A DNA stretch of 64,000 nt from Acidovorax sp. 106 (lineage in GTDB: Bacteria; Pseudomonadota; Gammaproteobacteria; Burkholderiales; Burkholderiaceae_C): positions 2,922,501 to 2,986,500 of the forward strand of contig NZ_RCCC01000001.1 of NCBI RefSeq assembly GCF_003663825.1, written 5' to 3'. Positions 1-64,000 of the stretch are shown piece after piece; positions within the stretch are counted from its first letter, which is position 1, and the number at the start of each line of letters is the position of its first letter. The notes beneath the pieces are model-generated. The model was not told where the DNA came from. It saw only the letters and a list, made by a program, of their open reading frames with translations, and ran no database searches. A program made the position numbers and the translations under genes.

Positions 1-398
1 GGGACGAGGTGGCCTACCTGAACAAGCGCTTGACCATCAATGGCAAGCCCGTGCAGACGGTTGCCCAGCCTGACTTTCTGGAAGAAGAAAGCATGCGCTA
101 CTTCAAGCAGTTTGAAGAGCAACTGGGCGCGCAACCGCATCGCCTCATCAACAACCCTGAAGCTCCTGCGTTTGTGCAAGGTGCCAGCAACTTTGCCTAC
201 CGCGAAAACTGCCGCTACAGTGTGGAGGGTGTGGTTTGCAAGGTGCCTGAAGGCCACTATTTCATGATGGGCGACAACCGCGACAACTCCCTGGATTCCC
301 GCTATTGGGGGTTCGTGCCTGAAGGCAATATCGTGGGCAAGGCGTTTTTCGTCTGGATGAACTTTGGCGACTTCAAGCGCATTGGGCCGTTTCACTGA
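1..398 (+). CDS. lepB: Signal peptidase I, C-terminal part (cut by window edge)
   Basis: This is the last 131 residues of leader peptidase I, the inner-membrane serine protease that removes Sec signal peptides on the periplasmic side. The frame is open from base 3 to the TGA at 396-398. The conserved stretch [17 protein letters not shown] and the following IVGKAFFVW are visible. The catalytic Ser and the general-base Lys should lie upstream of the window, because the visible part begins just after the usual LPGD. It is the first gene of a same-strand block with DUF4845, rnc and era, in which lepB makes the protease and the following genes serve RNA and ribosome functions. Partial only because of the window boundary. 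Confidence 0.93.
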
Positions 399-436
399 GC
401 AGGCCACTGGCCGTATACAACAGGAGGGTATTGGGT

Positions 437-802
437 ATGAATTTGCATTACACAACAGCGCGTGCGCGTCAACGTGGCCTGTCTTTCGTTGGCGTGATTT
501 TCATTGGTGTGCTGGCCGTGGCTGCCTTTGCGATTGGTGGGCAGTCGGTGCCGATTTTTCTGGAGTACCAGGCGATCCGTAAGGCCACTCTCAAGGCCTC
601 TAAAGAGGGTTCAACAGTGGCGGACATCCGCGCCTCGTTTGATCGCGCCGGGGCCATTGACAACATCAGCTCCATTTCTGGCAAGGATTTGGAGATCACC
701 AAGCGCGGTGACAAGACCGTTGTGGGCTTCAAGTACTCCCGCGAGATTGCGTTGGCTGGCCCAGCCTTCCTTGTCTACCGTTTGCAATACCAGACCGATT
801 AA
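437..802 (+). CDS. DUF4845 domain single-pass membrane protein
   Basis: A 121-residue protein of the DUF4845 family, which sits between lepB and rnc in many beta- and gammaproteobacteria and has no established function. Residues about 15-35 (LSFVGVIFIGVLAVAAFAIG) form one membrane segment after a basic N-terminus, so the rest should lie in the periplasm. I chose ATG 437 because GGAGGG at 423-428 is at ideal distance; an in-frame TTG six bases earlier lies too close to it. The stop is followed after three bases by the rnc start, suggesting co-transcription with lepB, rnc and era. The family call rests on position, length and topology. Confidence 0.85.
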   Translation: MNLHYTTARARQRGLSFVGVIFIGVLAVAAFAIGGQSVPIFLEYQAIRKATLKASKEGSTVADIRASFDRAGAIDNISSISGKDLEITKRGDKTVVGFKYSREIALAGPAFLVYRLQYQTD

Positions 803-805
803 TTA

Positions 806-1489
806 GTGCATCCCAGTCTCTCTTCGCTGCAGGTCCGCCTGCAGCATATTTTTTCCGATCCCTCGCTTTTGCAGCGGGCCGTCACCCACCGCAGTTTCTC
901 GGCCGACCACAACGAACGGCTGGAGTTCTTGGGAGACTCTGTCTTGAACCTGGCTGTGGCCAGCTTGCTGTACCAGCGGTTGGCGCAGTTGCCCGAGGGC
1001 GATCTTTCCCGGGTGCGGGCCAATCTGGTCAAGCAAGACACTCTGCACCAGTTGGCTTTGCGCTTGAAGGTCTCTGAGGTGCTTCGTTTGGGCGAGGGGG
1101 AGTCCAAGTCCGGCGGGCAACAACGTCCTTCTATCTTGGCCGATGCCCTGGAGGCCTTGATTGGTGCGGTCTATCTGGATGCTGGCTATGCCGGTGCCGA
1201 GGCGCTGGTGCACCGCCTGTTCGAGGGGGTGGAGATCAATCCCCAGATGCAGGCGGTGGCCAAAGACCCCAAGACGGCATTGCAGGAGTGGCTGCAGGGC
1301 CGCAAAATGAAGCTGCCGCAGTACCGCGTGGTGGGCACCGTGGGCGAGGCCCACCGCCAGACCTTCGATGTGGAGTGCGATATTGCAGAACTGGGGTTGA
1401 CCGAACGTGGCATCGGCGGCTCCCGCAGGGCAGGCGAGCAGGCCGCCGCAGGCGCCATGTTGGCCACACTGAAAGCGAAAAAATTATGA
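806..1489 (+). CDS. rnc: Ribonuclease III
   Basis: A 227-residue double-strand-specific endoribonuclease that processes rRNA precursors and some mRNAs. The catalytic domain carries the signature [11 protein letters not shown] (residues 36-46, metal ligands E40 and D44) and the second acidic pair in [15 protein letters not shown] (D113, E116). A double-stranded-RNA-binding domain follows from about residue 150, ending in [15 protein letters not shown]. The start is GTG 806, the first start codon after the DUF4845 stop, and it gives a normal family length. The TGA stop overlaps the ATG of era (ATGA), so the two are probably translationally coupled. Confidence 0.97.
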
Positions 1490-2490
1490 ATGATGCTACT
1501 AAAAGTGTAGCTGACGGCGCGGAGCCATCAATCCCTGAAGTGCAAAACGATCTTGAGGCGATGCTGGCCGCTGCCAGCCCGCCACCAGCGGTGGCAGGGC
1601 AGCGCTGCGGTGTGATCGCCATCGTCGGCAAGCCCAACGTGGGCAAGTCCACGCTGCTCAATGCCCTGGTGGGCCAAAAAATCAGCATCACCTCGCGCAA
1701 GGCGCAGACCACGCGCCACCGCATTACCGGCATTCGCACGCGCGAAGCCACGCAGTTCATCTTTGTGGACACGCCCGGTTTTCAGACGCGGCACGCCACC
1801 GCGCTGAACAAGTCGCTCAACAAGACCGTCATGGGCGCCATAGGCGACGTGGACCTGATTTTGTTCGTGGTCGAAGCCGGCAATTTCACTCTGGCTGACG
1901 CCAAGGTGCTGTCGCTCTTCAAGCCCGGCATTCCCACGCTGCTGCTGGCCAACAAGCTCGACATGGTCAACCGCCGCGCCGAGTTGGCGCCCTGGCTCAA
2001 GAGCATGCAAGAGCGCCACCCGTTCACCGAATTCGTGCCCATGTCGGCCAAGAACAAGGGCGATGTGGAGCGCCTGTTCGGCATCTGCGCCAAATACCTG
2101 CCCGAGCAGGGCTGGTGGTATGCCGAGGACGAGTTGACCGACCGCAGCGAAAAATTCTTGGCCAGCGAGACGGTGCGCGAAAAGCTCTTCCGCTTCACGG
2201 GCGACGAGCTGCCCTATACCTCGACCGTGGTCATCGACAAGTTCGATGAAGAAAAGAGCAAGCAGCACAAGCGCTTGGTGAAGATCGCCGCCACCATCGT
2301 GGTCGAGCGGGACAACCACAAGATGATGGTCATTGGCGACAAGGGTGAGCGCCTCAAGCGCATTGGCACCGAAGCGCGCCAGGAGCTGGAAAAGCTCATG
2401 GACGCCAAGGTGTTCTTGGAGTTGTGGGTCAAGGTGCGCTCGGGCTGGGCCGACGACGAAGCCCGCGTGCGCTCGTTTGGGTACGAGTGA
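1486..2490 (+). CDS. era: GTPase Era, 30S ribosomal subunit assembly
   Basis: Era binds the 3' end of 16S rRNA during 30S maturation. The 334-residue product has G1 GKPNVGKST (48-56), a switch region with TTRHRITG (75-82), G3 DTPG (95-98) and G4 NKLD (156-159). A C-terminal KH RNA-binding domain contains [14 protein letters not shown] 1486 overlaps the rnc stop; the frame is open far upstream inside rnc, but that part is an rnc shadow. Compared with the roughly 300-residue enterobacterial protein it has about 40 extra N-terminal residues, rich in Ala, Pro and acidic residues. The first 15 codons contain codons unusual for this genome (ACT, AGT, GTA) and look like a decayed copy of the local palindrome. 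Confidence 0.97.
1490..1531 (+). repeat. Possible decayed palindromic repeat inside era 5' end
   Basis: The sequence around TGCTACTAAAAGTGTAGCTG resembles the outer arm of the window's palindromic repeats, where TGCTA is followed by A-rich sequence and TAGCTG. It is translated as residues 2-15 of Era. The match is weaker than in trpF or moeA and could be chance. Confidence 0.3.
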
Positions 2491-2628
2491 GCGTCTTTGG
2501 CCACGCCCTCTGCAGCACGCCGTAGCCCGCTGTGGGCGGTGGCCCGTGACAACCCGGCTACTGCCTTTGGGTCCGCTCTGGGCGCTCAGCCGTCCTTCTT
2601 TCTGTAAGCCTCAACCGACAGCCCTCCT

Positions 2629-3393
2629 GTGGCAGCCGCCAAGCGCATCACCGACGAGCCTGCCTACGTGCTGCACAGCTACGACTGGAGCGAGTCCAGC
2701 CTGATCCTGGAGGTGTTTTGTCGCCGCCAGGGGCGCGTGGCCCTGGTGGCCAAAGGGGCGAAAAAGCCCACCTCCAACTTCCGGCCTGTGCTGCTGCCGC
2801 TGCAGCCGCTGCTGCTGACTTACACGCTGGCCGGTGACGGCGTGGGCGACATCCATACGCTTAAGGGGGCCGAATGGGTGGGTGGGCATGTGATGCCTAC
2901 GGGCGACGCCCTGTTGTCGGGCCTGTACCTCAACGAACTGCTGCTGCGCCTGCTGGCCCGTGCCGATGCGCATGCCAGCCTGTTCGACGTGTATGCGGGC
3001 GTGGTGCGCGTGCTGGCCAGTGAGCATGGCGATGCTCTGGAGCCCGTGCTGCGCAGCTTTGAACTGCTGCTGCTGCGTGAGTTGGGCCTGCTACCCACGC
3101 TCGATACCGAGACCGCTACCTTCGCCACCCTGCGGCCTGAGGGACGTTACACCCTGGTGGCCGAAGGTGGCTTGCGGGCGGCCTCCAGCACCGACCGCGC
3201 CAGTCTGTCTGGCAATCAATGGCGTGCGCTGCAAACGGCGCTGGACCAAGCCGCCAGCTACACCGCCACGCTGCGCGCCTGTGCTCCTGTGGCGGCAGAA
3301 CTCAAACCCCAGCTGCGGGCGGTGCTGCAATACCATTGCGGCAGCCCGGTGCTGCGCACCCGCCAGCTCATGATGGACCTGCAAAGCTTATGA
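2629..3393 (+). CDS. recO: DNA repair protein RecO
   Basis: RecO, with RecR, loads RecA onto SSB-coated single strands in the RecFOR recombination pathway. The product is 254 residues. An N-terminal OB-type segment has [19 protein letters not shown] and [12 protein letters not shown], followed by the helical domain typical of RecO. GTG 2629 is the start because an in-frame TAA lies only 24 bases upstream (2605-2607). The 138 bases between era and recO hold no clear element. The stop overlaps the pdxJ ATG, so the two are probably coupled. Confidence 0.95.
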
Positions 3394-4169
3394 CCACTTC
3401 CTCCCATCCTCACCGCACCGCCCTGTCCGTTAACGTCAACAAAGTGGCCCTGGTGCGCAACACGCGCCACCTGGGCATTCCCAGCGTGACCCGTGCGGCC
3501 ACACTGTGCCTGCAGGCGGGTGCGCAGGGCATCACGGTGCATCCCCGGCCCGACGAGCGCCACATTCGCGGCGACGATGTGTACGCGCTGGCCGAATTGA
3601 TGAAGGCCTGGCCCGACCGGGAATTCAACATCGAAGGCAACCCATCGCAGAACCTGATGGACTTCATCCGCACCGTGCGTCCGCACCAAGCCACCTTTGT
3701 CCCCGACAGCGAAGACCAGTTCACCAGCGACCATGGCTGGAGTTTTCCGCAAGACGCCGAGCGCCTGGCCCCGCTGATCGCCGAGTGCAAGGCGCTGGGC
3801 GTGCGCGTGAGCCTATTCATGGACCCCGTGCCCGAGCAGATGGCCGCTGCCAAGGCTGTGGGCGCAGACCGCGTGGAGCTGTACACCGAGCCGTATGCCG
3901 CCGCCTGGGGCACCCCCCAGCAGACCGAGCAACTGGCCCGCTACGCTGCAGCCGCCCAGGCTGCGCTGGATGCTGGTCTGGGCGTGAACGCCGGGCATGA
4001 CCTGAGCCGCGACAACCTGGCCGCCTTTGTGCACGAAGTGCCCGGTGTGCTCGAAGTCTCCATCGGCCACGCCCTGATTGCCGACGCGCTGGAGCTGGGC
4101 TACGCCGCCACGGTGCAGGCTTACCAGGCGTGCATCGATGCGGGCTTTGAAGGTTGCAATCACTCCTGA
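3390..4169 (+). CDS. pdxJ: Pyridoxine 5'-phosphate synthase
   Basis: PdxJ condenses 1-deoxyxylulose 5-phosphate with 3-amino-2-oxopropyl phosphate to form pyridoxine 5'-phosphate, the last ring-forming step of DXP-dependent vitamin B6 synthesis. The 259-residue TIM-barrel protein shows [13 protein letters not shown] near the N-terminus, [33 protein letters not shown] and [11 protein letters not shown], all typical. ATG 3390 overlaps the recO stop. The extreme 3' end, including the stop, runs into a palindromic repeat, so the last few residues (CNHS) may be repeat-derived. pdxJ followed by acpS is a standard pairing in proteobacteria. Confidence 0.97.
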
Positions 4170-4222
4170 TTTGATAGCTTCTTGCGCTTATCTATCAAGC
4201 GCTAGGGACATATTTAGCTCAA
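4170..4222 (+). repeat. Palindromic repeat between pdxJ and acpS
   Basis: A member of the window's palindrome family: TTGATAGCTTCTTGCGCTTA, a short loop, then CAAGCGCTAGGG. The arms are imperfect. It starts directly after the pdxJ stop and ends just before the acpS ATG at 4227, filling nearly the whole gap. Confidence 0.8.
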
Positions 4223-4226
4223 AACC

Positions 4227-4649
4227 ATGATCTACGGCATTGGCACCGACATCTGCGATGTGCGCCGCATCCGCGAGAGCCTGGAACGCCACGGCGACCG
4301 CTTTGCCGAAAAGGTGCTGGCCGCAGGTGAGCTGGCCGTGTGGCGCGATCGCACCGAGCGCTGGCCCGACCGGGGCCTTCGCTACCTGGCCACGCGCTTC
4401 TCTGCCAAAGAGGCCTTCAGCAAGGCCGTGGGGCTGGGCATGCGCATGCCCATGACCTGGCGCCACTGCGAGGTGGCCAAGCTGCCCAGCGGCCAGCCCG
4501 TCATCGTGCTGCACGGGGCCCTGAAAACCTGGTTTGAAGAACGCGGCCTGCACGCCCACCTGAGCGTAACGGACGAGACCGATTACGCCGCCAGCTTCTG
4601 CGTGGTGGAGCGTTTGGAGGGAAATAGCCCTCCAGCGCTTTCCCTATAA
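4227..4649 (+). CDS. acpS: Holo-[acyl-carrier-protein] synthase
   Basis: AcpS moves 4'-phosphopantetheine from CoA to the serine of apo-ACP. The 140-residue product has the N-terminal motif [14 protein letters not shown] with the Mg ligand D8 and the second motif [13 protein letters not shown] with E62. An insert around residues 40-52 ([14 protein letters not shown]) lies before the second motif. The body of the family ends near residue 130. The last eight residues (NSPPALSL) and the TAA stop are encoded by a palindromic repeat at 4623-4680, which suggests that the original C-terminus was altered by that repeat. It is followed by nagZ on the same strand. Confidence 0.96.
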
Positions 4650-4681
4650 GCGCAAGCAGCTCTTGATTTGATAGCAATTAA
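4622..4681 (+). repeat. Palindromic repeat providing the acpS C-terminus and stop
   Basis: The arms are AATAGCCCTCCAGCGCTT and TAAGCGCAAGCAGCT with a short loop, followed by TTGATTTGATAGCAAT, the typical flank of this family. The acpS stop codon is the TAA of the second arm (4647-4649), so the repeat is translated as the last eight residues of AcpS. Confidence 0.75.
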
Positions 4682-4699
4682 TCACCCATCCGATCTTCC

Positions 4700-5791
4700 A
4701 TGACCGAACACGCCCCCCTCATCATTGACGTAGCCGGCACCGAACTCACTGCCACCGACCGCCGCCGCCTAGCGCACCCGCTGGTGGGCGGCGTCATTCT
4801 GTTCGCCCGCAATTGGGTGGACCGTGCCCAGCTGCTGCAGCTCACCAGCAGCATCAAGGCGGTGCGCGACGACCTGTTGATCTGCGTGGACCACGAAGGC
4901 GGGCGCGTGCAGCGCTTTCGCACCGATGGCTTCACCCACCTGCCGCCCATGCGCGCCCTGGGCGAGATGTGGATGGACGACGGCAAGGGCGCCAAGGCCG
5001 TGCCCGGCAGCGGCGCGCTGCGCGCCACCAATGCAGCCACGGCGGCGGGCTATGTGTTGGGCACAGAACTGCGCGCCTGTGGTGTGGATTTCAGCTTCAC
5101 ACCCGTGTTGGATTTGGATTGGGGCGAGAGCGGCGTGATTGGCGACCGCGCCTTCCACCGCGACCCGCGCGTGGTGGCCCTGCTGGCCAAGAGCCTGATG
5201 CACGGCCTGCTGCAGGCGGGCATGGCCAACTGCGGCAAACACTTTCCCGGCCACGGCTTCGTCAAAGCCGATTCGCACACCGAAGTGCCGGTGGACAAGC
5301 GCAGCTTGAAAGCCATCCTGGCCGACGACGCTGCGCCCTACCCCTGGCTCAGCACTACGCTCACCAGCGTGATGCCTGCCCACGTCATTTATCCCAAGGT
5401 GGACAGCCGCCCCGCAGGCTTTTCGCAGCGCTGGCTGCAAGAGATTTTGCGCCGCCAGATGCGCTTTGACGGCGCCATCTTCAGCGACGACCTCAGCATG
5501 GAAGGCGCGCGTCGCATTGACGGCCAGGTGGTGAGCTACACCGACGCTGCACTGGCTGCGCTGGAGGCAGGCTGCGACCTAGTGCTGCTGTGCAACCAGA
5601 GCCTGGGCAAGGGCGAGGCGGTGGACGAGTTGATTGACGGGCTGGCCGCCGCACAGGCGCAAGGCTGCTGGCAGCCTAACGTGGACAGCGAATCGCGCCG
5701 CCTGGCACTGCTGCCCGAGACACTGCCACAGCCCTGGGATGAGTTGATGCTGCAGCCTGCTTACATGCAGGCGCTGGATCTGTTGATGTGA
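4700..5791 (+). CDS. nagZ: Beta-N-acetylhexosaminidase (peptidoglycan recycling)
   Basis: NagZ is a cytoplasmic family 3 glycoside hydrolase that removes GlcNAc from anhydromuropeptides during cell-wall recycling. The 363-residue product carries [14 protein letters not shown] (near residue 60), the family signature [21 protein letters not shown] split across its active-site loop, and [11 protein letters not shown] containing the nucleophile Asp. Length is normal for a single-domain proteobacterial NagZ. It follows acpS after 50 bases that are mostly palindromic repeat, and it ends the plus-strand block; the next gene converges on it. Confidence 0.96.
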
Positions 5792-5846
5792 GGGCACGAC
5801 AGCGGCAGCGCCACCTGAGGGGCGGGGGGGTGTTGCCGGGGTCAGG

Positions 5847-6512
5847 TCAAGGCGCGGGGGAGGTGGCCTGTGCCGCAGAACTGGTGACTGGACTGGCGGC
5901 TTGGGGCTCTGAGGCCGTGGCAGGCAGGGTGGCCGCCAAGGCCGCCGGTGAGGGCGGCTCCCCATGCCAGCGCCGCACCACGCGCTGAAAGATCAGCGCA
6001 TTCGGTATCTGCACCCAGGCGCTGCCTGGCGGGGTGTTGAACTCTTCCAGCGTGGTGTAGAGCAGATTCACGTCCACCACGCGGCCCTTGGCGCCGGGCT
6101 TTTCGGCGGTGTCCAGCACCTCGACATGGTCGCCAATGCGAAACGGCCGCACCGTGAAGATCAGCAGCGCGCAGAACAGGTTGGACAGCACGCTCCAAGC
6201 CGCAAAAAACGCCACAGCGCCCACGGTGGCAAAGCCGGTGAAGGCCGTCCACAGCACGGTGGCCGAGACGCCCAGGCGCTCCAGCACCAGCAGCACCGCG
6301 CTGGCCATGATGGTCCAGCGGATGAGCCCGTTGATGGGCACCACCAGCTCGCCGGGCAGTTGGTAGTGCATGGCTGTTTTGCGCACCAGCCGCCGCAGCA
6401 ACCCTTGCAGCAAAAAGGCGACCAGCATGATGCCCAGGATCTGGCCGCCGGGCACGATCACCTCCAGCCAGTCTTGCACCCACTCCGGCAGGCGGTGTTT
6501 GGGAATCGCCAT
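5847..6512 (-). CDS. Small MscS-family mechanosensitive channel
   Basis: A 221-residue inner-membrane protein. About three hydrophobic segments (ILGIMLVAFLLQGLLRRLV, WTIMASAVLLVLERLGV and a pore-lining Gly/Ala-rich helix TGFATVGAVAFFAAWSVLSN) lead into the beta domain with FRIGDHVEV and VPNA-like QIPNALIF. MscS channels open under membrane tension to release osmolytes. The C-terminal 45 residues are Ala/Pro/Ser-rich and probably disordered, and the usual alpha/beta tail of E. coli MscS is missing. ATG 6512 is the only good start. It lies 28 bases downstream of lysS on the same strand and may be co-transcribed. Confidence 0.88.
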   Translation of the reverse strand: MAIPKHRLPEWVQDWLEVIVPGGQILGIMLVAFLLQGLLRRLVRKTAMHYQLPGELVVPINGLIRWTIMASAVLLVLERLGVSATVLWTAFTGFATVGAVAFFAAWSVLSNLFCALLIFTVRPFRIGDHVEVLDTAEKPGAKGRVVDVNLLYTTLEEFNTPPGSAWVQIPNALIFQRVVRRWHGEPPSPAALAATLPATASEPQAASPVTSSAAQATSPAP

Positions 6513-6540
6513 GGATGTCCGAGGTAATGGGGTCTGTGGA

Positions 6541-8085
6541 TCAGCTCTCGCGGCGCAGGGCCGGGAACAGGATCACGTCGCGGATGCTGGGGCTGTCGGT
6601 CAGCAGCATCATCAGGCGGTCAATGCCAATGCCGCAGCCGCCGGTGGGGGGCATGCCGTATTCGAGCGCACGCACAAAGTCGTGGTCGTAGAACATGGCT
6701 TCGTCGTCGCCACTGTCCTTGGCGGCCACCTGGGCATGAAAGCGCGCGGCCTGGTCTTCGGCGTCGTTCAGTTCGCTGAAGCCGTTGCCGAATTCGCGGC
6801 CGGTGATGTACAGCTCAAAGCGCTCGGTCACCTCGGGGCGCGTGTCGTTGGCGCGGGCCAGCGGGCTGATTTCGGTGGGGTGCTCCATGATGAAGGTGGG
6901 CTGCCACAGCTTGTCTTCCACGGTTTCTTCAAAGTAGAACACCTGCAGGCTGGCCAACGAGCGGGTGGAGAGCTTGTCCTTCTCTTCCGACATGCCCAGC
7001 TTTTTCAAGGCGCTGATGAGCCACGCGGCGTCGTCCACATGGGCGCCCGCCTCGGTGTACTGGAAGATGGCTTCGCGGATGGTCAGGCGGGCAAACGGCT
7101 GGCTCAGGTCCACATCGCGGCCGCCATAGCTCAGTTGCAGCGAGCCGGTGGCTTTGAGCGCCACTTCGCGGATCAGCTTTTCGGTGAATTCCATCAGGTC
7201 CTGGTAGTTCCAGTACGCGGCGTAGAACTCCATCATCGTGAACTCGGGGTTGTGGCGCACCGATATGCCTTCGTTGCGGTAGCTGCGGTTGATTTCAAAC
7301 ACGCGCTCAAAGCCGCCCACGATCAGGCGCTTGAGGTACAGCTCGGGCGCAATGCGCAGGAACATTTCCTGCTCCAGCGCGTTGTGGTGCGTCACAAACG
7401 GCTTGGCATTGGCGCCGCCCGGAATGGGGTGCAGCATGGGTGTCTCGACTTCCAGGAAGTCGTTTTGCACCATGAAGTCGCGCAGCCCCGCCACGGCCTT
7501 GCTGCGGGCCACAAAGCGCTTGCGGGCCTGCTCGTCGGTGATCAGGTCCACGTAGCGCTGGCGGTACTTTTGTTCCTGGTCGCTCATGCCGTGGAACTTG
7601 TCGGGCAGCGGGCGCAGGCTCTTGGTGAGCAGGCGCAGGCTGGTCACCTTGATCGACAGCTCGCCGGTCTTGGTCTTCATCAGCGTGCCTTCGGCGCCCA
7701 CGATGTCACCCAGGTCCCAGTGCTTGAAGGCGGCGTACAGCTCTTCGCCCACGGCATCGCGGGTGATGTAGAGCTGGATGCGGCCACCGGTGTCGCCCAG
7801 CGAGCCGTCTTGCACCGTGGCAAAGCTGGCCTTGCCCATCACGCGCTTGAGCATCATGCGGCCGCCCACGCTCACGGTGACGGGGTTGGCCTCCAGCGCT
7901 TCGGCGTCTGCACCACTGTGCGCGGCTTGCAGGGCCGCGGCCTTGTGGGCGGGCTTGAAGTTGTTGGGGAACGCCACGGCGCCGCCCTGGGCCTGGGCTT
8001 CACGCAGGGCGCGGAGCTTTTCGCGGCGCTCGGCGATGAGCTGGTTTTCGTCTTGGGGGGCGGGGGCGTGGTTCTGTTCAGACAT
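6541..8085 (-). CDS. lysS: Lysine--tRNA ligase, class II
   Basis: LysRS charges tRNA-Lys with lysine in the cytoplasm. The 514-residue product has the N-terminal OB anticodon-binding domain ([19 protein letters not shown]), class II motif 1 around [20 protein letters not shown], motif 2 [19 protein letters not shown] and motif 3 [12 protein letters not shown] chose ATG 8085 (MSEQNHAP) because the upstream open frame has no recognisable homology and overlaps the flank of the sugar-transferase gene. It lies 139 bases downstream of the polysaccharide locus on the same strand. Confidence 0.97.
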
Positions 8086-8224
8086 AGGGGCTGGGTGCAG
8101 TGGCTGCAGGGCTTTTGGAAGGGGCCACGGCGCGCAAGGGGCGGCAGTGGGGTGGCTATCGGCGCTGTAGGGGGCGAAATCAGCGGGCTGAGAAGGATGT
8201 CCTTGCACAGCCGAACCGGTGATT

Positions 8225-8845
8225 TTAAGGTTTCTGTGGGCCCGCTGGCGCACGGAACACGGCGGCAGCGGTGCGGGCAATGATGCGCAGGTCCAGCCAC
8301 AGGCTGCGCTGCTGCACATATTGGCAGGCGTATTGCAGCTTGGCGGGCAAAATTTCTTGCACATAGGCCCGCTCGGGGTCGCTGCTGCGCGCCAGTACTT
8401 CGCTCTCGTCCCGGTACGCCAGCGAGGCCAGGTCGGTGATGCCAGGGCGCACGCTCAGCACCTGCGCCGCCACCTCGGCGGGGTACAGCGCCACGTACCT
8501 GGGCACCTCAGGCCGGGGGCCCACCACGCTCATGTCGCCGCGCAGCACATTGGCAAACTGGGGCAGCTCGTCGAGCTTGGTGCGGCGCAAAAATCGGCCC
8601 GCACGGGTGATGCGTGCATCGGCCCCGACGGTGATCTGCGGCCCCGCAACCTCTGCGCCAGCGCGCATGGTGCGGAACTTGTAGATGCGAAACAGCTGCC
8701 CATGCCGCCCCACGCGCTCTTGCTGGTAGATGACCGGGCCGGGCGAGTCGCGGCGCACCCACAGCGCAATCACGGCCAGCAGCGGTGCCAGCAGCAGAAG
8801 CACGGTGGCCGAGAAGGCCATGTCAAAAGCGCGCTTGATCCACAT
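8225..8845 (-). CDS. Undecaprenyl-phosphate sugar phosphotransferase (PglC/WcaJ catalytic type)
   Basis: A 206-residue monotopic polyprenyl-phosphate phosphoglycosyl transferase. It starts repeat-unit assembly by moving a sugar 1-phosphate onto undecaprenyl phosphate. It has only the N-terminal re-entrant hydrophobic segment (about 8-27), then [20 protein letters not shown], the catalytic Asp-Glu pair in TKLDELPQF, and [11 protein letters not shown]. This is the short PglC-like form without the four extra membrane segments of WbaP or WcaJ. It is the last gene of the minus-strand polysaccharide locus, 29 bases after the aminotransferase. The sugar used cannot be told from sequence; a 4-amino sugar made by its neighbours is possible. 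Confidence 0.92.
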
Positions 8846-8874
8846 GATGGGTAGAGGCTGGTGGGCAGAGTTCT

Positions 8875-10050
8875 TCAGCCCAGCAGCTCATGCAGCGCGG
8901 TAATCACGCGCTCCTGGTCGGCGTCGCTCATGGCTGTGAACAGGGGCAGGCTCACCATGTCCTGGTAGGCGGCATCGGCGTGCGGATATTGCTCGGGCGT
9001 GAGCTGGTAGCGGTCGCGCCAGTAGGGGTGGCGGTGCAGCGGCACATAGTGCACGCTGGTGCCAATGCCCCGGTCTGACAGGCCCTGGATCAGGGCGTCG
9101 CGGTCCATGCGGGCCTGCGGGGCCAGGCGCACCACGTAAAGGTGCCACGCGTGCACATCGCCCGCAGTCGCCGTGGCGGGTAGCACCAGGGGCAGGCTGG
9201 CAAGGGCTGCGTGGTAGCGCTGGGCCAGCTGCTCGCGCCGCTGCACAAACTGCGGCAGGCGTGCCAGTTGCTGCACGCCCATGGCTGCGGCTACATCGGT
9301 CATGTTGTATTTGAAGCCGGGGGCCACTACCTCGTAGTACCAGGCCGGGGTCTTGGAGGTGAAGCGGTCAAACGCATCGCGGTTCATGCCATGCAGGCGC
9401 ATTACCCGCATGCGCTGGGCCAGTGCGGCATTGCGCGTCACGGCCATGCCGCCTTCGCCGGTGGTGATGGTCTTGTTGGCGTAGAAGCTGAACACCGTCA
9501 CATCAGACTGCAACTGCCCCACCAGCGCGCCGCGCCAGGTGGTGGGCAGTGCGTGTGCGGCGTCTTCCACTACCTTCAAACCGTGTTCTGTGGCGATGGC
9601 GAGGATCGCGTCCATGTCGCATGCCAGGCCACCGTAGTGCACTGGCATGATGGCTTTGGTGCGGGGCGTGATGGCGGCGCGGATTTTGGCGGGGTCGATG
9701 TTCAGCGTGACCGGGTCCACGTCCACCAGCACCGCATCGGCCCCCAGATAGCGCACCACCTCCACCGTGGCAGTGAAGGTGAGCGTGGGGGCAATCACCT
9801 CATCCCCCGGCCCAATGCCCAGGGCCTCCAGCGCTAGGTGCAGCCCAGCCGTGGCCGAATTCACGGCCACGCCCTGCAGCCCACCGCCCAGGTAGTCCAC
9901 AAAGTTCTGTTCAAACTGGCGCGTGACCGGGCCGGTGGTGACCCAGCCAGAGCGCATGGCCTCGGTCACAGCGGCGATTTCGGCGTCGCCAATGTCGGGG
10001 CGGGCGAAAGGAAGGAATGGGAGTACAGGTGTGGTGGAAACGGCAGACAT
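8875..10050 (-). CDS. DegT/DnrJ/EryC1/StrS sugar aminotransferase (ArnB/PglE-like)
   Basis: A 391-residue PLP enzyme of the nucleotide-sugar aminotransferase family, which turns a keto sugar into an amino sugar. EDAAHA (162-167) and the PLP lysine K193 in [15 protein letters not shown] are clear. The C-terminal [15 protein letters not shown] and [20 protein letters not shown] resemble ArnB and PglE, which aminate C4 of UDP-sugars. Together with the WbpM-type 4,6-dehydratase upstream this suggests a UDP-4-amino-4,6-dideoxy sugar. An ArnB-like role from UDP-GlcA would need a decarboxylase that is not present here. It follows ugd after five bases. Confidence 0.92.
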
Positions 10051-10055
10051 GGCGA

Positions 10056-11408
10056 TCAGGAGTGTTGAGGGGTAACGGACGACACCGCAGCCCGTCCAAT
10101 AGGGTAGTACTCCAGCCCCGTGCTGCGCATCGTGTCGGGCTCAAACAGATTGCGCCCGTCAAACACCACCGGGTGCTTGAGCGTGGCTGCCAGGTGGGCA
10201 AAGTCAGGGCTGCGGAACTCTTTCCACTCGGTGACGATGACCAGCGCATCTGCGCCCACCAGGGCCGCATCGGCTTGGGGGGCGTAGTACAGGTGGGGGC
10301 GTGGGCCCAGCACGGCTTGCGCTTGCAGCATGGCCTGCGGGTCATAGGCCACCACTTCAGCGCCCCGCGCCAGCAGTTGTTCAATCACCGTCAGGCTGGG
10401 CGCTTCGCGCATGTCGTCGGTGCCGGGCTTGAAGGCCAAGCCCCACAGCGCAAAACGGCGGCCTTGCAGATCAGGGCCAAAGCGGGCGACGATCTTGTCG
10501 ATCAAGACCTGCTTTTGCCGCAGGTTCACTGCCTGCACGGCCTGCAAAATCTGCAGCGGCTGGCCTGCGCCTTCGGCGGTCTGGATCAGGGCGCGCACAT
10601 CTTTGGGAAAGCACGAGCCGCCGTACCCGGTGCCCGCGTACAGAAAGTGCGTCCCAATGCGCGGGTCGGTGCCGATGCCGGTGCGGACCTGCTCAATGTC
10701 CGCCCCCAGCTTTTCGGCCAGCAGGGCCAGCTCGTTCATGAAGCTGATGCGCGTGGCCAGCATGGCGTTGGCGGCGTATTTGGTGAACTCGGCGCTGCGC
10801 ACATCCATCTCAATCAGCCGCTCGCGGTTGCGCATGAAGGGGGCGTACAGGGTGCGCATCAGGGCGGTGGCGTGCTCGTTGTCGCTGCCCACGATCACCC
10901 GGTCGGGACGCATGAAGTCCTGCACCGCAGAGCCTTCCTTGAGGAACTCGGGGTTCGATACGACGGCAAAGTCGGGCGGTAGCCCGCGTGCGGCCAGCAC
11001 CTGCGCTACTTCCTTCGCCACGGCGTCGGCCGTGCCCACGGGCACGGTGCTCTTGTTGATGATGAGTCGGTAGCCCTGCATGCGCTCGGCCACGGCGCGG
11101 GCCGCCGCCAGCACATGCTGCAGGTCGGCCGATCCATCCTCGCTGGGTGGTGTGCCCACGGCAATGAACTGCAGCAGGCCGTGCGCCACGGCGGTGTCGA
11201 TGTCGGTGGTAAACCGCAGGCGTCCACCTTGCGCATTGCGCGCCACCACATCGCCCAGGCCGGGCTCGTGGATGGGCATCTCGCCCCGGTTCAGGGCCTC
11301 GATGCGCTGCACGTCCAGATCGAGGCACAGCACTTGGTTGCCCATTTCTGCAAGGCAAGCGCCGGTGACCAGGCCTACATAGCCGGTGCCGATGACGGTG
11401 ATTTTCAT
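10056..11408 (-). CDS. ugd: UDP-glucose 6-dehydrogenase
   Basis: This 450-residue enzyme oxidises UDP-glucose to UDP-glucuronate with two NAD+. The Rossmann motif [12 protein letters not shown] (5-16), NKSTVPVGT (119-126), [11 protein letters not shown] and the catalytic C266 in [10 protein letters not shown] are all present. ATG 11408 is the start; the frame is open further upstream but lies inside the methyltransferase gene. The ATG overlaps the methyltransferase stop (ATGA), so the pair is likely coupled. It supplies a uronic-acid precursor for the polysaccharide. Confidence 0.96.
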
Positions 11409-12142
11409 GACGGGATCGTTTCTGGCCCCGCGATGTGGGCCGATTTCACTGCCCAGGTCAGGCGGTGGGTGCGCAAGAAGGGGAGCAGTGTGGCGCAAGG
11501 TGCAATCAGGCTGCCCGGAATGCGGCGCGCCACGGGCGGGGCCAGCGTGATGCGCCGTGAATGCAGCCGAGCCTGCGGAAACAGCCGCCGCACTTCGGCC
11601 AGCGGCACGCCCTGCACATCGGGGTTGCGCGGGTTGTTGACCACAAAGTCATACACCAGCACGCCGCCGCCAGGGGCTACCCACTGCCACATCTGCTGCG
11701 CGAGCGCAGTGCGAAAGTCGGCGTCGAGCAGCGAGCTGAACAGCGTGAATGCGAGCACGGCCTGCTGGCTGCCGGGGGCGATGTTGGCGCTGGATGCGTC
11801 ACCCGTATGGATCGCCAGCGCAGCAGGCAAGGTAGCGCGGGCCTGTGCGGCGCGCTCGGGCAGCAATTCCAGCCCTTGCAGGCGCTGGGGCTCTGCGCCC
11901 AGGCGCACCAGGTCATGCAGGTTGCCACCGCTGCCGCAGCCCACTTCGGTGATGTGCAGGCCCGCCAGACTGTGCCAGCCGTGCGTGCGCCACAGTTGCA
12001 CCATGACGCGCAGCCGTTCTTGCTGGGCTTGTAGGGCCGAGGCGCTGGCGTACAGGCTGTAGTGCTGCGCGTCGGCCACCGCATTGCGCCGGGCGTAGCG
12101 GGCCTGCACAGCTGTGGGTTCGTGGGAGGGGTCGAAGCTCAT
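11405..12142 (-). CDS. Class I SAM-dependent methyltransferase
   Basis: A 245-residue protein with the SAM-binding loop [19 protein letters not shown] (63-81), the acidic end of strand 2 in [15 protein letters not shown], and [20 protein letters not shown] downstream. The remainder fits a Methyltransf_11/23-type fold. Its place between a glycosyltransferase and ugd suggests that it methylates a sugar or the growing glycan, but the substrate is unknown. ATG 12142 (MSFDPSHEP) was chosen over an upstream in-frame ATG because the extra 56 residues overlap the GT2 gene and look non-native. Confidence 0.87.
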
Positions 12143-12159
12143 GGCGAAACGGCTTGGAT

Positions 12160-13191
12160 TTAGCGCGTGATGCGCGCAAACTGGGCCGAGGGTTGGCGAC
12201 CGCGCAGCACATCCCACAGACCGCGCCAGGTGCCCAGGCCATAGGCCACATGGTAGGCCGCAATCGCCACGGGCAGGCGTGGCAGGGTGTGCCATTGGCC
12301 TGCAGCGCAAGCGGCCAGCACCGAGGCAGCGCCCACATAGCCGCCGTACGCTGCCAGTAGGGCTGCCAGCGGCCAGGCACTCCAGGGGCTGATGGCGACA
12401 AAGCCCAGCACCGCCGCCACAAAGGCCGCTGGCACCAGTTGCCGCACAGAGCCCGGCTGGCCATGCTTGCGCATGACAAAGGGCCGCCAGTAGCCGTACT
12501 GCCGTTGCTGGGCAAACAGGTGGCGCAGCGAATCGCGGGGGCGGTAGCTCGACTGGATGCGCCCGCTTTGCCAGATGCGCGCGCCACCCAGGCGCAGCCG
12601 CAGGTTGTGCTCATCGTCCTGGTTGCGCACCAGGGTTTCGTCAAAGCCGCCAAAGCGCTCCAGCGTGGCGCGGGGCCAGCAGCCCAGGTACACGGTGTCG
12701 ACGGGGCCTTCGTAGGCTTTGTCGCGCGACAGGGCACCGCCCACCACCCATCTGCTTTGGAAGGCTGCGGCAATGGCGCTGCCCATGGCCCCGCGCCCTT
12801 CGGCCACCCAAGGGCCGCCCACGTTGTCGGCCCCGGTGCGCTCCAGCGCAGCCAGGCACTGGGCCAGGTAGTCGGGCGCAAACTGGGTGTGCACATCCAG
12901 CCGTGCCACCACACTGCCACGCGCCAGGCGCAGGCAGGCATTGAGCCCGGTGGAGACGATGCGGCCCGGGTTGTCCACCCAGCGCAGGCGCGGGTCGGCG
13001 GCGCAGCGCTGCTGCAGCCGTTCGCGGGTGCCGTCATTGCTGCAGCCATCGGCCACCAGCACTTCCATCTGCCAGCCGGGGGGCAACTGCTGCTGCAAGG
13101 CGCTGTCGCAAAAGGCGTCGATGTGCGCGGCCTCGTTGCGGCAGGGCACGATGACGCTGAGCCGCTGGGGCTGGGCGGGTTGGGTGAACAT
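12160..13191 (-). CDS. Glycosyltransferase family 2 with C-terminal membrane segments
   Basis: A 343-residue inverting GT-A glycosyltransferase. The nucleotide-binding N-terminus is LSVIVPCRNEAAHI (11-24), followed by VLVADGCSNDGT and a DXD-like site in ARLDVHTQFAPDY (D99). RNQDDEHNLRLRL supplies the acidic base region. Two to three hydrophobic segments follow at about 250-320 (LVPAAFVAAVLGFVAISPW and LAALLAAYGGYVGAASVLAA), so it should sit at the inner membrane, much like ExoA-type succinoglycan transferases. The donor is unknown. Its start lies directly downstream of a palindromic repeat that splits the locus. Confidence 0.9.
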   Translation of the reverse strand: MFTQPAQPQRLSVIVPCRNEAAHIDAFCDSALQQQLPPGWQMEVLVADGCSNDGTRERLQQRCAADPRLRWVDNPGRIVSTGLNACLRLARGSVVARLDVHTQFAPDYLAQCLAALERTGADNVGGPWVAEGRGAMGSAIAAAFQSRWVVGGALSRDKAYEGPVDTVYLGCWPRATLERFGGFDETLVRNQDDEHNLRLRLGGARIWQSGRIQSSYRPRDSLRHLFAQQRQYGYWRPFVMRKHGQPGSVRQLVPAAFVAAVLGFVAISPWSAWPLAALLAAYGGYVGAASVLAACAAGQWHTLPRLPVAIAAYHVAYGLGTWRGLWDVLRGRQPSAQFARITR

Positions 13192-13193
13192 GG

Positions 13194-13253
13194 TTGCTAT
13201 ATTTTATGTAGCTGCTAGCGCTTTATTTGATTGCCCTAGCGGCCTATTTTCTT
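13194..13253. repeat. Palindromic repeat within the polysaccharide locus
   Basis: TTGCTATATTTTATGTAGCT continues with GCTAGCGCTTTATTTGATT and CCCTAGCGGCC. It has one good arm (TAGCTGCTAGCGCTTT) and a degenerate second arm. It fills the whole gap between the GT4 stop and the GT2 start. Confidence 0.75.
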
Positions 13254-13254
13254 G

Positions 13255-14343
13255 TTATTTGGCGTTGGTGCTGACGTTGCTGGTTGCTGGACGCTGTAGC
13301 AGTCCTCGGTACAGCGCATCCATGCGGTCCATTTGCACGGCGCGGTCGCCCTCTTGCTGAATGCGTTGGGCGTTGTGCTGGCCCGCAGCATGGGCTGACG
13401 CATCGTCTTGCGCCAGGGCGGCCAGCTTGCGCGCCAGAGCGCTGCTGTCCTGTGCGGGCACCAGCCATTCGGCTTGCAGCCACTGGGTGTTGGCCTGCAG
13501 TTGGGTTGCCACCACGGGCAGGCCGCAGGCCATGCTTTCGAGCACCGAGACCGAGGTGGCGTCTTGCGTGGGCACTGAGACCGAGACCTTGCACCGGGCC
13601 AGAACCTGGGCCATGCCAGCGTCGTCCAGCCGTCCGTGAAAGGTCACTGTTTCGCCCAAGCCCAGGCGGGTGACTTGCTCGCGCAGCGCGGCTTCCAGGC
13701 TGCCGCCGCCCAGCAGGTGCAGGTGCGCTGGCACGGCGGGTTGTTGGGCTCGCAGTTGCGCCACGGCGTCGATGATGGTGGCGATGTTGTAGTTGGGCTC
13801 CCACGAGCGCAGGCTCACGATCTCAAAGCCGGGTTTGTCTAGCCAAGGCGCAGGCGCAAAGCGCGCCAGGTCCACGCCCCAGTGGATGCAGTGCACGGCG
13901 GCGCTGGGGCCGTAGCTGTGCGCGGCGTCGACCAGGCTTTGCGAATCACCGGTGATGAGGTCTGCGCGGCGCAGCGTCCAGCCGGTGAGCCAGCGCATCC
14001 AGGGGCTGGCGAGCGGCGTCACCAGCAAGTCGCTGCCCCAGGCCGTCATCACCAGCGGGTGGTGGCCGCAGCGCGCGCCCAGGTAGCCGTAGGACGTGGT
14101 GTAGTGCGCGTGCACGATGTCGGGGGCCAGGGTCTTCACCGTGCGCTTGGCCTCGGCGGCGCGCAGCAGCCATTGGGCAGAGCGGTGCACTGGGCGCAGC
14201 ACATGCTGCTCCACGCCATCGATGGGTGCAGGCCGCGCGGTGACCAGCGAGACGCGGTAGCCGCGCCCCTGCATCTCGCGCGCCCAGCGCTGGATGTGGG
14301 GGCTGGTGGCATCGCCCAGCAGGCACAGGTGGATGGGGGACAT
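13255..14343 (-). CDS. Glycosyltransferase family 4 (GT-B fold)
   Basis: A 362-residue retaining glycosyltransferase. The N-terminal domain begins IHLCLLGDATSPHIQRWARE and contains DIVHAHYTTSYGYLG; the C-terminal donor-binding domain has VSVPTQDATSVSVLESMACG followed by LPVVATQ. The first Glu of the usual EX7E motif is Asp here (DATSVSVLE). ATG 14343 lies one base after the acyltransferase stop; the open frame upstream is that gene's shadow. The donor and acceptor sugars cannot be read from sequence. It is part of the minus-strand polysaccharide operon. Confidence 0.92.
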   Translation of the reverse strand: MSPIHLCLLGDATSPHIQRWAREMQGRGYRVSLVTARPAPIDGVEQHVLRPVHRSAQWLLRAAEAKRTVKTLAPDIVHAHYTTSYGYLGARCGHHPLVMTAWGSDLLVTPLASPWMRWLTGWTLRRADLITGDSQSLVDAAHSYGPSAAVHCIHWGVDLARFAPAPWLDKPGFEIVSLRSWEPNYNIATIIDAVAQLRAQQPAVPAHLHLLGGGSLEAALREQVTRLGLGETVTFHGRLDDAGMAQVLARCKVSVSVPTQDATSVSVLESMACGLPVVATQLQANTQWLQAEWLVPAQDSSALARKLAALAQDDASAHAAGQHNAQRIQQEGDRAVQMDRMDALYRGLLQRPATSNVSTNAK

Positions 14344-14344
14344 G

Positions 14345-14983
14345 TCAGGCGTGATCAGAAGGTGGCGTGGGTGTGGATGCGGGAGCGGGCGAGGTAGGCA
14401 GCGTGCCAGCCCAGGCTGCGTAGTGCGCCTGCATGTCGGGGTATTGCGCCAGCAGGGCGGCATCGCGTGTGCGCACATCGCCCACCACGCGGGCGGGCTG
14501 CCCGGCGACGATGGCAAAGTCTGGCACTTCGCCGCGCACCTGGGCATAGGCGCACACCACGGCCCCTTTGCCGATGCGGCTGCCCGCCTCAATCAGGCTG
14601 TGCGGGCCGACAAACGCATAGGGACCGATGTGCACGGGCCCCTGGATGTAGCCAGGTCGGGCAGATGTCGGCCCGGTGTACGCGGCGTAGCTGCGCCCCA
14701 TGAGGCGCACGGCCCGGTGGGAGCTGTGGGTGACGATGCTCACAAAGTTGGTAATCTGCGCGCCCTCGTCGATGCGCAGGCCGCCTGCGGCGTCCAGAAA
14801 GTTGAAGTGGCCGATGAATACATGGTCCGCCAGTTGTAGGCCCTCTTCGCCTTCGATGCAGGTGCTTGGCGCGATGCGCGTGTGGGGCAGGGGCGTGCCC
14901 TGCGCAGTGCGCTCGCCAAACACCATGCGGTAGAACAGCGCCTGCCACAGGCGGCGGCGCCAGCGGTTAAGCAAGACTTTCAT
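14345..14983 (-). CDS. Left-handed beta-helix acyltransferase
   Basis: A 212-residue hexapeptide-repeat acyltransferase of the LacA/WcaF/NodL type. Repeats run through LADHVFIGHFNFLDAAGG, LRIDEGAQITNFVSIVTHSS and IGPYAFVGPHSLIEAGSRIG, ending in FAIVAGQPARVVGDV, the usual cap of this fold. It probably O-acetylates a sugar of the repeat unit with acetyl-CoA; the His in SIVTHSSH is a candidate catalytic base. It lacks the PglD-type N-terminal Rossmann domain, so a bacillosamine N-acetyltransferase role is less likely. Its start overlaps the flippase end by 17 bases. Confidence 0.88.
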   Translation of the reverse strand: MKVLLNRWRRRLWQALFYRMVFGERTAQGTPLPHTRIAPSTCIEGEEGLQLADHVFIGHFNFLDAAGGLRIDEGAQITNFVSIVTHSSHRAVRLMGRSYAAYTGPTSARPGYIQGPVHIGPYAFVGPHSLIEAGSRIGKGAVVCAYAQVRGEVPDFAIVAGQPARVVGDVRTRDAALLAQYPDMQAHYAAWAGTLPTSPAPASTPTPPSDHA

Positions 14984-16247
14984 CGCGTCCTCCCTGAGGG
15001 ATGTCCTGCCAGGTGGCCAAGGCCCAAAAATAGTAGCCAAAGTACAGCAGCATCGATGCTGAAATGCCCCAGGCTGCGCCGGTGAGTCCACCCAGCGCCA
15101 GGCCTGCCAGCAGTCCTGCAAAAAACGCCACTTGGCCCACCAGCGCCAGGCGCAGTGCCCAGGCCTGGGCCTTCCAGGCCAGCGTGGTCACTGCCAGGGG
15201 CGATGCAATGAAGTGCAGGGCAATGTAGGGGCCCAGGGCCCGGGCCAGCTCGCCCGCCCCCGCCCAGTGCGCGCCAAAAAAGGCGGTGAACAAGGCAGGC
15301 CCCCACAGCAGCAGCACGGCGGCCATGGGCAGTGCGATGGCGGCCAGCAGCCGCATGCTGTGGTGCACCGCCTGGCGCGCCGCTTGGGCGTTGGGGGCCT
15401 GCACCAGCTGGGGGTACAGCGCTTGCGACAAAGCCCCGCCCAGCAGGCTGGCGGGCGCCTTCAGGTAGCGCAGCGACATGGCCCACAGGCCTGCAGCCGC
15501 GTCGCCCGACCAGGCGGTGACGGCCAGCAGGGTGAACGTGTCTTGCAGCGCGCCCATAAACGCGTGGGGTGTGTTGAGCAGTGGGAAGTCGCGGTGGCGC
15601 AGCGCCATGGCGTGCAGTGCGGGCCAGGGTGCGCGCAGGCAGGCAGCCCAGCCGCCCAGCGGTGCAGGCCGCGCGAGCAGCCAGGCGGCCAGCAGCGCTG
15701 TTGCGATAGCGCCTGCGCACAGCCCCCACAGCCCTGCCAGCGCGTTGGATTCGGTATGCTCCGTTGCCTCCAAAAGCCACCAGCCCAGCGCCAGTTGCAG
15801 CACTGCGCCCCCACCGTACTGCACCAGCCGGGCGCTGGACAGCAGGCCAAAGCGCTCGGCGCGCGTGGCCCACATCGTGAGCCACTGGGTGGCCCCCAAG
15901 GCCAGCACCGCCAGTGGCAGCAGCCAGTAGGCGGTCATGCCGCTGCGCCACGCCAGCACGCCAGCAGCACACAGCGTGGCCAGGCCCACGGCGGCTAGCA
16001 CATGGCCGCACAGCGCCATCAGCTGCGCGGCCTCGGGCTCGGCGCGCTCCAGCGGCAGCGCGTATTCATAGCGAGCACAGGCCACCACGGCCACATTGGT
16101 GGCCAGGGCCCACAGCAGGGCAAACTGGCCGAAGGCCTCGGGCGAATAGGTGCGGGTGAGCGCGGGCCCCAGCAGCAAGGGCAGGGCGTGGGCGGCCACG
16201 CTGCCGGTGAGCAGCGTGGCGGTGGCTCTGAAAAGCCCCTGGGTCAT
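14967..16247 (-). CDS. Wzx-type lipopolysaccharide/exopolysaccharide flippase
   Basis: A 426-residue polytopic protein with roughly 12 hydrophobic segments spread over its length. It begins with LFRATATLLTGSVAAHALPL and YSPEAFGQFALLWALATNVA, typical of the MATE/MVF-related polysaccharide flippases. Wzx proteins turn undecaprenyl-linked repeat units from the cytoplasmic to the periplasmic leaflet. It lies between the dehydratase and the acyltransferase. The Wzy polymerase that should act after it is not visible in the window. Confidence 0.88.
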   Translation of the reverse strand: MTQGLFRATATLLTGSVAAHALPLLLGPALTRTYSPEAFGQFALLWALATNVAVVACARYEYALPLERAEPEAAQLMALCGHVLAAVGLATLCAAGVLAWRSGMTAYWLLPLAVLALGATQWLTMWATRAERFGLLSSARLVQYGGGAVLQLALGWWLLEATEHTESNALAGLWGLCAGAIATALLAAWLLARPAPLGGWAACLRAPWPALHAMALRHRDFPLLNTPHAFMGALQDTFTLLAVTAWSGDAAAGLWAMSLRYLKAPASLLGGALSQALYPQLVQAPNAQAARQAVHHSMRLLAAIALPMAAVLLLWGPALFTAFFGAHWAGAGELARALGPYIALHFIASPLAVTTLAWKAQAWALRLALVGQVAFFAGLLAGLALGGLTGAAWGISASMLLYFGYYFWALATWQDIPQGGRDESLA

Positions 16248-16260
16248 GCCACTTGTTCGG

Positions 16261-18213
16261 TCATGCCGCCTGCGCAGCCACTTCGGGTGGGTCGGGCTGG
16301 TAGCCCGGCACCAGGGTGTGCAGCAGCGCCCGCATGCCGTCGGGGTCGTTGGCCAGGGCTGCTGCCTTCAGGCGGGTCAGCAGGGCGCTCAGCGTAGCCC
16401 AGTCAAAGCGCTCCTCTTGCGCCCGCAAGATGCGCGGGTGCGCCGTGGGCAGGGGGTTGTCGCCAATCAGCAGCTCTTCGTAGAGCTTCTCGCCCGGGCG
16501 CAGGCCAGTGAAGGTGATAGCGATGTCGCCGCTGGGGTGCTGCGCGTCACGCACTGTCAGGCCCGCCAGGGTCACCATGCGCTCGGCCAGTTCGCGGATG
16601 CGGATGGGCTCGCCCATGTCGAGCACAAACACATCGCCCCCTTCGGCCATGGCGCCTGCCTGCAGCACCAACTGGGCGGCTTCGGGGATGGTCATGAAAT
16701 AGCGGGTGACCTCGGGGTGCGTCACGGTGATGGGGCCGCCGTGCGCGATTTGCTGGCGAAACAGCGGGATCACGCTGCCGCTGGAGCCCAGCACGTTGCC
16801 AAAGCGCACCATCGAAAAACGGGTGGGGCTGTGCCAGGGGTCGTGCGCGGTGTTTTCTTGCGGGATTGCAAAGGGGGGCTGCGTAGCGTGGGCCATGGCT
16901 TGCAGCACCAGCTCGGCCACGCGCTTGCTGGCCCCCATCACATTGGTAGGGCGCACGGCCTTGTCGGTGGAGACGAGCACAAAGTGGCCCACACCTTGCT
17001 CCAGCGCCACACGCACCATGTTCAGGGTACCAAACACGTTGTTCTGGATGCCTTCGGCCGCGTTGGCTTCGACCATGGGCACATGCTTGTACGCGGCTGC
17101 GTGGTAAATGCAGACGGGGCGATGTTGCTGGCATAGTTCGGTCATGCGCTGCAGGTTGTTCACACTGGCCAGCAGGGGCGTGAGCTGGGTTTGGATCACA
17201 CCCTGCTGAGCGAGGGCCTGCAGTTCCTGGTGGATGCTGTAGAGCGCGAATTCACTGTGATCGACCAGCAGCAACTGCGCGGCACCCAGCTGCGCCAGTT
17301 GACGGCACAGCTCGCTGCCAATGCTGCCGCCTGCGCCGGTGACCAGCACCACCTGGCCTGCGATGTGCTGCTGCATCAGGGGCAGATCGGGGGCCACGGG
17401 CGCGCGCCCCAGCAGGTCTTCAATGTCCAGGTCCTGGAAGTCGGTCACCGTCACCTTGCCGCTGGCCAGGTCGGTCAGGCCAGGCAGGGTGCGGATGCGC
17501 ACGGGCAGGGGGCGCAGGCTTTCGATGATTTGCTGGCGCCGCTGGCGGGGCACGCTGGGCAGCGCCAGCAGCACGTCGGTAATGCCCAGGCGCTGCACCG
17601 TGGCGGGCAGGGCCTCGGGCGCATACACGCGCACACCGTTGATGCTGCGGCCCACTTTGCTGGTGTCGTCGTCGGCAAAGGCCAGCAGGTGGTAGCTGCG
17701 CGCGCTGACCAGCCCCGCCGCGGTTTGCGCCCCGGCTGTGCCTGCGCCGTAAATCAGCAGCCGGTGGGGGGCTGCAGCGGTGCGCCCCGCCAGCCACAGC
17801 CAGCCCAGCGAGCGGCTGGCGCCCACCAGCAGCAGAAAAATCACTGGCTGCAGAATGCCCACGCTGCGCGGAATCCCTTCCCACTTGCCAATGAGCAGCG
17901 TGAGCAGCAGCACCGCGCCGTAAATGGCCACGGCCTTGCCGGTGGTGAGCAAGGCCTGGATGCCGGTGTAGCGGAAGATGGCGCGGTACAGCCCCAGGTT
18001 CATCAGGATAGGAAATGCCAGCGCCGGGGCCAGGGCGTAGGCAATCCACTGCCTGCCCTCGGGCCAGTGCAGGGTGTCCAGCCGCAGGGTAAAGGCCACC
18101 CACATGGCAAACAGGCCCATGCCCGCGTCCAGCGCGGCCACAAACAGGCGCTTGGCGCTGCGGGGCCAAGAGAGGATGTGCTGCAGCACCGCGCGGTCGT
18201 CCAGGCCCTGCAT
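16261..18213 (-). CDS. Membrane-bound UDP-sugar 4,6-dehydratase, WbpM/CapD/PglF family
   Basis: A 650-residue protein. The N-terminal third holds four to five membrane segments (LFVAALDAGMGLFAMWVAFT onward) and a CoA-binding-like Rossmann region. The C-terminal half is a short-chain dehydrogenase with VLVTGAGGSIGSELCRQL, YHAAAYKHVPMVEANA and STDKAVRPTNVMGASKR. The Met-x3-Lys in that last motif replaces the usual Tyr-x3-Lys, as in WbpM. These enzymes make UDP-4-keto-6-deoxy-HexNAc, the substrate for a 4-aminotransferase like the one at 8875. ATG 18213 lies two bases after the stop of the LON-domain gene. Confidence 0.94.
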   Translation of the reverse strand: MQGLDDRAVLQHILSWPRSAKRLFVAALDAGMGLFAMWVAFTLRLDTLHWPEGRQWIAYALAPALAFPILMNLGLYRAIFRYTGIQALLTTGKAVAIYGAVLLLTLLIGKWEGIPRSVGILQPVIFLLLVGASRSLGWLWLAGRTAAAPHRLLIYGAGTAGAQTAAGLVSARSYHLLAFADDDTSKVGRSINGVRVYAPEALPATVQRLGITDVLLALPSVPRQRRQQIIESLRPLPVRIRTLPGLTDLASGKVTVTDFQDLDIEDLLGRAPVAPDLPLMQQHIAGQVVLVTGAGGSIGSELCRQLAQLGAAQLLLVDHSEFALYSIHQELQALAQQGVIQTQLTPLLASVNNLQRMTELCQQHRPVCIYHAAAYKHVPMVEANAAEGIQNNVFGTLNMVRVALEQGVGHFVLVSTDKAVRPTNVMGASKRVAELVLQAMAHATQPPFAIPQENTAHDPWHSPTRFSMVRFGNVLGSSGSVIPLFRQQIAHGGPITVTHPEVTRYFMTIPEAAQLVLQAGAMAEGGDVFVLDMGEPIRIRELAERMVTLAGLTVRDAQHPSGDIAITFTGLRPGEKLYEELLIGDNPLPTAHPRILRAQEERFDWATLSALLTRLKAAALANDPDGMRALLHTLVPGYQPDPPEVAAQAA

Positions 18214-18215
18214 GC

Positions 18216-18851
18216 TCACTGCGCAATACCCGTGCGTTCCAGCACGTCGCCCACCAGCTCCAGCCGCACCAGCGGATTGTCCAGCTCCATCAGACGTTGC
18301 TTCAGCTCCATGGGCACGGGCAGCAGCTCGCACCACCGGTTGGCCACCCAGCCGCAGTCGTCCAGCTGCTGCGGGGTGGGCAATATGGCGGTGGGGTTGA
18401 GGGCATCGCGCGCGTGCAAACTGTGCAGCACCTGCATCAGGGCGGTGGCGGTTTTCTTCAAGTCGTCGGGGATGGGGATGCTCAGGTCCCGGTCCAGCTG
18501 GCCCACGTTGGCAATCCACAGGCCGTGTACCAGGTGGTTGCGCTGGGTGATGCGAAAGCGCTCCGTGCCCCGGCACAGCAGGGTGATCAGCCCGGGCTGC
18601 GGCATGTCCAGCTGGTCAATGATGGCGAGGGTGCCCACGTCATGAAACTGCTCATCGGGGGCACCGGCCTGCCGTACCTCGTTGCCTTGGGTGAGTGACA
18701 CCACGCCGAAGGGGGCGCCCGTCTGGTGGCATTTGCGCACCATGTCGAGGTAGCGCACTTCAAACACGCGCAAGGCCAGCAGGCCGTCGGGGAACAGCAC
18801 CGAAGCCAGCGGGAAAAGGGGCAGGGAGGAGAGGGTCAGCGTTTGGGTCAT
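18216..18851 (-). CDS. LON peptidase substrate-binding domain protein
   Basis: A 211-residue stand-alone LON N-terminal domain protein. It starts LSSLPLFPLASVLFPDGLLA and contains LRVFEVRYLDMVRKC and GTLAIIDQLDMPQPGLITLL, the hallmark of the Lon substrate-recognition domain. The AAA+ and protease domains are absent, which is normal for this small family. Its role is not established. It is the first gene of the minus-strand run that continues two bases later into the polysaccharide genes, so the operon promoter is probably in 18852-19114. Confidence 0.9.
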   Translation of the reverse strand: MTQTLTLSSLPLFPLASVLFPDGLLALRVFEVRYLDMVRKCHQTGAPFGVVSLTQGNEVRQAGAPDEQFHDVGTLAIIDQLDMPQPGLITLLCRGTERFRITQRNHLVHGLWIANVGQLDRDLSIPIPDDLKKTATALMQVLHSLHARDALNPTAILPTPQQLDDCGWVANRWCELLPVPMELKQRLMELDNPLVRLELVGDVLERTGIAQ

Positions 18852-19114
18852 GGGCAGGGCCTTGGAAGCTGCTCAAAGTGGTCTGCGTTGGGTGGCGGCA
18901 GCGGGTGCGCGCACCAGGCGGGGAGGGGTTGCATCCTGGCCAGCGGGTGCGCCCGCAGGCCGGGGCAGGGCGTGCATCTCACCCCCTGTGGAGTGGCCTG
19001 ATGCCCGGGCGGCTGCCGCAATCCCCCAGACAGCGAGGAACAGTTTCTCAGGTCGCTATCATCCCACGGCGCTGCCCACTTTCGCTGGGTGCGCCTTTTC
19101 ATTCCCTCACGCCC

Positions 19115-19678
19115 ATGCTCTACCAGATCGCTACGTTGTTGCTTGATGTCATTGGTGGCCTGCTGACCGGGGCCTGCCTGCTGCGCCTTTACATGCAGTG
19201 GCAGCGCGTGCCGTTCTCCAACCCCGTGGGAGCCCTGGTGTTTGCGCTGACGGACTGGTTCATCCTGCCGCTGCGGCGGCTGATTCCGCCCACGGGGCGC
19301 TGGGATGTATCGAGCCTGGTGGGCGCGGTGCTGGTGCAGCAGGTGCAATACGGCCTGTTGTGGCTGATTGCGGGCGGTGCGATCTCCGGTACGGTGGTGC
19401 CACTCATGGCCGCGTTTGGCCTGATGCGTGTGGCCATTTCTGGCCTGATCGGCCTCTTGATCGTGCATGCCATCTTGTCGTGGGTGCAGACCCGTTCACC
19501 CATTGCTGATGTGATCGGGCGCCTTTGCGCCCCCTTGCTGCGGCCTGTGCAGCGGGTGATTCCGCTGATCGGGGGGCTCGATCTGTCACCCCTGGTGCTG
19601 CTGGTGCTGCTGCAGATCGCCATGATCGTGCTGGGGCATTTGCAGGCAGCGGCGTTGACGGGGGTCTTGCGGTTTTGA
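19115..19678 (+). CDS. YggT family integral membrane protein
   Basis: A 187-residue inner-membrane protein with two YggT repeats. Each has a membrane segment, a PFSNP- or PIAD-type turn and a further hydrophobic run: LYQIATLLLDVIGGLLTGAC and VPFSNPVGALVF in the first, LIGLLIVHAILSWVQTRSP and PLLRPVQRVIPLIGG in the second. The function is unclear; relatives have been linked to osmotic tolerance or division-site assembly. ATG 19115 is preferred because the upstream open frame has no homology. Transcription runs into a perfect palindrome that separates it from the convergent accD. Confidence 0.9.
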   Translation: MLYQIATLLLDVIGGLLTGACLLRLYMQWQRVPFSNPVGALVFALTDWFILPLRRLIPPTGRWDVSSLVGAVLVQQVQYGLLWLIAGGAISGTVVPLMAAFGLMRVAISGLIGLLIVHAILSWVQTRSPIADVIGRLCAPLLRPVQRVIPLIGGLDLSPLVLLVLLQIAMIVLGHLQAAALTGVLRF

Positions 19679-19733
19679 GGATGCAGCGCGGCTTCGGCCG
19701 GCGTAACCAACCTCTGCAAGCCTGGGGTTTAAA

Positions 19734-19793
19734 CAAAAATAGCTTCTAGCGCTTATGGATTAAGCGCTAGAAGCTATTGAATTAATAGCAATT
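19734..19793. repeat. Perfect palindromic repeat between convergent yggT-type gene and accD
   Basis: The arms ATAGCTTCTAGCGCTTA (19739-19755) and TAAGCGCTAGAAGCTAT (19761-19777) pair perfectly over 17 bases around the loop TGGAT. A tail TGAATTAATAGCAAT follows. It lies between two converging genes, where it could end transcription from both sides. Confidence 0.93.
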
Positions 19794-19827
19794 TCATTGC
19801 ATGCCCCTTTGGCAAGGGGCCGCAGAT

Positions 19828-20700
19828 TCACATCACGGCGTCGGCTGGCAGGCGCTGCAGCATGGCCAGGCTGCTGGCCACGGTGTTGCGCAGTTCGCGG
19901 CGGTCACAGATGAAGTCCACGGCGCCCTTGGTCTGCAGGAACTCGGCACGCTGGAAGCCCTCGGGCAGCGTCACGCGCACGGTGGATTCGATCACGCGGG
20001 GGCCTGCAAAGCCGATCAGCGCCTTGGGCTCGGCAATCACGATGTCGCCCACAAAGGCAAACCCAGCACTCACGCCGCCCATGGTGGGGTCGGTCAGCAC
20101 GCTGATGTAGGGCAGGCCCTTCTTGGCCAGGCGGGTCAGCGCCGCGTTGGTCTTGGCCATTTGCATGAGCGACAGCAGGCCTTCTTGCATGCGAGCACCG
20201 CCCGTGGCGGTGAAGCAGATGAAGGGTACTTTTTGCTCAATGGCGGTTTCCACGCCACGCACAAAGCGCTCGCCCACCACTGAGCCCATGGAGCCGCCCA
20301 TGAAGTCGAACTCGAAGCAAGCGGCCACCACGTTGATGCTCTTGACGGCACCACCAATCACGATGAGCGCATCGGTCTCGCCCGTGTTTTCCAGGGCTTC
20401 CTTCAGGCGCTCGGGGTACTTGCGGCTGTCCTTGAACTTGAGGGCGTCCACGGGCAGCACTTCCTGGCCGATTTCATAGCGGCCTTCGGCGTCCAGAAAC
20501 GCATCCAGCCGCGCGCGGGCGCCGATGCGGTGGTGGTGGCTGCAATGGGGGCAGACGTTCTGGTTCTGTTCCAGATCGGCCTTGTAGAGCACCGTTTCGC
20601 AGCTCGGGCACTTGATCCACAGCCCTTCGGGCACCTGGCGGCGCTCGGTGGGGTCGGTTTGCTGGATCTTGGAAGGCAGAAGTTTTTCGAGCCAAGACAT
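19828..20700 (-). CDS. accD: Acetyl-CoA carboxylase carboxyltransferase beta subunit
   Basis: AccD, with AccA, transfers CO2 from biotin-BCCP to acetyl-CoA to make malonyl-CoA for fatty-acid synthesis. The 290-residue product has the N-terminal four-cysteine zinc ribbon (CPSC near residue 31 and CPHC near residue 50) and the crotonase-like core with [19 protein letters not shown] and [18 protein letters not shown] 20700 ([10 protein letters not shown]) is standard. It follows trpA on the same strand after 174 bases. The folC gene that often follows accD in this family is not present; the strand changes instead. Confidence 0.97.
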
Positions 20701-20874
20701 GGTGTTTTCCTCTGTAAGAATGGGGCAGCGGCACGGCCTTGACGCTAGCACGGGTCCAAAGATCAGTGTTCCCGCGCAAGGGCCGCCCCGCCGCGCTGGG
20801 AGTGTCCTCCTTCCTGTGCGTGGCACAAGAGAAAGGGGGAAGCGGCAAAGCCGCTCAGGGGGATGCCCTCTATT

Positions 20875-21696
20875 TTATGCGTCGAGTGCCTTACGGACAC
20901 CACGCAGGAAGTCCACCGTGAGGGGAACCACCTTGGCGTGCTCCTGGTCTTCGATGAGCTGGATGATGCGGCTGCCAATGACCACGGCGTCGGCCACCTT
21001 GCCAATCGCCTGGGCCGTGGCCGCATCGCGGATGCCAAAGCCCACGCCGACCGGGATCTGCACGTGCTGGCGGATGCGGGGCAGCATTTGCTCGACCGCC
21101 GCGGTGTCCAGCGCGCCAGAGCCGGTGACGCCCTTGAGCGACACGTAGTACACGTAACCACTGGCCACGCGGGCCACCTGGGCCATGCGCTCAGTGGTAG
21201 AGGTGGGGGCCAAAAGGAAAATCAGGTCCATGCCGTGGGCACGCAGGTCGGCCGCAAAGGCTTCGCATTCCTCAGGCGGGTAGTCCACGATGAGCACGCC
21301 GTCCACCCCGGCCTCGGCAGCATCGCGCACGAACGCACTGCCTGTGCCTGCCTTGCCGTGCTTCTGGTCGTAGCGCTCTACCGGGTTGGCGTAGCCCATC
21401 AGCACCACGGGAGTCGTGCTGTTGCGTTTGCGGAATTCACGCACGTGGTCCAGCACTTGCACCATGCCGATGCCCATGCTCAGGGCCTTTTCGCCCGCCT
21501 TCTGAATGACCGGGCCATCGGCCATGGGGTCAGAGAAAGGCACGCCCAGCTCAATCACATCGGCCCCGGCCTCGACCATGCCGTGCATCAGAGCAGGGGT
21601 AATGTCTGCGAACGGAAAGCCCGCCGTCACATAAGGAATCAGCGCCTTGCGGCCCTGGGCCTTGAGGGCTGAGAAAGTTGCTTCGATGCGGCTCAT
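20875..21696 (-). CDS. trpA: Tryptophan synthase alpha chain
   Basis: TrpA cleaves indole-3-glycerol phosphate to indole, which is channelled to TrpB. The 273-residue TIM barrel has the catalytic E49 in [16 protein letters not shown] and D60, plus [15 protein letters not shown] near the phosphate site. Its ATG overlaps the trpB stop, so the two subunits are coupled in translation. It is the last gene of the truA-trpF-trpB-trpA run. Confidence 0.97.
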
Positions 21697-22976
21697 TTGA
21701 CCACCTTGACGGGTTGCTCGCCACCCTTGACGGACTGCCCCTGGCAGCTGGGGCGGCAGTAGAAGTCGGCACCGCTGAGATCGGCCACCGTGCCAATGTC
21801 CTTGTCGCCACGACCGGACAGGTTGACCAAAATCGACTGGTCTGCGCGCATCGTCTTGGCCAGCTTCATGGCGTAGGCCACTGCGTGGCTCGATTCGAGT
21901 GCAGGGATGATGCCTTCGGTGCGGCACAGGTAGTGGAAGGCGTCCAGCGCTTCTTTGTCAGTGATGCCGACATATTCGGCACGACCGATTTCTTGCAACC
22001 AGGCGTGCTCCGGGCCCACGCCAGGGTAGTCTAGGCCCGCGCTGATACTGTGGGTTTCAGTGATCTGGCCGTTGTCATCTTGCAGGATGAACGTGCGGTT
22101 GCCGTGCAACACACCTGCGCTGCCCTTTTGCAGCGATGCCGAGTGCTTGCCTGAGTCCAAGCCTTCACCCGCTGCCTCCACGCCAATGAGGCGCGTCTTT
22201 GCAAACGGAATGTAGGGGTGGAAGATGCCCATGGCGTTGCTGCCGCCGCCCACGCAGGCAATGACTGCGTCGGGTTGTTCGCCCAGCACTTTTTGCTCGG
22301 CCAGCATGGCGGGCATCTGCTCGATGCATTCCTTGCCGATGACGCTTTGGAAGTCGCGCACCATCATGGGATAGGGGTGCGGGCCTGCCACGGTGCCAAT
22401 GATGTAGAAGGTGTTGTCCACATTCGCCACCCAGTCGCGCATGGCGTCGTTCAGTGCGTCCTTCAGGGTCTTGCTGCCGGACTCGACGGGCACCACCGTG
22501 GCGCCCAGCAGCTTCATGCGGTACACGTTGGGGCTCTGGCGCTTCACGTCCTCGGCGCCCATGTACACCACGCACTCCAGGCCGTAGCGGGCGCAAATGG
22601 TGGCGGTGGCCACGCCGTGTTGGCCAGCCCCTGTCTCCGCAATCACGCGGGGCTTGCCCATGCGCTTGGCCAGCATGGCTTGGCCGATCACGTTGTTGAT
22701 CTTGTGCGCGCCTGTGTGGTTCAGGTCTTCGCGCTTGAGGTAAATCTGCGCGCCACCCATCTCGCGGCTGGTGCGCGCGGCATGGTAAATGGGCGAGGGG
22801 CGGCCCACAAAATGCTTGAGTTCGTAGTGGAATTCCGCCAGAAATTCAGGGTCGTTCTGGTAGCGGGCGTAGGCCTCGCGCAATTCCAGGATGGCGTGGG
22901 TCAGGGTTTCGCTGACGAAGCTGCCACCATAGGGGCCAAAGTGGCCGGAAGCATCAGGTTGCTGATAGGAGCTCAT
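21693..22976 (-). CDS. trpB: Tryptophan synthase beta chain
   Basis: TrpB condenses indole with serine on PLP to give tryptophan. The 427-residue product has the PLP lysine in [19 protein letters not shown], the loop [13 protein letters not shown] and the phosphate-binding [13 protein letters not shown] 22976 ([11 protein letters not shown]) was chosen; the start lies 23 bases inside the trpF coding region. The in-frame extension upstream is a trpF shadow. It forms the alpha2-beta2 complex with TrpA, encoded next. Confidence 0.97.
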
Positions 22977-23724
22977 GGGGGGTCTTTGCAAGTTGGGCAT
23001 CGGCCGCACGCACGGCGGCAACGAAGCGTTGGATTTTTTCGGCGTCCTTGATGCCTTTGATGGGCTTGCCATCGGGGCCATCGGCTTCAACGCCGGAGCT
23101 GACATCAACCGCCAGCGAGAGGCCTCGCGGGCGGACTTGCAAAATGCCATCGGTCACGTTTGCAGGCGTGAGTCCACCAGACAAAACGAGGTGAGAGCTG
23201 ACGCTTGGTGGAAGGAGTGACCAATTGAATGCCTTGCCGCCGCCACCATAGCCGTCGACATGGGCGTCGAGCAGGATGGCTTGGGCGTGTGAAAAATCCT
23301 GAGCGTATTTTACGAGGTCAAAGCGTTCAGCTCCATCGCCTAGGGGTATGCGTGCAGCGCGCAGAAACGGACGCAGGCCGTGGCCTGTGGCCTGCAGGCA
23401 ATCGGTCCGGGTTTCATCGCCATGAAATTGCACGATAGCGCCTGTCACCATTGCGCTAGCAGCTTCTATTTTTGTAGCGGTCTCATTGACGAAAAGCAGT
23501 ACAGGCGTGACAAAGGGGGGCAAGCGTCGGGCCAGTTGCGCCGCCCGCTCGGCCGACACGGCCCGTGGGCTGGGAGCGTACAGCACAAACCCCACTGCGT
23601 CGGCCCCGGCCGCCACGGCGGCGTCCACGTCCTGCTCGCGGGTCAAGCCGCAAATCTTGATGCGCGTGCGGGCTGCGGGCGTTGAAGGGGTGGGCGTGTC
23701 TTGCACCAGGGCGTGGTTCGTCAT
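22954..23724 (-). CDS. trpF: Phosphoribosylanthranilate isomerase
   Basis: TrpF converts phosphoribosylanthranilate to carboxyphenylaminodeoxyribulose phosphate in tryptophan synthesis. The 256-residue protein has [16 protein letters not shown] with the catalytic Cys, [25 protein letters not shown] and [13 protein letters not shown] 23724 overlaps the truA stop (ATGA) and is preferred over the TTG at 23733. Residues about 83-97 ([15 protein letters not shown]) are encoded by rare codons (ACA, ATA, GCA) whose DNA closely matches the local palindromic repeat. There is no net insertion relative to the fold as I recall it. Confidence 0.96.
23434..23479 (-). repeat. Palindromic repeat remnant inside trpF
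   Basis: On the coding strand GCTACAAAAATAGAAGCTGC runs into TGCTAGCGCAATGG and ends with GGCGCTATCG. AATAGAAGCTGCTAGCGC matches the left arm of the repeat family and GGCGCTAT the right edge. It is translated in frame as an internal helix of TrpF. Confidence 0.6.
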
Positions 23725-24599
23725 GGCAGCCAATCAAAAGGAGGGGTGCGGTCGGGCAGGTTCCAGCTGGCATCGTAGACCGGCCCGAGAAAGTACAGCC
23801 CGTCTGGCGAAAAGGTTGGGGCCGCAGCATCGCGTGAGCGGGCCTGCAGCACCTGCTGCATCCAGTCTGCGGGCTGCTTGCCCATGCCAATGGCCACCAG
23901 GCACCCCATGATGTTACGGATCATGTGGTGCAGGAACGCATTGGCTTCGAATTCAAACCGCCAGTAGCAACTGCCCCAGCCCAGCTCCGGGTGTGGTGCG
24001 GCCTGCCGGTTGCAAGAGATGTCGATGCGCCGCAGTGTTTTGACCGGCGACTTGGCCTGGCAGGCCGAAGCCCTGAACGATGTGAAATCGTGCTCGCCCA
24101 GCAGTGCACTGGCGGCCTGGCGCATGGCATCGCCATCGAGCGGGTGGTACACCCAACCCACGCGGCCCGCATCCACGCTGGGGCGCACCGGGGATTGGAG
24201 GAGCACGTAAGCGTAGCGCCGCGCCGTAGCGCTGCCGCGCGCATGAAAACCCGGCGGCACATGCCGGGCCCACTGCACTGCGATGTCGGGTGGCAAAAAG
24301 GTGTTGGTGCCGCGCACCCACGAGGCATCTGGGCGACGCAGTGGGGTGTCAAAGTGCACCACCTGCATCAGCCCGTGCACGCCGCTGTCTGTGCGGCCAG
24401 CACACAAAGTGCCTATCGCATGCGTAGCAAAGCGGCCCAGGGCCGCTTCTAGCTTGTCTTGGATGGTGTTGCCAGACAGCTGGCTTTGCCAGCCGTTGTA
24501 GGCTTGGCCGTTGTAACTGACCCCCAACGCCACCCTCACAGTGGGGTTGGGGGACTGTGCTGGATGGCTCAGGTGCTCTGGCGGGGCGTCTGCCTGCAT
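23721..24599 (-). CDS. truA: tRNA pseudouridine(38-40) synthase
   Basis: TruA isomerises U38-U40 in the anticodon arm of tRNAs. The 292-residue product contains the catalytic D71 in CAGRTDSGVHGLMQVVHF, then SVDAGRVGWVYHPLDG and FLHHMIRNIMGCLVAIGMGK, all typical. About 20 extra N-terminal residues (MQADAPPEHLSHPAQSPNP) precede the conserved start RVALGVSYNGQAYNGWQSQ. Its ATG overlaps the fimV stop by one base and its stop overlaps the trpF start. fimV-truA-trpF is a widespread order in proteobacteria. Confidence 0.96.
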   Translation of the reverse strand: MQADAPPEHLSHPAQSPNPTVRVALGVSYNGQAYNGWQSQLSGNTIQDKLEAALGRFATHAIGTLCAGRTDSGVHGLMQVVHFDTPLRRPDASWVRGTNTFLPPDIAVQWARHVPPGFHARGSATARRYAYVLLQSPVRPSVDAGRVGWVYHPLDGDAMRQAASALLGEHDFTSFRASACQAKSPVKTLRRIDISCNRQAAPHPELGWGSCYWRFEFEANAFLHHMIRNIMGCLVAIGMGKQPADWMQQVLQARSRDAAAPTFSPDGLYFLGPVYDASWNLPDRTPPFDWLP

Positions 24600-27181
24600 C
24601 AGCCCAATTCAGCGAGCAAACGCTGGGCACGGGTTTTGAGCGCGCCCGTGGCTTCTGCCACGACTTCCTCAATCAGTGTGCGGGCACCGTCGGTGTCGCC
24701 GATGGCGTTGAACTCTTCTGCCAAGGCCAGTTTGGTCGCCAGCGGGTCGTCATGGGCAGCGGCTTCGCCATCATCGTCGTCGTCGATAGGAGCCGACGCA
24801 GTGATGATTTCTTCGCTGACCGCAGGAGCGGCGGGCTGTGCTGGGGCCGTGAGGTCCAGAGACAGGTCACCCAGATCGAACTCCAGAGCGTTGGCGTCAG
24901 CTGCACTGGCCGACAGCGGGGTCAGCGCCGACGGCAGCATGGTCAAGTCGTCCACCGAGTTCAATGTGTGGGCCGCTTCGGCCATGGGGGCACGGGCGGT
25001 CTCGGGTTCGTCGTCCAAGTTGGGCAGGGCCAAATCAGGCGCCAAGCCCGATGCTGCTGCGGCAGCCGCAAAGCCTCCGGCTGCGGGCGCATCGGTCAGG
25101 GCGTCATCGGGCAGGTCCAGGTCCAGATCCAAGTCCAGGTCGGAAGGCAATGCCGCACCTGCTGCGCCCACGGCGCCAGGCATGGTCGAAGCAAAGACGC
25201 CCGCAGGAGCTTGGTCTGCGCTGCCGCCTGGGCGACCGCCGGGTTGGTACAACGGGTTTTCGGGGTCCAGCGTGCGACCCAGGTCGGCAATGCGTGCCCA
25301 GTCAGGGCCTTCGCCTTGGGTGAGTTTGAACACATCACCCGCCACAGCTTCCAGGGCCTTGCGGTCTTGGCGCTTGGCGTAAATTTCGCCCAGCTTCACA
25401 TGCACCGAGACGCGGGCGGGGTTGTGGCGAACAGCTTCTTTCAGGATTTCTTCAGCCTGCAGGTCGCGGCCATAGGCCAGGTACACGTCGGCTTCGGCCA
25501 CGGGGTCGACATCGCCACCCGCATCCAGCTGGCTGGGCGAGTAGGCCATGGACGAGCCGCCCGTGGTCATCTCGCTGTTGGCCGTGTCAATGCGCTGGCC
25601 ACCACTGGCGCCGAAGAACGAATCGGGCTGGATGCGGCTTTCGAGGAAAGAGCTGTCCACCCCATCGGCATTGCGGCGGCGCTGCACGACCCGGTACACC
25701 CCAAAGCCAGCCAGCAAGGCCAGCAGGCCGCCACCGGCCAATGGGATCATGGGGTCATCGAACAGGCCCGAGAAGAAGCTGGGTTCTTCAACGGGTGGTG
25801 GTGGAACCGGTACGGGCTTGGGTGCCACGGGGGCAGACGCTTCCGCGACTGGTGCAGATGCAGCATCCGACACTGCAGAGGCTGCTTCAGCAGGCACGCT
25901 GGCGGCTTCCGCGGGCACTGCTGGCGCCGATGCAGGGGCTGCAGGCGCGGTGGGGGTGGCTGGAATGCTGGGAGCCTCAACCTTGATGGCGGCGGGGGCA
26001 CTGGCGGGCGCAGCCACTGCGGGGGCTGCACCAGCCGCCGACGCTGCGCTGACCTTGTTCAGGTCGCTGATGTTCTTCGACAACTCGGCCATGCGGGCGT
26101 TGGCCTCGCTGGCTTGCTTGTCCTTGGCCAATTGGTCTTCTGCAACCTTCTGGCCTTTGAGCGAGCCCTTGGAGATGGTCAGCTTGTCTGGGGCTGCGGT
26201 GGCGGGCTTGCGGTCTTCGACCTGTGCTTGCACCTTGCCGCTGGCAGAGCGTTCTGCCGAGGCCACGGTGGTGCTCGGTGCGGAGTCTGCCAGCTTGCGA
26301 CGGAAGGTGTTGAAGTCGCGGCTTTGGGCCGACAGAATCTGGCGTGCTTCGCTCGTGGGCACCGATTTCACGGTGGCCTCATCAGGCATTTGCAGCACGG
26401 CACCGGCACGCACGCGGTTCACGTTGCCTTGGATGAAGGCATCGGGGTTGGTGCGCATCATGGCCACCAGCATCTGGTCGAGCGACACATCTGCGGGGCG
26501 GTGGGCGTTGGCGATGCGGCCAGCGGTGTCACCGGCCTTGACGGTGACGCCATCGCCAGAGGCGGGCGCTGCTGCAGGGCGGGGGGCGGGTGCTGGTGCT
26601 GCACGGGGCGTGGCAGGCGCAGCCGCAGCAGAAGATGTAGCGCGAGAGGCTGGTGCAGGGCTTGCGGCCTGTGCAGCCACTTGGGGCGATGCCGTCACGG
26701 TGGGCGCAGCGCGGCGCAGCGCTGGCGGGTCAAACAGCATGGTGTAGCTGCGAACGATCTTGCCTGTGCCCCAGGTGGTGTCCAGCACCAAATCGACAAA
26801 GGGCTCGTTGACGGGACGATCGCTAGTGACGCGCAGCACGGCGCTGCCATCGGCGCGGCGTTGCAGCTGCACCTGAAGGGCGTTCATCAGGGGGGTGAAC
26901 TCCATGCCCTGTGAGCGAAACACTTCGGGCGATGCCGTGGAAGTGCGCAGGGTTTCGGCTTCGGCCGGGGTGATTTGCGGCACGTCAATTTCTGCACGCA
27001 GGGGCTCGCCCAGCGCAGATTGGACTGTGATGCGGCCCAAAGCCAGAGCAGATGCTTCGCTGGTGTAAAAACCGGCAGAGACCACGGCCGCGGCCGCTAA
27101 AGCTGAAAATTTCCAACGATGCATGTTTGCCATCAACTGATTAGGTTTTGCGGCTCGGTCGAGCGGTGCTGTTTTTCTCAT
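24599..27181 (-). CDS. fimV: FimV/HubP-type polar landmark, peptidoglycan-binding membrane protein
   Basis: An 860-residue inner-membrane protein of the FimV family, which supports type IV pilus function and polar organisation. It has a signal sequence (MHRWKFSALAAAAVVSAGFY), the FimV N-terminal domain starting LALGRITVQSALGEPLRAEI, a LysM-type domain near VKAGDTAGRIANAHRPADVS and an Ala/Pro-rich linker. One membrane segment follows (PLAGGGLLALLAGFGVYRVV), then a long acidic cytoplasmic region and a C-terminal FimV domain ending ALKTRAQRLLAELG. The start is uncertain among ATG 27181, 27133 and 27124; the latter two give a cleaner signal peptide. Confidence 0.9.
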   Translation of the reverse strand: MRKTAPLDRAAKPNQLMANMHRWKFSALAAAAVVSAGFYTSEASALALGRITVQSALGEPLRAEIDVPQITPAEAETLRTSTASPEVFRSQGMEFTPLMNALQVQLQRRADGSAVLRVTSDRPVNEPFVDLVLDTTWGTGKIVRSYTMLFDPPALRRAAPTVTASPQVAAQAASPAPASRATSSAAAAPATPRAAPAPAPRPAAAPASGDGVTVKAGDTAGRIANAHRPADVSLDQMLVAMMRTNPDAFIQGNVNRVRAGAVLQMPDEATVKSVPTSEARQILSAQSRDFNTFRRKLADSAPSTTVASAERSASGKVQAQVEDRKPATAAPDKLTISKGSLKGQKVAEDQLAKDKQASEANARMAELSKNISDLNKVSAASAAGAAPAVAAPASAPAAIKVEAPSIPATPTAPAAPASAPAVPAEAASVPAEAASAVSDAASAPVAEASAPVAPKPVPVPPPPVEEPSFFSGLFDDPMIPLAGGGLLALLAGFGVYRVVQRRRNADGVDSSFLESRIQPDSFFGASGGQRIDTANSEMTTGGSSMAYSPSQLDAGGDVDPVAEADVYLAYGRDLQAEEILKEAVRHNPARVSVHVKLGEIYAKRQDRKALEAVAGDVFKLTQGEGPDWARIADLGRTLDPENPLYQPGGRPGGSADQAPAGVFASTMPGAVGAAGAALPSDLDLDLDLDLPDDALTDAPAAGGFAAAAAASGLAPDLALPNLDDEPETARAPMAEAAHTLNSVDDLTMLPSALTPLSASAADANALEFDLGDLSLDLTAPAQPAAPAVSEEIITASAPIDDDDDGEAAAHDDPLATKLALAEEFNAIGDTDGARTLIEEVVAEATGALKTRAQRLLAELG

Positions 27182-27360
27182 GATCTGGTTCCCGCCCCGG
27201 CGCGTGAAAATATGTAAAAAGCACCATAGCAGCAATGTTTTGCACTGACAAGCTGAGGTGGTGCCGAAGCTTTGGTCCGCCGCATTGCACCCCAAATTGG
27301 TGCAAAAACATGTTGCCAAACGGCAACGTGGCGTAACTGGTTGTTTCCCGCCCATTTATG

Positions 27361-27392
27361 AAAAAAGCGCGCAAAACCGAAGTTTTGCGCGC
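27361..27392 (-). terminator. Rho-independent terminator downstream of asd
   Basis: On the minus strand GCGCGCAAAAC pairs with GTTTTGCGCGC around a TTCG loop and is followed by six T residues. The 11-base-pair stem with a C-UUCG-G tetraloop is very stable. It lies about 20 bases after the asd stop and separates asd from fimV. Confidence 0.93.
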
Positions 27393-27411
27393 CTGCGGTG
27401 CGGCAGCCGGA

Positions 27412-28542
27412 TCAGGCAGCCAGCAAAATGCGCAGCATGCGGCGCAGTGGCTCGGCGGCGCCCCACAGCAGTTGGTCGCCGATGGTGAAGGCGCCCACAT
27501 ATTCAGGGCCCATCGCCAGCTTGCGGATGCGGCCCACCGGGATGGTCATGGTGCCAGTCACGGCCACGGGGGTCAGGTCCTTGATGGTGGCTTCGCGGGT
27601 GTTAGGCACCACTTTCACCCACTCGTTGTCGGCGGCGATCATGGCTTCGAGGTCGGCCACAGGCACGTCCTTCTTCAGCTTGAATGTCAGGGCCTGGCTG
27701 TGGCAGCGCATGGCGCCCACGCGCACGCAGAAGCCATCCACGGGAATGGCCGCAGAGCTGAAGCCCTCGCCCAGCCCCAGGATCTTGTTGGTCTCGGCCA
27801 TGCCCTTCCACTCTTCCTTGGATTGGCCATTGCCCAGGTCCTTGTCGATCCAGGGGATCAGCGAGCCGCCCAGGGGCACACCAAAGTTGGCGGTTTCAGC
27901 GCCGGTCAATGCGCGCTGCTTGGCGATGACCTTGCGGTCGATTTCCAGGATGGCGCTCTTGGGGTCGTCCAGCAGAGCCTTCACTTCGGCATTCAGCGTG
28001 CCGTATTGGGTGAGCAATTCGCGCATGTGCTGCGCGCCGCCGCCCGATGCAGCCTGGTAGGTCTGGGTGCTCATCCACTCGACCAGACCGGCCTTGTACA
28101 GCGCGCCCACGCCCATCAGCATGCAGCTCACGGTGCAGTTGCCGCCCACCCAGTTCTTGCCGCCGTTGGCCAGCGCGTCCTTGATGACGGGCATGTTGAC
28201 GGGGTCCAGGATGATGACCGCGTCTTTTTCCATGCGCAGGGTGGAGGCGGCGTCAATCCAGTGGCCGTTCCAGCCCGCAGCGCGCAGCTTGGGGAAGACT
28301 TCGGTGGTGTAGTCGCCGCCTTGCGCGGTGATGATGATGTCGCAGCGCTTCAAGGCGTCGATGTTGTACGCGTCTTGCAGGGTGGTCTCGTTCTTGGCCT
28401 GCGCTGGGGCTTTTCCGCCAGCGTTGGACGTGGAAAAGAACAATGGCTCGATCAGATCGAAGTCTTTTTCTTCGATCATGCGGTCCATCAACACCGAGCC
28501 GACCATGCCGCGCCAGCCGACCAAACCTACCAACTTGCTCAT
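27412..28542 (-). CDS. asd: Aspartate-semialdehyde dehydrogenase
   Basis: Asd reduces aspartyl phosphate to aspartate semialdehyde, the branch point to lysine/diaminopimelate, threonine and methionine. The 376-residue product has the NADP motif [14 protein letters not shown] (4-17), the catalytic C136 in [14 protein letters not shown], and [16 protein letters not shown] containing active-site residues. The length matches the Gram-negative long form. It lies downstream of leuB with a small membrane protein gene between. It has its own strong terminator. Confidence 0.97.
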
Positions 28543-28824
28543 TTCAACGCCCTTTCAGATTAAGAAACAGTGCCAGACCAGACTGTTTGCCCCGGCTCGT
28601 CTGGCCAGGGAGGGCGCACGACGGTACCGGAGCTGGATCAGCCCTTAATAATGGTCGTGGTTTTGGTGGTGATTGCGCGCACAGCCACGCCTGCCAGGGC
28701 GGCAGTAGCGGTGTTCAGGGCGAACGGGCGGGCGGCAAACATGGTGCACATTGTAGCGGATACCCGTGAAACAGCAGAAATAGTGTTGCTCGGGAGGCGC
28801 GTCCTCGCAAGACTAGGCGGTGTG

Positions 28825-29286
28825 TTAAGTCGTCTTGTCAGATGCTTCACAGGCGCTCAGCAAGCATGCCTTTTTTTTCTTCAGCTGGAGCCAGCGTGCT
28901 ATTCCTGCCACGCTGCAAAGGGTGAATATGGCGGTGAAGATCCAAAGTACAGATGGGAGGGGCTCATCCCAGGTCAGTAGCCAGCCCGTTGCCGCGCAGA
29001 TGCCAGCCGCCCCTGAGAAAAACGCAAGATGTTGCTCATCGGGAAATGCCAGCTCATTCGTGTTGCTGTTCTTCCATCCAACAAGTGTTTGCCAGTTGTC
29101 AGGCTTTTCGAGCAAGGCGGTCAGTGTATGGCCGGCCTCAATGGAAGGCCATCCGGGTACCTGAACCGTATAACGAAGCCGTCCCTCTGACTCGAATGAA
29201 AAATGCGTGTGCTTTGGAATGAATCGCGTGGCTTCGCGCCGCTGGATGTCGAATACCCGCTCTAGCGTAAGAGTGATGACCTGCAT
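28825..29286 (-). CDS. Hypothetical membrane protein
   Basis: A 153-residue protein I do not recognise. The N-terminal 90 residues (MQVITLTLERVFDIQRREAT onward) look soluble and beta-rich. Two hydrophobic segments follow at about 88-107 (LAFFSGAAGICAATGWLLTW) and 112-131 (PSVLWIFTAIFTLCSVAGIA), then the basic stretch RWLQLKKKKACLL. The gene is less GC-rich than its neighbours and interrupts the leuB-asd order, which suggests a later arrival. Start ATG 29286 is the only plausible one. The 282 bases between it and asd contain no convincing gene. Confidence 0.6.
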   Translation of the reverse strand: MQVITLTLERVFDIQRREATRFIPKHTHFSFESEGRLRYTVQVPGWPSIEAGHTLTALLEKPDNWQTLVGWKNSNTNELAFPDEQHLAFFSGAAGICAATGWLLTWDEPLPSVLWIFTAIFTLCSVAGIARWLQLKKKKACLLSACEASDKTT

Positions 29287-29352
29287 AGGGCACCACTATA
29301 CGGGAAGGCTACGGTCGACCGTAGGTGTGGAGAAGGTGTTGCACTTAGGGAC

Positions 29353-29376
29353 AAAAAAGCGGCCTAGAAAGGCCGC
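29353..29376 (-). terminator. Rho-independent terminator downstream of leuB
   Basis: On the minus strand GCGGCCT pairs with AGGCCGC around TTCT and is followed by TTTTTTG. It lies about 22 bases after the leuB stop. Confidence 0.9.
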
Positions 29377-29398
29377 CCATTTCATTGGACCGGTCGTT

Positions 29399-30469
29399 TC
29401 ACCCCAGCGCCTTCACCACCGCATCACCCATCTGCGCCGTGCCCACCTTGGTGGTGCCGTCGCTGTAGATGTCGGGCGTGCGCAGACCTTGCGCCAGCAC
29501 CTTCTGCACGGCGGCTTCGATGCGTTGGGCGGCGGCTTCTTGGTTCAGGCTGAAGCGCAGCATCATCGCGGCGCTCAAGATAGTAGCCAGCGGGTTGGCC
29601 ACGCCCTTGCCAGCGATGTCAGGCGCGCTGCCGTGGCTGGGCTCGTACAGGCCCTGGTTCGTGCTGTTCAGGCTGGCTGAGGGCAGCATGCCGATGGATC
29701 CGGTCAGCATGGACGCTTCGTCGCTCAAGATGTCGCCAAACATGTTGCCCGTGACCACCACGTCAAACGCTTTGGGCGCCTTCACCAATTGCATGGCGGC
29801 GTTGTCCACATACATGTGCTGCAGCTCGACGTCGGGGTATTCCTTGTGCACGTCGGTGACCACGTCCTTCCAGAACTGGAAGGTCTCCAGCACGTTGGCC
29901 TTGTCCACGCTGGTGACCTTTTTGCTGCGCTTGCGGGCTGCCTGGAAGGCGACGTGGGCGATGCGCTCGATCTCGGGGCGGCTGTAGCGCATGGTGTCAA
30001 ACGCTTCTTCGGCACCGGGGAAGTGGCCGTCGGTGGCCACGCGGCGGCCGCGCGGCTGGCCGAAGTAGATGTCGCCCGTCAGCTCGCGGATGATGAGGAT
30101 ATCGAGGCCCGCAATCAGCTCGGGCTTGAGGCTCGATGCGCCCACCAGTTGCTCGTAGCAGATGGCGGGGCGGAAGTTGGCGAACAGGCCCAGGTTCTTG
30201 CGCAGGCCCAGGATGGCTTGCTCGGGGCGCAGGGGGCGGTCGAGCGTGTCGTACTTCCAGTCGCCCACGGCGCCGAACAGGATGGCGTCGGCTTCTTTGG
30301 CGAGCTTCAGGGTCGATTCAGGCAGCGGGTGGCCGTGTGCGTCAAATGCCGCGCCGCCGACCAGGGCCGATTCCATTTCAAACTTCAGGTCGAGTGCCTT
30401 GAGAACCTTGACGGCCTCGGCCACGATTTCTGTACCGATGCCGTCACCCGGCAGAACTGCGATTTTCAT
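29399..30469 (-). CDS. leuB: 3-isopropylmalate dehydrogenase
   Basis: LeuB oxidatively decarboxylates 3-isopropylmalate, the third leucine-specific step, with NAD+ and Mg. The 356-residue product starts [20 protein letters not shown] and has [31 protein letters not shown], the metal site [17 protein letters not shown] and [20 protein letters not shown]. It ends the leuC-leuD-leuB run and is closed by its own terminator. A palindromic repeat lies between leuD and its start. Confidence 0.97.
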
Positions 30470-30472
30470 TGA

Positions 30473-30532
30473 ATTTACTATGATTTTTATAGCTGCTTGC
30501 GCTTGTTAGATAAGCGCTAGAAACCATTTTGC
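30473..30532. repeat. Palindromic repeat between leuD and leuB
   Basis: TTTATAGCTGCTTGCGCTTG and ATAAGCGCTAGAAACCATTT form a hairpin with a short loop and mismatched arm ends. It fills the gap between the leuD stop and the leuB start, so it lies inside the leu transcript. Confidence 0.85.
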
Positions 30533-30543
30533 TTAAAAAAGAA

Positions 30544-31194
30544 TCAAGAAACCATCGAATGCGCCAGCCACGGCTTGGTGGCCAGGCGCTGGGCTTCAAA
30601 GGCCTTGATCTTGTCGGACTGGCGCAGGGTCAGTCCGATATCGTCAAAGCCGTTGAGCAGGCAGTATTTGCGAAAGGCCTGCACCTCGAATGGGATCTCT
30701 TCGCCCTGGGGGCGCACGATGACTTGGCGCTCCAGGTCGATGGTGAGCTGGTAGCCGGGGAAGGCCAGCACTTCGTCAAACAACTGGGCCACCGTGGCCT
30801 CGGGCAGCACGATCGGCAGCAGGCCGTTCTTGAAGCAGTTGTTGAAGAAGATGTCGGCGAAGCTGGGCGCGATCACGGCACGAAAGCCGTACTGGTCCAG
30901 CGCCCACGGCGCGTGCTCGCGGCTGGAGCCGCAGCCAAAGTTCTTGCGTGCCAGCAGGACGGAGGCGCCCGCGTAGCGCGGCTGGTTCAGCACGAAGTCG
31001 GGGTTGGGCTTGCGGCTGGCGGGGTCTTGGCCCGGCTCGCCGTGGTCCAGGTAGCGCCATTCGTCAAACAGGTTCACACCAAAGCCGGTCTTCTTGATCG
31101 ACTTGAGGAACTGCTTGGGGATGATGGCGTCGGTGTCGACGTTCTCGCGGTCCATTGGGGCCACGAGGCCCTTGAGTAAGGTGAATTTCTGCAT
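30544..31194 (-). CDS. leuD: 3-isopropylmalate dehydratase small subunit
   Basis: LeuD pairs with LeuC to isomerise 2- to 3-isopropylmalate. The 216-residue product shows [18 protein letters not shown] near the start, the swivel-domain signature [16 protein letters not shown] and [20 protein letters not shown]. Length is standard. Its start lies 15 bases downstream of the entericidin gene, which sits between it and leuC on the same strand. Confidence 0.97.
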
Positions 31195-31209
31195 GGGGAC
31201 CTTACTTAA

Positions 31210-31335
31210 TTACTTGGCGGCGCGCTCGATGGCGTTGCCTGCGCGTTCGATGTCTTGGCCCACACCCTTGACGGTGTTGCAGCCCGCCAGCACAAAGGCC
31301 AGCGACAGGGCGATGAGGGTTGCGGTCTTTTTCAT
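31210..31335 (-). CDS. Entericidin A/B family small lipoprotein
   Basis: A 41-residue lipoprotein: basic start MKKTATLIALSLAFVLAGC with a lipobox ending in Cys19, then a short amphipathic tail NTVKGVGQDIERAGNAIERA. That tail is typical of entericidins, which in E. coli form a stress-linked membrane toxin/antidote pair. ATG 31335 is chosen because AGGAG lies seven to eleven bases upstream; the longer open frame has no sense. The gene sits between leuC and leuD, an arrangement common in Burkholderiales. Only one copy is visible, so no antidote pair is apparent. Confidence 0.9.
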   Translation of the reverse strand: MKKTATLIALSLAFVLAGCNTVKGVGQDIERAGNAIERAAK

Positions 31336-31375
31336 GACGGGGCTCCTTCGGTCTTGGTGCAAGTGATGGTGTGGT

Positions 31376-32797
31376 TCAGGCGAACTGGCGAATGTCCACA
31401 AAGTGGCCGTGCACGGCAGCGGCTGCGGCCATGGCGGGGCTCACCAAGTGGGTGCGGCCACCGGCGCCCTGGCGGCCTTCGAAGTTGCGGTTGCTGGTGG
31501 AGGCGCAGCGCTCGCCGGGCTCCAGGCGGTCGGCGTTCATGGCCAGGCACATGCTGCAGCCGGGCTCGCGCCATTCAAAGCCTGCGGCCTTGAAGATTTG
31601 GTCCAGGCCTTCGCGCTCGGCCTGCTCTTTGACCAGGCCCGAGCCGGGCACCACCATCGCCAGCTTCACATTGCTGGCCACCTTGCGGCCCAGGTTCTTC
31701 ACCACGGCGGCGGCTTCGCGCATGTCTTCGATGCGGCTGTTGGTGCAAGAGCCGATGAACACCTTGTCGATGGTGATGTCGTTGATCGCCTTGCCAGGCT
31801 GCAGGCCCATGTAGGTCAAGGCGCGCTCGATGGCGCCGCGCTTGTTGGCGTCCTTTTCCTTGTCCGGGTCGGGCACGCGGGCGTCAATGCCCAGCACCAT
31901 TTCGGGCGAGGTGCCCCAGGTCACTTGCGGCTGGATGTCGGCCGCATCGAGCTTGACCACGGTGTCGAACTTCGCGTCGGCGTCAGAGTGCAGCGTCTTC
32001 CAGTACGCCACGGCCTGGTCCCATTCCACGCCGGTGGGCGATAGGGGGCGGCCCTTGACGTATTCAATGGTCTTGTCGTCCACCGCCACCAGGCCGGCGC
32101 GCGCACCGCCTTCGATGGCCATGTTGCACACGGTCATGCGGCCTTCCATGCTCATCGCGCGGAAGACTGAGCCTGCAAACTCGATGGTGTAGCCCGTGCC
32201 ACCTGCGGTGCCGATCTTGCCGATGATGGCCAGCACCACGTCCTTGGGCGTCACGCCTTTGGCGAGCGTGCCATCCACCTGCACCAGCATGTTCTTGGCC
32301 TTCTTGGCCAGCAGGGTTTGCGTGGCCATCACGTGCTCTACCTCAGAGGTGCCGATGCCGTGGGCCAGTGCGCCGAAGGCGCCGTGCGTGCTGGTGTGGC
32401 TGTCGCCGCACACCACCGTCATGCCGGGCAGGGTGGCGCCGTTTTCAGGGCCAATCACGTGCACGATGCCTTGGCGCTTGTGCATGAAGGGGAAGAACGC
32501 AGCGGGCGTGATCTGCGCCATGTTGTCGTTCAGCGTGGTGATCTGTTCCTTGCTGATCGGATCGGTGATGCCGTCGTAGCCTTGCTCCCAGCCGGTGGTG
32601 GGCGTGTTGTGGTCGGCCGTGGCTACGATGGAGCTCATGCGCCACACCTTGCGGCCTGCCTCGCGCAGGCCTTCAAAGGCCTGGGGGCTGGTGACTTCGT
32701 GCACCAGATGGCGGTCGATGTAGAGGATGGACGTGCCGTCTTCCTCGGTGTGGACAACGTGTTCGTCCCAGATCTTGTCGTAGAGGGTGCGTCCCAT
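31376..32797 (-). CDS. leuC: 3-isopropylmalate dehydratase large subunit
   Basis: LeuC is the [4Fe-4S] aconitase-family subunit that, with LeuD, isomerises isopropylmalate. The 473-residue product starts [20 protein letters not shown] and has [20 protein letters not shown] and the cluster cysteines in [17 protein letters not shown] and [16 protein letters not shown] 32797 follows an AGAAGA-type site; the in-frame extension of 22 codons upstream is unlikely. The LysR gene upstream on the same strand is the probable regulator. Confidence 0.97.
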
Positions 32798-32918
32798 GGC
32801 TTGGTCTTCTTTCAGGTGGGTCAATGATTTTAGTGAGGACTTGCGCAACTTGGGATGTGGCAACGGCCTTTGCTGTGGGCGCGCCTCCTGCCGGGGTCCT
32901 GTTTTGCGTCAGTCATGT

Positions 32919-33929
32919 CTAGTGCTGCGGTGCCGATTCGGGCGAGGCCTCGGCGGGCTGCGCCGGAGCTGGTGTCGTGGTGTGTCTGGGGGGTTCGTGT
33001 TGGGCTTGGTGCGGGGCCGTGAGGTGCTCGACCAGCAGGCGGGCCGTGACGGGCAGCGCGTCAAAGTCGCGGGCCACCACGCGCAGTTCGCGGTGGGCCC
33101 AGTCGTCGGTCAGCGGAATGGCTTGCAGTCGACCCACCCCGCGCATCAGGGCAAAGGCCCGGTCGGGCAGCAGGCCCACGCCCAGGCCGTTGTCAATCAT
33201 GCGGCACATGGCATCCAGCCCTGTGACCTGGATGCGCTGGCGCAGCGGGCGCCCGGCGGCAGCGGCGGCGGCGCGCATGGCCAGGCTGATGCTGCTGTTG
33301 GCATGCAGGCCCACAATGTCCCAGTCCAAAACTGCTTCAAAATCAATAGCGCCTAGCGCAGCCAATTCGTGCCCTGTGGGCACGACCAGCACCAACCGGT
33401 CGGAGCGGTAGGGGCGGCTGGGCAGCTCTTGCGCGCCGCCGCTGCCCTGGCCCACGTTGCAAATGCCCAGGTCGGCAGCGCCCTCTTGCACGGCGTTCAG
33501 CACGTCGCTGGAGAGGTGTTCTTGCAGGTCGATCTTGATCTGGCTGTGCTCGCGGGCAAACGCGCCCAGGTCTTCGGGCAGAAACTGGAAGATGGCTGAG
33601 ATGTTGGCGTGCATGCGCACATGGCCGCGCACGCCTTCGGCGTATTCGCTCAGCTCACCTTGCATGCGCTCCAGGCCAAACAGCACGGTGCGGGCGTGGT
33701 GCAGCAGGCTCTCGCCCGCCGGGGTCAGGGTCACGCCACGGCTGTGGCGGTACAGCAGTGCGGTGTCCACGGCGGCCTCCAGGTCGGACAGGCGCTTGCT
33801 CACGGCCGATGCGGCGATGAATTCGCGCTCAGCCGCACGGCCAATGCTGCCCAACTCACACACCGCCACAAACAATTGCAGCGATGTGAGGTCAATGCGG
33901 CGCGCAAAGCTGCGCTCGGAGCTTTTCAT
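32919..33929 (-). CDS. LysR-family transcriptional regulator upstream of leuC
   Basis: A 336-residue LysR protein. The winged helix is at about 14-75 (LTSLQLFVAVCELGSIGRAA, FIAASAVSKRLSDLEAAV) and the effector-binding domain follows from about residue 95. The last 35 residues are Pro/Ala/His-rich and probably disordered. Its position next to leuC suggests control of leucine or a nearby pathway, but no target is shown. ATG 33929 was chosen because the longer frame includes the dyad region. Residues about 188-201 (LAALGAIDFEAVLD) are coded by DNA resembling the palindromic repeat. A GAAGACTT/AAGTCTTC dyad lies 14 bases before the start. Confidence 0.92.
   Translation of the reverse strand: MKSSERSFARRIDLTSLQLFVAVCELGSIGRAAEREFIAASAVSKRLSDLEAAVDTALLYRHSRGVTLTPAGESLLHHARTVLFGLERMQGELSEYAEGVRGHVRMHANISAIFQFLPEDLGAFAREHSQIKIDLQEHLSSDVLNAVQEGAADLGICNVGQGSGGAQELPSRPYRSDRLVLVVPTGHELAALGAIDFEAVLDWDIVGLHANSSISLAMRAAAAAAGRPLRQRIQVTGLDAMCRMIDNGLGVGLLPDRAFALMRGVGRLQAIPLTDDWAHRELRVVARDFDALPVTARLLVEHLTAPHQAQHEPPRHTTTPAPAQPAEASPESAPQH
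33325..33366 (-). repeat. Palindromic repeat remnant inside the LysR gene
   Basis: On the coding strand TGCGCTAGGCGCTATTGATT is close to the right half of the repeat (AGCGCTAGAAGCTATTGAAT). It is translated in frame and uses codons such as CTA, ATT, GTT and GCA, unlike the surrounding GC-rich codons. Confidence 0.45.
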
Positions 33930-33942
33930 TGGGTGGGGCGTA

Positions 33943-33977
33943 GAAGACTTTAAGTCTTCTTGTTTTGCGAAGACTTT
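33943..33977. promoter_or_regulatory. Dyad GAAGACTT/AAGTCTTC plus third half-site before LysR gene
   Basis: GAAGACTTTAAGTCTTC (33943-33959) is a 17-base palindrome starting 14 bases upstream of the LysR start codon. A direct copy GAAGACTTT follows at 33969-33977. Such dyads with an extra half-site next to the regulator gene are typical autoregulatory operators; binding is inferred. Confidence 0.5.
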
Positions 33978-34070
33978 GCATTTTCTACTCAATTTTCAAA
34001 CCATGCCATCGTTAAATGCGATGAATTGCATCGCTTGAAGCGTCTTTCGGAGACATGGCTTTCAAAAACA

Positions 34071-34150
34071 ATAGCGGCTAGCGCTTGTATTCATTAGGTT
34101 TCAATATGAAATGCCTTCTAAACCCTTATGAGTAAAGCGCTAGCCGCTCA
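34071..34150. repeat. Palindromic repeat with expanded loop
   Basis: AGCGGCTAGCGCTT (34073-34086) pairs perfectly with AAGCGCTAGCCGCT (34135-34148), but the loop is 48 bases long instead of about five. It lies between the LysR start and the convergent end of the upstream beta-CASP gene. Confidence 0.85.
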
Positions 34151-34190
34151 TCTTTTTGATGTACCGCTGTGCGTAGCGTGCACCGCGTGT

Positions 34191-35555
34191 TCACAGGCTC
34201 ACGCTGCTGCCATGTTCCGGCACCTGGGCGGACCAGCGCAGTTCGTGCGCAATGCGCTGGCGCAGGTGGTCGGCCGCGCCCATTTCGCCGTGCACCACAA
34301 ACACCTGCTCGGGGGCGTGCTCCATGCTGCGCAGCCAGGCGATGAGCTGGTTGCCGTCGGCGTGGGCCGATGCCGAGCTGAGCTGGACCACCTCGGCGCG
34401 CACCGCCACGTCCTGGCCGTGGATGCGGACTGACTTTTCTCCATCTGCCAGCCGCGCACCGCGCGTGCCGGGGGCCTGATGCCCGGTCAGGATGACCATG
34501 TTGCGGTGGTCACCTGCGTGCAGGGCCAGGTGGTGCAGCACGCGCCCGCCCGTGGCCATGCCGCTGGCCGCCAGGATGACCCTGGGGCCGTGCAGGCGCG
34601 CCAGGCCTTTGGACTGCTCAGGCGTTTGCACCATGGTGGCGCCGTGTTCCAGCGCATTCACCTCGCGGGCATTGAGGCGGTGCTCGCCCAGGTGGTGTTG
34701 GTACAGGCCCGTGGTGCTCACGGCCATGGGGCTGTCCAAAAACACCTTGAGCGAGGGCGGGATGACGCCCTGTGCCTTGAGCAAGCCAATGGCATGCAGC
34801 ACCACCTGCGCCCGGCCCACGGCAAACACGGGCACCACCGCCACGCCCCCGCGTGCGGCCAGGCGCGCCAACGCAGGGCCCAGCTCGCTGAGCAGGTCTT
34901 CGGCGGGGTGCTCGCGGTCGCCGTAGGTGGATTCGATCAGCACCGTATCGGCCGCGGGTGGGGCATCGGGCGGGTTCATCAGCATGTCGTCGGGCCGGCC
35001 CAGGTCGCCCGAGAACAGAATGCGCCGCCCGCCCACCTCCAGCAGCACACTGGCCGCGCCCAGGATGTGCCCGGCGTTGGAGAAGGTGGCGTGCCAGCCT
35101 GGCAGGGGCTCAAAGCGGTGGTGCAGCGGGTGCGGCTTGAACTGCTTGAGGCTGTGCAGCGCATCGAGCCGCGTGTACAGCGGCAAGGCGGGTGCGTGGC
35201 TGCTGAGGTTGTGGCGGTTCAAAAAGGCGGCGTCTTCCTCCTGCAGGTGCCCGCTGTCGGGCAGCAGGATGGCGCACAGGTCTCGGGTGCCCGGGGTAGC
35301 GTGCACATTGCCGCGAAAGCCATCGCGTGTCAGCAGCGGCAGGTAGCCGCTGTGGTCCAGGTGGGCGTGGGTGAGCACCACGGCGTCGATCTGCCCCGGC
35401 TCCAGCGGCAAGGGCTGCCAGTTGCGCAGCCGCAGCTGCTTGTAGCCCTGGAACAGCCCGCAATCGATCAGCAGGCTTTTGCCGTTGTGGCGCACCAGGT
35501 ATTTGGAGCCGGTGACGGTGCCCGAGCCGCCCAGGAAGGTGATGTTCACGCCCAT
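34191..35555 (-). CDS. MBL-fold beta-CASP RNA-specificity hydrolase
   Basis: A 454-residue metallo-beta-lactamase/beta-CASP protein of the YSH1/CPSF family. The zinc motif THAHLDHSGYLPLL, SNAGHILGAASVLLEVGGRR with LFSGDLGRPDD, the beta-CASP domain (VVPVFAVGRAQVVLHAI, FLDSPMA), and the C-terminal RMMBL motif with SSASAHADGNQLIAWL and FVVHGE are all clear. Relatives act on RNA as endo- or exonucleases; the bacterial role is not settled. ATG 35555 has GGGAGA six bases upstream. It lies between the dnaJ terminator and the LysR region as an apparently single gene. Confidence 0.92.
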   Translation of the reverse strand: MGVNITFLGGSGTVTGSKYLVRHNGKSLLIDCGLFQGYKQLRLRNWQPLPLEPGQIDAVVLTHAHLDHSGYLPLLTRDGFRGNVHATPGTRDLCAILLPDSGHLQEEDAAFLNRHNLSSHAPALPLYTRLDALHSLKQFKPHPLHHRFEPLPGWHATFSNAGHILGAASVLLEVGGRRILFSGDLGRPDDMLMNPPDAPPAADTVLIESTYGDREHPAEDLLSELGPALARLAARGGVAVVPVFAVGRAQVVLHAIGLLKAQGVIPPSLKVFLDSPMAVSTTGLYQHHLGEHRLNAREVNALEHGATMVQTPEQSKGLARLHGPRVILAASGMATGGRVLHHLALHAGDHRNMVILTGHQAPGTRGARLADGEKSVRIHGQDVAVRAEVVQLSSASAHADGNQLIAWLRSMEHAPEQVFVVHGEMGAADHLRQRIAHELRWSAQVPEHGSSVSL

Positions 35556-35662
35556 GTGTGTCTCCCATTGCTGCAGAGCCTTCATGGTAGGCCTGTCGTG
35601 GGCTGCCAGCCTGCCGTGCATGGGCTTGCTTGATGCGCGTCAAGAAGTCGGCGCCGGGAATG

Positions 35663-35695
35663 AAAAAAGCGACCGGGCGCAGGGCGCGGTCGCTT
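35663..35695 (-). terminator. Rho-independent terminator downstream of dnaJ
   Basis: On the minus strand AAGCGACC pairs with GGTCGCTT around a GC-rich loop that can pair further, followed by TTTTTTC. It closes the grpE-dnaK-dnaJ unit. Confidence 0.9.
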
Positions 35696-35733
35696 CAGGA
35701 CGGGGCACGCCCAAAGGCATGCCGGTGCGGGGA

Positions 35734-36879
35734 TCAGCTGAAGAAGTTCTTCAATCGGTCCGTCCAGCTCTCACCGCTGGGGGAGTGGCGGCCACCGCCC
35801 TTTTTCAGCGAATCTTCCAGCTCGCGCAGCAGCTTGCGCTGGTGCTCGGTCAGCTTCACCGGTGTCTCGACGGCAATGTGGCAGTACAGGTCGCCGGGGT
35901 AGCTAGAGCGCACACCCTTGATGCCCTTGCCGCGCAGGCGGAACTGCTTGCCCGCTTGCGTGCCTTCGGGGATGTCGATGGCCGCCTTGCCTTGCAGCGT
36001 GGGCACTTCGATCTCGCCGCCCAGTGCGGCGGTGATGAAGCTCACTGGCACTTGGCAGTGCAAGTCATCGCCGTCACGCTCGAAGATGTCGTGCTTCTTG
36101 ATGCGGATTTCGATGTACAGGTCACCCGGTGGGCCGCCGTTGGTGCCTGGCTCGCCATTGCCGGTGCTGCGGATGCGCATGCCGTCGTCGATGCCCGCAG
36201 GAATCTTCACTTCCAGCGTCTTTTGCTTCTTGATCTTGCCCTGGCCGTGGCAGGCGGTGCAAGGCTCGGGAATGATCTTGCCCGTGCCACGGCAGTGCGG
36301 GCAGGTTTGCTGCACGCTGAAGAAGCCCTGGCGCATCTGCACGGTGCCGGAGCCTTGGCAGGTGCCGCAGGTCTTGGCGCTGGTGCCGGGCTTGGCGCCA
36401 CTGCCGTGGCAGGTGTCGCAAGAATCCCATGAGGGAATGCGGATTTGCGCATCCTTGCCGCGTGCGGCTTCTTCCAGCGTGATCTCCATGGCGTAGCTGA
36501 GGTCGCCGCCACGGTACACCTGACGGCCACCGGCGCCGCGCCCACGCCCGCCTTGCTGGCCAAACATATCGCCAAAGATGTCGCCAAAGGCCTCGGCAAA
36601 GCCGCCAAACCCCTCTGCGCCCGCGCCGCCGGGGCCGCGCATATTGGGGTCCACGCCTGCGTGGCCGTACTGGTCGTAGGCCGCGCGCTTTTGCGGGTCA
36701 GAAAGCATCTCGTAGGCCTCTTTGGCCTCCTTGAACTTCTCTTCGGCAGGCTTGGCGGCATCACCCTGGTTGCGGTCGGGGTGGTGCTTCATCGCCAGCT
36801 TGCGATAAGCCTTCTTGATTTCTTCGTCCGAGGCGTTTTTGGCAACGCCCAGGATTTCGTAAAAGTCTCTTTTCGACAT
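35734..36879 (-). CDS. dnaJ: Chaperone DnaJ
   Basis: DnaJ delivers unfolded clients to DnaK and triggers its ATPase. The 381-residue product has the J domain with MKHHPDRNQ (HPD), a Gly/Phe-rich linker ([17 protein letters not shown]), four zinc-binding repeats ([32 protein letters not shown]) and the C-terminal substrate domains. ATG 36879 ([11 protein letters not shown]) is standard. It lies about 100 bases downstream of dnaK on the same strand. Confidence 0.98.
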
Positions 36880-36983
36880 GGTGCTCTTGGCCCGGTTGGA
36901 ACAGGAACGCCGCGCAAGCCGTGGAGCCTGGAAATTCAGACTCTTCGGGCCCCGCGCGGCGGCTGGGGTCAACGCGAAGGTGT

Positions 36984-38936
36984 TTAGCCCTTCTTGACTT
37001 CCTTGACCTCGGCGTCGACCACGTTGTCGTCGTCTGCAGGCTTGGCCGAAGACGCGGAGGCGGATGCACCCGCACCGTCAGCACCGCCTGCGGCCTGGGC
37101 CGCCTGGGCTGCCTGCGACTCGGCGTACATCTTCTCGCCCAGCTTCTGGCTGGCGGCCATCAGCGCCGTGGTCTTCTCGTCGATCGAGGCTTTGTCTTCG
37201 CCCTTCAAGGCCTCTTCCAGCGCCTTCACCGCGGTGGTGATGGCCTCTTTTTCGGCGGCATCGAGCTTGTCGCCATGCTCGGCCAAGCTCTTGTTCACGC
37301 TGTGCACGGCGGCTTCGCCTTGGTTCTTGGCTTGCACCAGTTCGAGCTTCTTTTTATCGTCAGCAGCGTTTAGCTCAGCATCCTTCACCATCTGCTGGAT
37401 TTCTTCTTCCGACAGGCCGGAGTTGGCCTTGATGGTGATCTTGTTTTCCTTGCCGGTGCCCTTGTCCTTGGCGCCCACGTGCAAGATGCCGTTGGCGTCG
37501 ATGTCGAACGACACTTCGATCTGTGGCGTGCCACGGGCTGCAGGTGGGATGCCCTCGAGGTTGAATTCGCCCAGTGCCTTGTTGCCCGAGGCCATTTCGC
37601 GCTCGCCCTGGAACACCTTGATGGTCACGGCAGGCTGGTTGTCATCGGCCGTCGAGAAGGTCTGTGCGAACTTCGTCGGAATGGTCGTGTTCTTGGTGAT
37701 CATCTTGGTCATTACGCCGCCCAGGGTCTCAATGCCCAGGGACAGGGGGGTCACGTCCAGCAGCAGCACGTCCTTGCGGTCGCCCGACAGCACTTGGCCC
37801 TGGATCGCGGCGCCCACGGCCACGGCTTCGTCAGGGTTCACGTCCTTGCGTGGATCTTTGCCGAAGAATTCCTTGACCTTCTCTTGCACCTTGGGCATGC
37901 GGGTCATGCCGCCCACCAGGATCACGTCATGGATGTCGGACACGGACACGCCAGCGTCCTTGATGGCCACGCGGCAAGGGGCGATGGTGCGCTCAATTAG
38001 CTCTTCCACCAGCTGCTCCAGCTTGGCGCGGGTCAGCTTGATGTTCAAGTGCTTGGGGCCCGAGGCATCTGCCGTGATGTAGGGCAGGTTGACGTCGGTG
38101 GAGGCCGAGTTCGACAACTCGATCTTGGCCTTTTCAGCGGCTTCCTTCAGGCGTTGCAGGGCCAGGACGTCCTTGGACAGGTCCACGCCTTGTTCCTTTT
38201 TGAACTCGCCGATGATGAAGTCGATGATGCGTTGGTCAAAGTCTTCACCGCCCAGGAAGGTGTCGCCGTTGGTCGACAGCACTTCAAACTGCTTTTCGCC
38301 GTCCACGTCCGCGATTTCGATGATGGACACGTCAAACGTGCCGCCACCCAGGTCATACACGGCGATCTTGCGGTCACCCTTTTCGCTCTTGTCCAGGCCA
38401 AAGGCCAGTGCGGCGGCGGTGGGCTCGTTGATGATGCGCTTGACGTCCAGGCCCGCGATGCGGCCGGCGTCCTTGGTGGCTTGGCGCTGTGCGTCGTTGA
38501 AGTACGCAGGCACGGTGATGACGGCTTCCGTCACGGCTTCGCCCAGGTAGTCCTCGGCGGTCTTCTTCATCTTGCGCAGGATGTCGGCAGACACTTGTTG
38601 GGCCGACAGCTTGTTGCCGCGCACTTCGATCCAGGCGTCGCCGTTGTCGGCGGCCACGATCTTGTAGGGCATCAGGTCGATGTCCTTTTGCACTTCTTTC
38701 TCAGTGAACTTGCGGCCAATCAGGCGTTTGACGGCGTACAGCGTGTTGCGCGGGTTGGTCACGGCCTGGCGCTTGGCCGAAGCGCCGACGAGGATCTCGC
38801 CGTCTTCTTGGTAGGCCACGATGGACGGCGTGGTGCGTGCGCCTTCGCTGTTTTCGATCACACGCGTGGTGTTGCCTTCCATGATGGAAACGCAGCTGTT
38901 CGTCGTGCCCAGGTCAATACCGATGATTTTTCCCAT
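36984..38936 (-). CDS. dnaK: Chaperone DnaK (Hsp70)
   Basis: The 650-residue Hsp70 binds and releases unfolded proteins in an ATP-driven cycle with DnaJ and GrpE. It starts [20 protein letters not shown] and has [35 protein letters not shown], the interdomain linker [13 protein letters not shown] and an acidic C-terminus [12 protein letters not shown]. The 96-base gap to grpE contains a sigma-32-like promoter and a perfect DnaA 9-mer, so dnaK may be expressed separately from grpE. Confidence 0.98.
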
Positions 38937-38976
38937 GTTCTTCTCCGAAATGTTGGAATGATTTGGATGGCTAGTA

Positions 38977-39004
38977 ACTTGTGGATAACTTGCGTTGCTT
39001 CAAG
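38977..39004 (-). promoter_or_regulatory. Sigma-32-like promoter before dnaK with embedded DnaA box
   Basis: On the minus strand CTTGAAG (38998-39004) is followed after 13 bases by CCACAAGT (38977-38984), a fair match to the heat-shock consensus CTTGAAA-N13-CCCCATNT. TTATCCACA at 38980-38988, a perfect DnaA 9-mer, overlaps the -10 region. The -10 match is weak. Confidence 0.45.
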
Positions 39005-39032
39005 TCGTCCCTCTCGATTTATCTAGAAAAAT

Positions 39033-39584
39033 TTACTTGGGCGCCGTGACGGTGACCAGGGCGGGGCGCAGCACGCGCTCGGCAATCACATAGCCCTTTT
39101 GCAGCACTGCCACCACCGTGTTGGCTTCTTGGTCGGCCGGCACCACGCTGATGGCCTGGTGTTGATGGGGGTCAAACTTGGTGCCCGCAGCGGGGTTGAT
39201 GGCCAGCACCTTGTTGCGCTCCAGGGCCGAAGTCAGCTGGCGCAGGGTGGCGTCGGCGCCTTCGCGCAGCTGCTGAGGGGTGGCTTCCTTGATGGCCAGG
39301 GCGGCGTCCAGGCTGTCGGCGACCGGCAGCAGGCTTTCGGCAAAGCTTTCAATGCCGAACTTGCGAGCCTTGGCCACTTCGTCATCGGCACGACGGCGGG
39401 CATTTTCTGCCTCGGCCTTGGCGCGCAGAAATTGGTCGGCCAGCTCGGCACTCTTGGCCTTGAGCTCGGCCAGCTCGCCTTGCAGGCGCGCCATTTCGTC
39501 AGAGGTGTTGGCCGCCATGGCTGCTTCCACTTCTTCGGGGGATGGGGCGGCTTGTGTGGTGTGGTGCTGGCTGTTGTCTGACAT
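39033..39584 (-). CDS. grpE: Nucleotide exchange factor GrpE
   Basis: GrpE releases ADP from DnaK. The 183-residue product has an acidic N-terminus, a long coiled coil ([20 protein letters not shown] and onward), the conserved [20 protein letters not shown] and the C-terminal beta domain with [23 protein letters not shown] 39584 ([10 protein letters not shown]) was chosen because the upstream open frame has no homology and covers the promoter. It heads the grpE-dnaK-dnaJ unit. Confidence 0.96.
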
Positions 39585-39620
39585 GTCGAAGTCTTTGTGA
39601 ATAAAAACAGTACGCGCGGA

Positions 39621-39648
39621 AGGTTGGGCGGCTTTCGCACATTTCAAG
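39621..39648 (-). promoter_or_regulatory. Sigma-32-like heat-shock promoter before grpE
   Basis: On the minus strand CTTGAAA (39642-39648) is an exact -35 match, followed after 13 bases by CCCAACCT (39621-39628), a partial match to the -10 CCCCATNT. It lies 37 bases upstream of the grpE start codon. Confidence 0.6.
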
Positions 39649-39740
39649 TCGGGTACATGGATGAAACCACGTTTTGGCTGCAAATGCGTGGTTTTGGGCG
39701 CGCATTGCAGGGCACCAAAGCCCTTGAAAGGCACGCCAAG

Positions 39741-39769
39741 TGTACAAGCGCCAAAGTGCGCGCTATAAT
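39741..39769 (+). promoter_or_regulatory. Sigma-70 promoter for rpsF-priB-rpsR-rplI
   Basis: TGTACA (39741-39746) and TATAAT (39764-39769) are separated by 17 bases. The -10 is a perfect match and the -35 matches four of six. It lies 65 bases before rpsF, leaving a leader that can form a hairpin. Confidence 0.75.
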
Positions 39770-39785
39770 TTACGGCTTTGCCTTG

Positions 39786-39813
39786 CCACACCGCTTCTAG
39801 ACGCAGCGGGTGG
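39786..39813 (+). promoter_or_regulatory. Hairpin in rpsF leader, possible S6:S18 autoregulation site
   Basis: CCAC and CCGCT (39786-39795, with A39790 bulged) pair with AGCGG and GTGG (39805-39813) around the loop TCTAGACGC. The rpsF leaders of many bacteria carry a hairpin with a CCG element that binds the S6:S18 complex. The match here is suggestive only. Confidence 0.4.
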
Positions 39814-39834
39814 TGTCATCCAAAAGGAGTATGC

Positions 39835-40224
39835 ATGCGTCATTACGAAATCATTTTGTTGATCCATCCGGATCAAAGCGAACAAGTTCCAGCCATGCTG
39901 GAGCGCTACAAGGGCATGATCACCGCTGGCGGTGGCAAGGTGCACCGCGTGGAAGACTGGGGCCGCCGTCAACTGGCGTACCTGATCAACAAGTTGGCCA
40001 AGGCCCACTACCTGTGCGTAAACATCGAAGCCGACCAGGCTGTGATGGCTGAACTGGAACACGCGTTCAAGTTCAACGACGCCGTGCTGCGCCACTTGAC
40101 GGTTCAAAAGAAGAAGGCCGACACAGGCCCATCTTCCATGATGAAGACCGTTGAGCGCGAAGAAGCCCGCAAGGCCAGCCAAGCTGAATACGCAGCTGCC
40201 GGCGGCGAGCGCGGCGAGCGCTGA
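39835..40224 (+). CDS. rpsF: 30S ribosomal protein S6
   Basis: S6 binds S18 and the central domain of 16S rRNA. The 129-residue product starts [20 protein letters not shown], includes [19 protein letters not shown] and HYLCVNIEA, and has an Ala/Glu/Arg-rich tail. ATG 39835 lies five bases after AAGGAG (39824-39829); another ATG at 39831 is out of frame. It is the first gene of the S6 operon, with priB, rpsR and rplI following. Confidence 0.97.
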
Positions 40225-40239
40225 TCCATCCTCGTTGGA

Positions 40240-40530
40240 GTGGAGAATCGCGTTGTCTTGACCGCTTGCATCGCAGAGGCTGAGTCCCTGCGCTACACGC
40301 CCGCCGGATTGCCTGCCCTTACCCTGCGGCTCGAACATGAGTCCCAGCAAACCGAGGCAGGCCACCCACGCGAAGTCAAGGCAGCCATGAAAGCTGTTGC
40401 CTTTGGTGCAATGGCCGAGCGTCTGGCGCGGCAGAACATTGGAAGTCTCTGGACTTTCTCTGGATTTCTGGCAACCCCACGCAATGGCAAAAACGCAGTG
40501 CTGCACATCCAGGATATTCAACAAAATTAA
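40240..40530 (+). CDS. priB: Primosomal replication protein N
   Basis: PriB is a small OB-fold single-strand DNA-binding protein that helps PriA restart replication. The 96-residue product has RVVLTACIAEAESLRYTPAG, LTLRLEHESQQ and GFLATPRNGKNAVLHIQDIQ. The start is taken as GTG 40240; its upstream Shine-Dalgarno is poor, so it may be translationally coupled to rpsF, which ends 15 bases earlier. Its place between rpsF and rpsR is conserved in proteobacteria that have priB. Confidence 0.92.
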   Translation: MENRVVLTACIAEAESLRYTPAGLPALTLRLEHESQQTEAGHPREVKAAMKAVAFGAMAERLARQNIGSLWTFSGFLATPRNGKNAVLHIQDIQQN

Positions 40531-40548
40531 TTTTCCAAGGGGTCCGCA

Positions 40549-40830
40549 ATGGCCACGTTCAAGAAGTTCAACAAAGACAAGCGCCCAAAGCGCAACACCC
40601 AGTCCCTGCTGTTCAAGCGCAAGCGCTTTTGCCGCTTCACGGTGACGGGCGTTGAAGAAATCGACTACAAGGATGTCGACACGCTGCGCGATTTCATCGC
40701 CGAAAACGGCAAGATCATCCCCGCACGCCTGACCGGCACGCGCGCCATTTTCCAGCGTCAGCTGAACACCGCCATCAAGCGCGCTCGCTTCCTGGCCCTG
40801 GTGCCTTACAGCGACCAGCACAAGATCTAA
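40549..40830 (+). CDS. rpsR: 30S ribosomal protein S18
   Basis: S18 forms a heterodimer with S6 in the 30S platform. The 93-residue product contains [39 protein letters not shown] and the basic C-terminus [19 protein letters not shown] site AAGGGG lies before ATG 40549. It is followed after 12 bases by rplI. Confidence 0.97.
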
Positions 40831-40842
40831 GGAGCACAACCC

Positions 40843-41295
40843 ATGCAAATCATTCTGCTCGACAAGGTTGTGAACCTCGGCAACCTCGGCGAAATCGTCA
40901 AGGTGAAAGACGGCTACGCCCGCAACTTCCTGATCCCCGCTGGCCGCGCCCGCCGCGCCACGGAAGCCGCCAAGGCTGAGTTCGAAGCCAAGCGCGCTGA
41001 ACTCGAAAAGGCCGCTGCTGCCAAGCTGGCAGAAGCCCAAGCCCAAGGCGAAAAGCTGGCAGGCACCACCGTCAAGCTGACGCAAAAGGCTGGCGTGGAT
41101 GGCCGTCTGTTTGGTTCTGTGACCAACCACGACATCGCCGAAGAGCTGAACAAGCAAGGCTACAAGGTCGCTAAGGCCCAGATCCGCCTGCCCAACGGCC
41201 CTATCAAGGTCGTGAGCGAAAGCACCGTGAACGTTGCTCTGCACACCGACGTGGTGGTGGAAGTGACTGTTTCGGTCTACGGCGAAACTGCCTGA
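40843..41295 (+). CDS. rplI: 50S ribosomal protein L9
   Basis: L9 binds domain V of 23S rRNA near the L1 stalk. The 150-residue product has the N-terminal signature [20 protein letters not shown] with [13 protein letters not shown], a long alpha-helical linker and the C-terminal domain [26 protein letters not shown] precedes ATG 40843. It ends the S6 operon and is followed by a strong terminator. Confidence 0.98.
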
Positions 41296-41316
41296 TTCAC
41301 CTCAGGTGACCCGTCA

Positions 41317-41340
41317 AAAAGCCGCCCTCGGGCGGCTTTT
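41317..41340 (+). terminator. Rho-independent terminator downstream of rplI
   Basis: AAAAGCCGCC pairs with GGCGGCTTTT around CTCG, ending in a run of four T residues. It lies 21 bases after the rplI stop and separates the ribosomal operon from dnaB. Confidence 0.92.
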
Positions 41341-41360
41341 GTCATTGGGTCTGCCATAGT

Positions 41361-41402
41361 TGTACAGGGTGGCCCACAGGTCATCCACGGATTACCCACA
41401 GG
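41361..41402. promoter_or_regulatory. Phased DnaA-box-like elements upstream of dnaB
   Basis: CCCACAGG at 41373-41380 and 41395-41402 flank the related TCCACGGA at 41384-41391, giving an exact 11-base spacing. TTACCCACA (41392-41400) is one base from the DnaA consensus TTATCCACA. DnaA binding is inferred. Confidence 0.4.
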
Positions 41403-41471
41403 CTTATTCCCTGCTGGCCTGGTTCACAGGCGCGGGGGGTAGCATTCAGGCCTCGTTCGGAGAACTTTCCC

Positions 41472-42893
41472 ATGTCCGCTGTCTTTCCCCCGCTAGATGA
41501 CCAAGGCTTCGCCGCCCCCAGTGCCCAGGACGGCGAGGTGGCCCGCCTGCGCATTCCGCCGCATTCGGTGGAGGCTGAATCCAGTGTGCTGGGAGGCTTG
41601 CTGCTGGACAACAACGCGTGGGACCGTGTTGGGGACTTGCTGGCGGAGAGCAATTTTTACCGCCATGAGCACCAGCTGATCTTCACGGCCATCAGCGGTC
41701 TGATCAATGGCAGCAAGCCTGCTGATGTGATCACGGTGTTTGAGCACTTGCAAAGCTTGGGCAAGGCCGATGAGGTGGGCGGGCTGGCTTACCTCAACAA
41801 CCTGGCGCAGTATGTGCCCAGCGCCAGTAATATCCGCCGCTATGCGGAGATCGTGCGCGAGCGCGCCATCCTGCGCAAGCTGGTCACGGCCAGCGATGAA
41901 ATCTCTACCAATGCCTTCAATCCGCAGGGCAAGACGGTGGAGCGGATTTTGGACGAGGCTGAGGCCAAAATCTTCGCCATCGGTGAAGAAGGTTCACGTA
42001 CCAAGCAGGGCTTCCAGTCGCTCGACACCCTGGTGATCGATCTGCTCGATCGGGTGCAGGAAATGGCCGACAACCCGGTGGACGTGACAGGCGTGCCCAC
42101 CGGTTTTGCTGACCTGGATCGCATGACATCTGGCTTGCAGGCGGGTGACATGGTGGTGCTGGCGGCGCGTCCGTCCATGGGGAAGACCTCGTTTGCGGTG
42201 AACATTGCCGAGCATGTGGCGCTCAACGAGGGTTTGCCGGTTGCCATCTTCTCGATGGAAATGGGCGCAGCCCAATTGGCGGTGCGTATCGTGGGCTCGA
42301 TTGGCCGGGTGAACCAGGGCAATTTGCGCACCGGCAAACTCACGGACGACGAATGGCCGCGCCTGACCGAGGCGATTGAAAAACTGCGCACGGTGTCACT
42401 GCACATTGACGAAACTCCCGGCCTCACGCCGGGTGAGTTGCGCGCCAACGCCCGTCGCTTGGCGCGCCAGTGCGGCAAGCTGGGCTTGATCGTGGTCGAC
42501 TACCTGCAGCTCATGAGCGGCTCGGGTGCGGGCAGTGCCGACAACCGGGCCACAGAGCTGGGTGAAATCTCTCGGGGTCTGAAGATGCTGGCCAAGGAGT
42601 TGCAGTGCCCGGTGATTGCGCTATCGCAGCTCAACCGTTCGGTGGAGCAGCGCACCGACAAGCGCCCCATGATGTCCGACTTGCGTGAATCGGGCGCTAT
42701 TGAGCAGGATGCGGACATCATCATGTTCATCTACCGCGACGACTACTACAACAAGGACAGCAAGGAGCCCAACGTGGCCGAGGTCATCATTGGCAAGCAG
42801 CGTAACGGCCCCACGGGGACGGTGAAGCTGTTCTTCCAGAAGAACCAGACCCGCTTCGAGAATCTGGCCATGGGTTCGGGCGACGACTACTAA
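41472..42893 (+). CDS. dnaB: Replicative DNA helicase
   Basis: DnaB is the hexameric helicase that unwinds DNA at the replication fork. The 473-residue product has the N-terminal DnaG-interacting helical domain (IPPHSVEAESSVLGGLLLDN), then the RecA-like core with Walker A ARPSMGKTSFAVNIAEH, Walker B LGLIVVDYLQLMSG and QLNRSVEQRTDKRPMMSDLR. There is no intein. It follows rplI, the usual order, but has its own upstream region with DnaA-box-like repeats. A perfect palindromic repeat follows its stop. Confidence 0.98.
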   Translation: MSAVFPPLDDQGFAAPSAQDGEVARLRIPPHSVEAESSVLGGLLLDNNAWDRVGDLLAESNFYRHEHQLIFTAISGLINGSKPADVITVFEHLQSLGKADEVGGLAYLNNLAQYVPSASNIRRYAEIVRERAILRKLVTASDEISTNAFNPQGKTVERILDEAEAKIFAIGEEGSRTKQGFQSLDTLVIDLLDRVQEMADNPVDVTGVPTGFADLDRMTSGLQAGDMVVLAARPSMGKTSFAVNIAEHVALNEGLPVAIFSMEMGAAQLAVRIVGSIGRVNQGNLRTGKLTDDEWPRLTEAIEKLRTVSLHIDETPGLTPGELRANARRLARQCGKLGLIVVDYLQLMSGSGAGSADNRATELGEISRGLKMLAKELQCPVIALSQLNRSVEQRTDKRPMMSDLRESGAIEQDADIIMFIYRDDYYNKDSKEPNVAEVIIGKQRNGPTGTVKLFFQKNQTRFENLAMGSGDDY

Positions 42894-42895
42894 TA

Positions 42896-42953
42896 AAAAT
42901 AGCCCCTAGCGCTTATGGAATAAGCGCTAGGGGCTATTGAATTTATAGCAAAT
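42896..42953. repeat. Perfect palindromic repeat downstream of dnaB
   Basis: ATAGCCCCTAGCGCTTA (42899-42915) and TAAGCGCTAGGGGCTAT (42921-42937) pair perfectly over 17 bases around TGGAA, followed by TGAATTTATAGCAA. It lies between converging genes. Relative to the copy at 19739 it has CCCC/GGGG in place of CTTC/GAAG, a compensated change. Confidence 0.93.
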
Positions 42954-42989
42954 GAGCGGTGAGGCTCGGGGTATGCTGTCCGGTAGTCG

Positions 42990-43376
42990 CTACTGTTTGA
43001 ACGCCCACACGAGCAGTCCGATGCAGGTGCATGCCAGCACGGTGACAACCAAGGTCAAGCGGCGGTTGCGTTGGCGCAAGTCCTCTACCGCCTGTATCAC
43101 CTGGGCGTTTTGCTGAGCCAGGGACTGGATCAGCGCGGCCCCGTCCAATTGCTCCTGTTCCAACTGGAGCACGCGTTCCCGCAAATGCCGCAATTGCACA
43201 TCGGTGGGCAGGGTGGTCTCGGTGCCCGCGTCTGCAATGGAGCCTGTGGCCGTGGCGTCTGCTTTGCCCTTGCGGGTGGCGCCCAGCAGCTTTTTGGCAG
43301 CTTGCAGGATCTGGGGCGTTGCCTCAATGACATCGCCCCAGGGCACCAGCTTGAGCGCGGTGACCCAGCCCACCAT
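42990..43376 (-). CDS. Conserved hypothetical protein with coiled coil and C-terminal membrane anchor
   Basis: A 128-residue protein I cannot name. A basic N-terminal part (ILQAAKKLLGATRKGKAD) is followed by a low-complexity Thr/Ala stretch, a coiled coil at about 62-105 (LRHLRERVLQLEQEQLDGAA, QSLAQQNAQVIQAVEDLRQR) and a single membrane segment at the end (LTLVVTVLACTCIGLLVWAF). It looks like a tail-anchored protein with most of its length in the cytoplasm. ATG 43376 lies two bases downstream of the PhoH-type gene stop, so the two probably share a transcript. Confidence 0.72.
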   Translation of the reverse strand: MVGWVTALKLVPWGDVIEATPQILQAAKKLLGATRKGKADATATGSIADAGTETTLPTDVQLRHLRERVLQLEQEQLDGAALIQSLAQQNAQVIQAVEDLRQRNRRLTLVVTVLACTCIGLLVWAFKQ

Positions 43377-43378
43377 GG

Positions 43379-45118
43379 TCAGAGCACCTCGCTGGCAAAG
43401 TCTGCCAGGCGTGAGCGTTCACCACGCGCCAGCGTGATGTGACCGCTGTGCGGCCAGCCCTTGAAGCGGTCCACGGCATAGGTCAGTCCCGAGGAGCCTT
43501 CGGTGAGGTACGGCGTGTCGATCTGTGCCAGATTGCCCATGCAGATGATCTTGGTGCCGGGGCCTGCGCGGGTGATCAGCGTCTTCATCTGCTTGGGCGT
43601 CAGGTTCTGCGCCTCGTCGATGATCACGTACTTGTTCAGGAAGGTGCGCCCGCGCATGAAGTTCATGCTCTTGATCTTGATGCGGCTGCGGATCAGCTCG
43701 TTGGTAGCCGCACGGCCCCATTCGCCTGCATTGCCGCCATCGCCCTTGGCCAAAAACTCCAGATTGTCGTCCAGGGCGCCCATCCAGGGGCCCATCTTTT
43801 CTTCTTCGGTGCCGGGCAGGAAGCCGATGTCCTCGCCCACGCTCACGGTGGCGCGGGTCATGATGATCTCGGTGTAGCGGCGGTCGTCCAGCACCTGGGT
43901 CAGGCCTGCGGCCAGGGCCAGCAGGGTCTTGCCGGTGCCAGCGGTGCCGGTCAGTGTCACGAAGTCGATCTCGGGGTCCATGAGCAGATTCATGGCGTAG
44001 TTCTGCTCGCGGTTGCGTGTGCTCACGCCCCATACGGCATTCTTGGCAGAACCGTAGTCCTTCAGGGTCTGCAATACCGCTGTTTTCTCGCGGATTTCAC
44101 TCACACGCGCAAACAGGCTGGGCTCGCCGGGGGCTTCAAAGTACACGAACTGATTGATCATCAGCTGCGGCACGATGGGCCCACCAATGCGGTAGTAAGT
44201 GTGGGCACCGCTTTGCCAGCTTTCGACATTCTTGCCGCTCTTGGTCCAGAAGTCGGGCGGCAGGGCCAGCACGCCGGCGTACAGCAGGTCGCCGTCTTCC
44301 AGCGTCTTGTCGTTCTGGTAGTCCTCGGCGGTCAGGCCCAGTGCGCGGGCTTTGACGCGCATGTTGATGTCTTTGGACACCAGCACCACCTCGCGCGGTG
44401 CATGCAGCTTGCGCAGGGCTTCCACCACACCCAGGATCTGGTTGTCTGCCTTGCCCTGGGGCAGGCTGGTGGGCAGGCTGTAGTCCAGTGGCACGGTCTG
44501 GAAGAACAGGTGGCCACCTGCAGCCCGTTGGCCTGTGGAGTCGAGCTTGAGGCCCTTGGCCATGTCGGCGCCCTGGGCTGCCGCCAGTGCATCGAGCGTG
44601 CGGCTGGCTTGGCGGCCGTTGCGGGCCACTTCAGTCATGCCCTTCTTGTGGCCATCCAGCTCTTCCAGCACGATCATCGGCAGGAAGATGTCGTGCTCCT
44701 CAAAGCGGAACAGGCTGGTTGGGTCGTGCAGCAGCACGTTGGTGTCCAGCACGAACAGCTTGGCGGGGCCTTGGGCGCGGGCTTTTTTGCTGCGAGGGGC
44801 TGCCTCGGTTGGCACGGGGACCGGCGCCGCACTGGGCGTGGCCGCCTTGCTGGGAGTACTGCGGCGGGTGGTGGGCGCTGGCTTGGCGGGTGTTGCTGCG
44901 GCTGTTGTTGCGACCGGCGCGCTTGCGCTGGCTTTGCTGCGGGCCGTGCTTGTGCGCGCAGTGCTCACAACGTGGGCTACGGCTGCGGTGCTTGCTTCAT
45001 CGGCGTCTGGTTCACTTGACGCAGCGCGGGTATTGGTGCGAGATGGTGTGGCTTTGTTGTCATAGGCCTCTGATGAGAGCAGGGCGGCGCGTCGGCTGGG
45101 GGCGGGTGGCAAGGGCAT
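43379..45118 (-). CDS. PIN domain-PhoH-like ATPase fusion
   Basis: A 579-residue protein. It opens with about 115 disordered residues rich in Ala, Thr, Ser and Pro. A PIN nuclease domain follows (KLFVLDTNVLLHDPTSLFRF, IVLEELDGHKKG, acidic DINMRVKA), then a PhoH-type P-loop ATPase with LTGTAGTGKTLLALAAGL, MTRATVSVGEDIGFLPGT and YVIIDEAQNLTPKQMKTLI. Such PhoH2-like fusions have been described as RNA helicase/nucleases. The acidic PIN residues appear intact. ATG 45118 (MPLPPAPSRRAA) was chosen; the disordered leader makes the exact start uncertain. The prxQ terminator lies just upstream. Confidence 0.93.
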   Translation of the reverse strand: MPLPPAPSRRAALLSSEAYDNKATPSRTNTRAASSEPDADEASTAAVAHVVSTARTSTARSKASASAPVATTAAATPAKPAPTTRRSTPSKAATPSAAPVPVPTEAAPRSKKARAQGPAKLFVLDTNVLLHDPTSLFRFEEHDIFLPMIVLEELDGHKKGMTEVARNGRQASRTLDALAAAQGADMAKGLKLDSTGQRAAGGHLFFQTVPLDYSLPTSLPQGKADNQILGVVEALRKLHAPREVVLVSKDINMRVKARALGLTAEDYQNDKTLEDGDLLYAGVLALPPDFWTKSGKNVESWQSGAHTYYRIGGPIVPQLMINQFVYFEAPGEPSLFARVSEIREKTAVLQTLKDYGSAKNAVWGVSTRNREQNYAMNLLMDPEIDFVTLTGTAGTGKTLLALAAGLTQVLDDRRYTEIIMTRATVSVGEDIGFLPGTEEEKMGPWMGALDDNLEFLAKGDGGNAGEWGRAATNELIRSRIKIKSMNFMRGRTFLNKYVIIDEAQNLTPKQMKTLITRAGPGTKIICMGNLAQIDTPYLTEGSSGLTYAVDRFKGWPHSGHITLARGERSRLADFASEVL

Positions 45119-45152
45119 GGTGTGCAAAGGCCTCAGACAAGGGGGTTCAAAA

Positions 45153-45186
45153 AGCAAAAAGCCGCCTGGAGGCCAAGGCGGCTTTT
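45153..45186 (-). terminator. Rho-independent terminator downstream of prxQ
   Basis: On the minus strand AAAAGCCGCCT pairs with AGGCGGCTTTT around a short loop and is followed by a T-rich run. It lies between the peroxiredoxin stop (45302) and the PIN-PhoH gene start (45118). Confidence 0.88.
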
Positions 45187-45301
45187 GAATGGGGTGGAAG
45201 TCGTTGCAAGGTGCAAGGGCATTGACCCATTATGCCCATTCCGTGTGACGGCGCGATCAAGGCGCCGGTTCGGTGTGGGCTGTTGCAAACAGGTGCCGTG
45301 A

Positions 45302-45787
45302 TCAGGCGGCCTTCTTGAGTGCTTTGATGGACTTCACGGCCTTCAGGACTTCGTCCACATGGCCCGGCACCTTCAGGCCACGCCATTCTTGCACCAGCAA
45401 GCCATCGGGGCCGATCAGGAAGGTGCTGCGCTCAATGCCCTTGACCTTCTTGCCGTACATGATCTTGTTTTTGACCACGCCGAACATGTGGCACATTTTT
45501 TCTTCGGTGTCAGCGATCAACTCGAAGGGGAGTTCCAGCTTTTCCTTGAAGTCGTCGTGTGACTTCATGTTGTCACGCGACACGCCAAACACGGCTGCGC
45601 CGGCCTTGGCAAAGTCTTTGTACTTATCGCGGAACTGCATGGCCTCGGTGGTGCAGCCCGGGGTGTTGTCCTTGGGATAGAAGTACAGAATCAGAATCTG
45701 GCCCGTGTGGGAGGTGTTGGACACCTTGATCCCGCCGGTGGCGTTGGCTTCAAATTCAGGGAGGGGTTTGTTGACAACGATCGCCAT
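45302..45787 (-). CDS. Thioredoxin-dependent peroxiredoxin (Bcp/PrxQ type)
   Basis: A 161-residue thiol peroxidase that reduces hydrogen peroxide and organic peroxides. It has the strand ILILYFYPKDNTPGCTTEAM with the peroxidatic Cys, then VFGVSRDNMKSHDDFKEKLE, and RSTFLIGPDGLLVQEWRGLK. There is no Cys five residues after the peroxidatic one; C98 in EEKMCHMFGV could be the resolving residue. ATG 45787 is the clear start. It is a single-gene unit with its own terminator. Confidence 0.94.
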   Translation of the reverse strand: MAIVVNKPLPEFEANATGGIKVSNTSHTGQILILYFYPKDNTPGCTTEAMQFRDKYKDFAKAGAAVFGVSRDNMKSHDDFKEKLELPFELIADTEEKMCHMFGVVKNKIMYGKKVKGIERSTFLIGPDGLLVQEWRGLKVPGHVDEVLKAVKSIKALKKAA

Positions 45788-45977
45788 ATCACTTCAATCT
45801 CTCAGGATGTAGTCGTTGATAAGCCGGGGGAGCGGGTGTGTTATTGCTTTTGGTGGTGCCCCCGACCGCAACCCGCGATTTTACCCCGAAAATGATACTA
45901 GGCCAAATGCTTGGCCTGTATGTATGTACATGGCTGCATAAGCATGTATGAAAATTGCACGCTCAGTTTGCAGGCCG

Positions 45978-46352
45978 TTATGCGGTCTCCAGGATGAGGG
46001 CTGCCACCACGTTGCGCCCTTCGCCCGCCAGAATGTTGTAGGTGCGGCAGGCGGCGGCCGTGTCCATGGTTTCCAGGCCCAGTCTCTTGGCCATCAGGGG
46101 TTGCAGCCACGCGGGGTTGGGAAAACGATTGCGCACGCCGCTGCCAAAGATGACCAGCTCGGTTTCCAGCGACGCCAGGTACTCAAAGTGTGCCGGGGTC
46201 AGTGATTCAAAATGCGCGCAGTCCCACGCTTGCAGCAGGCCGCTGGAGCCCACGATCAGGCTTTGGGTGTGTTTGGTGCCGTCCACGCCAATCCATCCGG
46301 GGCCATAGCCGTGAATCGTCTGGGCACTGGATTTGTCGGGTTGGAATTTCAT
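45978..46352 (-). CDS. Mth938-like (DUF498) domain protein
   Basis: A 124-residue protein of the Mth938/DUF498 family. In mitochondria a relative (NDUFAF3) helps assemble respiratory complex I; the bacterial role is not established. The conserved core SLIVGSSGLLQAWDCAHFES, ELVIFGSGVRNRFPNPAWLQ and AACRTYNILAGEGRNVVAAL is clear. ATG 46352 (MKFQPDKSSAQ) was chosen because the longer frame upstream covers the divergent promoter region of the aminotransferase. The 190 bases downstream hold a small GGCCAA/TTGGCC hairpin and no gene. Confidence 0.88.
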   Translation of the reverse strand: MKFQPDKSSAQTIHGYGPGWIGVDGTKHTQSLIVGSSGLLQAWDCAHFESLTPAHFEYLASLETELVIFGSGVRNRFPNPAWLQPLMAKRLGLETMDTAAACRTYNILAGEGRNVVAALILETA

Positions 46353-46503
46353 GGTGTGCTGAGGGCGCTTTGTAAGGGGCCGGGCCTTTGTGGGCCGTCG
46401 CTTCAGGCCAGGGTGAGCGGGCTGAACTGTGGTCAAATTATAGGTTTCGCCAAGGCACGCCGTGCCTGGGTCGGCCTTTGTCCCCACGCCATCTCCGCCC
46501 GCC

Positions 46504-47739
46504 ATGAAAACCGTCAAGAAATCAGCCAAGCTCGCCAACGTGTGCTACGACATCCGGGGGCCCATCATGGATGCGGCCAAGCAGATGGAGGAGGATGGTC
46601 ACAAGATCATCAAGCTCAACATTGGCAACCTCGCCGTTTTTGGTTTTGATGCCCCGGAAGAAATCCAGCAAGACATGATTCGCAACCTGCCCAATTCGGC
46701 AGGTTACTCGGACAGCAAAGGCATTTTTGCCGCCCGGAAGGCGGTGATGCACGAGACGCAAAAGCAGGGCATCAAGGGGGTCACGCTCGACGATATCTAT
46801 CTGGGCAACGGCGCCAGCGAGCTGATCGTGATGGCCACCAACGCCCTGTTGGACGACGGTGATGAGCTGCTGCTGCCCTCGCCAGACTACCCGTTGTGGA
46901 CGGCTGCGGCCAGTCTGTCGGGCGGCACGCCGGTGCACTACCTGTGCGACGAGGCCAATGGCTGGATGCCTGACCTTCAGGATATCCGCGCGAAGGTCAC
47001 GCCGCGCACCAAAGGCATTGTGGTCATCAACCCCAACAACCCGACGGGGGCCTTGTACTCTGATGATTTGCTCCTGGGCATCCTGGCCATTGCCCGCGAG
47101 CATGGGCTGGTCGTGTTTGCCGATGAGGTGTACGACAAGGTGCTGTACGACGGCGCCAAGCACACAGCTTTAGGTTCGCTCAGTGAGGATGTGCTCACCC
47201 TCACTTTCAACTCCTTGTCCAAAAGCTACCGCTCGTGTGGTTACCGCGCGGGCTGGCTGGTGGTGTCGGGCGACAAGAAGCCCGCCAAGGATTACATCGA
47301 CGGGCTGAACATGCTCTCGAATATGCGCCTGTGCGCCAATGTGCCCGGGCAGTGGGCCATCCAGACCGCGCTGGGCGGCTATCAGAGCATCAACGATCTG
47401 GTGTGCGAAGGCGGGCGTTTGCGCAAGCAGCGTGACCTGGCCTATGAGCTGATCACCGCCATCCCGGGGGTCACCTGCGTGAAGCCGCGCGCTGCCCTGT
47501 ATATGTTCCCGCGCCTGGACCCTGCCGTGTACCCCATCCAGGACGATCAGCAGTTCTTTCTGGAGTTGCTGCAAGAAACCAAGGTCATGCTGGTGCAGGG
47601 CACGGGCTTTAACTGGGGGGCGCCAGACCACTTCCGCATCGTGTTCCTGCCCCACGAAGACGACCTGCGCGAAGCCATTGGCCGGGTGGCGAAGTTCCTG
47701 GAGCATTACCGCAAGCGCCAGCAGGTGGTGGCGGCCTGA
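46504..47739 (+). CDS. Pyridoxal-phosphate aminotransferase, alanine-synthesising type
   Basis: A 411-residue class I aminotransferase closest to AlaA, which makes alanine from pyruvate and glutamate. Signatures include KLNIGNLAVFGFDAPEEI near the N-terminus, LPSPDYPLWTAAASLSGG, VINPNNPTGALYS, FADEVYDKVLYDG and the PLP lysine in FNSLSKSYRSCGYRAGW. ATG 46504 (MKTVKKSAKLANVCYDIRGP) matches family starts. In this group it often precedes hom and thrC, as it does here after two exported proteins, hinting at shared control of amino-acid supply. Confidence 0.93.
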   Translation: MKTVKKSAKLANVCYDIRGPIMDAAKQMEEDGHKIIKLNIGNLAVFGFDAPEEIQQDMIRNLPNSAGYSDSKGIFAARKAVMHETQKQGIKGVTLDDIYLGNGASELIVMATNALLDDGDELLLPSPDYPLWTAAASLSGGTPVHYLCDEANGWMPDLQDIRAKVTPRTKGIVVINPNNPTGALYSDDLLLGILAIAREHGLVVFADEVYDKVLYDGAKHTALGSLSEDVLTLTFNSLSKSYRSCGYRAGWLVVSGDKKPAKDYIDGLNMLSNMRLCANVPGQWAIQTALGGYQSINDLVCEGGRLRKQRDLAYELITAIPGVTCVKPRAALYMFPRLDPAVYPIQDDQQFFLELLQETKVMLVQGTGFNWGAPDHFRIVFLPHEDDLREAIGRVAKFLEHYRKRQQVVAA

Positions 47740-47781
47740 TTGGGCGCACCGTCGCCTGGACTGTCTCAGGAGCCGCATCGC

Positions 47782-48801
47782 ATGGTCTCGCGTGTTGTGA
47801 CTCGCCCTCGCCTGCATTGCGTGCTGGGCGCCCTGGCTTTGGCCTCGCTGACTGCCGGGGCCCAGACGGCGAGCCCGGGCGCGATGGGGTTTTCGCACAA
47901 GGACTGGGGCTTGCAATGCGACAACACCCGCACCTGCCGGGCTGCAGGCTACCAGTCTGACTCGGGGGATTCTGACCCTGTGTCCCTGCTCTTGACCCGT
48001 GAGGCGGGCCCTGATGCGGCGGTAGAGGTGCAACTGCAGGTCTACACCGAAAAAGCCAACCCAGCCACGCTGAACCTGAAGGTGGGCAAGCTGTCGTTGC
48101 CCGCCCTGGATGGCAACAGCCCCTCTGTACCCGCGGCCCAGGTGCCCCGCTTGCTGCAAGAGCTGGTGCGTGCCGAAGAAGCCACCGTGACCGGAGGCAA
48201 AGACAAGTGGGTGCTCTCACTGGCTGGGGCGGCGGCGGTGCTGCTCAAGATGGACGAAGTGCAGGGCCGCATAGGCACCCCGGGGGCGCTGGTGCGCAAA
48301 GGCAGCAAGCCTGAGTCGTCCGTCTTGCCCCCCGTGCCCGCGCCGGTGCTCAAGACCGTCAAGCCGGTGCCTGCACGCAAGGGCGACGCCGCTTTGCTCA
48401 AGCCCCTGCTCGCAGCATTGGGGCCCGCTGCCTTGCAGGACCAGTGCACCGGCGGCACGCCCGAGGCCGATGTGATGAAGGTGTATCGCCTGACCGACCG
48501 CAGGGTGCTGCTGGAGGTGCCTTGCGGCATGGGCGCTTACAACTTCAGCAGCCTGCTTTTCATGGCCAATGACCGCCCGCCTTACCAGCCCAAGCCGCTG
48601 GACGACGTAGATGGCGAATTTGACGCAGAGACCGGTACGGTGCATTCGTCCATGAAAGGGCGCGGCATTGGCGACTGCTGGCGGGTGCGCGAATGGCGCT
48701 TTGACGGCAAGGGCTTTGTGCTCAGCGGCGAGCACGGCGACGGCATGTGCCGAGGCTTCCCGGGCGGTGCCTGGCAGCTTCCGGCGTACGTGACCCAATG
48801 A
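47782..48801 (+). CDS. Exported DUF1176 domain protein
   Basis: A 339-residue protein with a signal peptide (LHCVLGALALASLTAGAQT). The body resembles the DUF1176 family of periplasmic proteins of unknown function, with FSHKDWGLQCDNTRTCRAAG and SVLLTREAG-type motifs near the N-terminus (here VSLLLTREAGPDA) and DVDGEFDAETGTVHSSMKGR and GDCWRVREWRFDGKGFVL near the C-terminus. Paired cysteines suggest disulfides. ATG 47782 is chosen because CAGGAG lies about ten bases upstream. Its stop overlaps the start of the next gene (ATGA). Confidence 0.85.
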   Translation: MVSRVVTRPRLHCVLGALALASLTAGAQTASPGAMGFSHKDWGLQCDNTRTCRAAGYQSDSGDSDPVSLLLTREAGPDAAVEVQLQVYTEKANPATLNLKVGKLSLPALDGNSPSVPAAQVPRLLQELVRAEEATVTGGKDKWVLSLAGAAAVLLKMDEVQGRIGTPGALVRKGSKPESSVLPPVPAPVLKTVKPVPARKGDAALLKPLLAALGPAALQDQCTGGTPEADVMKVYRLTDRRVLLEVPCGMGAYNFSSLLFMANDRPPYQPKPLDDVDGEFDAETGTVHSSMKGRGIGDCWRVREWRFDGKGFVLSGEHGDGMCRGFPGGAWQLPAYVTQ

Positions 48802-49409
48802 CGCGTCTGCTCCACCGGATGCTGCCCTGGTGTGGGCGGGGCCTGGGCCTGTGGCTGGTCTGTGGCCTGCCTGCCCTGGCCGGTGCTGCTGCTGGTGAAA
48901 TGCCGGCCCAGCCTGAATATGTCTACTCCACACCCTTGCGGTCTGATGTGCTGCCCCGCGCCGTGTTGCGCGCCTATGTGCAAACGGTGGATGAGGTCCA
49001 TGCGTCGCACTACGCAGCACACGCCAGCCATTTCTGCTTTGTGCAGCAATCGGCCAGCGACCGCCCCGGCGAGGCGCCGATGGTCTGGATGGTCTGGGAC
49101 GAGGATGGTCGCATCCAATCCCTGGGCGACGCTGCGTCCCGCCCCAGGCTGGGCAACGAACTCACCCCCGGGCAAGAGGGCCGCATGCTGGCACTGGCAA
49201 AATCGCTCCGTTTGGCAACCGACGTGGCCCCGACCTTGGCCGACATCGCAGGCAGCAGCTACCTGGTGGAGCAAGCCTGGGTCGACCGGCTGATGGGCCA
49301 CTGCCGCACCCTTGGGCGCAAAGTCACCTTGGCTGCGGCCCAGAAGCCCCGGCCTACAAAGCCTGGCCAGCCTTTGGCACACAGCCCCGTTTTTCGCAAT
49401 ACACACTGA
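48798..49409 (+). CDS. Hypothetical exported protein
   Basis: A 203-residue protein with a signal peptide (LPWCGRGLGLWLVCGLPALA, cleavage near AGAAAG). The mature part contains YVYSTPLRSDVLPRAVLRAY and MVWMVWDEDGRIQSLG and has two cysteines (in SHFCFVQQ and GHCRTLGRK) that could form a disulfide. I do not recognise the family. ATG 48798 overlaps the DUF1176 gene stop, so the two are coupled and may act together in the periplasm. The hom gene follows after 30 bases. Confidence 0.75.
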   Translation: MTRLLHRMLPWCGRGLGLWLVCGLPALAGAAAGEMPAQPEYVYSTPLRSDVLPRAVLRAYVQTVDEVHASHYAAHASHFCFVQQSASDRPGEAPMVWMVWDEDGRIQSLGDAASRPRLGNELTPGQEGRMLALAKSLRLATDVAPTLADIAGSSYLVEQAWVDRLMGHCRTLGRKVTLAAAQKPRPTKPGQPLAHSPVFRNTH

Positions 49410-49439
49410 TTTCAACCCTTCATCCGCAGGTAAAACCGC

Positions 49440-50774
49440 ATGAAACCCATCCAAGTAGGCCTGCTAGGCATCGGCACCGTCGGCAGCGGCGTGTTCAACG
49501 TGTTGCAACGCAACCAAGACGAAATCAGCCGCCGCGCTGGCCGTGGCATTGAGATCGCCATGGTGGCCGATCTGGACGTAGAGCGCGCCAAGAGCGTGGT
49601 CGGCCCCAGCGTGCAGGTCGTCAATGACGCCCGCGCCATCATTGCCAACCCTGACATTGACATCGTCATCGAGCTGATCGGTGGCTACGGCGTGGCCAAG
49701 GCCCTGGTGCTCGAAGCGATTGCCGCAGGCAAGCATGTCGTCACCGCCAACAAGGCGCTGCTGGCCGTGCACGGCACCGAGATTTTTGCCGCAGCGTCCG
49801 CCAAGGGCGTGATGGTGGCCTTCGAGGCCGCCGTGGCCGGGGGTATCCCCATCATCAAGGCGCTGCGCGAAGGCCTCACGGCCAACCGCATCCAGTGGAT
49901 CGCCGGCATCATCAACGGCACCACCAACTTCATCCTGAGCGAGATGCGCGACAAGGGCCTTGACTTTGACGTGGTGCTCAAGGAAGCGCAACGCCTGGGC
50001 TATGCCGAGGCCGACCCGACCTTCGACATCGAAGGCGTGGACGCCGCGCACAAGGTCACGCTGATGAGCGCGATTGCGTTCGGCATCCCCGTGCAGTTCG
50101 ACAAGGCCTACGTGGAAGGCATTACCAAGCTGGGCGCGGCCGATATCCGTTACGCCGAGCAACTGGGCTACCGCATCAAGCTGCTGGGCATCACCAAGCG
50201 CGCCGAAAAGGGCATTGAGCTGCGCGTGCACCCCAGCCTGGTGCCCACCAAGCGCCTGATTGCCAATGTGGAAGGCGCCATGAACGCCGTGGTGGTGCAG
50301 GGCGATGCCGTGGGCACCACGCTGTACTACGGCAAGGGCGCGGGCAGCGAGCCCACCGCCAGCGCGGTGATTGCCGACCTGGTGGACATTACCCGCTTGC
50401 ACACCGCCGACCCAGAGCACCGCGTGCCGCACCTGGCCTTCCAGGCCAATACCCTGGCCGATGCCATGGGCCAACTGCCTGTGCTGCCCATGAGCGAGGT
50501 GGTCACCAGCTACTACCTGCGCCTGCGCGTGGCCGACCAGGCCGGCGTGCTGGCCACCGTCACGGGCCTGCTGGCAGGCGCTGGCGTGAGCATTGACGCC
50601 GTGCTGCAACGCGAAGCCGACGAAGTGGGCGGCGAGGGATCGACGCAGACCGACCTGATCATCCTGACCCACGACACCCGCGAAGGCACGATGGACGCCG
50701 TGATCGCCCAGATGCAGGCCCTGCCCACGGTGCTGGCCCCCATCACCCGCATTCGCAAGGAAGAGTTGAACTGA
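49440..50774 (+). CDS. hom: Homoserine dehydrogenase
   Basis: Hom reduces aspartate semialdehyde to homoserine for threonine and methionine. The 444-residue product starts MKPIQVGLLGIGTVGSGVFN (NAD(P) loop) and has VVTANKALLAVHG, GIINGTTNFILSEM, ADPTFDIEGVDAAHKVTLM with the catalytic Lys, and a C-terminal ACT domain (YYLRLRVADQAGVLATVTGL) for allosteric control by threonine. No aspartokinase is fused. It is followed by a small membrane protein and thrC. Confidence 0.97.
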   Translation: MKPIQVGLLGIGTVGSGVFNVLQRNQDEISRRAGRGIEIAMVADLDVERAKSVVGPSVQVVNDARAIIANPDIDIVIELIGGYGVAKALVLEAIAAGKHVVTANKALLAVHGTEIFAAASAKGVMVAFEAAVAGGIPIIKALREGLTANRIQWIAGIINGTTNFILSEMRDKGLDFDVVLKEAQRLGYAEADPTFDIEGVDAAHKVTLMSAIAFGIPVQFDKAYVEGITKLGAADIRYAEQLGYRIKLLGITKRAEKGIELRVHPSLVPTKRLIANVEGAMNAVVVQGDAVGTTLYYGKGAGSEPTASAVIADLVDITRLHTADPEHRVPHLAFQANTLADAMGQLPVLPMSEVVTSYYLRLRVADQAGVLATVTGLLAGAGVSIDAVLQREADEVGGEGSTQTDLIILTHDTREGTMDAVIAQMQALPTVLAPITRIRKEELN

Positions 50775-50817
50775 GCCTAGCGCCCAGTGCCAATCCCTGC
50801 CATGCAAGCTCGTCGCC

Positions 50818-51132
50818 ATGCCCACCCTTGTCGCAGTCCTCACTTTGGTGGCTTTGCTCAAGCTGTCCCTGGTCGACCTGCCGCGCTGGCATCTGGCATT
50901 CTGGTTTGGGCTGCTGGTGGGGTTGGCGCTGATGGGGGCCATGCCGCGCTTGCAGGCGCTGGCCAATGGCGTCGGCAGCTTTTTGGCAGCGTGGCTTTAC
51001 TTTGCGCTGCTCGAGCGCACCGACAATTTCGAGGACAAGCCACTGCACTGGCTCATCCTGATCGGCGGCTTCGTGCTGCTGATCGCTTCACGTTTTTACC
51101 TTGATATCCGCGTGTACGGCATCAGTCTATGA
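50818..51132 (+). CDS. Small hydrophobic protein between hom and thrC
   Basis: A 104-residue protein with three to four hydrophobic segments: LVAVLTLVALLKLSLVDL, HLAFWFGLLVGLALMGAM, VGSFLAAWLYFALLE and LHWLILIGGFVLLIASRFYL. It is very probably an inner-membrane protein and is not recognised by family. Two frames are open here; I prefer the one starting ATG 50818, because its product has a clear membrane topology and ends 22 bases before thrC. The other frame (start 50787) gives an Arg/Ala-rich product of shadow type. Confidence 0.7.
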   Translation: MPTLVAVLTLVALLKLSLVDLPRWHLAFWFGLLVGLALMGAMPRLQALANGVGSFLAAWLYFALLERTDNFEDKPLHWLILIGGFVLLIASRFYLDIRVYGISL

Positions 51133-51154
51133 CGCACTCAGACGGGACACTTTC

Positions 51155-52600
51155 ATGAAATACCTCAGCACCCGCGGCCACGCAGACCGCAAACAGTTTT
51201 GCGACATCCTGCTCGAAGGCCTGGCACCCGATGGTGGGTTGTACCTGCCTGAGACATACCCCAAGATCACCGGTGGTGCATTGAACAAGCTGCGCAAGGC
51301 CTACCACGAGCAGGGCTACGCCGAGCTGGCGTTTCAGATTCTGTCGCTGTACATCGACGACATCCCCGCTGCGGACCTCAAGGCCATCTGCGCCAAGACC
51401 TACACCGCCGAAGTGTTTGGCACGGGCGAGATCGTGCCCCTGCGCCACCTTGAAGACGGCCTGTGGCTCGAAGCCCTGTCCAACGGCCCTACGCTGGCCT
51501 TCAAGGACATGGCCATGCAGTTGCTGGGCAACCTGTTCGAATATGAACTGGGCCGCCGTGGCGAGCAGCTCAACATCCTGGGCGCCACCAGCGGCGACAC
51601 CGGCAGCGCCGCCGAATACGCGATGCGCGGCAAAGAGGGCGTGCGTGTGTTCATGACCAGCCCGCACGGCCGCATGAGCGCCTTCCAGCAGGCGCAGATG
51701 TTCAGCCTGCAAGACGCGAACATCCACAACATCGCCATCGAAGGCGTGTTTGATGACTGCCAGGACATCGTCAAGGCCGTCTCCAACGACCACGCCTTCA
51801 AGGCCAAGTACAAGATCGGCACCGTCAACTCCATCAACTGGGCGCGCCTGTTGGCGCAGGTGGTGTACTACTTTGCGGGCTACATCCAGGCCACCGAGAC
51901 CAACAGCCAGAAGGTCAGCTTCACCGTGCCCTCGGGCAACTTTGGCAACGTGTGCGCAGGCCATGTGGCGCGCATGATGGGCCTGCCGATTGCCAAGCTG
52001 GTGGTGGCGACGAATGAGAACGACGTGCTCGACGAGTTCTTCCGCACCGGCGTGTACCGCGTGCGCAGCAGCGCCGACACGCACGAAACGTCGAGCCCCT
52101 CGATGGACATCAGCAAGGCCAGCAACTTCGAGCGCTTCATTTTTGACCTGCTGGGCCGTAACGGCCAGCGCACGAACGCGTTGTTTGCCAAAGCGCTGCC
52201 CGCCTACGGCCGTTTTGACCTCAGCGCCGAACCGCTGTTTGCTGATGCCGCCAAGAAATACGGCTTTGAAAGTGGCAAGAGCACCCACGCAGACCGCCTG
52301 GCCACCATCCGTGACAACTTTGAGCGCCACGGCGTCACCATCGACACCCACACCGCCGACGGCGTGAAGGTGGCCCGCGAGCACCACAAGGACCCCAAGG
52401 TGCCCATGATCGTGCTGGAGACGGCCTTGCCCATCAAGTTTGCCGAAACCATCATTGAAGCCCTGGGCCACGCGCCCGAGCGGCCCGCCAAGTTCGACGG
52501 CATTGAAAACCTGCCCAAGCGCGTGCAGGTCATGCCCGCCGATGTGGACCTGGTCAAAGCCTACATCGAGCGCCACTGCGCGCCCGCTGTGCTGGGCTGA
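51155..52600 (+). CDS. thrC: Threonine synthase
   Basis: ThrC converts O-phosphohomoserine to threonine with PLP. The 481-residue product starts MKYLSTRGHADRKQFCDILL, has the PLP lysine in GPTLAFKDMAMQLLGN, ILGATSGDTGSAAEYAM and SFTVPSGNFGNVCAGHVARM. It is of the long (fungal-like/beta-proteobacterial) type. ATG 51155 was chosen; the frame upstream overlaps the small membrane gene. A palindromic repeat lies between it and mobB. Confidence 0.97.
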   Translation: MKYLSTRGHADRKQFCDILLEGLAPDGGLYLPETYPKITGGALNKLRKAYHEQGYAELAFQILSLYIDDIPAADLKAICAKTYTAEVFGTGEIVPLRHLEDGLWLEALSNGPTLAFKDMAMQLLGNLFEYELGRRGEQLNILGATSGDTGSAAEYAMRGKEGVRVFMTSPHGRMSAFQQAQMFSLQDANIHNIAIEGVFDDCQDIVKAVSNDHAFKAKYKIGTVNSINWARLLAQVVYYFAGYIQATETNSQKVSFTVPSGNFGNVCAGHVARMMGLPIAKLVVATNENDVLDEFFRTGVYRVRSSADTHETSSPSMDISKASNFERFIFDLLGRNGQRTNALFAKALPAYGRFDLSAEPLFADAAKKYGFESGKSTHADRLATIRDNFERHGVTIDTHTADGVKVAREHHKDPKVPMIVLETALPIKFAETIIEALGHAPERPAKFDGIENLPKRVQVMPADVDLVKAYIERHCAPAVLG

Positions 52601-52674
52601 TGGCGGCGTGCCCGTGCCGTCCCGCTGCGCCTGTGTGGGCGGGCGGGGGCGGTAGCGGGGGGCTCAAGTTTTGA

Positions 52675-52736
52675 ATAAAAAATGCCCCTAGCGCTTACTA
52701 GTTAAGCGCTAGCAGCTATAAATAGCATAGCTAATC
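52675..52736. repeat. Palindromic repeat between thrC and mobB
   Basis: ATGCCCCTAGCGCTTA (from 52682) and TAAGCGCTAGCAGCTAT form a hairpin with a short loop; the outer arm positions do not match. TAAATAGCATAGC follows. This copy is drifting away from perfect symmetry. Confidence 0.85.
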
Positions 52737-52748
52737 AAGGAGCATTGG

Positions 52749-53306
52749 ATGAAGGTTGTAGGCTTTGCCGGGTTCTCCGGCAGCGGCAAAACCACCCTGG
52801 TCGAGCAACTCATTCCCGAGCTGCGCATGCGCGGCCTGCGGGTGTCGGTGGTCAAGCACGCCCACCACAGCTTCGACATTGACCATCCCGGCAAAGACAC
52901 CTACCGCCACCGCGAGGCTGGGGCCTTTGAAGTGGTGGCCGCCTCTGACAAGCGCCTGATGCTGGTGCGCGAGTTTGAACAGCCCGCCGAGCTGAGCGTG
53001 CACCACCTGCTGGCCGAGCTGTACCAGGGCGTGGACTGGGTGCTGGTGGAAGGCTTCAAGGAAAGCGACCTGCTCAAGATCGAAGTCTGGCGCGCCCCCG
53101 AGCCCGGCCAAACGGCCAAGCCCGTGCGCTACCCTGAGGACGACTTCGTGGTGGCTGTGGCCACCGACGCGCCCACCCAGTTGCCCGAGCCCACCCAGCT
53201 GCCCTTGCTGGACCTGAACGCCCCAGCTCAGGTGGCTGAATGGCTGCTGCAATACGCCGACCGGTTTGATTACAACTGGGAACTGCACGGAGGCTCGCTG
53301 CGATGA
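52749..53306 (+). CDS. mobB: Molybdopterin-guanine dinucleotide biosynthesis adapter protein B
   Basis: MobB is a GTP-binding protein that assists MobA in attaching GMP to molybdopterin. The 185-residue product starts MKVVGFAGFSGSGKTTLVEQ (P-loop at 8-16), followed by VSVVKHAHHSFDIDHPGKDT and VDWVLVEGFKESDLLKIEVW, all typical. Its stop overlaps the moeA ATG (ATGA). It begins the mobB-moeA-moaD run for molybdenum cofactor synthesis. The 120 bases before it are mainly repeat. Confidence 0.95.
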   Translation: MKVVGFAGFSGSGKTTLVEQLIPELRMRGLRVSVVKHAHHSFDIDHPGKDTYRHREAGAFEVVAASDKRLMLVREFEQPAELSVHHLLAELYQGVDWVLVEGFKESDLLKIEVWRAPEPGQTAKPVRYPEDDFVVAVATDAPTQLPEPTQLPLLDLNAPAQVAEWLLQYADRFDYNWELHGGSLR

Positions 53307-54574
53307 CTGCCCCCCAAAAACCTCGCCCGCCCCTGAAACCGCTGGACGACGCCCTGGCCGACCTGCTGGCCCAGGCGCACCCTTTGGTTGAGACAGAGAC
53401 GGTGGCCACCTTCGATGCGGACGGCCGCGTGCTGGCGCAGGACTGCACCTCGGCCCTGCATGTGCCGCCGCAGGACAACAGCTCCATGGACGGCTACGCC
53501 GTGCGCTGCGCCGATGTGGGTGGTGCGGGCAGTGCAGGTGTTGCCCTGCCCATCACCCTTCCCGTCTCGCAACGCATTGCCGCAGGCAGCGCGGGCGAGC
53601 CGCTGGCGCCTGGCACGGCAGCCCGCATCTTCACCGGCGCGCCCGTGCCCGCAGGGGCCGATGCGGTCTTGATGCAGGAGGACTGCGAAGCGATCGCCAC
53701 GGCCGAAGGTGGCGTGGCCGTGCGCGTCAACGCCGTGCCCCAGCCGGGCCAGTGGATTCGCCGAGCGGGGGAAGACATTGCCCGTGGCACCGTGGTGCTG
53801 GCCGCAGGCACGCGCCTGTCGCCGGCCGAGCTGGGCCTGGCGGCCAGCATGGGCCTGCACCAGTTGCAGGTGGCGCGCCGCCCGCGTGTGGCTTTGTTCT
53901 CTACGGGCGATGAGCTGGTCATGCCCGGCGATGTGCCGCCCGAGCAAATGCCCCCGGGCGCCATCTACAACAGCAACCGCTTTTTCTTACGCGCCATGCT
54001 GCTGCGCCTGGGCTGCGAGGTGACCGACTTCGGCATCGTGCCCGACCGGCGCGACGCCACCATCGACGCCCTGCGCGAGGCCAGCGCCGCGCACGACCTG
54101 ATCCTGACCAGCGGCGGCGTGAGCGTGGGCGAGGAAGACCACATCAAGCCCGCCGTTGAATCCCTGGGCCGCCTGGACCTGTGGCAGATCGCCATGAAGC
54201 CGGGCAAGCCCTTTGCGTACGGCACCGTGGGCCAGGCCCACTTCATGGGGCTGCCGGGCAACCCGGTGTCCAGCTTCGTCACCTTCGGGCTGTTGGTGCG
54301 GCCCTTTGTGCTGCGCCTGCAGGGGGTGAGTGATGTTGCTCCTAAAAGAATAGCTGCCACCGCTCGTTTCGATTGGCCTAGGGCCGATAAACGCCGTGAA
54401 TTCTTGCGCGTGCGCCACCATGCAGAAGGTGGGCTGGAGCTGTTCAACAACCAAAGCTCTGGCGTGCTCACCTCGGCCGCCTGGGGCGATGGCGTGGTGG
54501 ACAACCCTGCGGGCCAGACCATTGCAGCGGGCGACACGGTGCAGTACATCGCGTTCTCAGAGCTGCTGTCATGA
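53303..54574 (+). CDS. moeA: Molybdopterin molybdenumtransferase
   Basis: MoeA inserts molybdate into adenylated molybdopterin. The 423-residue product has PPQDNSSMDGYAVRCADV (near residue 55), RIFTGAPVPAGADAVLMQED, the central domain with VALFSTGDELVMPGD and SGGVSVGEEDHIKPAVESLG, GLPGNPVSSFVTF, and the C-terminal barrel. Residues about 345-363 (VAPKRIAATARFDWPRADK) are coded by DNA with rare codons (AGA, ATA, AGG) that aligns with the palindrome at 13194. No net insertion is apparent, so the enzyme is probably active. Confidence 0.96.
   Translation: MTAPQKPRPPLKPLDDALADLLAQAHPLVETETVATFDADGRVLAQDCTSALHVPPQDNSSMDGYAVRCADVGGAGSAGVALPITLPVSQRIAAGSAGEPLAPGTAARIFTGAPVPAGADAVLMQEDCEAIATAEGGVAVRVNAVPQPGQWIRRAGEDIARGTVVLAAGTRLSPAELGLAASMGLHQLQVARRPRVALFSTGDELVMPGDVPPEQMPPGAIYNSNRFFLRAMLLRLGCEVTDFGIVPDRRDATIDALREASAAHDLILTSGGVSVGEEDHIKPAVESLGRLDLWQIAMKPGKPFAYGTVGQAHFMGLPGNPVSSFVTFGLLVRPFVLRLQGVSDVAPKRIAATARFDWPRADKRREFLRVRHHAEGGLELFNNQSSGVLTSAAWGDGVVDNPAGQTIAAGDTVQYIAFSELLS
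54334..54392 (+). repeat. Palindromic repeat remnant inside moeA
   Basis: TTGCTCCTAAAAGAATAGCT followed by GCCACCGCTCGTTTCGATT and GGCCTAGGGCC aligns almost base for base with the copy at 13194-13253. It is in frame and translated in the C-terminal domain of MoeA. Confidence 0.6.
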
Positions 54575-54611
54575 CAGCGCGCCCGCACGCCATCCACCTG
54601 GAAATGTTCCG

Positions 54612-54869
54612 ATGATGAAAACCATCACCGTCCGCTACTTCGCCTCCATCCGCGAGGCCATTGGGCAAGGCAGCGAGTCGGTTCAAACCGCGGCCGCCAC
54701 CCTGGGCACTTTGCGCGATGAACTCATCGCCCGGGGCGGCGCCCACTCCACCAGCCTGGCCCGTGGCCGGGCGGTGCGCATGGCGCTGAACCAGAACCTC
54801 AGCGACGAGGCCGCCGTGCTGGCCGATGGCGCCGAGGTGGCTTTTTTCCCGCCCGTGACGGGCGGTTGA
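54612..54869 (+). CDS. moaD: Molybdopterin synthase small subunit
   Basis: MoaD carries the C-terminal thiocarboxylate that supplies sulfur to molybdopterin. The 85-residue beta-grasp protein starts MMKTITVRYFASIREAIGQG, has RMALNQNLSDEAAVLADG and ends EVAFFPPVTGG, with the required Gly-Gly C-terminus. Either of two adjacent ATGs (54612, 54615) could be used. The large subunit gene moaE, which often follows directly, is missing; the next gene is on the other strand. Confidence 0.95.
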   Translation: MMKTITVRYFASIREAIGQGSESVQTAAATLGTLRDELIARGGAHSTSLARGRAVRMALNQNLSDEAAVLADGAEVAFFPPVTGG

Positions 54870-54938
54870 TGGGCCCAGCCAGGCCACCCACGTCAGGGGA
54901 CTCAAAATCCCCCGACTTTGCCCTGGTCTAGCCCTTGC

Positions 54939-55808
54939 TCAGCGGGCTTCCAGCCAGTTCTTGAGCGGCTGGCTGGCCCAGGCCTTGGCCTCTTCCCCCA
55001 CAAACATCTTGGGCGCCGATGCCGCCAGGCGCTTGCGCTTTTCCTGGGCCTGGATGGACTTTTGTGCCGCGCCCATCCAGTCCGTGATCGACAGCTGCTC
55101 GGCGCCTGCCTGGTTGAACAGCGCGTCGGCAAAGAAGGTGTGTTCGCCGGGGTACTGGCATTTGAAGGACGTCTTGTGCACGTCGGTGGCCGTCAGCACC
55201 ACGCGGTTGGGCGCGCGCAGGGGCTCCAGAAAGGCGCCGCTGTAGCAGGCCGACAGCACCACCAGCGTGGGCGTCTTGGCCAAGGGGGCCAGCGCATCGC
55301 TCAGGGCGCGGGCGGTCAACGGGGCGGCGTTTTTGCCTGCGATGTTGATGTTCAGCGTGCCGGGGTTGGCGTGGGTGGAGATCAGCAGCATCACCCGGTC
55401 TTGCGGCCGGGCCACTTCGGCCATCTTGGTCATCACCAGTTCAAAGTTCTCCAGCGTGGCTTGGGGCCAATCGCTGGTTTGGGTGCTGGCCTGGTCGCGC
55501 GCGGGGTTGGCCAGCTTCAGGATGAGGGCGTTGGGGTCGATTTGCTTGGCCAGCTTTTCAGCGGCCAGCACGTCGTTGCGGAAGGCCTTGGCCTGCGAAT
55601 GCATGGCAAAGCCCGCAAAGATCAGCCGGGGTGGGGGCACGGGTGCGGGTGCTTCGGCTGCTGGGGGCGGGGGTGGTGCCACGGGCTCCGGCACAGGCTC
55701 GGGGGCTGTGGCGCAGCCTGTGGCGAGCAGGGCGGCACACAAGGTGGCATAGAGGGCCGTGGCAGACAGAAGACCCCGGCGGGAGGAGGCGAATGCGGTG
55801 GAGAGCAT
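54939..55808 (-). CDS. C13 (legumain/caspase-like) family lipoprotein peptidase
   Basis: A 289-residue predicted lipoprotein: signal SSRRGLLSATALYATLCAAL ending in LATGC, a Pro/Ala-rich linker, then a C13 peptidase-like domain. The catalytic His is in VMLLISTHANPG, where the family usually has SHG, and the catalytic Cys in LVVLSACYSGAFLEPLR. VVLTATDVHKTSFKC follows, as in this family. ATG 55808 gives a good signal peptide; ATG 55844 adds 12 residues. Substrates are unknown. It lies downstream of opgH but is separated from it by a terminator, and it occupies the place where moaE might be expected. Confidence 0.8.
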   Translation of the reverse strand: MLSTAFASSRRGLLSATALYATLCAALLATGCATAPEPVPEPVAPPPPPAAEAPAPVPPPRLIFAGFAMHSQAKAFRNDVLAAEKLAKQIDPNALILKLANPARDQASTQTSDWPQATLENFELVMTKMAEVARPQDRVMLLISTHANPGTLNINIAGKNAAPLTARALSDALAPLAKTPTLVVLSACYSGAFLEPLRAPNRVVLTATDVHKTSFKCQYPGEHTFFADALFNQAGAEQLSITDWMGAAQKSIQAQEKRKRLAASAPKMFVGEEAKAWASQPLKNWLEAR

Positions 55809-55844
55809 GGTCGTTTTTTGGCGAAGTGTGATGAATGGATGCAT

Positions 55845-56200
55845 GGCCCGCAGGCTGCGGGTACTGCGGCCATGGGGTTGTTTGGCCGGGCATTGTGGTG
55901 AGTCCCGAATGGCGCTGAGCCCTGTGCGGCTTGCAGCGGCTGGGCCCGAGGCAGTGCCCTGGGTGCGGCCAGCGCCGTATCGTAAGTGACGGTAAAAAGG
56001 GCCTTTTGTCCCGTTACAGTGCGTTTGTTACAGGTTTTTGGAGGCCCAGGGCAGGCATGCCCAGCGCTGCCAGCTATGGAAACGATAGCGTTGTAACAAA
56101 AAAGCCGGCGCATGCGCCGGCTTCAAGGATGTGTGGCATTTGTCACAAAAACCACAACGGGAAGGAGGTGGGGGCTCTTGCCCCCGCTTCACGGCCCTGG
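55845..56200. other. 356-base gene-free interval between opgH and the C13 peptidase gene
   Basis: No gene is seen. The stretch contains the opgH terminator (56098-56123), a six-base-pair G/C hairpin at 56170-56185, two direct copies of GTTACAG (56013-56019 and 56027-56033) with the inverted TGTAAC at 56092-56097, and GTAAG-N5-GTAAA at 55982-55996, close to the CpxR box GTAAA-N5-GTAAA. The last elements may control the C13 peptidase gene. Confidence 0.5.
56098..56123 (-). terminator. Rho-independent terminator downstream of opgH
   Basis: GCCGGCGCATGCGCCGGC (56104-56121) is a perfect palindrome and on the minus strand is followed by TTTTTTG. It closes the opgGH transcript about 80 bases after the opgH stop. 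Confidence 0.9.
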
Positions 56201-58321
56201 TCAGGCCATGGATGCTGCGGGCGCCAGGGGCAGCCTCGGCTGTGCCAAGCGTTGCGCGTGCCGCCAGGCCCGGCGCAGCACCGGGGGCGACCAGGCTTCT
56301 TCGGGGATCAATAAAAAGCGTTGGGCGCGCATCGTCCTGCCCAGGGCGATCTGGCTGGTGACCACGGCCATGGGGATGGCCAGGGCCAGCGGCACACCCA
56401 CGGGGGCCAGCCACAGCAGTGCGCCGCTGTCGATGGCACCAATGCCCGCAGCCAACAGGGCGATCACGGCGGTCATGGGCGCGAGCTGGGCCATGGCGTG
56501 GCGCCAGGGCACGGCTTGGGCCTCACGCGGGGGCGACTTCCATTCCAGCGCGATGCCGGTGAGGGCCACCAGCACGAACAGCGAGTGCGCCAGCATGCGC
56601 ACCGGCGCTTGCAGGATGGCCAGCGTGCTCTCGAGCACAGCGCTTTTGAGCAGGCTCAGCGCACCGCCGTACTGCGCCTGCTCGTTGCGCATGAACACCG
56701 CCAGCACGCCTAGCACGCGGGGCAGGAACAGCATGCTCAACGTCCAGGCCCACAGCGCCAGCAACTCGGCGGGCAGGATGTGCCAGTCGGCCAGCACGGG
56801 CGCGCCAGACACCCACAGGGCCGTGCCCAGCGTCATGAAGGCCAGCCACAGCGGGGCCGATAGGTAGGCCATCGCGCCGGTCACAAACATCGAGCGGTGC
56901 ACCATGTGCAGCCCTGGCTCGGCCATCAGGCGCGCGTTTTGCAGGTTGCCCTGGCACCAGCGGCGGTCGCGCTGCAGCTCGGCCAGCAGGTCGGGCGGTT
57001 GCTGCTCGTAGCTGCCCACCAGGTCGGCCACCAGCCACACGTGGTAGCCCGCGCGGCGCATCAGGGCGGCTTCCACAAAGTCGTGGCTCATGATGCCGCC
57101 CGACAACCCGCCCTTGCCCGCAATGGGCGCCAGCGCGCAGTGCTGCATGAAGGGCGCGACGCGGATGATGGCGTTGTGCCCCCAGTAATGCGATTCGCCC
57201 AGCTGCCAGAACTGCATGCCCAGCGTGAACAGCCGCCCTGTGACGCGCGAGGCAAACTGCTGTGCACGCGCATGCAGCGTGACATGGCCAATGGCCTGCG
57301 TGGCCGTCTGGATGATGCCGGCCTGCGGGTGGGCTTCCATCAGCTTGGCCATGGAGACGATGCACTCGCCGCTCATCACGCTGTCGGCGTCCAGCACCAC
57401 CATGTAGCGGTAGTCCTTGCCCCAGCGGCGGCAGAAGTCGGCCACGTTGCCCGCCTTGCGGTGGGTGCGACGCTTGCGCAGGCGGTAGTACACCTGCACC
57501 TGGGGTGGCTGGCCGTGGGCGGCCAGCGCGCTGCGCAGGTCTTCCCAGGCCGCGCGCTCGGCACGGGCGATGTCGCTGTCGTAGCTGTCAGACAGCACGA
57601 ACACGTCGAACGTGGCGCCATGGCCTGTGGCCGCCACCGATTCGCAGGTGGCGCGCAGCCCGGCAAACACCGTGGCCACGTCTTCATTGCAGATGGGCAT
57701 GATGATGGCGGTGCGGGCCTCGGGCGCTAGCACGTGGTCCGCCACGCTCTGCGCCGACAGCGCATGCCGATCGCCCCGCAGCATGACCCAAAAGCCCATC
57801 ATGCCGGTGACAAAGCCCGACACCACCCAGGCCGACAGCAGTGCAAACAACGCAATCTGCCCATAGCCCAGCCAGGCGTTGTCGTAGTGCGGCTGCACCT
57901 GGGCAAACAGCAGGCTGGCCAGGGTGGTGCTGGCCAGCACCAGCAGTGCAAAGGTCCAGCGGCGGCGCTGTGCCGCGGCTTGCCAGGGTTGGGGCGCCTG
58001 CTTGGGTTGCGCTGTGTGGGCTGCGGCGGTGCGGCCTGTCAGCGCACGGCCGATGCTTTTCCAGAAGCCTTGCCAGGGCACGGCGGGCATGGAGCCCCGG
58101 TGCACGGGCGGGGCCGTCATGCTGTTGGGGTGGCGCGCGGCGCGCAGCGGGCTGCGTTGGGTGGGTACGGGTTTGATGGCCATGGGCTGTGCGTTGCGGG
58201 GGTAAGACGCGCCTTTGCGCGCCAGGCCTTCGGTGGCAGCGCTGGGCAGGGCGGCCGTGGCGTGGCGTGCCTGCCAACGTGTTGCGCTCTGGCCTACTCG
58301 GGAAGAATGATGTGGGTCCAT
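56201..58321 (-). CDS. opgH: Osmoregulated periplasmic glucan glucosyltransferase
   Basis: OpgH (MdoH) builds and exports beta-glucan backbones across the inner membrane. The 706-residue product has an N-terminal cytoplasmic tail of about 120 residues, membrane segments around FALLVLASTTLASLLFAQVQ, then a GT2 core with IIMPICNEDVATVFAGL, LSDSYDSDIA, YMVVLDADSVMSG and the QXXRW motif in QRDRRWCQGN. Several further membrane segments follow. ATG 58321 lies 28 bases inside the end of opgG, so the two are coupled. Length is shorter than the 847 residues of E. coli MdoH but normal for betaproteobacteria. Confidence 0.93.
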   Translation of the reverse strand: MDPHHSSRVGQSATRWQARHATAALPSAATEGLARKGASYPRNAQPMAIKPVPTQRSPLRAARHPNSMTAPPVHRGSMPAVPWQGFWKSIGRALTGRTAAAHTAQPKQAPQPWQAAAQRRRWTFALLVLASTTLASLLFAQVQPHYDNAWLGYGQIALFALLSAWVVSGFVTGMMGFWVMLRGDRHALSAQSVADHVLAPEARTAIIMPICNEDVATVFAGLRATCESVAATGHGATFDVFVLSDSYDSDIARAERAAWEDLRSALAAHGQPPQVQVYYRLRKRRTHRKAGNVADFCRRWGKDYRYMVVLDADSVMSGECIVSMAKLMEAHPQAGIIQTATQAIGHVTLHARAQQFASRVTGRLFTLGMQFWQLGESHYWGHNAIIRVAPFMQHCALAPIAGKGGLSGGIMSHDFVEAALMRRAGYHVWLVADLVGSYEQQPPDLLAELQRDRRWCQGNLQNARLMAEPGLHMVHRSMFVTGAMAYLSAPLWLAFMTLGTALWVSGAPVLADWHILPAELLALWAWTLSMLFLPRVLGVLAVFMRNEQAQYGGALSLLKSAVLESTLAILQAPVRMLAHSLFVLVALTGIALEWKSPPREAQAVPWRHAMAQLAPMTAVIALLAAGIGAIDSGALLWLAPVGVPLALAIPMAVVTSQIALGRTMRAQRFLLIPEEAWSPPVLRRAWRHAQRLAQPRLPLAPAASMA

Positions 58322-59880
58322 GTTTCGCTCACAGCGTGTTGGAGGTGTTGAAGAAAGGCGCGTAGCTCAATGGGCTGGGTGCCCTGCAGGCGCTCGATGC
58401 GCAGCGTCATGCGCCATTGGCCGGTGGCCGGGTTGCGGTACACGCCGCTTTCGAGCACGCGGGCATTGGCATCGCTGGTCACCACCGCTTTCACGGGTGC
58501 GTCGGCCGCCAGGTCTTGCAGTGCGGGGCCTGCAAAGTCGATCACGTACTGCACCTGCTTGCGCAGGGCCTCAGGGCTTTGCTGGGTGTAGCCCACGCCC
58601 TTGCGTGACTGGGTAGCCCAGGCGCTGGGGGGGCGTTGCTGTCCGGCGCCCTGGTCGCCTTGCCAAGCCAGCTCGTAGCACACCTCCAGCGGGGTGCCGG
58701 GGGGCGGCAGTTGCTGGGGCACCCAGTAGGCAACGACGTTGTCGTGGGTCTCGTCGGGCGTGGGCAATTGCACCAACTCCACGCGGCCGGGGCCCCAGTT
58801 GTGCAGGGGCCGCACCCAGGCGCTGGGGCGGCGCTCGTAGCGGGCTTCCACGTCTTCGTAGCTGCTCCACTGCCGGTCGCGCTGCATCAGGCCAAAGCCT
58901 TGGGGGTTGGTGGTGGCAAACGAGGTGACCAGGGGCTGCTGGGGGTTTTGCAGCGGGCGCCAGAGCCATTCGCCCTCGCCGGTGGCCACCATCAGGCCGT
59001 CGGAGTCGTGCACTTCGGGGCGGAAGTCGTCCTTGCGCGGCTGGTTCTCGCCAAACAGGAACATGCTGGTCAGCGGGGCAATGCCCAGGGTTTTGATGGG
59101 GCCTGCGCCGCCGCGCACAAAGATGCGGGCCGTCACCGTGGTGGTGGTTTGCGCGCCGGGGCGGATGTCAAAGCGATAAGCCCCGGTGGCGCGGGGCGAA
59201 TCCAGCAGTGCATACACCGTGGCCTGGGTGTCACCGGGCTGTGGCCGCACCAGCCAGAACTCGGTAAAGCGCGGAAATTCCTCGCCCTGGCCGCCCACGG
59301 TGTCGATGGCTAGGCCCCGGGCCGACAGCCCATATTGCTGGCCCGCACCCAGCGCACGGAAGTAGCTGGCGCCCTGGAAGACGGCCAGCTCGTCCTTGTA
59401 GTCGGGCGAGTTCAAGTGGTAGTGCAGGCGAAAGCCCGCAAACCCCAGGTCGCCCCAGGTCTGGGGCTTGACGGCGTTCTTGCCGTAGTCAAAGTCTGCG
59501 GCCCGGTAAGGGATGTGGCGTGTGCCTTGTGGCGACACCTCGTTGATGAGCACCGGCTCGCGCTGGTACAGGCCCAGGTGGAAGAACATGGCCTCAAACG
59601 GCAACTGTGACGGCTCGGTACGGGTGCGCCACAGGGCGCGCTCAGGCCGCCAGCGGATGTCGCGCACCTGGTCGTAGTCCATGGCCTCCAGCTCGGGAGG
59701 CAGGCGTACGTTCATGGCGCTGTAGGGTTGGGTGGCGCGCTGCTTGGCCAGCTGGGTGATGGCGTCCAGGTCAATGGCCTGGGCCGACGCGGCCGTGGCC
59801 AGCAGTACTGCGCACAGCGCCAGCACGGGCTGTGCCGCCCGGGGCGAGTGGCGCAAGGATGGATAAAAAGCGGCTTGCAT
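58294..59880 (-). CDS. opgG: Glucan biosynthesis protein G
   Basis: OpgG (MdoG) is the periplasmic protein needed to make branched osmoregulated glucans with OpgH. The 528-residue product has a signal peptide (LALCAVLLATAASAQA), then FDLDAI-type start IDLDAITQLAKQRATQPYS, VRDIRWRPERALW, INEVSPQGTRHIPYRAADFD, YHLNSPDYKDELAVFQGASY and IAPLTSMFLFGENQ. ATG 59880 has no Shine-Dalgarno, and a predicted sigma-54 start site falls one base before it. A TTG at 59856 (codon 9) would also give a good signal peptide. Confidence 0.93.
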   Translation of the reverse strand: MQAAFYPSLRHSPRAAQPVLALCAVLLATAASAQAIDLDAITQLAKQRATQPYSAMNVRLPPELEAMDYDQVRDIRWRPERALWRTRTEPSQLPFEAMFFHLGLYQREPVLINEVSPQGTRHIPYRAADFDYGKNAVKPQTWGDLGFAGFRLHYHLNSPDYKDELAVFQGASYFRALGAGQQYGLSARGLAIDTVGGQGEEFPRFTEFWLVRPQPGDTQATVYALLDSPRATGAYRFDIRPGAQTTTTVTARIFVRGGAGPIKTLGIAPLTSMFLFGENQPRKDDFRPEVHDSDGLMVATGEGEWLWRPLQNPQQPLVTSFATTNPQGFGLMQRDRQWSSYEDVEARYERRPSAWVRPLHNWGPGRVELVQLPTPDETHDNVVAYWVPQQLPPPGTPLEVCYELAWQGDQGAGQQRPPSAWATQSRKGVGYTQQSPEALRKQVQYVIDFAGPALQDLAADAPVKAVVTSDANARVLESGVYRNPATGQWRMTLRIERLQGTQPIELRAFLQHLQHAVSETWTHIILPE

Positions 59881-59892
59881 GCCAACACTAGG

Positions 59893-59907
59893 GCAAACCC
59901 TGTGCCA
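59893..59907 (-). promoter_or_regulatory. Sigma-54 (-24/-12) promoter for opgGH
   Basis: On the minus strand TGGCACAGGGTTTGC matches the sigma-54 consensus TGGCAC-N5-TTGC, with GG and GC exactly ten bases apart. The predicted start of transcription is near 59881, right before the opgG ATG. The upstream IHF and GlrR-type sites strengthen the call. Confidence 0.75.
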
Positions 59908-59926
59908 GCTTGAAAAAGTGCTTTTA

Positions 59927-59939
59927 AATCAGAGGCTTA
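59927..59939 (+). promoter_or_regulatory. IHF-binding consensus between activator site and sigma-54 promoter
   Basis: AATCAGAGGCTTA matches WATCARNNNNTTR at every fixed position. It lies between the TGTC-N10-GACA dyad and the -24/-12 element, the usual place for IHF-assisted DNA bending at sigma-54 promoters. Confidence 0.65.
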
Positions 59940-59948
59940 GGAACGGGT

Positions 59949-59970
59949 CTGCACGTAAGCAATTGTGCAG
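59949..59970. promoter_or_regulatory. Second N10-spaced dyad upstream of opgG
   Basis: CTGCAC and GTGCAG are exact inverted repeats ten bases apart, the same spacing as the TGTC/GACA dyad 62 bases upstream. It could be an extra regulator site or chance. Confidence 0.35.
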
Positions 59971-60012
59971 GGCGGGCCAATGGGGGCCCAGCGGAAGAAA
60001 TGGCTGTCTTTT

Positions 60013-60030
60013 TGTCGCCATCTGGCGACA
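60013..60030. promoter_or_regulatory. GlrR/QseF-type activator site TGTC-N10-GACA
   Basis: TGTCGCCATCTGGCGACA is a perfect dyad and matches TGTC-N10-GACA, the element known for GlrR at enterobacterial glmY promoters. It lies about 115 bases upstream of the -24 element, within the normal range for a sigma-54 activator, and 43 bases after the stop of the glrR-like gene. Confidence 0.75.
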
Positions 60031-60072
60031 GGGGTGATGCGTGTTGGAGAAAAATCCAAGCGAATCAACGCA

Positions 60073-61503
60073 TTACTCGTGTCGCTCTTCAGCGACATCG
60101 TCGCCCACCACCCCGTCGGCCTTGAATTGACCTGGCGTCAGCGCGTGCTTTTGCAGCAGCCGGTAAAACTCGGTGCGGTTGCGCTGCGCCAGGCGCGCGG
60201 CATCGGCCACGTTGCCATCGGTCATCTTCAACAGCCCCACCAGGTACTCGCGCTCAAAGCGCTGGCGGGCCTCGGCAAAGCTCAGCACCTGGGCCGATGG
60301 AATGCGCAGGGCCCGCTGCACCATCGACAGCGGCACCAGCGGTGTGGTGGACAGGGCGCACACCTGCTCGACCACGTTGTAGAGCTGGCGCACGTTACCG
60401 GGCCAGGCGGCGGTGGTGAGGGCCTTCAGCGCTTCGGGCGCAAAGCCCGACAGGCGCTTGTCGTACTTGCGGGCCAGCTTGTCCAGAAAGTGGTTGGCCA
60501 GCAGCGCAATGTCTTCGCGCCGCTCGCCCAGCGTGGGCAGCAGCAGCGTGACCACATTCAGCCGGTAGTACAGGTCTTCGCGGAACTGGCCTGCCGCCAT
60601 GGCGGCCTCCAGGTTGCGGTGCGTGGCCGAGACGATGCGCACATTGATCTGGATGGACTGGCTCGAACCCACGGGCCGCACCGCACGCTCTTGCAGCACG
60701 CGCAGCAGCTTGACCTGCAGGGCGGGCGGCATGTCGCCGATTTCGTCGAGCAGCAGCGTGCCGCCCTCGGCCGCCTGGAACAGGCCCTTGTGGTTGCTCA
60801 CCGCGTCGGTAAAGGCGCCTTTGACGTGGCCGAACAGCTCGGATTCGAGCAGCGCCTCGGGGATGGCCCCGCAGTTCACCGCCACAAAGGGCTTGGCCGC
60901 GCGGGGGCTGGCGCGGTGAATGGCTTGGGCCAGCAGTTCTTTGCCCGCGCCGCTGTCGCCCAGCAGCAGCACGCTGGCGTCCGATTGGGCCACCAGGTAG
61001 GCCTCGGCCAGCAGGTCGGTCATGCGGGCCGAGCGGCTCACGATGTCGGCGCGCCAGGCCTCGTTGGCGTGGGCCTGGTGCACGGCGGGGGCGCTCAGGG
61101 CCAGGGCCTGGGCGACTTTTTCCAGCAGCTCTTTGCCGTCGTAGGGCTTGGTCAGGTAGGTGAAGACGCCACGCGATGTGGCCTCGACCGCATCGGGGAT
61201 GGTGCCGTGGGCCGTGAGCAGAATCACCGGCAGCGAAGGGTGGCGCGCGTGCACCTCGTCAAACAGCGCCAAGCCATCCTTGCCAGGCAGGCGCACATCG
61301 CTGAGCACCAGTTGGGGCCGGGCCACGTCCAGCTGCGCCAGCGCGGCCTCGGCCGAGCCCACGGCCACCACTTCGTGTCCGGCGGCTTTGAGGCGCAGCG
61401 ACAGCAGGCGCAGCATGTCGGCATCGTCGTCCACCACCAGGATGCGGTGCGGTGTGCGATGCGTGGCACTGTGTGGCGCCGGTGGCCGGGTGGAGGTGGG
61501 CAT
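60073..61503 (-). CDS. glrR: Sigma-54-dependent response regulator, GlrR/QseF type
   Basis: A 476-residue NtrC-family activator. The receiver domain has ILVVDDDADM and phospho-acceptor D69 in LVLSDVRLPGKDG. The AAA+ domain has Walker A LGDSGAGKELLAQAI (182-189 core), the sigma-54 loop GAFTDA (229-234; usual GAFTGA), GGTLLLDEIGDMPPALQVKL and FREDLYYRLNV. The Fis-type helix-turn-helix is NVADAARLAQRNRTEFYRLL. Overall sequence and the neighbouring kinase and lipoprotein point to GlrR/QseF. A TGTC-N10-GACA site lies just downstream of the gene. It follows the lipoprotein gene by 11 bases. Confidence 0.93.
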   Translation of the reverse strand: MPTSTRPPAPHSATHRTPHRILVVDDDADMLRLLSLRLKAAGHEVVAVGSAEAALAQLDVARPQLVLSDVRLPGKDGLALFDEVHARHPSLPVILLTAHGTIPDAVEATSRGVFTYLTKPYDGKELLEKVAQALALSAPAVHQAHANEAWRADIVSRSARMTDLLAEAYLVAQSDASVLLLGDSGAGKELLAQAIHRASPRAAKPFVAVNCGAIPEALLESELFGHVKGAFTDAVSNHKGLFQAAEGGTLLLDEIGDMPPALQVKLLRVLQERAVRPVGSSQSIQINVRIVSATHRNLEAAMAAGQFREDLYYRLNVVTLLLPTLGERREDIALLANHFLDKLARKYDKRLSGFAPEALKALTTAAWPGNVRQLYNVVEQVCALSTTPLVPLSMVQRALRIPSAQVLSFAEARQRFEREYLVGLLKMTDGNVADAARLAQRNRTEFYRLLQKHALTPGQFKADGVVGDDVAEERHE

Positions 61504-61514
61504 GGCGTGGTGCT

Positions 61515-62228
61515 TCAGGGTTTGGCGTTGCCATTGCCGTTGTTGCTGCCCGCACTGCTGGCTGCAGCGCCGGGGGATGGCGTGGTGGGGGCGGCAGGCG
61601 CTGGGCGTGTGGTCAGGCTGCGTTCAATGGCGCGCACTGCTTCCAGGCGCTCGCTCAGCTGGTCGTTGCGGCGCTGGGCTTCGCGCAGTTGCTGGGCTTG
61701 GCGCTCCAACTGGTCCTCCATGCGGCGCTGCTGCGTCAGGCGCGCCTCCAGCAGGCGGGCCAGCGGGTGCAGGTCTTGTGCGGCGGGGTTGGTCAGGGTG
61801 CGCTGCACCAGGCCCAGTGCGCGGGCGGTGTCCACGGGCTGGCGGGTTTGGGCCAGCACCAGTGCCAGGCGCAGCGCGCGCGAGGGCTTGCTCTCGTCCA
61901 GGTCCGACAGGCGTGCCATCTCGCGCGCCAGATCGGTGGTGCTGGCGCCCAGGGTGCGGTCTGCATAGGCCAGGGTGTCGCGCAGCAGGTCTTTGGTTGG
62001 CGTGGTGGGCTCGTCGCTTTCAGCGGCCAGTGGCTCGGGCGCAGCTGGGGCGGGCTCTGGTGTCTCTTGTGCCGCTGGGGCTGCGATCGCCGGTGCCACA
62101 TCGGGCGGGGTGGGCGCCGTGGCGCAGCCTGCCAGCCAGACCACGCACAGGCATGAGGCTGCAAGGCCCCAGCGGGCAGCCCAATGTGCTGGGCGGTGAG
62201 TCGGCAGGGCGTGCGGTTCAGGAAACAT
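61515..62228 (-). CDS. QseG-type lipoprotein in the kinase-regulator operon
   Basis: A 237-residue predicted lipoprotein with signal AARWGLAASCLCVVWLAGCA (lipobox LAGC), a Pro/Ala-rich linker and a helical domain ending in a coiled coil (RRMEDQLERQAQQLREAQRR). It lies between kinase and regulator, the position of QseG (YfhG), which in enterobacteria controls the kinase from the envelope. The sequence is divergent, so the equivalence rests on position and type. ATG 62228 overlaps the kinase 3' end by 11 bases; the longer frame upstream is a kinase shadow. Confidence 0.8.
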   Translation of the reverse strand: MFPEPHALPTHRPAHWAARWGLAASCLCVVWLAGCATAPTPPDVAPAIAAPAAQETPEPAPAAPEPLAAESDEPTTPTKDLLRDTLAYADRTLGASTTDLAREMARLSDLDESKPSRALRLALVLAQTRQPVDTARALGLVQRTLTNPAAQDLHPLARLLEARLTQQRRMEDQLERQAQQLREAQRRNDQLSERLEAVRAIERSLTTRPAPAAPTTPSPGAAASSAGSNNGNGNAKP

Positions 62229-63675
62229 CGGGCAATTCGATTCGGAAAAAAGAGCGGGAGGTATCGCCGGGCATCGGCAGCACCTGCACCCGCCCGCCGT
62301 GGGCGTGGATGTATTCCTGCACGATGGACAGCCCGATGCCGGTGCCGCGCACCGCGTTATCAGGCTGGCGCTCACCCCGGTAAAAGGGTTCAAACACATG
62401 GGGCCGGTCGGCTGGGGCCACGCCGGGGCCGTCGTCGGTCACATCCACCTGCACCTGCCCGGGCACACGCGACACGGCCAGGCGCACCGTGCCTTGCTCG
62501 GGCGAGAAGCGGATGGCGTTAGACAACAGGTTGCCCATGGCCGAGGTGATTTTTTCTGCATCCAGCAGCAGCACGGTGCGCTCGCCGCTCACCTCCACCC
62601 GCAGGCTGCGGGCCTGCCATTGCAGGCGCTGTGCCTCCACCAGGTCTTCCAGCAGTGCGATCAGATCGGTCTCGCGCCGCCGCAACTGGCCGGCCTCAAA
62701 GGCGGCGGCGTTAAAGCGCAGCAGTGCCTCGATCTCGCTTTGCAGCACCAGGGTGTTCTGGTGCAGGATTTGCGTCACTTCTTTCTGGCCCTCGCTCAAT
62801 TCGCCGGTCACGCCGTCCTGCAGCAGGGCCACGCCTTCGCGCAGCGCAGCCAGCGGGGTTTTGAGCTCGTGCGAGACATGGCGCAAAAAGCGCGCCTTGT
62901 CGGCGTCCAGCTCCAGCAGCCGCAGGCGCAGCCACTCCAGCTGTTGGCCCACGCGGCGCACGTCGGCGGGGCCGGTGATGGCCACGGGTTGTTCCAGCTG
63001 GTTCTCGCCCAGGCGGCGAATGGCGCGCTCGAGCCGCTTGAAGGGGCGTGCCAGCCCAATGCCCAGCCACAGTGCCAGCACCAGCGCCAGCACAATCGCG
63101 CCCACCAGTTGGTGCATCACGGTGCGGCGGCTGGCGTCTACCCGCGCTTGCAGTTCGCTGGCCTGGCGGGCATTGAGTTCTTGCACCGATTGCGTGATGG
63201 CCGCGTGCAGGGTGTCGAGCGCTACAAACTCTTCGGCCACGCTGCGTTCGCTCTCCAGCGACTGCCAGGGCGGTGCGCGCAGCAAATCGTGCACGGCTTG
63301 CATGCGGGCCTGCCACTGCTGGGCTTGGGCGGGTGGCAGGCCCGCGTCGCTCAGTTGGCGCACGATGCCCTGGGCATCGGCGGCCAGGTCGTCAAAGCTT
63401 TGGCGCAGCAGGGGGTCGTTCAGCACCAGCGATTGCCGGGCCGAGCGTTCCATGGCCTGGCCGCGCTGGTTCAGCGCCTGGGCCGCCACGTTCAGTGCGG
63501 CCGCCTGGGCGGCGCTGGCCTGGCTTTGGCCCATCAGCGTTTCGAGCGTGAACACCGCCCGCAGGGCGCTGGCGCCCAGCAGCCCCGCAATCAGCAAGAA
63601 GGCGAGCAGCAGCAGTTGCTGAAACGATGGGCCGTGCGGGCGAGCCTGCGGGGGGCTCGTGGGGTGTGGGGCCAT
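62218..63675 (-). CDS. glrK: Two-component sensor histidine kinase, GlrK/QseE type
   Basis: A 485-residue inner-membrane kinase. Two membrane segments (LLLAFLLIAGLLGASALRAV near 20-40 and AIVLALVLALWLGIGLA near 190) flank a helical periplasmic sensor. A HAMP domain, the phospho-acceptor His in FLRHVSHELKTPLAALREG, the N box MGNLLSNAIRFSPEQG, VTDDGPGV and RGTGIGLSIVQEYIHAHGG follow. It leads the operon with the lipoprotein and glrR. It starts 15 bases after the miaB stop and may be read from the same transcript. Confidence 0.92.
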   Translation of the reverse strand: MAPHPTSPPQARPHGPSFQQLLLLAFLLIAGLLGASALRAVFTLETLMGQSQASAAQAAALNVAAQALNQRGQAMERSARQSLVLNDPLLRQSFDDLAADAQGIVRQLSDAGLPPAQAQQWQARMQAVHDLLRAPPWQSLESERSVAEEFVALDTLHAAITQSVQELNARQASELQARVDASRRTVMHQLVGAIVLALVLALWLGIGLARPFKRLERAIRRLGENQLEQPVAITGPADVRRVGQQLEWLRLRLLELDADKARFLRHVSHELKTPLAALREGVALLQDGVTGELSEGQKEVTQILHQNTLVLQSEIEALLRFNAAAFEAGQLRRRETDLIALLEDLVEAQRLQWQARSLRVEVSGERTVLLLDAEKITSAMGNLLSNAIRFSPEQGTVRLAVSRVPGQVQVDVTDDGPGVAPADRPHVFEPFYRGERQPDNAVRGTGIGLSIVQEYIHAHGGRVQVLPMPGDTSRSFFRIELPDVS

Positions 63676-63690
63676 GCGCTGGGGTGGGGG

Positions 63691-64000
63691 TCAGGCGGTG
63701 AGGGCGGCGCCCTCGCGCACCAGCACCTCGCCGCGCAGGGTGTAGGCCTTGGCTTCGGTGATGGTCACATCTACCATCTGGCCCACCAGGCGGGGCTGGC
63801 CCACAAAGTTGACCACGCGGTTGCACTCGGTGCGGCCCATCAGCTCGGTAGCGTCGCGCTTGGAGGCGCCTTCCACCAAAATGCGCTGCACCGTGCCCAC
63901 ACGGCTTTCGCTGATGGACTTGATGTTGGCGTTGATAACGCCCTGCAGGTGTTGCAAGCGGCGCAGCTTCACGTCGTGCGGCGTGTCGTCGTGCAGGCCC
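63691..64000 (-). CDS. miaB: tRNA-2-methylthio-N6-dimethylallyladenosine synthase, C-terminal part (cut by window edge)
   Basis: The last ~103 residues of MiaB, the radical-SAM enzyme that methylthiolates N6-isopentenyl-A37 of tRNAs. The visible part has [20 protein letters not shown], the methylthiotransferase linker [20 protein letters not shown], and the TRAM RNA-binding domain with [14 protein letters not shown] and [13 protein letters not shown]. The two Fe-S cluster binding regions lie outside the window. The gene is cut at base 64000 by the window edge, not broken. It runs directly into the kinase gene. Confidence 0.94.

Follow-up and report, generated by a model that had tools for sequence, protein, structure and literature searches.

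The locus raises the question of what controls opgG and opgH, which lie behind the genes of a putative GlrK/GlrR system. In the window (the whole 64-kb stretch of DNA that was analysed), the minus-strand gene order is kinase gene, lipoprotein-like gene, glrR, a 192-bp gap, opgG, and opgH:

62218..63675, minus strand: GlrK-like sensor histidine kinase with HAMP, HisKA, and HATPase domains (Pfam)
61515..62399, minus strand: lipoprotein-like gene in the QseG position (lipobox LAGC by eye)
60073..61503, minus strand: glrR-like response regulator with a receiver and a sigma-54 activation domain (Pfam, NCBIfam, alignment with E. coli GlrR)
58294..59880, minus strand: opgG (mdoG), periplasmic glucan biosynthesis protein (Pfam MdoG, 1e-189)
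56201..58321, minus strand: opgH (mdoH), glucosyltransferase (NCBIfam NF003960, 1184 bits, cut-off 829)

The opgH gene overlaps the end of opgG by 28 nt, and with its products falling within the MdoG and MdoH families (Pfam, NCBIfam), opgGH is an operon for the synthesis of osmoregulated periplasmic glucans (OPG). The regulator is 57% identical to E. coli GlrR, matches Pfam Response_reg and Sigma54_activat above cut-off, and is encoded beside a sensor kinase gene. Among the 106 families that it matched, the GlrR equivalog family NF011695 was the best (602.8 bits; next best, 412.6). Because this score lies below the NF011695 cut-off of 763, the protein is named GlrR-like and not an equivalog; we refer to it as GlrR. 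The kinase and E. coli GlrK share 32% identity across 419 aligned positions. The lipoprotein-like gene, whose true start is probably downstream of the longest-ORF start, showed no significant similarity to E. coli QseG by BLASTP (27 residues, best E 0.033) and agrees with QseG only in its position and its by-eye lipobox. An ORF resembling by eye the C-terminus of MiaB (63691-64000, minus strand) ends ~16 bp before the start of the kinase gene, so that glrK may be co-read with it. Downstream of opgH lies a lipoprotein-like Peptidase_C13 gene (54939-55844, minus strand). The genome also contains rpoN and four HU/IHF-family genes, assigned at family level.

The first-pass annotation of this DNA had reported three promoter elements between glrR and opgG: a perfect TGTC-N10-GACA dyad, a full match to the IHF consensus, and TGGCAC-N5-TTGC. 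All three are exact at 60013-60030, 59927-59939, and 59893-59907, respectively, the last on the minus strand. The set was incomplete, as a further dyad and a further IHF site precede them:

60080..60097, no strand: ABS1, first GlrR-type dyad TGTCGCTGAAGAGCGACA (perfect arms of 7 bp), within the last codons of glrR
60063..60075, plus strand: IHF1, full IHF consensus match AATCAACGCATTA between both dyads, overlapping the glrR stop codon
60013..60030, no strand: ABS2, second GlrR-type dyad TGTCGCCAGATGGCGACA with 8-bp perfect arms, 67 bp from ABS1
59927..59939, plus strand: IHF2, full IHF consensus match AATCAGAGGCTTA (plus-strand reading), 32 bp upstream of the sigma-54 site
59893..59907, minus strand: sigma-54 promoter TGGCAC-N5-TTGC, TGGCACAGGGTTTGC, exact consensus, 123 bp from ABS2

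Both IHF matches were scored against WATCARNNNNTTR, which we take to be the IHF consensus. Read on the minus strand, the order toward opgG is ABS1, IHF1, ABS2, IHF2, and sigma-54 site.

We hold with good confidence that these two dyads, two IHF sites, and sigma-54 promoter would let GlrR, phosphorylated by the adjacent kinase, switch on opgGH from a start at 59880 as a leaderless message. Phosphorylated GlrR would bind ABS1 and ABS2, and IHF would bend the DNA twice, at a point between the two dyads and at a second one between ABS2 and the promoter. These bends would bring the GlrR ring onto the sigma-54 polymerase waiting at 59893-59907, ATP hydrolysis would open the promoter, and transcription from 59880, the A of the opgG ATG, would give an mRNA with a 5'-terminal AUG, on which opgH follows opgG by overlap. 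Control of opgGH by GlrR, sigma-54, and IHF is likely because the set is conserved, its presence is linked to glrR, its spacing is helical, and its site order is that of E. coli glmY. The earlier proposal that the adjacent kinase-lipoprotein-GlrR set drives glucan synthesis is supported by the conservation, the co-occurrence with glrR, and the glmY-like order, except that the lipoprotein is not recognisably QseG.

According to the available text of PMC6075780, the E. coli glmY promoter depends on GlrR, IHF, and sigma-54, with three upstream activating sites (UAS) and assistance by IHF, and is overlapped by a weak sigma-70 promoter. In the glmY sequence, we located dyads at -197 and -134, IHF sites at -177 and -58, and the sigma-54 TGGCAC at -27. 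The dyads of the two promoters are alike, the order of sites is equal, and both have a TGGCAC-type sigma-54 site. Most distances are also close: the dyads are 63 bp apart at glmY and 67 bp at the opgG promoter, the first IHF site follows the first dyad by 20 and 22 bp, and the second IHF site precedes the sigma-54 site by 31 and 32 bp. The distance from dyad to promoter differs (107 bp at glmY, 123 bp at opgG), and glmY has a third dyad at -230, unlike the opgG promoter. The glmY promoter serves a small RNA upstream of glrK, whereas the opgG promoter serves a protein operon downstream of glrR, and only the latter has a start codon on its start site. In Proteus mirabilis, a GlrR-type promoter with an overlapping sigma-70 site drives glmY together with qseEGF, as described in the available part of PMC8745638; both its target genes and that overlap set it apart from the opgG promoter. 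A further GlrR-activated sigma-54 promoter with similar UAS, E. coli rpoE P2, is described in the accessible sections of PMC6075780; its target is sigma-E, and its likeness to the opgG promoter is one of description and not of sequence. Among the open-access matches listed, supplements aside, none linked GlrR/QseF or sigma-54 to the control of opgG/mdoG. A fluoride transcriptome study of E. coli (PMC10100675) contains both words, GlrR and opgG, and PMC3162934 contains no occurrence of GlrR, YfhA, glucan, or mdoG. The GlrR-sigma-54-IHF promoter type is known; new here are the opgG target, the start codon on the predicted start site, the GAFTDA activator (see below), and the position downstream of glrR. 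The locus is a well-defined target for testing the role of GlrK/GlrR (QseE/QseF) outside enterobacteria, and makes OPG control in beta-proteobacteria testable. If the proposed control is true, Comamonadaceae and Sphaerotilaceae would control an envelope polymer directly, whereas enterobacteria act on envelope synthesis via glmY and rpoE.

The motifs were compared with chance expectation in the window and in the genome. TGTCGC-N6-GCGACA occurs twice in the 64-kb window, the two copies being 67 bp apart (mean of 100 shuffles, 0.00), and TGTC-N10-GACA occurs six times (shuffle mean, 0.71). The exact sigma-54 consensus has one match in the window, the opgG site, and 33 in the whole genome versus 6 for the reversed pattern. 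When one mismatch was permitted, 5 matches lay in the window, fewer than in its shuffles (14). Genome-wide, the looser forms did not exceed their reversed controls: the bare TGTC-N10-GACA gave 62 matches versus 71, a loose dyad-pair pattern 1 versus 1, a dyad with a loose sigma-54 site 14 versus 21, and dyads with one mismatch 292 versus 524. Motif words alone therefore prove little, and the case rests on arm length, co-location, and conservation, not on bare motifs. As signal and background were not separated by the loose patterns, no GlrR regulon was drawn from them. Of the 33 exact genomic sigma-54 sites, 30 were inspected, and only the opgG site has tandem dyads, so that GlrR may have a single strict target in this genome, weaker sites aside. 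In a dyad-pair search across the order, 76 of 399 genomes had matches, but so had many genomes with the reversed control (up to 10 in one genome), and these counts are not used as evidence. Sigma-54 and IHF sites were read at 50 of the order-wide loci, namely 30 that include the window's own and 20 chosen among the matches listed.

Conservation was followed at loci from a GlrR protein search, which returned 80. The compared set consisted of the window and 56 of these (L005-L059 and L061); L060 and L062-L084, with GlrR at most 48% identical and no opgG or opgH found, were excluded. Either opgG or opgH lies behind glrR in 38 of the 57 loci (the window and 37 relatives). Under a composite rule (a GTC-N10-GAC pair 60-82 bp apart, followed at 55-139 bp by a sigma-54 site scoring at least 17 of 21.5), tandem dyads and a sigma-54 site (GG-N10-GC) were found behind glrR in all 38. 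Elsewhere in the same loci, the rule gave 8 partial and 0 complete matches in 1,047,722 strand-bases. With at most one mismatch, IHF1 was present in 31 loci, IHF2 in 36, and both in 29; the remaining loci have IHF1 with 2-3 mismatches (7/38) or IHF2 with 2 (2/38). No relative with the same gene order had lost a dyad or the GG/GC positions, and the comparison of the glrR-opgG gap proposed by the first-pass annotation thus bore out the dyads and the sigma-54 site throughout, and both IHF sites in only 29 of the 38 loci. ABS1 and ABS2 are 65-69 bp apart in 37 loci and 80 bp apart in one; dyads 78-80 bp apart were seen in L037, L221 (79 bp), and L223 (78 bp). IHF2 constantly lies 31-32 bp before the sigma-54 promoter.

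The start site of opgG was predicted from glmY, in which 27 nt separate the annotated 5' end from the first T in the sigma-54 element. The first-pass annotation had put the opgG start at 59881; by the glmY yardstick (RefSeq-annotated 5' end), it falls one nucleotide further, on the A of the start codon:

59878..59880, minus strand: ATG start codon of opgG at the predicted +1 (27 nt, counted from the first T in the sigma-54 element)

An ATG at +26 to +30 of the sigma-54 site was found at 35 of 38 opg loci versus 2 of 35 other GlrR-type promoters, a set that lacks the six weak loci of the spacing test described below and includes a few near-duplicates. It is in frame with OpgG at 20 of the 21 opgG loci tabled (L037 is outside this table) and with OpgH at 5 of 16 opgH-first loci, 9 others having a 66-67-codon ORF instead. 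No Shine-Dalgarno-like stretch was found upstream of the ATG in the opgG loci. The median anti-Shine-Dalgarno pairing was -2.7 kcal/mol for opgG versus -6.7 kcal/mol for 16 hand-picked genes of other GlrR-type promoters, 14 of which have AGGA, GGAG, or AGGT upstream. This test is informative only against other GlrR-type promoters, because the opgG values come from bases that precede the predicted +1, and because a similar median (-2.5 kcal/mol) was obtained for 43 long window ORFs read from their first ATG, many of them surely not genes. From the ATG on the predicted start site and the missing Shine-Dalgarno stretch, we predict that opgG mRNA is leaderless with a 5'-terminal AUG. Leaderless mRNAs with a 5' AUG are known in proteobacteria, the available text of PMC3616915 giving 171 mapped transcripts in Sinorhizobium meliloti; here, in contrast, the leaderless state is predicted from the position of the sigma-54 site, at one conserved sigma-54 promoter. 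If true, this would couple the start of translation to that of transcription in an unusual way, at a conserved sigma-54 promoter.

A serious though clearly minority possibility is that the sigma-54 promoter is real and OpgG is made from an mRNA with a leader, through another promoter, read-through from glrR, or a start codon further downstream. No terminator-like site was found between glrR and opgG, so that read-through is possible; some loci offer other in-frame starts; and an ATG is missing from the predicted start in three of the 38 loci (L030, L033, and L037). Against a leader, a simple sigma-70 scan of 59700-60300 found nothing, the ATG has no preceding Shine-Dalgarno stretch, and 35 of 38 loci retain an ATG at this spacing from the sigma-54 site. 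In L039, moreover, translation in frame could begin before the aligned part only at the ATG on the predicted start, which opens a typical-looking signal peptide. A read-through mRNA from glrR would be poorly translated. In L037 (Rubrivivax), an inverted repeat with CTCGAG arms is inserted near 2057-2170 between the sigma-54 site and the opgG ATG, which would give opgG a leader in that locus.

The association of the promoter set with glrR was followed in a second sample, 100 genomes from the family to which the window belongs, which partly overlaps the loci of the GlrR search (thresholds: glrR, E 1e-100; opgH, 1e-50). glrR was found in 26 genomes, opgH in 27, and both in 21, a co-occurrence with a Fisher p of 6e-12 in which phylogeny was not controlled. 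By the composite rule, the promoter set was present in 21 of 21 genomes with both genes, 16 of them with both IHF sites, and in none of the 6 with opgH and without glrR, partial matches included; a narrower dyad rule of 60-72 bp gave chance partial matches in 3 of these 6. In one genome (G482, locus L270), glrR and opgG are ~1.7 kb apart and the set stays with opgG. Five genomes have glrR without opgH. Three of these (G461, G427, and G429) carry the whole module before other genes, G445 has dyads and a sigma-54 site but lacks good IHF sites, and nothing convincing of the promoter set was found in G486. It is unlikely, on these data, that a different enhancer-binding protein acts on the dyads with glrR a mere neighbour. 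The genome does have other genes resembling those of enhancer-binding proteins (96 loose candidates, only one of them at E 1e-100); against their involvement stand the co-occurrence of glrR and opgH, the absence of the elements from the opgH genomes that lack glrR, and the match in dyad sequence and site order to glmY, a GlrR promoter known from experiment in the available part of PMC6075780.

Outside the Comamonadaceae core, the distances from ABS2 to the promoter cluster near 71, 82, 92, 103, and 112 bp (51 loci). With one value for each of these loci, the 10.5-bp phase gave R 0.68, and 0 of 20000 random sets, drawn uniformly between the smallest and the largest distance, were as high. With distinct values only and the Comamonadaceae core included, 62 of 20000 were as high. 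The test omits six loci with sigma-54 scores of at most 18 and no IHF match (L153, L171, L190, L191, L194, and L195), and when these weak sites were restored, the phase signal was weaker but persisted (360 of 20000, distinct values). Also omitted were the near-duplicates L041, L155, L156, L185, L217, and L222 and loci without a sigma-54 call. The distance is 123 bp in the window and 122 bp in L016; L163 (128 bp), L202 (136 bp), and E. coli glmY (107 bp), which are off the helical steps, were retained. Steps of ~10.5 bp are what looping from one helix face would select. Seen over dozens of natural promoters, they are evolutionary evidence for a face-of-helix constraint on IHF-bent sigma-54 enhancers.

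The spacings also bear on the idea, which we regard as very improbable, that the sequences are conserved only because they belong to the 3' coding end of glrR or because the loci share a recent ancestor. The glrR codons do extend into ABS1 and part of IHF1, and the 38 loci are related. The set nevertheless shifts by more than 200 bp with respect to the glrR stop codon (ABS1 lies at -193 to +31 in the 38 loci and at +269 in L212), its internal spacings hardly change, and the larger spacing changes come in helical steps. The spacers diverge as well: in an ungapped alignment of 15 loci with identical spacing, the elements have 1.56 bits/column and the spacers 0.62, and the dyad centres are less conserved than the arms. 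That the dyads act as RNA hairpins, as a terminator or attenuator of glrR, is scarcely credible: they are perfect inverted repeats at or just after a gene end, but the ABS2 loop would have only 2 nt with no T-run after it, no terminator-like site was found, ABS1 is within the coding region, and the middles of the dyads are less conserved than their arms.

Returning to GlrR as the proposed activator, its sigma-54-contact loop differs from that of E. coli GlrR (GAFTGA):

60802..60819, minus strand: GAFTDA, sigma-54-contact loop of GlrR (residues hand-counted from the alignment)

GAFTDA was found in 31 of the 38 glrR-opg loci, with GAFTGA in 6 and neither matched in 1, versus GAFTGA in 17 of the 19 other loci and 2 unmatched. 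This departure from GAFTGA, like the NF011695 score below cut-off, weighs against the proposed control by GlrR. The same substitution, of aspartate for the second glycine of GAFTGA, is known as NorR G266D, which remains competent with sigma-54 and escapes repression by the sensor domain, while most changes in GAFTGA cripple such activators (both from the available text of PMC2941729). NorR differs in having a GAF domain where GlrR has a receiver domain. GAFTDA is not needed for the opgG target, as there are GAFTGA relatives with opgG (e.g., Hylemonella L057, a partial gene).

GlrR-type promoters were also found before genes other than opgG. A GlrR tree with 54 rows puts all 36 of the opg loci included to one side of a branch whose support, 92/91, is below that of the best-supported branches. 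Six loci form a neighbouring group with different genes (Oxalobacteraceae, Chitinibacteraceae, and one Roseateles). Five of its members have a BON-domain exported protein (L035, L036, and L045 by Pfam; L040 and L043 by likeness); the sixth, L041, is outside this count. Like the opgG promoter, the promoters of these five BON genes lie behind glrR with tandem dyads, IHF-like sites, and a sigma-54 site; they differ in their cargo, a small BON-domain exported protein, which has a leader and a Shine-Dalgarno-like stretch. Elsewhere in the order, GlrR-type promoters precede genes for BON, EF-hand plus BON, bactofilin, and several small proteins. In the Variovorax-type loci, opgH occurs without opgG at the locus, and a conserved ORF of 66-67 codons lies between promoter and opgH:

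L009, 8565-8768, plus strand: 66-67-aa ORF, in the same place in L011-L014, L017, L019, L028, and L034
L271, 1663-1866, plus strand: further entry of the 66-67-aa ORF

This ORF starts at an ATG on the predicted sigma-54 start in 9 loci (Variovorax, Pseudacidovorax, and Xenophilus); 7-9 nt separate its end from the ATG of opgH in the 7 loci with a clear opgH start. It has no Pfam match. Its variation by codon position is 475, 409, and 750, the third position varying most. G461, in which no opgH was found, has a homologue (E 1e-7) following the same promoter.

Judged by sequence, these loci hold one promoter module with changing cargo between lineages. A wider reading, which we advance only tentatively and judge a little short of evenly balanced, is that promoter and start codon are fused, so that only GlrR-initiated leaderless opgG messages would be translated while read-through from glrR stays silent, and that the cargo of the module (glmY RNA, BON proteins, OPG enzymes, and the 67-aa protein) is swapped between lineages. 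If true, periplasmic glucan synthesis would be gated twice by one nucleotide position.

Some further arrangements were observed among these promoters. In six loci outside the core Comamonadaceae (L035, L036, L040, L043, L045, and L048), the best first IHF match is oppositely oriented and lies ~12 bp further from ABS1 (+33/34 vs +22). In Thiobacillus and a relative (L050, L052, and L053), dyads and sigma-54 sites lie behind glrR in a different arrangement, followed by genes for a small membrane protein and, next, an EF-hand/BON protein (Pfam: L053). The bactofilin gene behind a GlrR-type promoter is at 1749-2345 of L201 (minus strand). In one family (L158, L159, L160, L163, and L202), the promoters precede genes for 53-68-aa proteins, of which that of L163, the only one of the five searched, had no Pfam match; the five share an ending of the kind RVxAARx(I/V)x.
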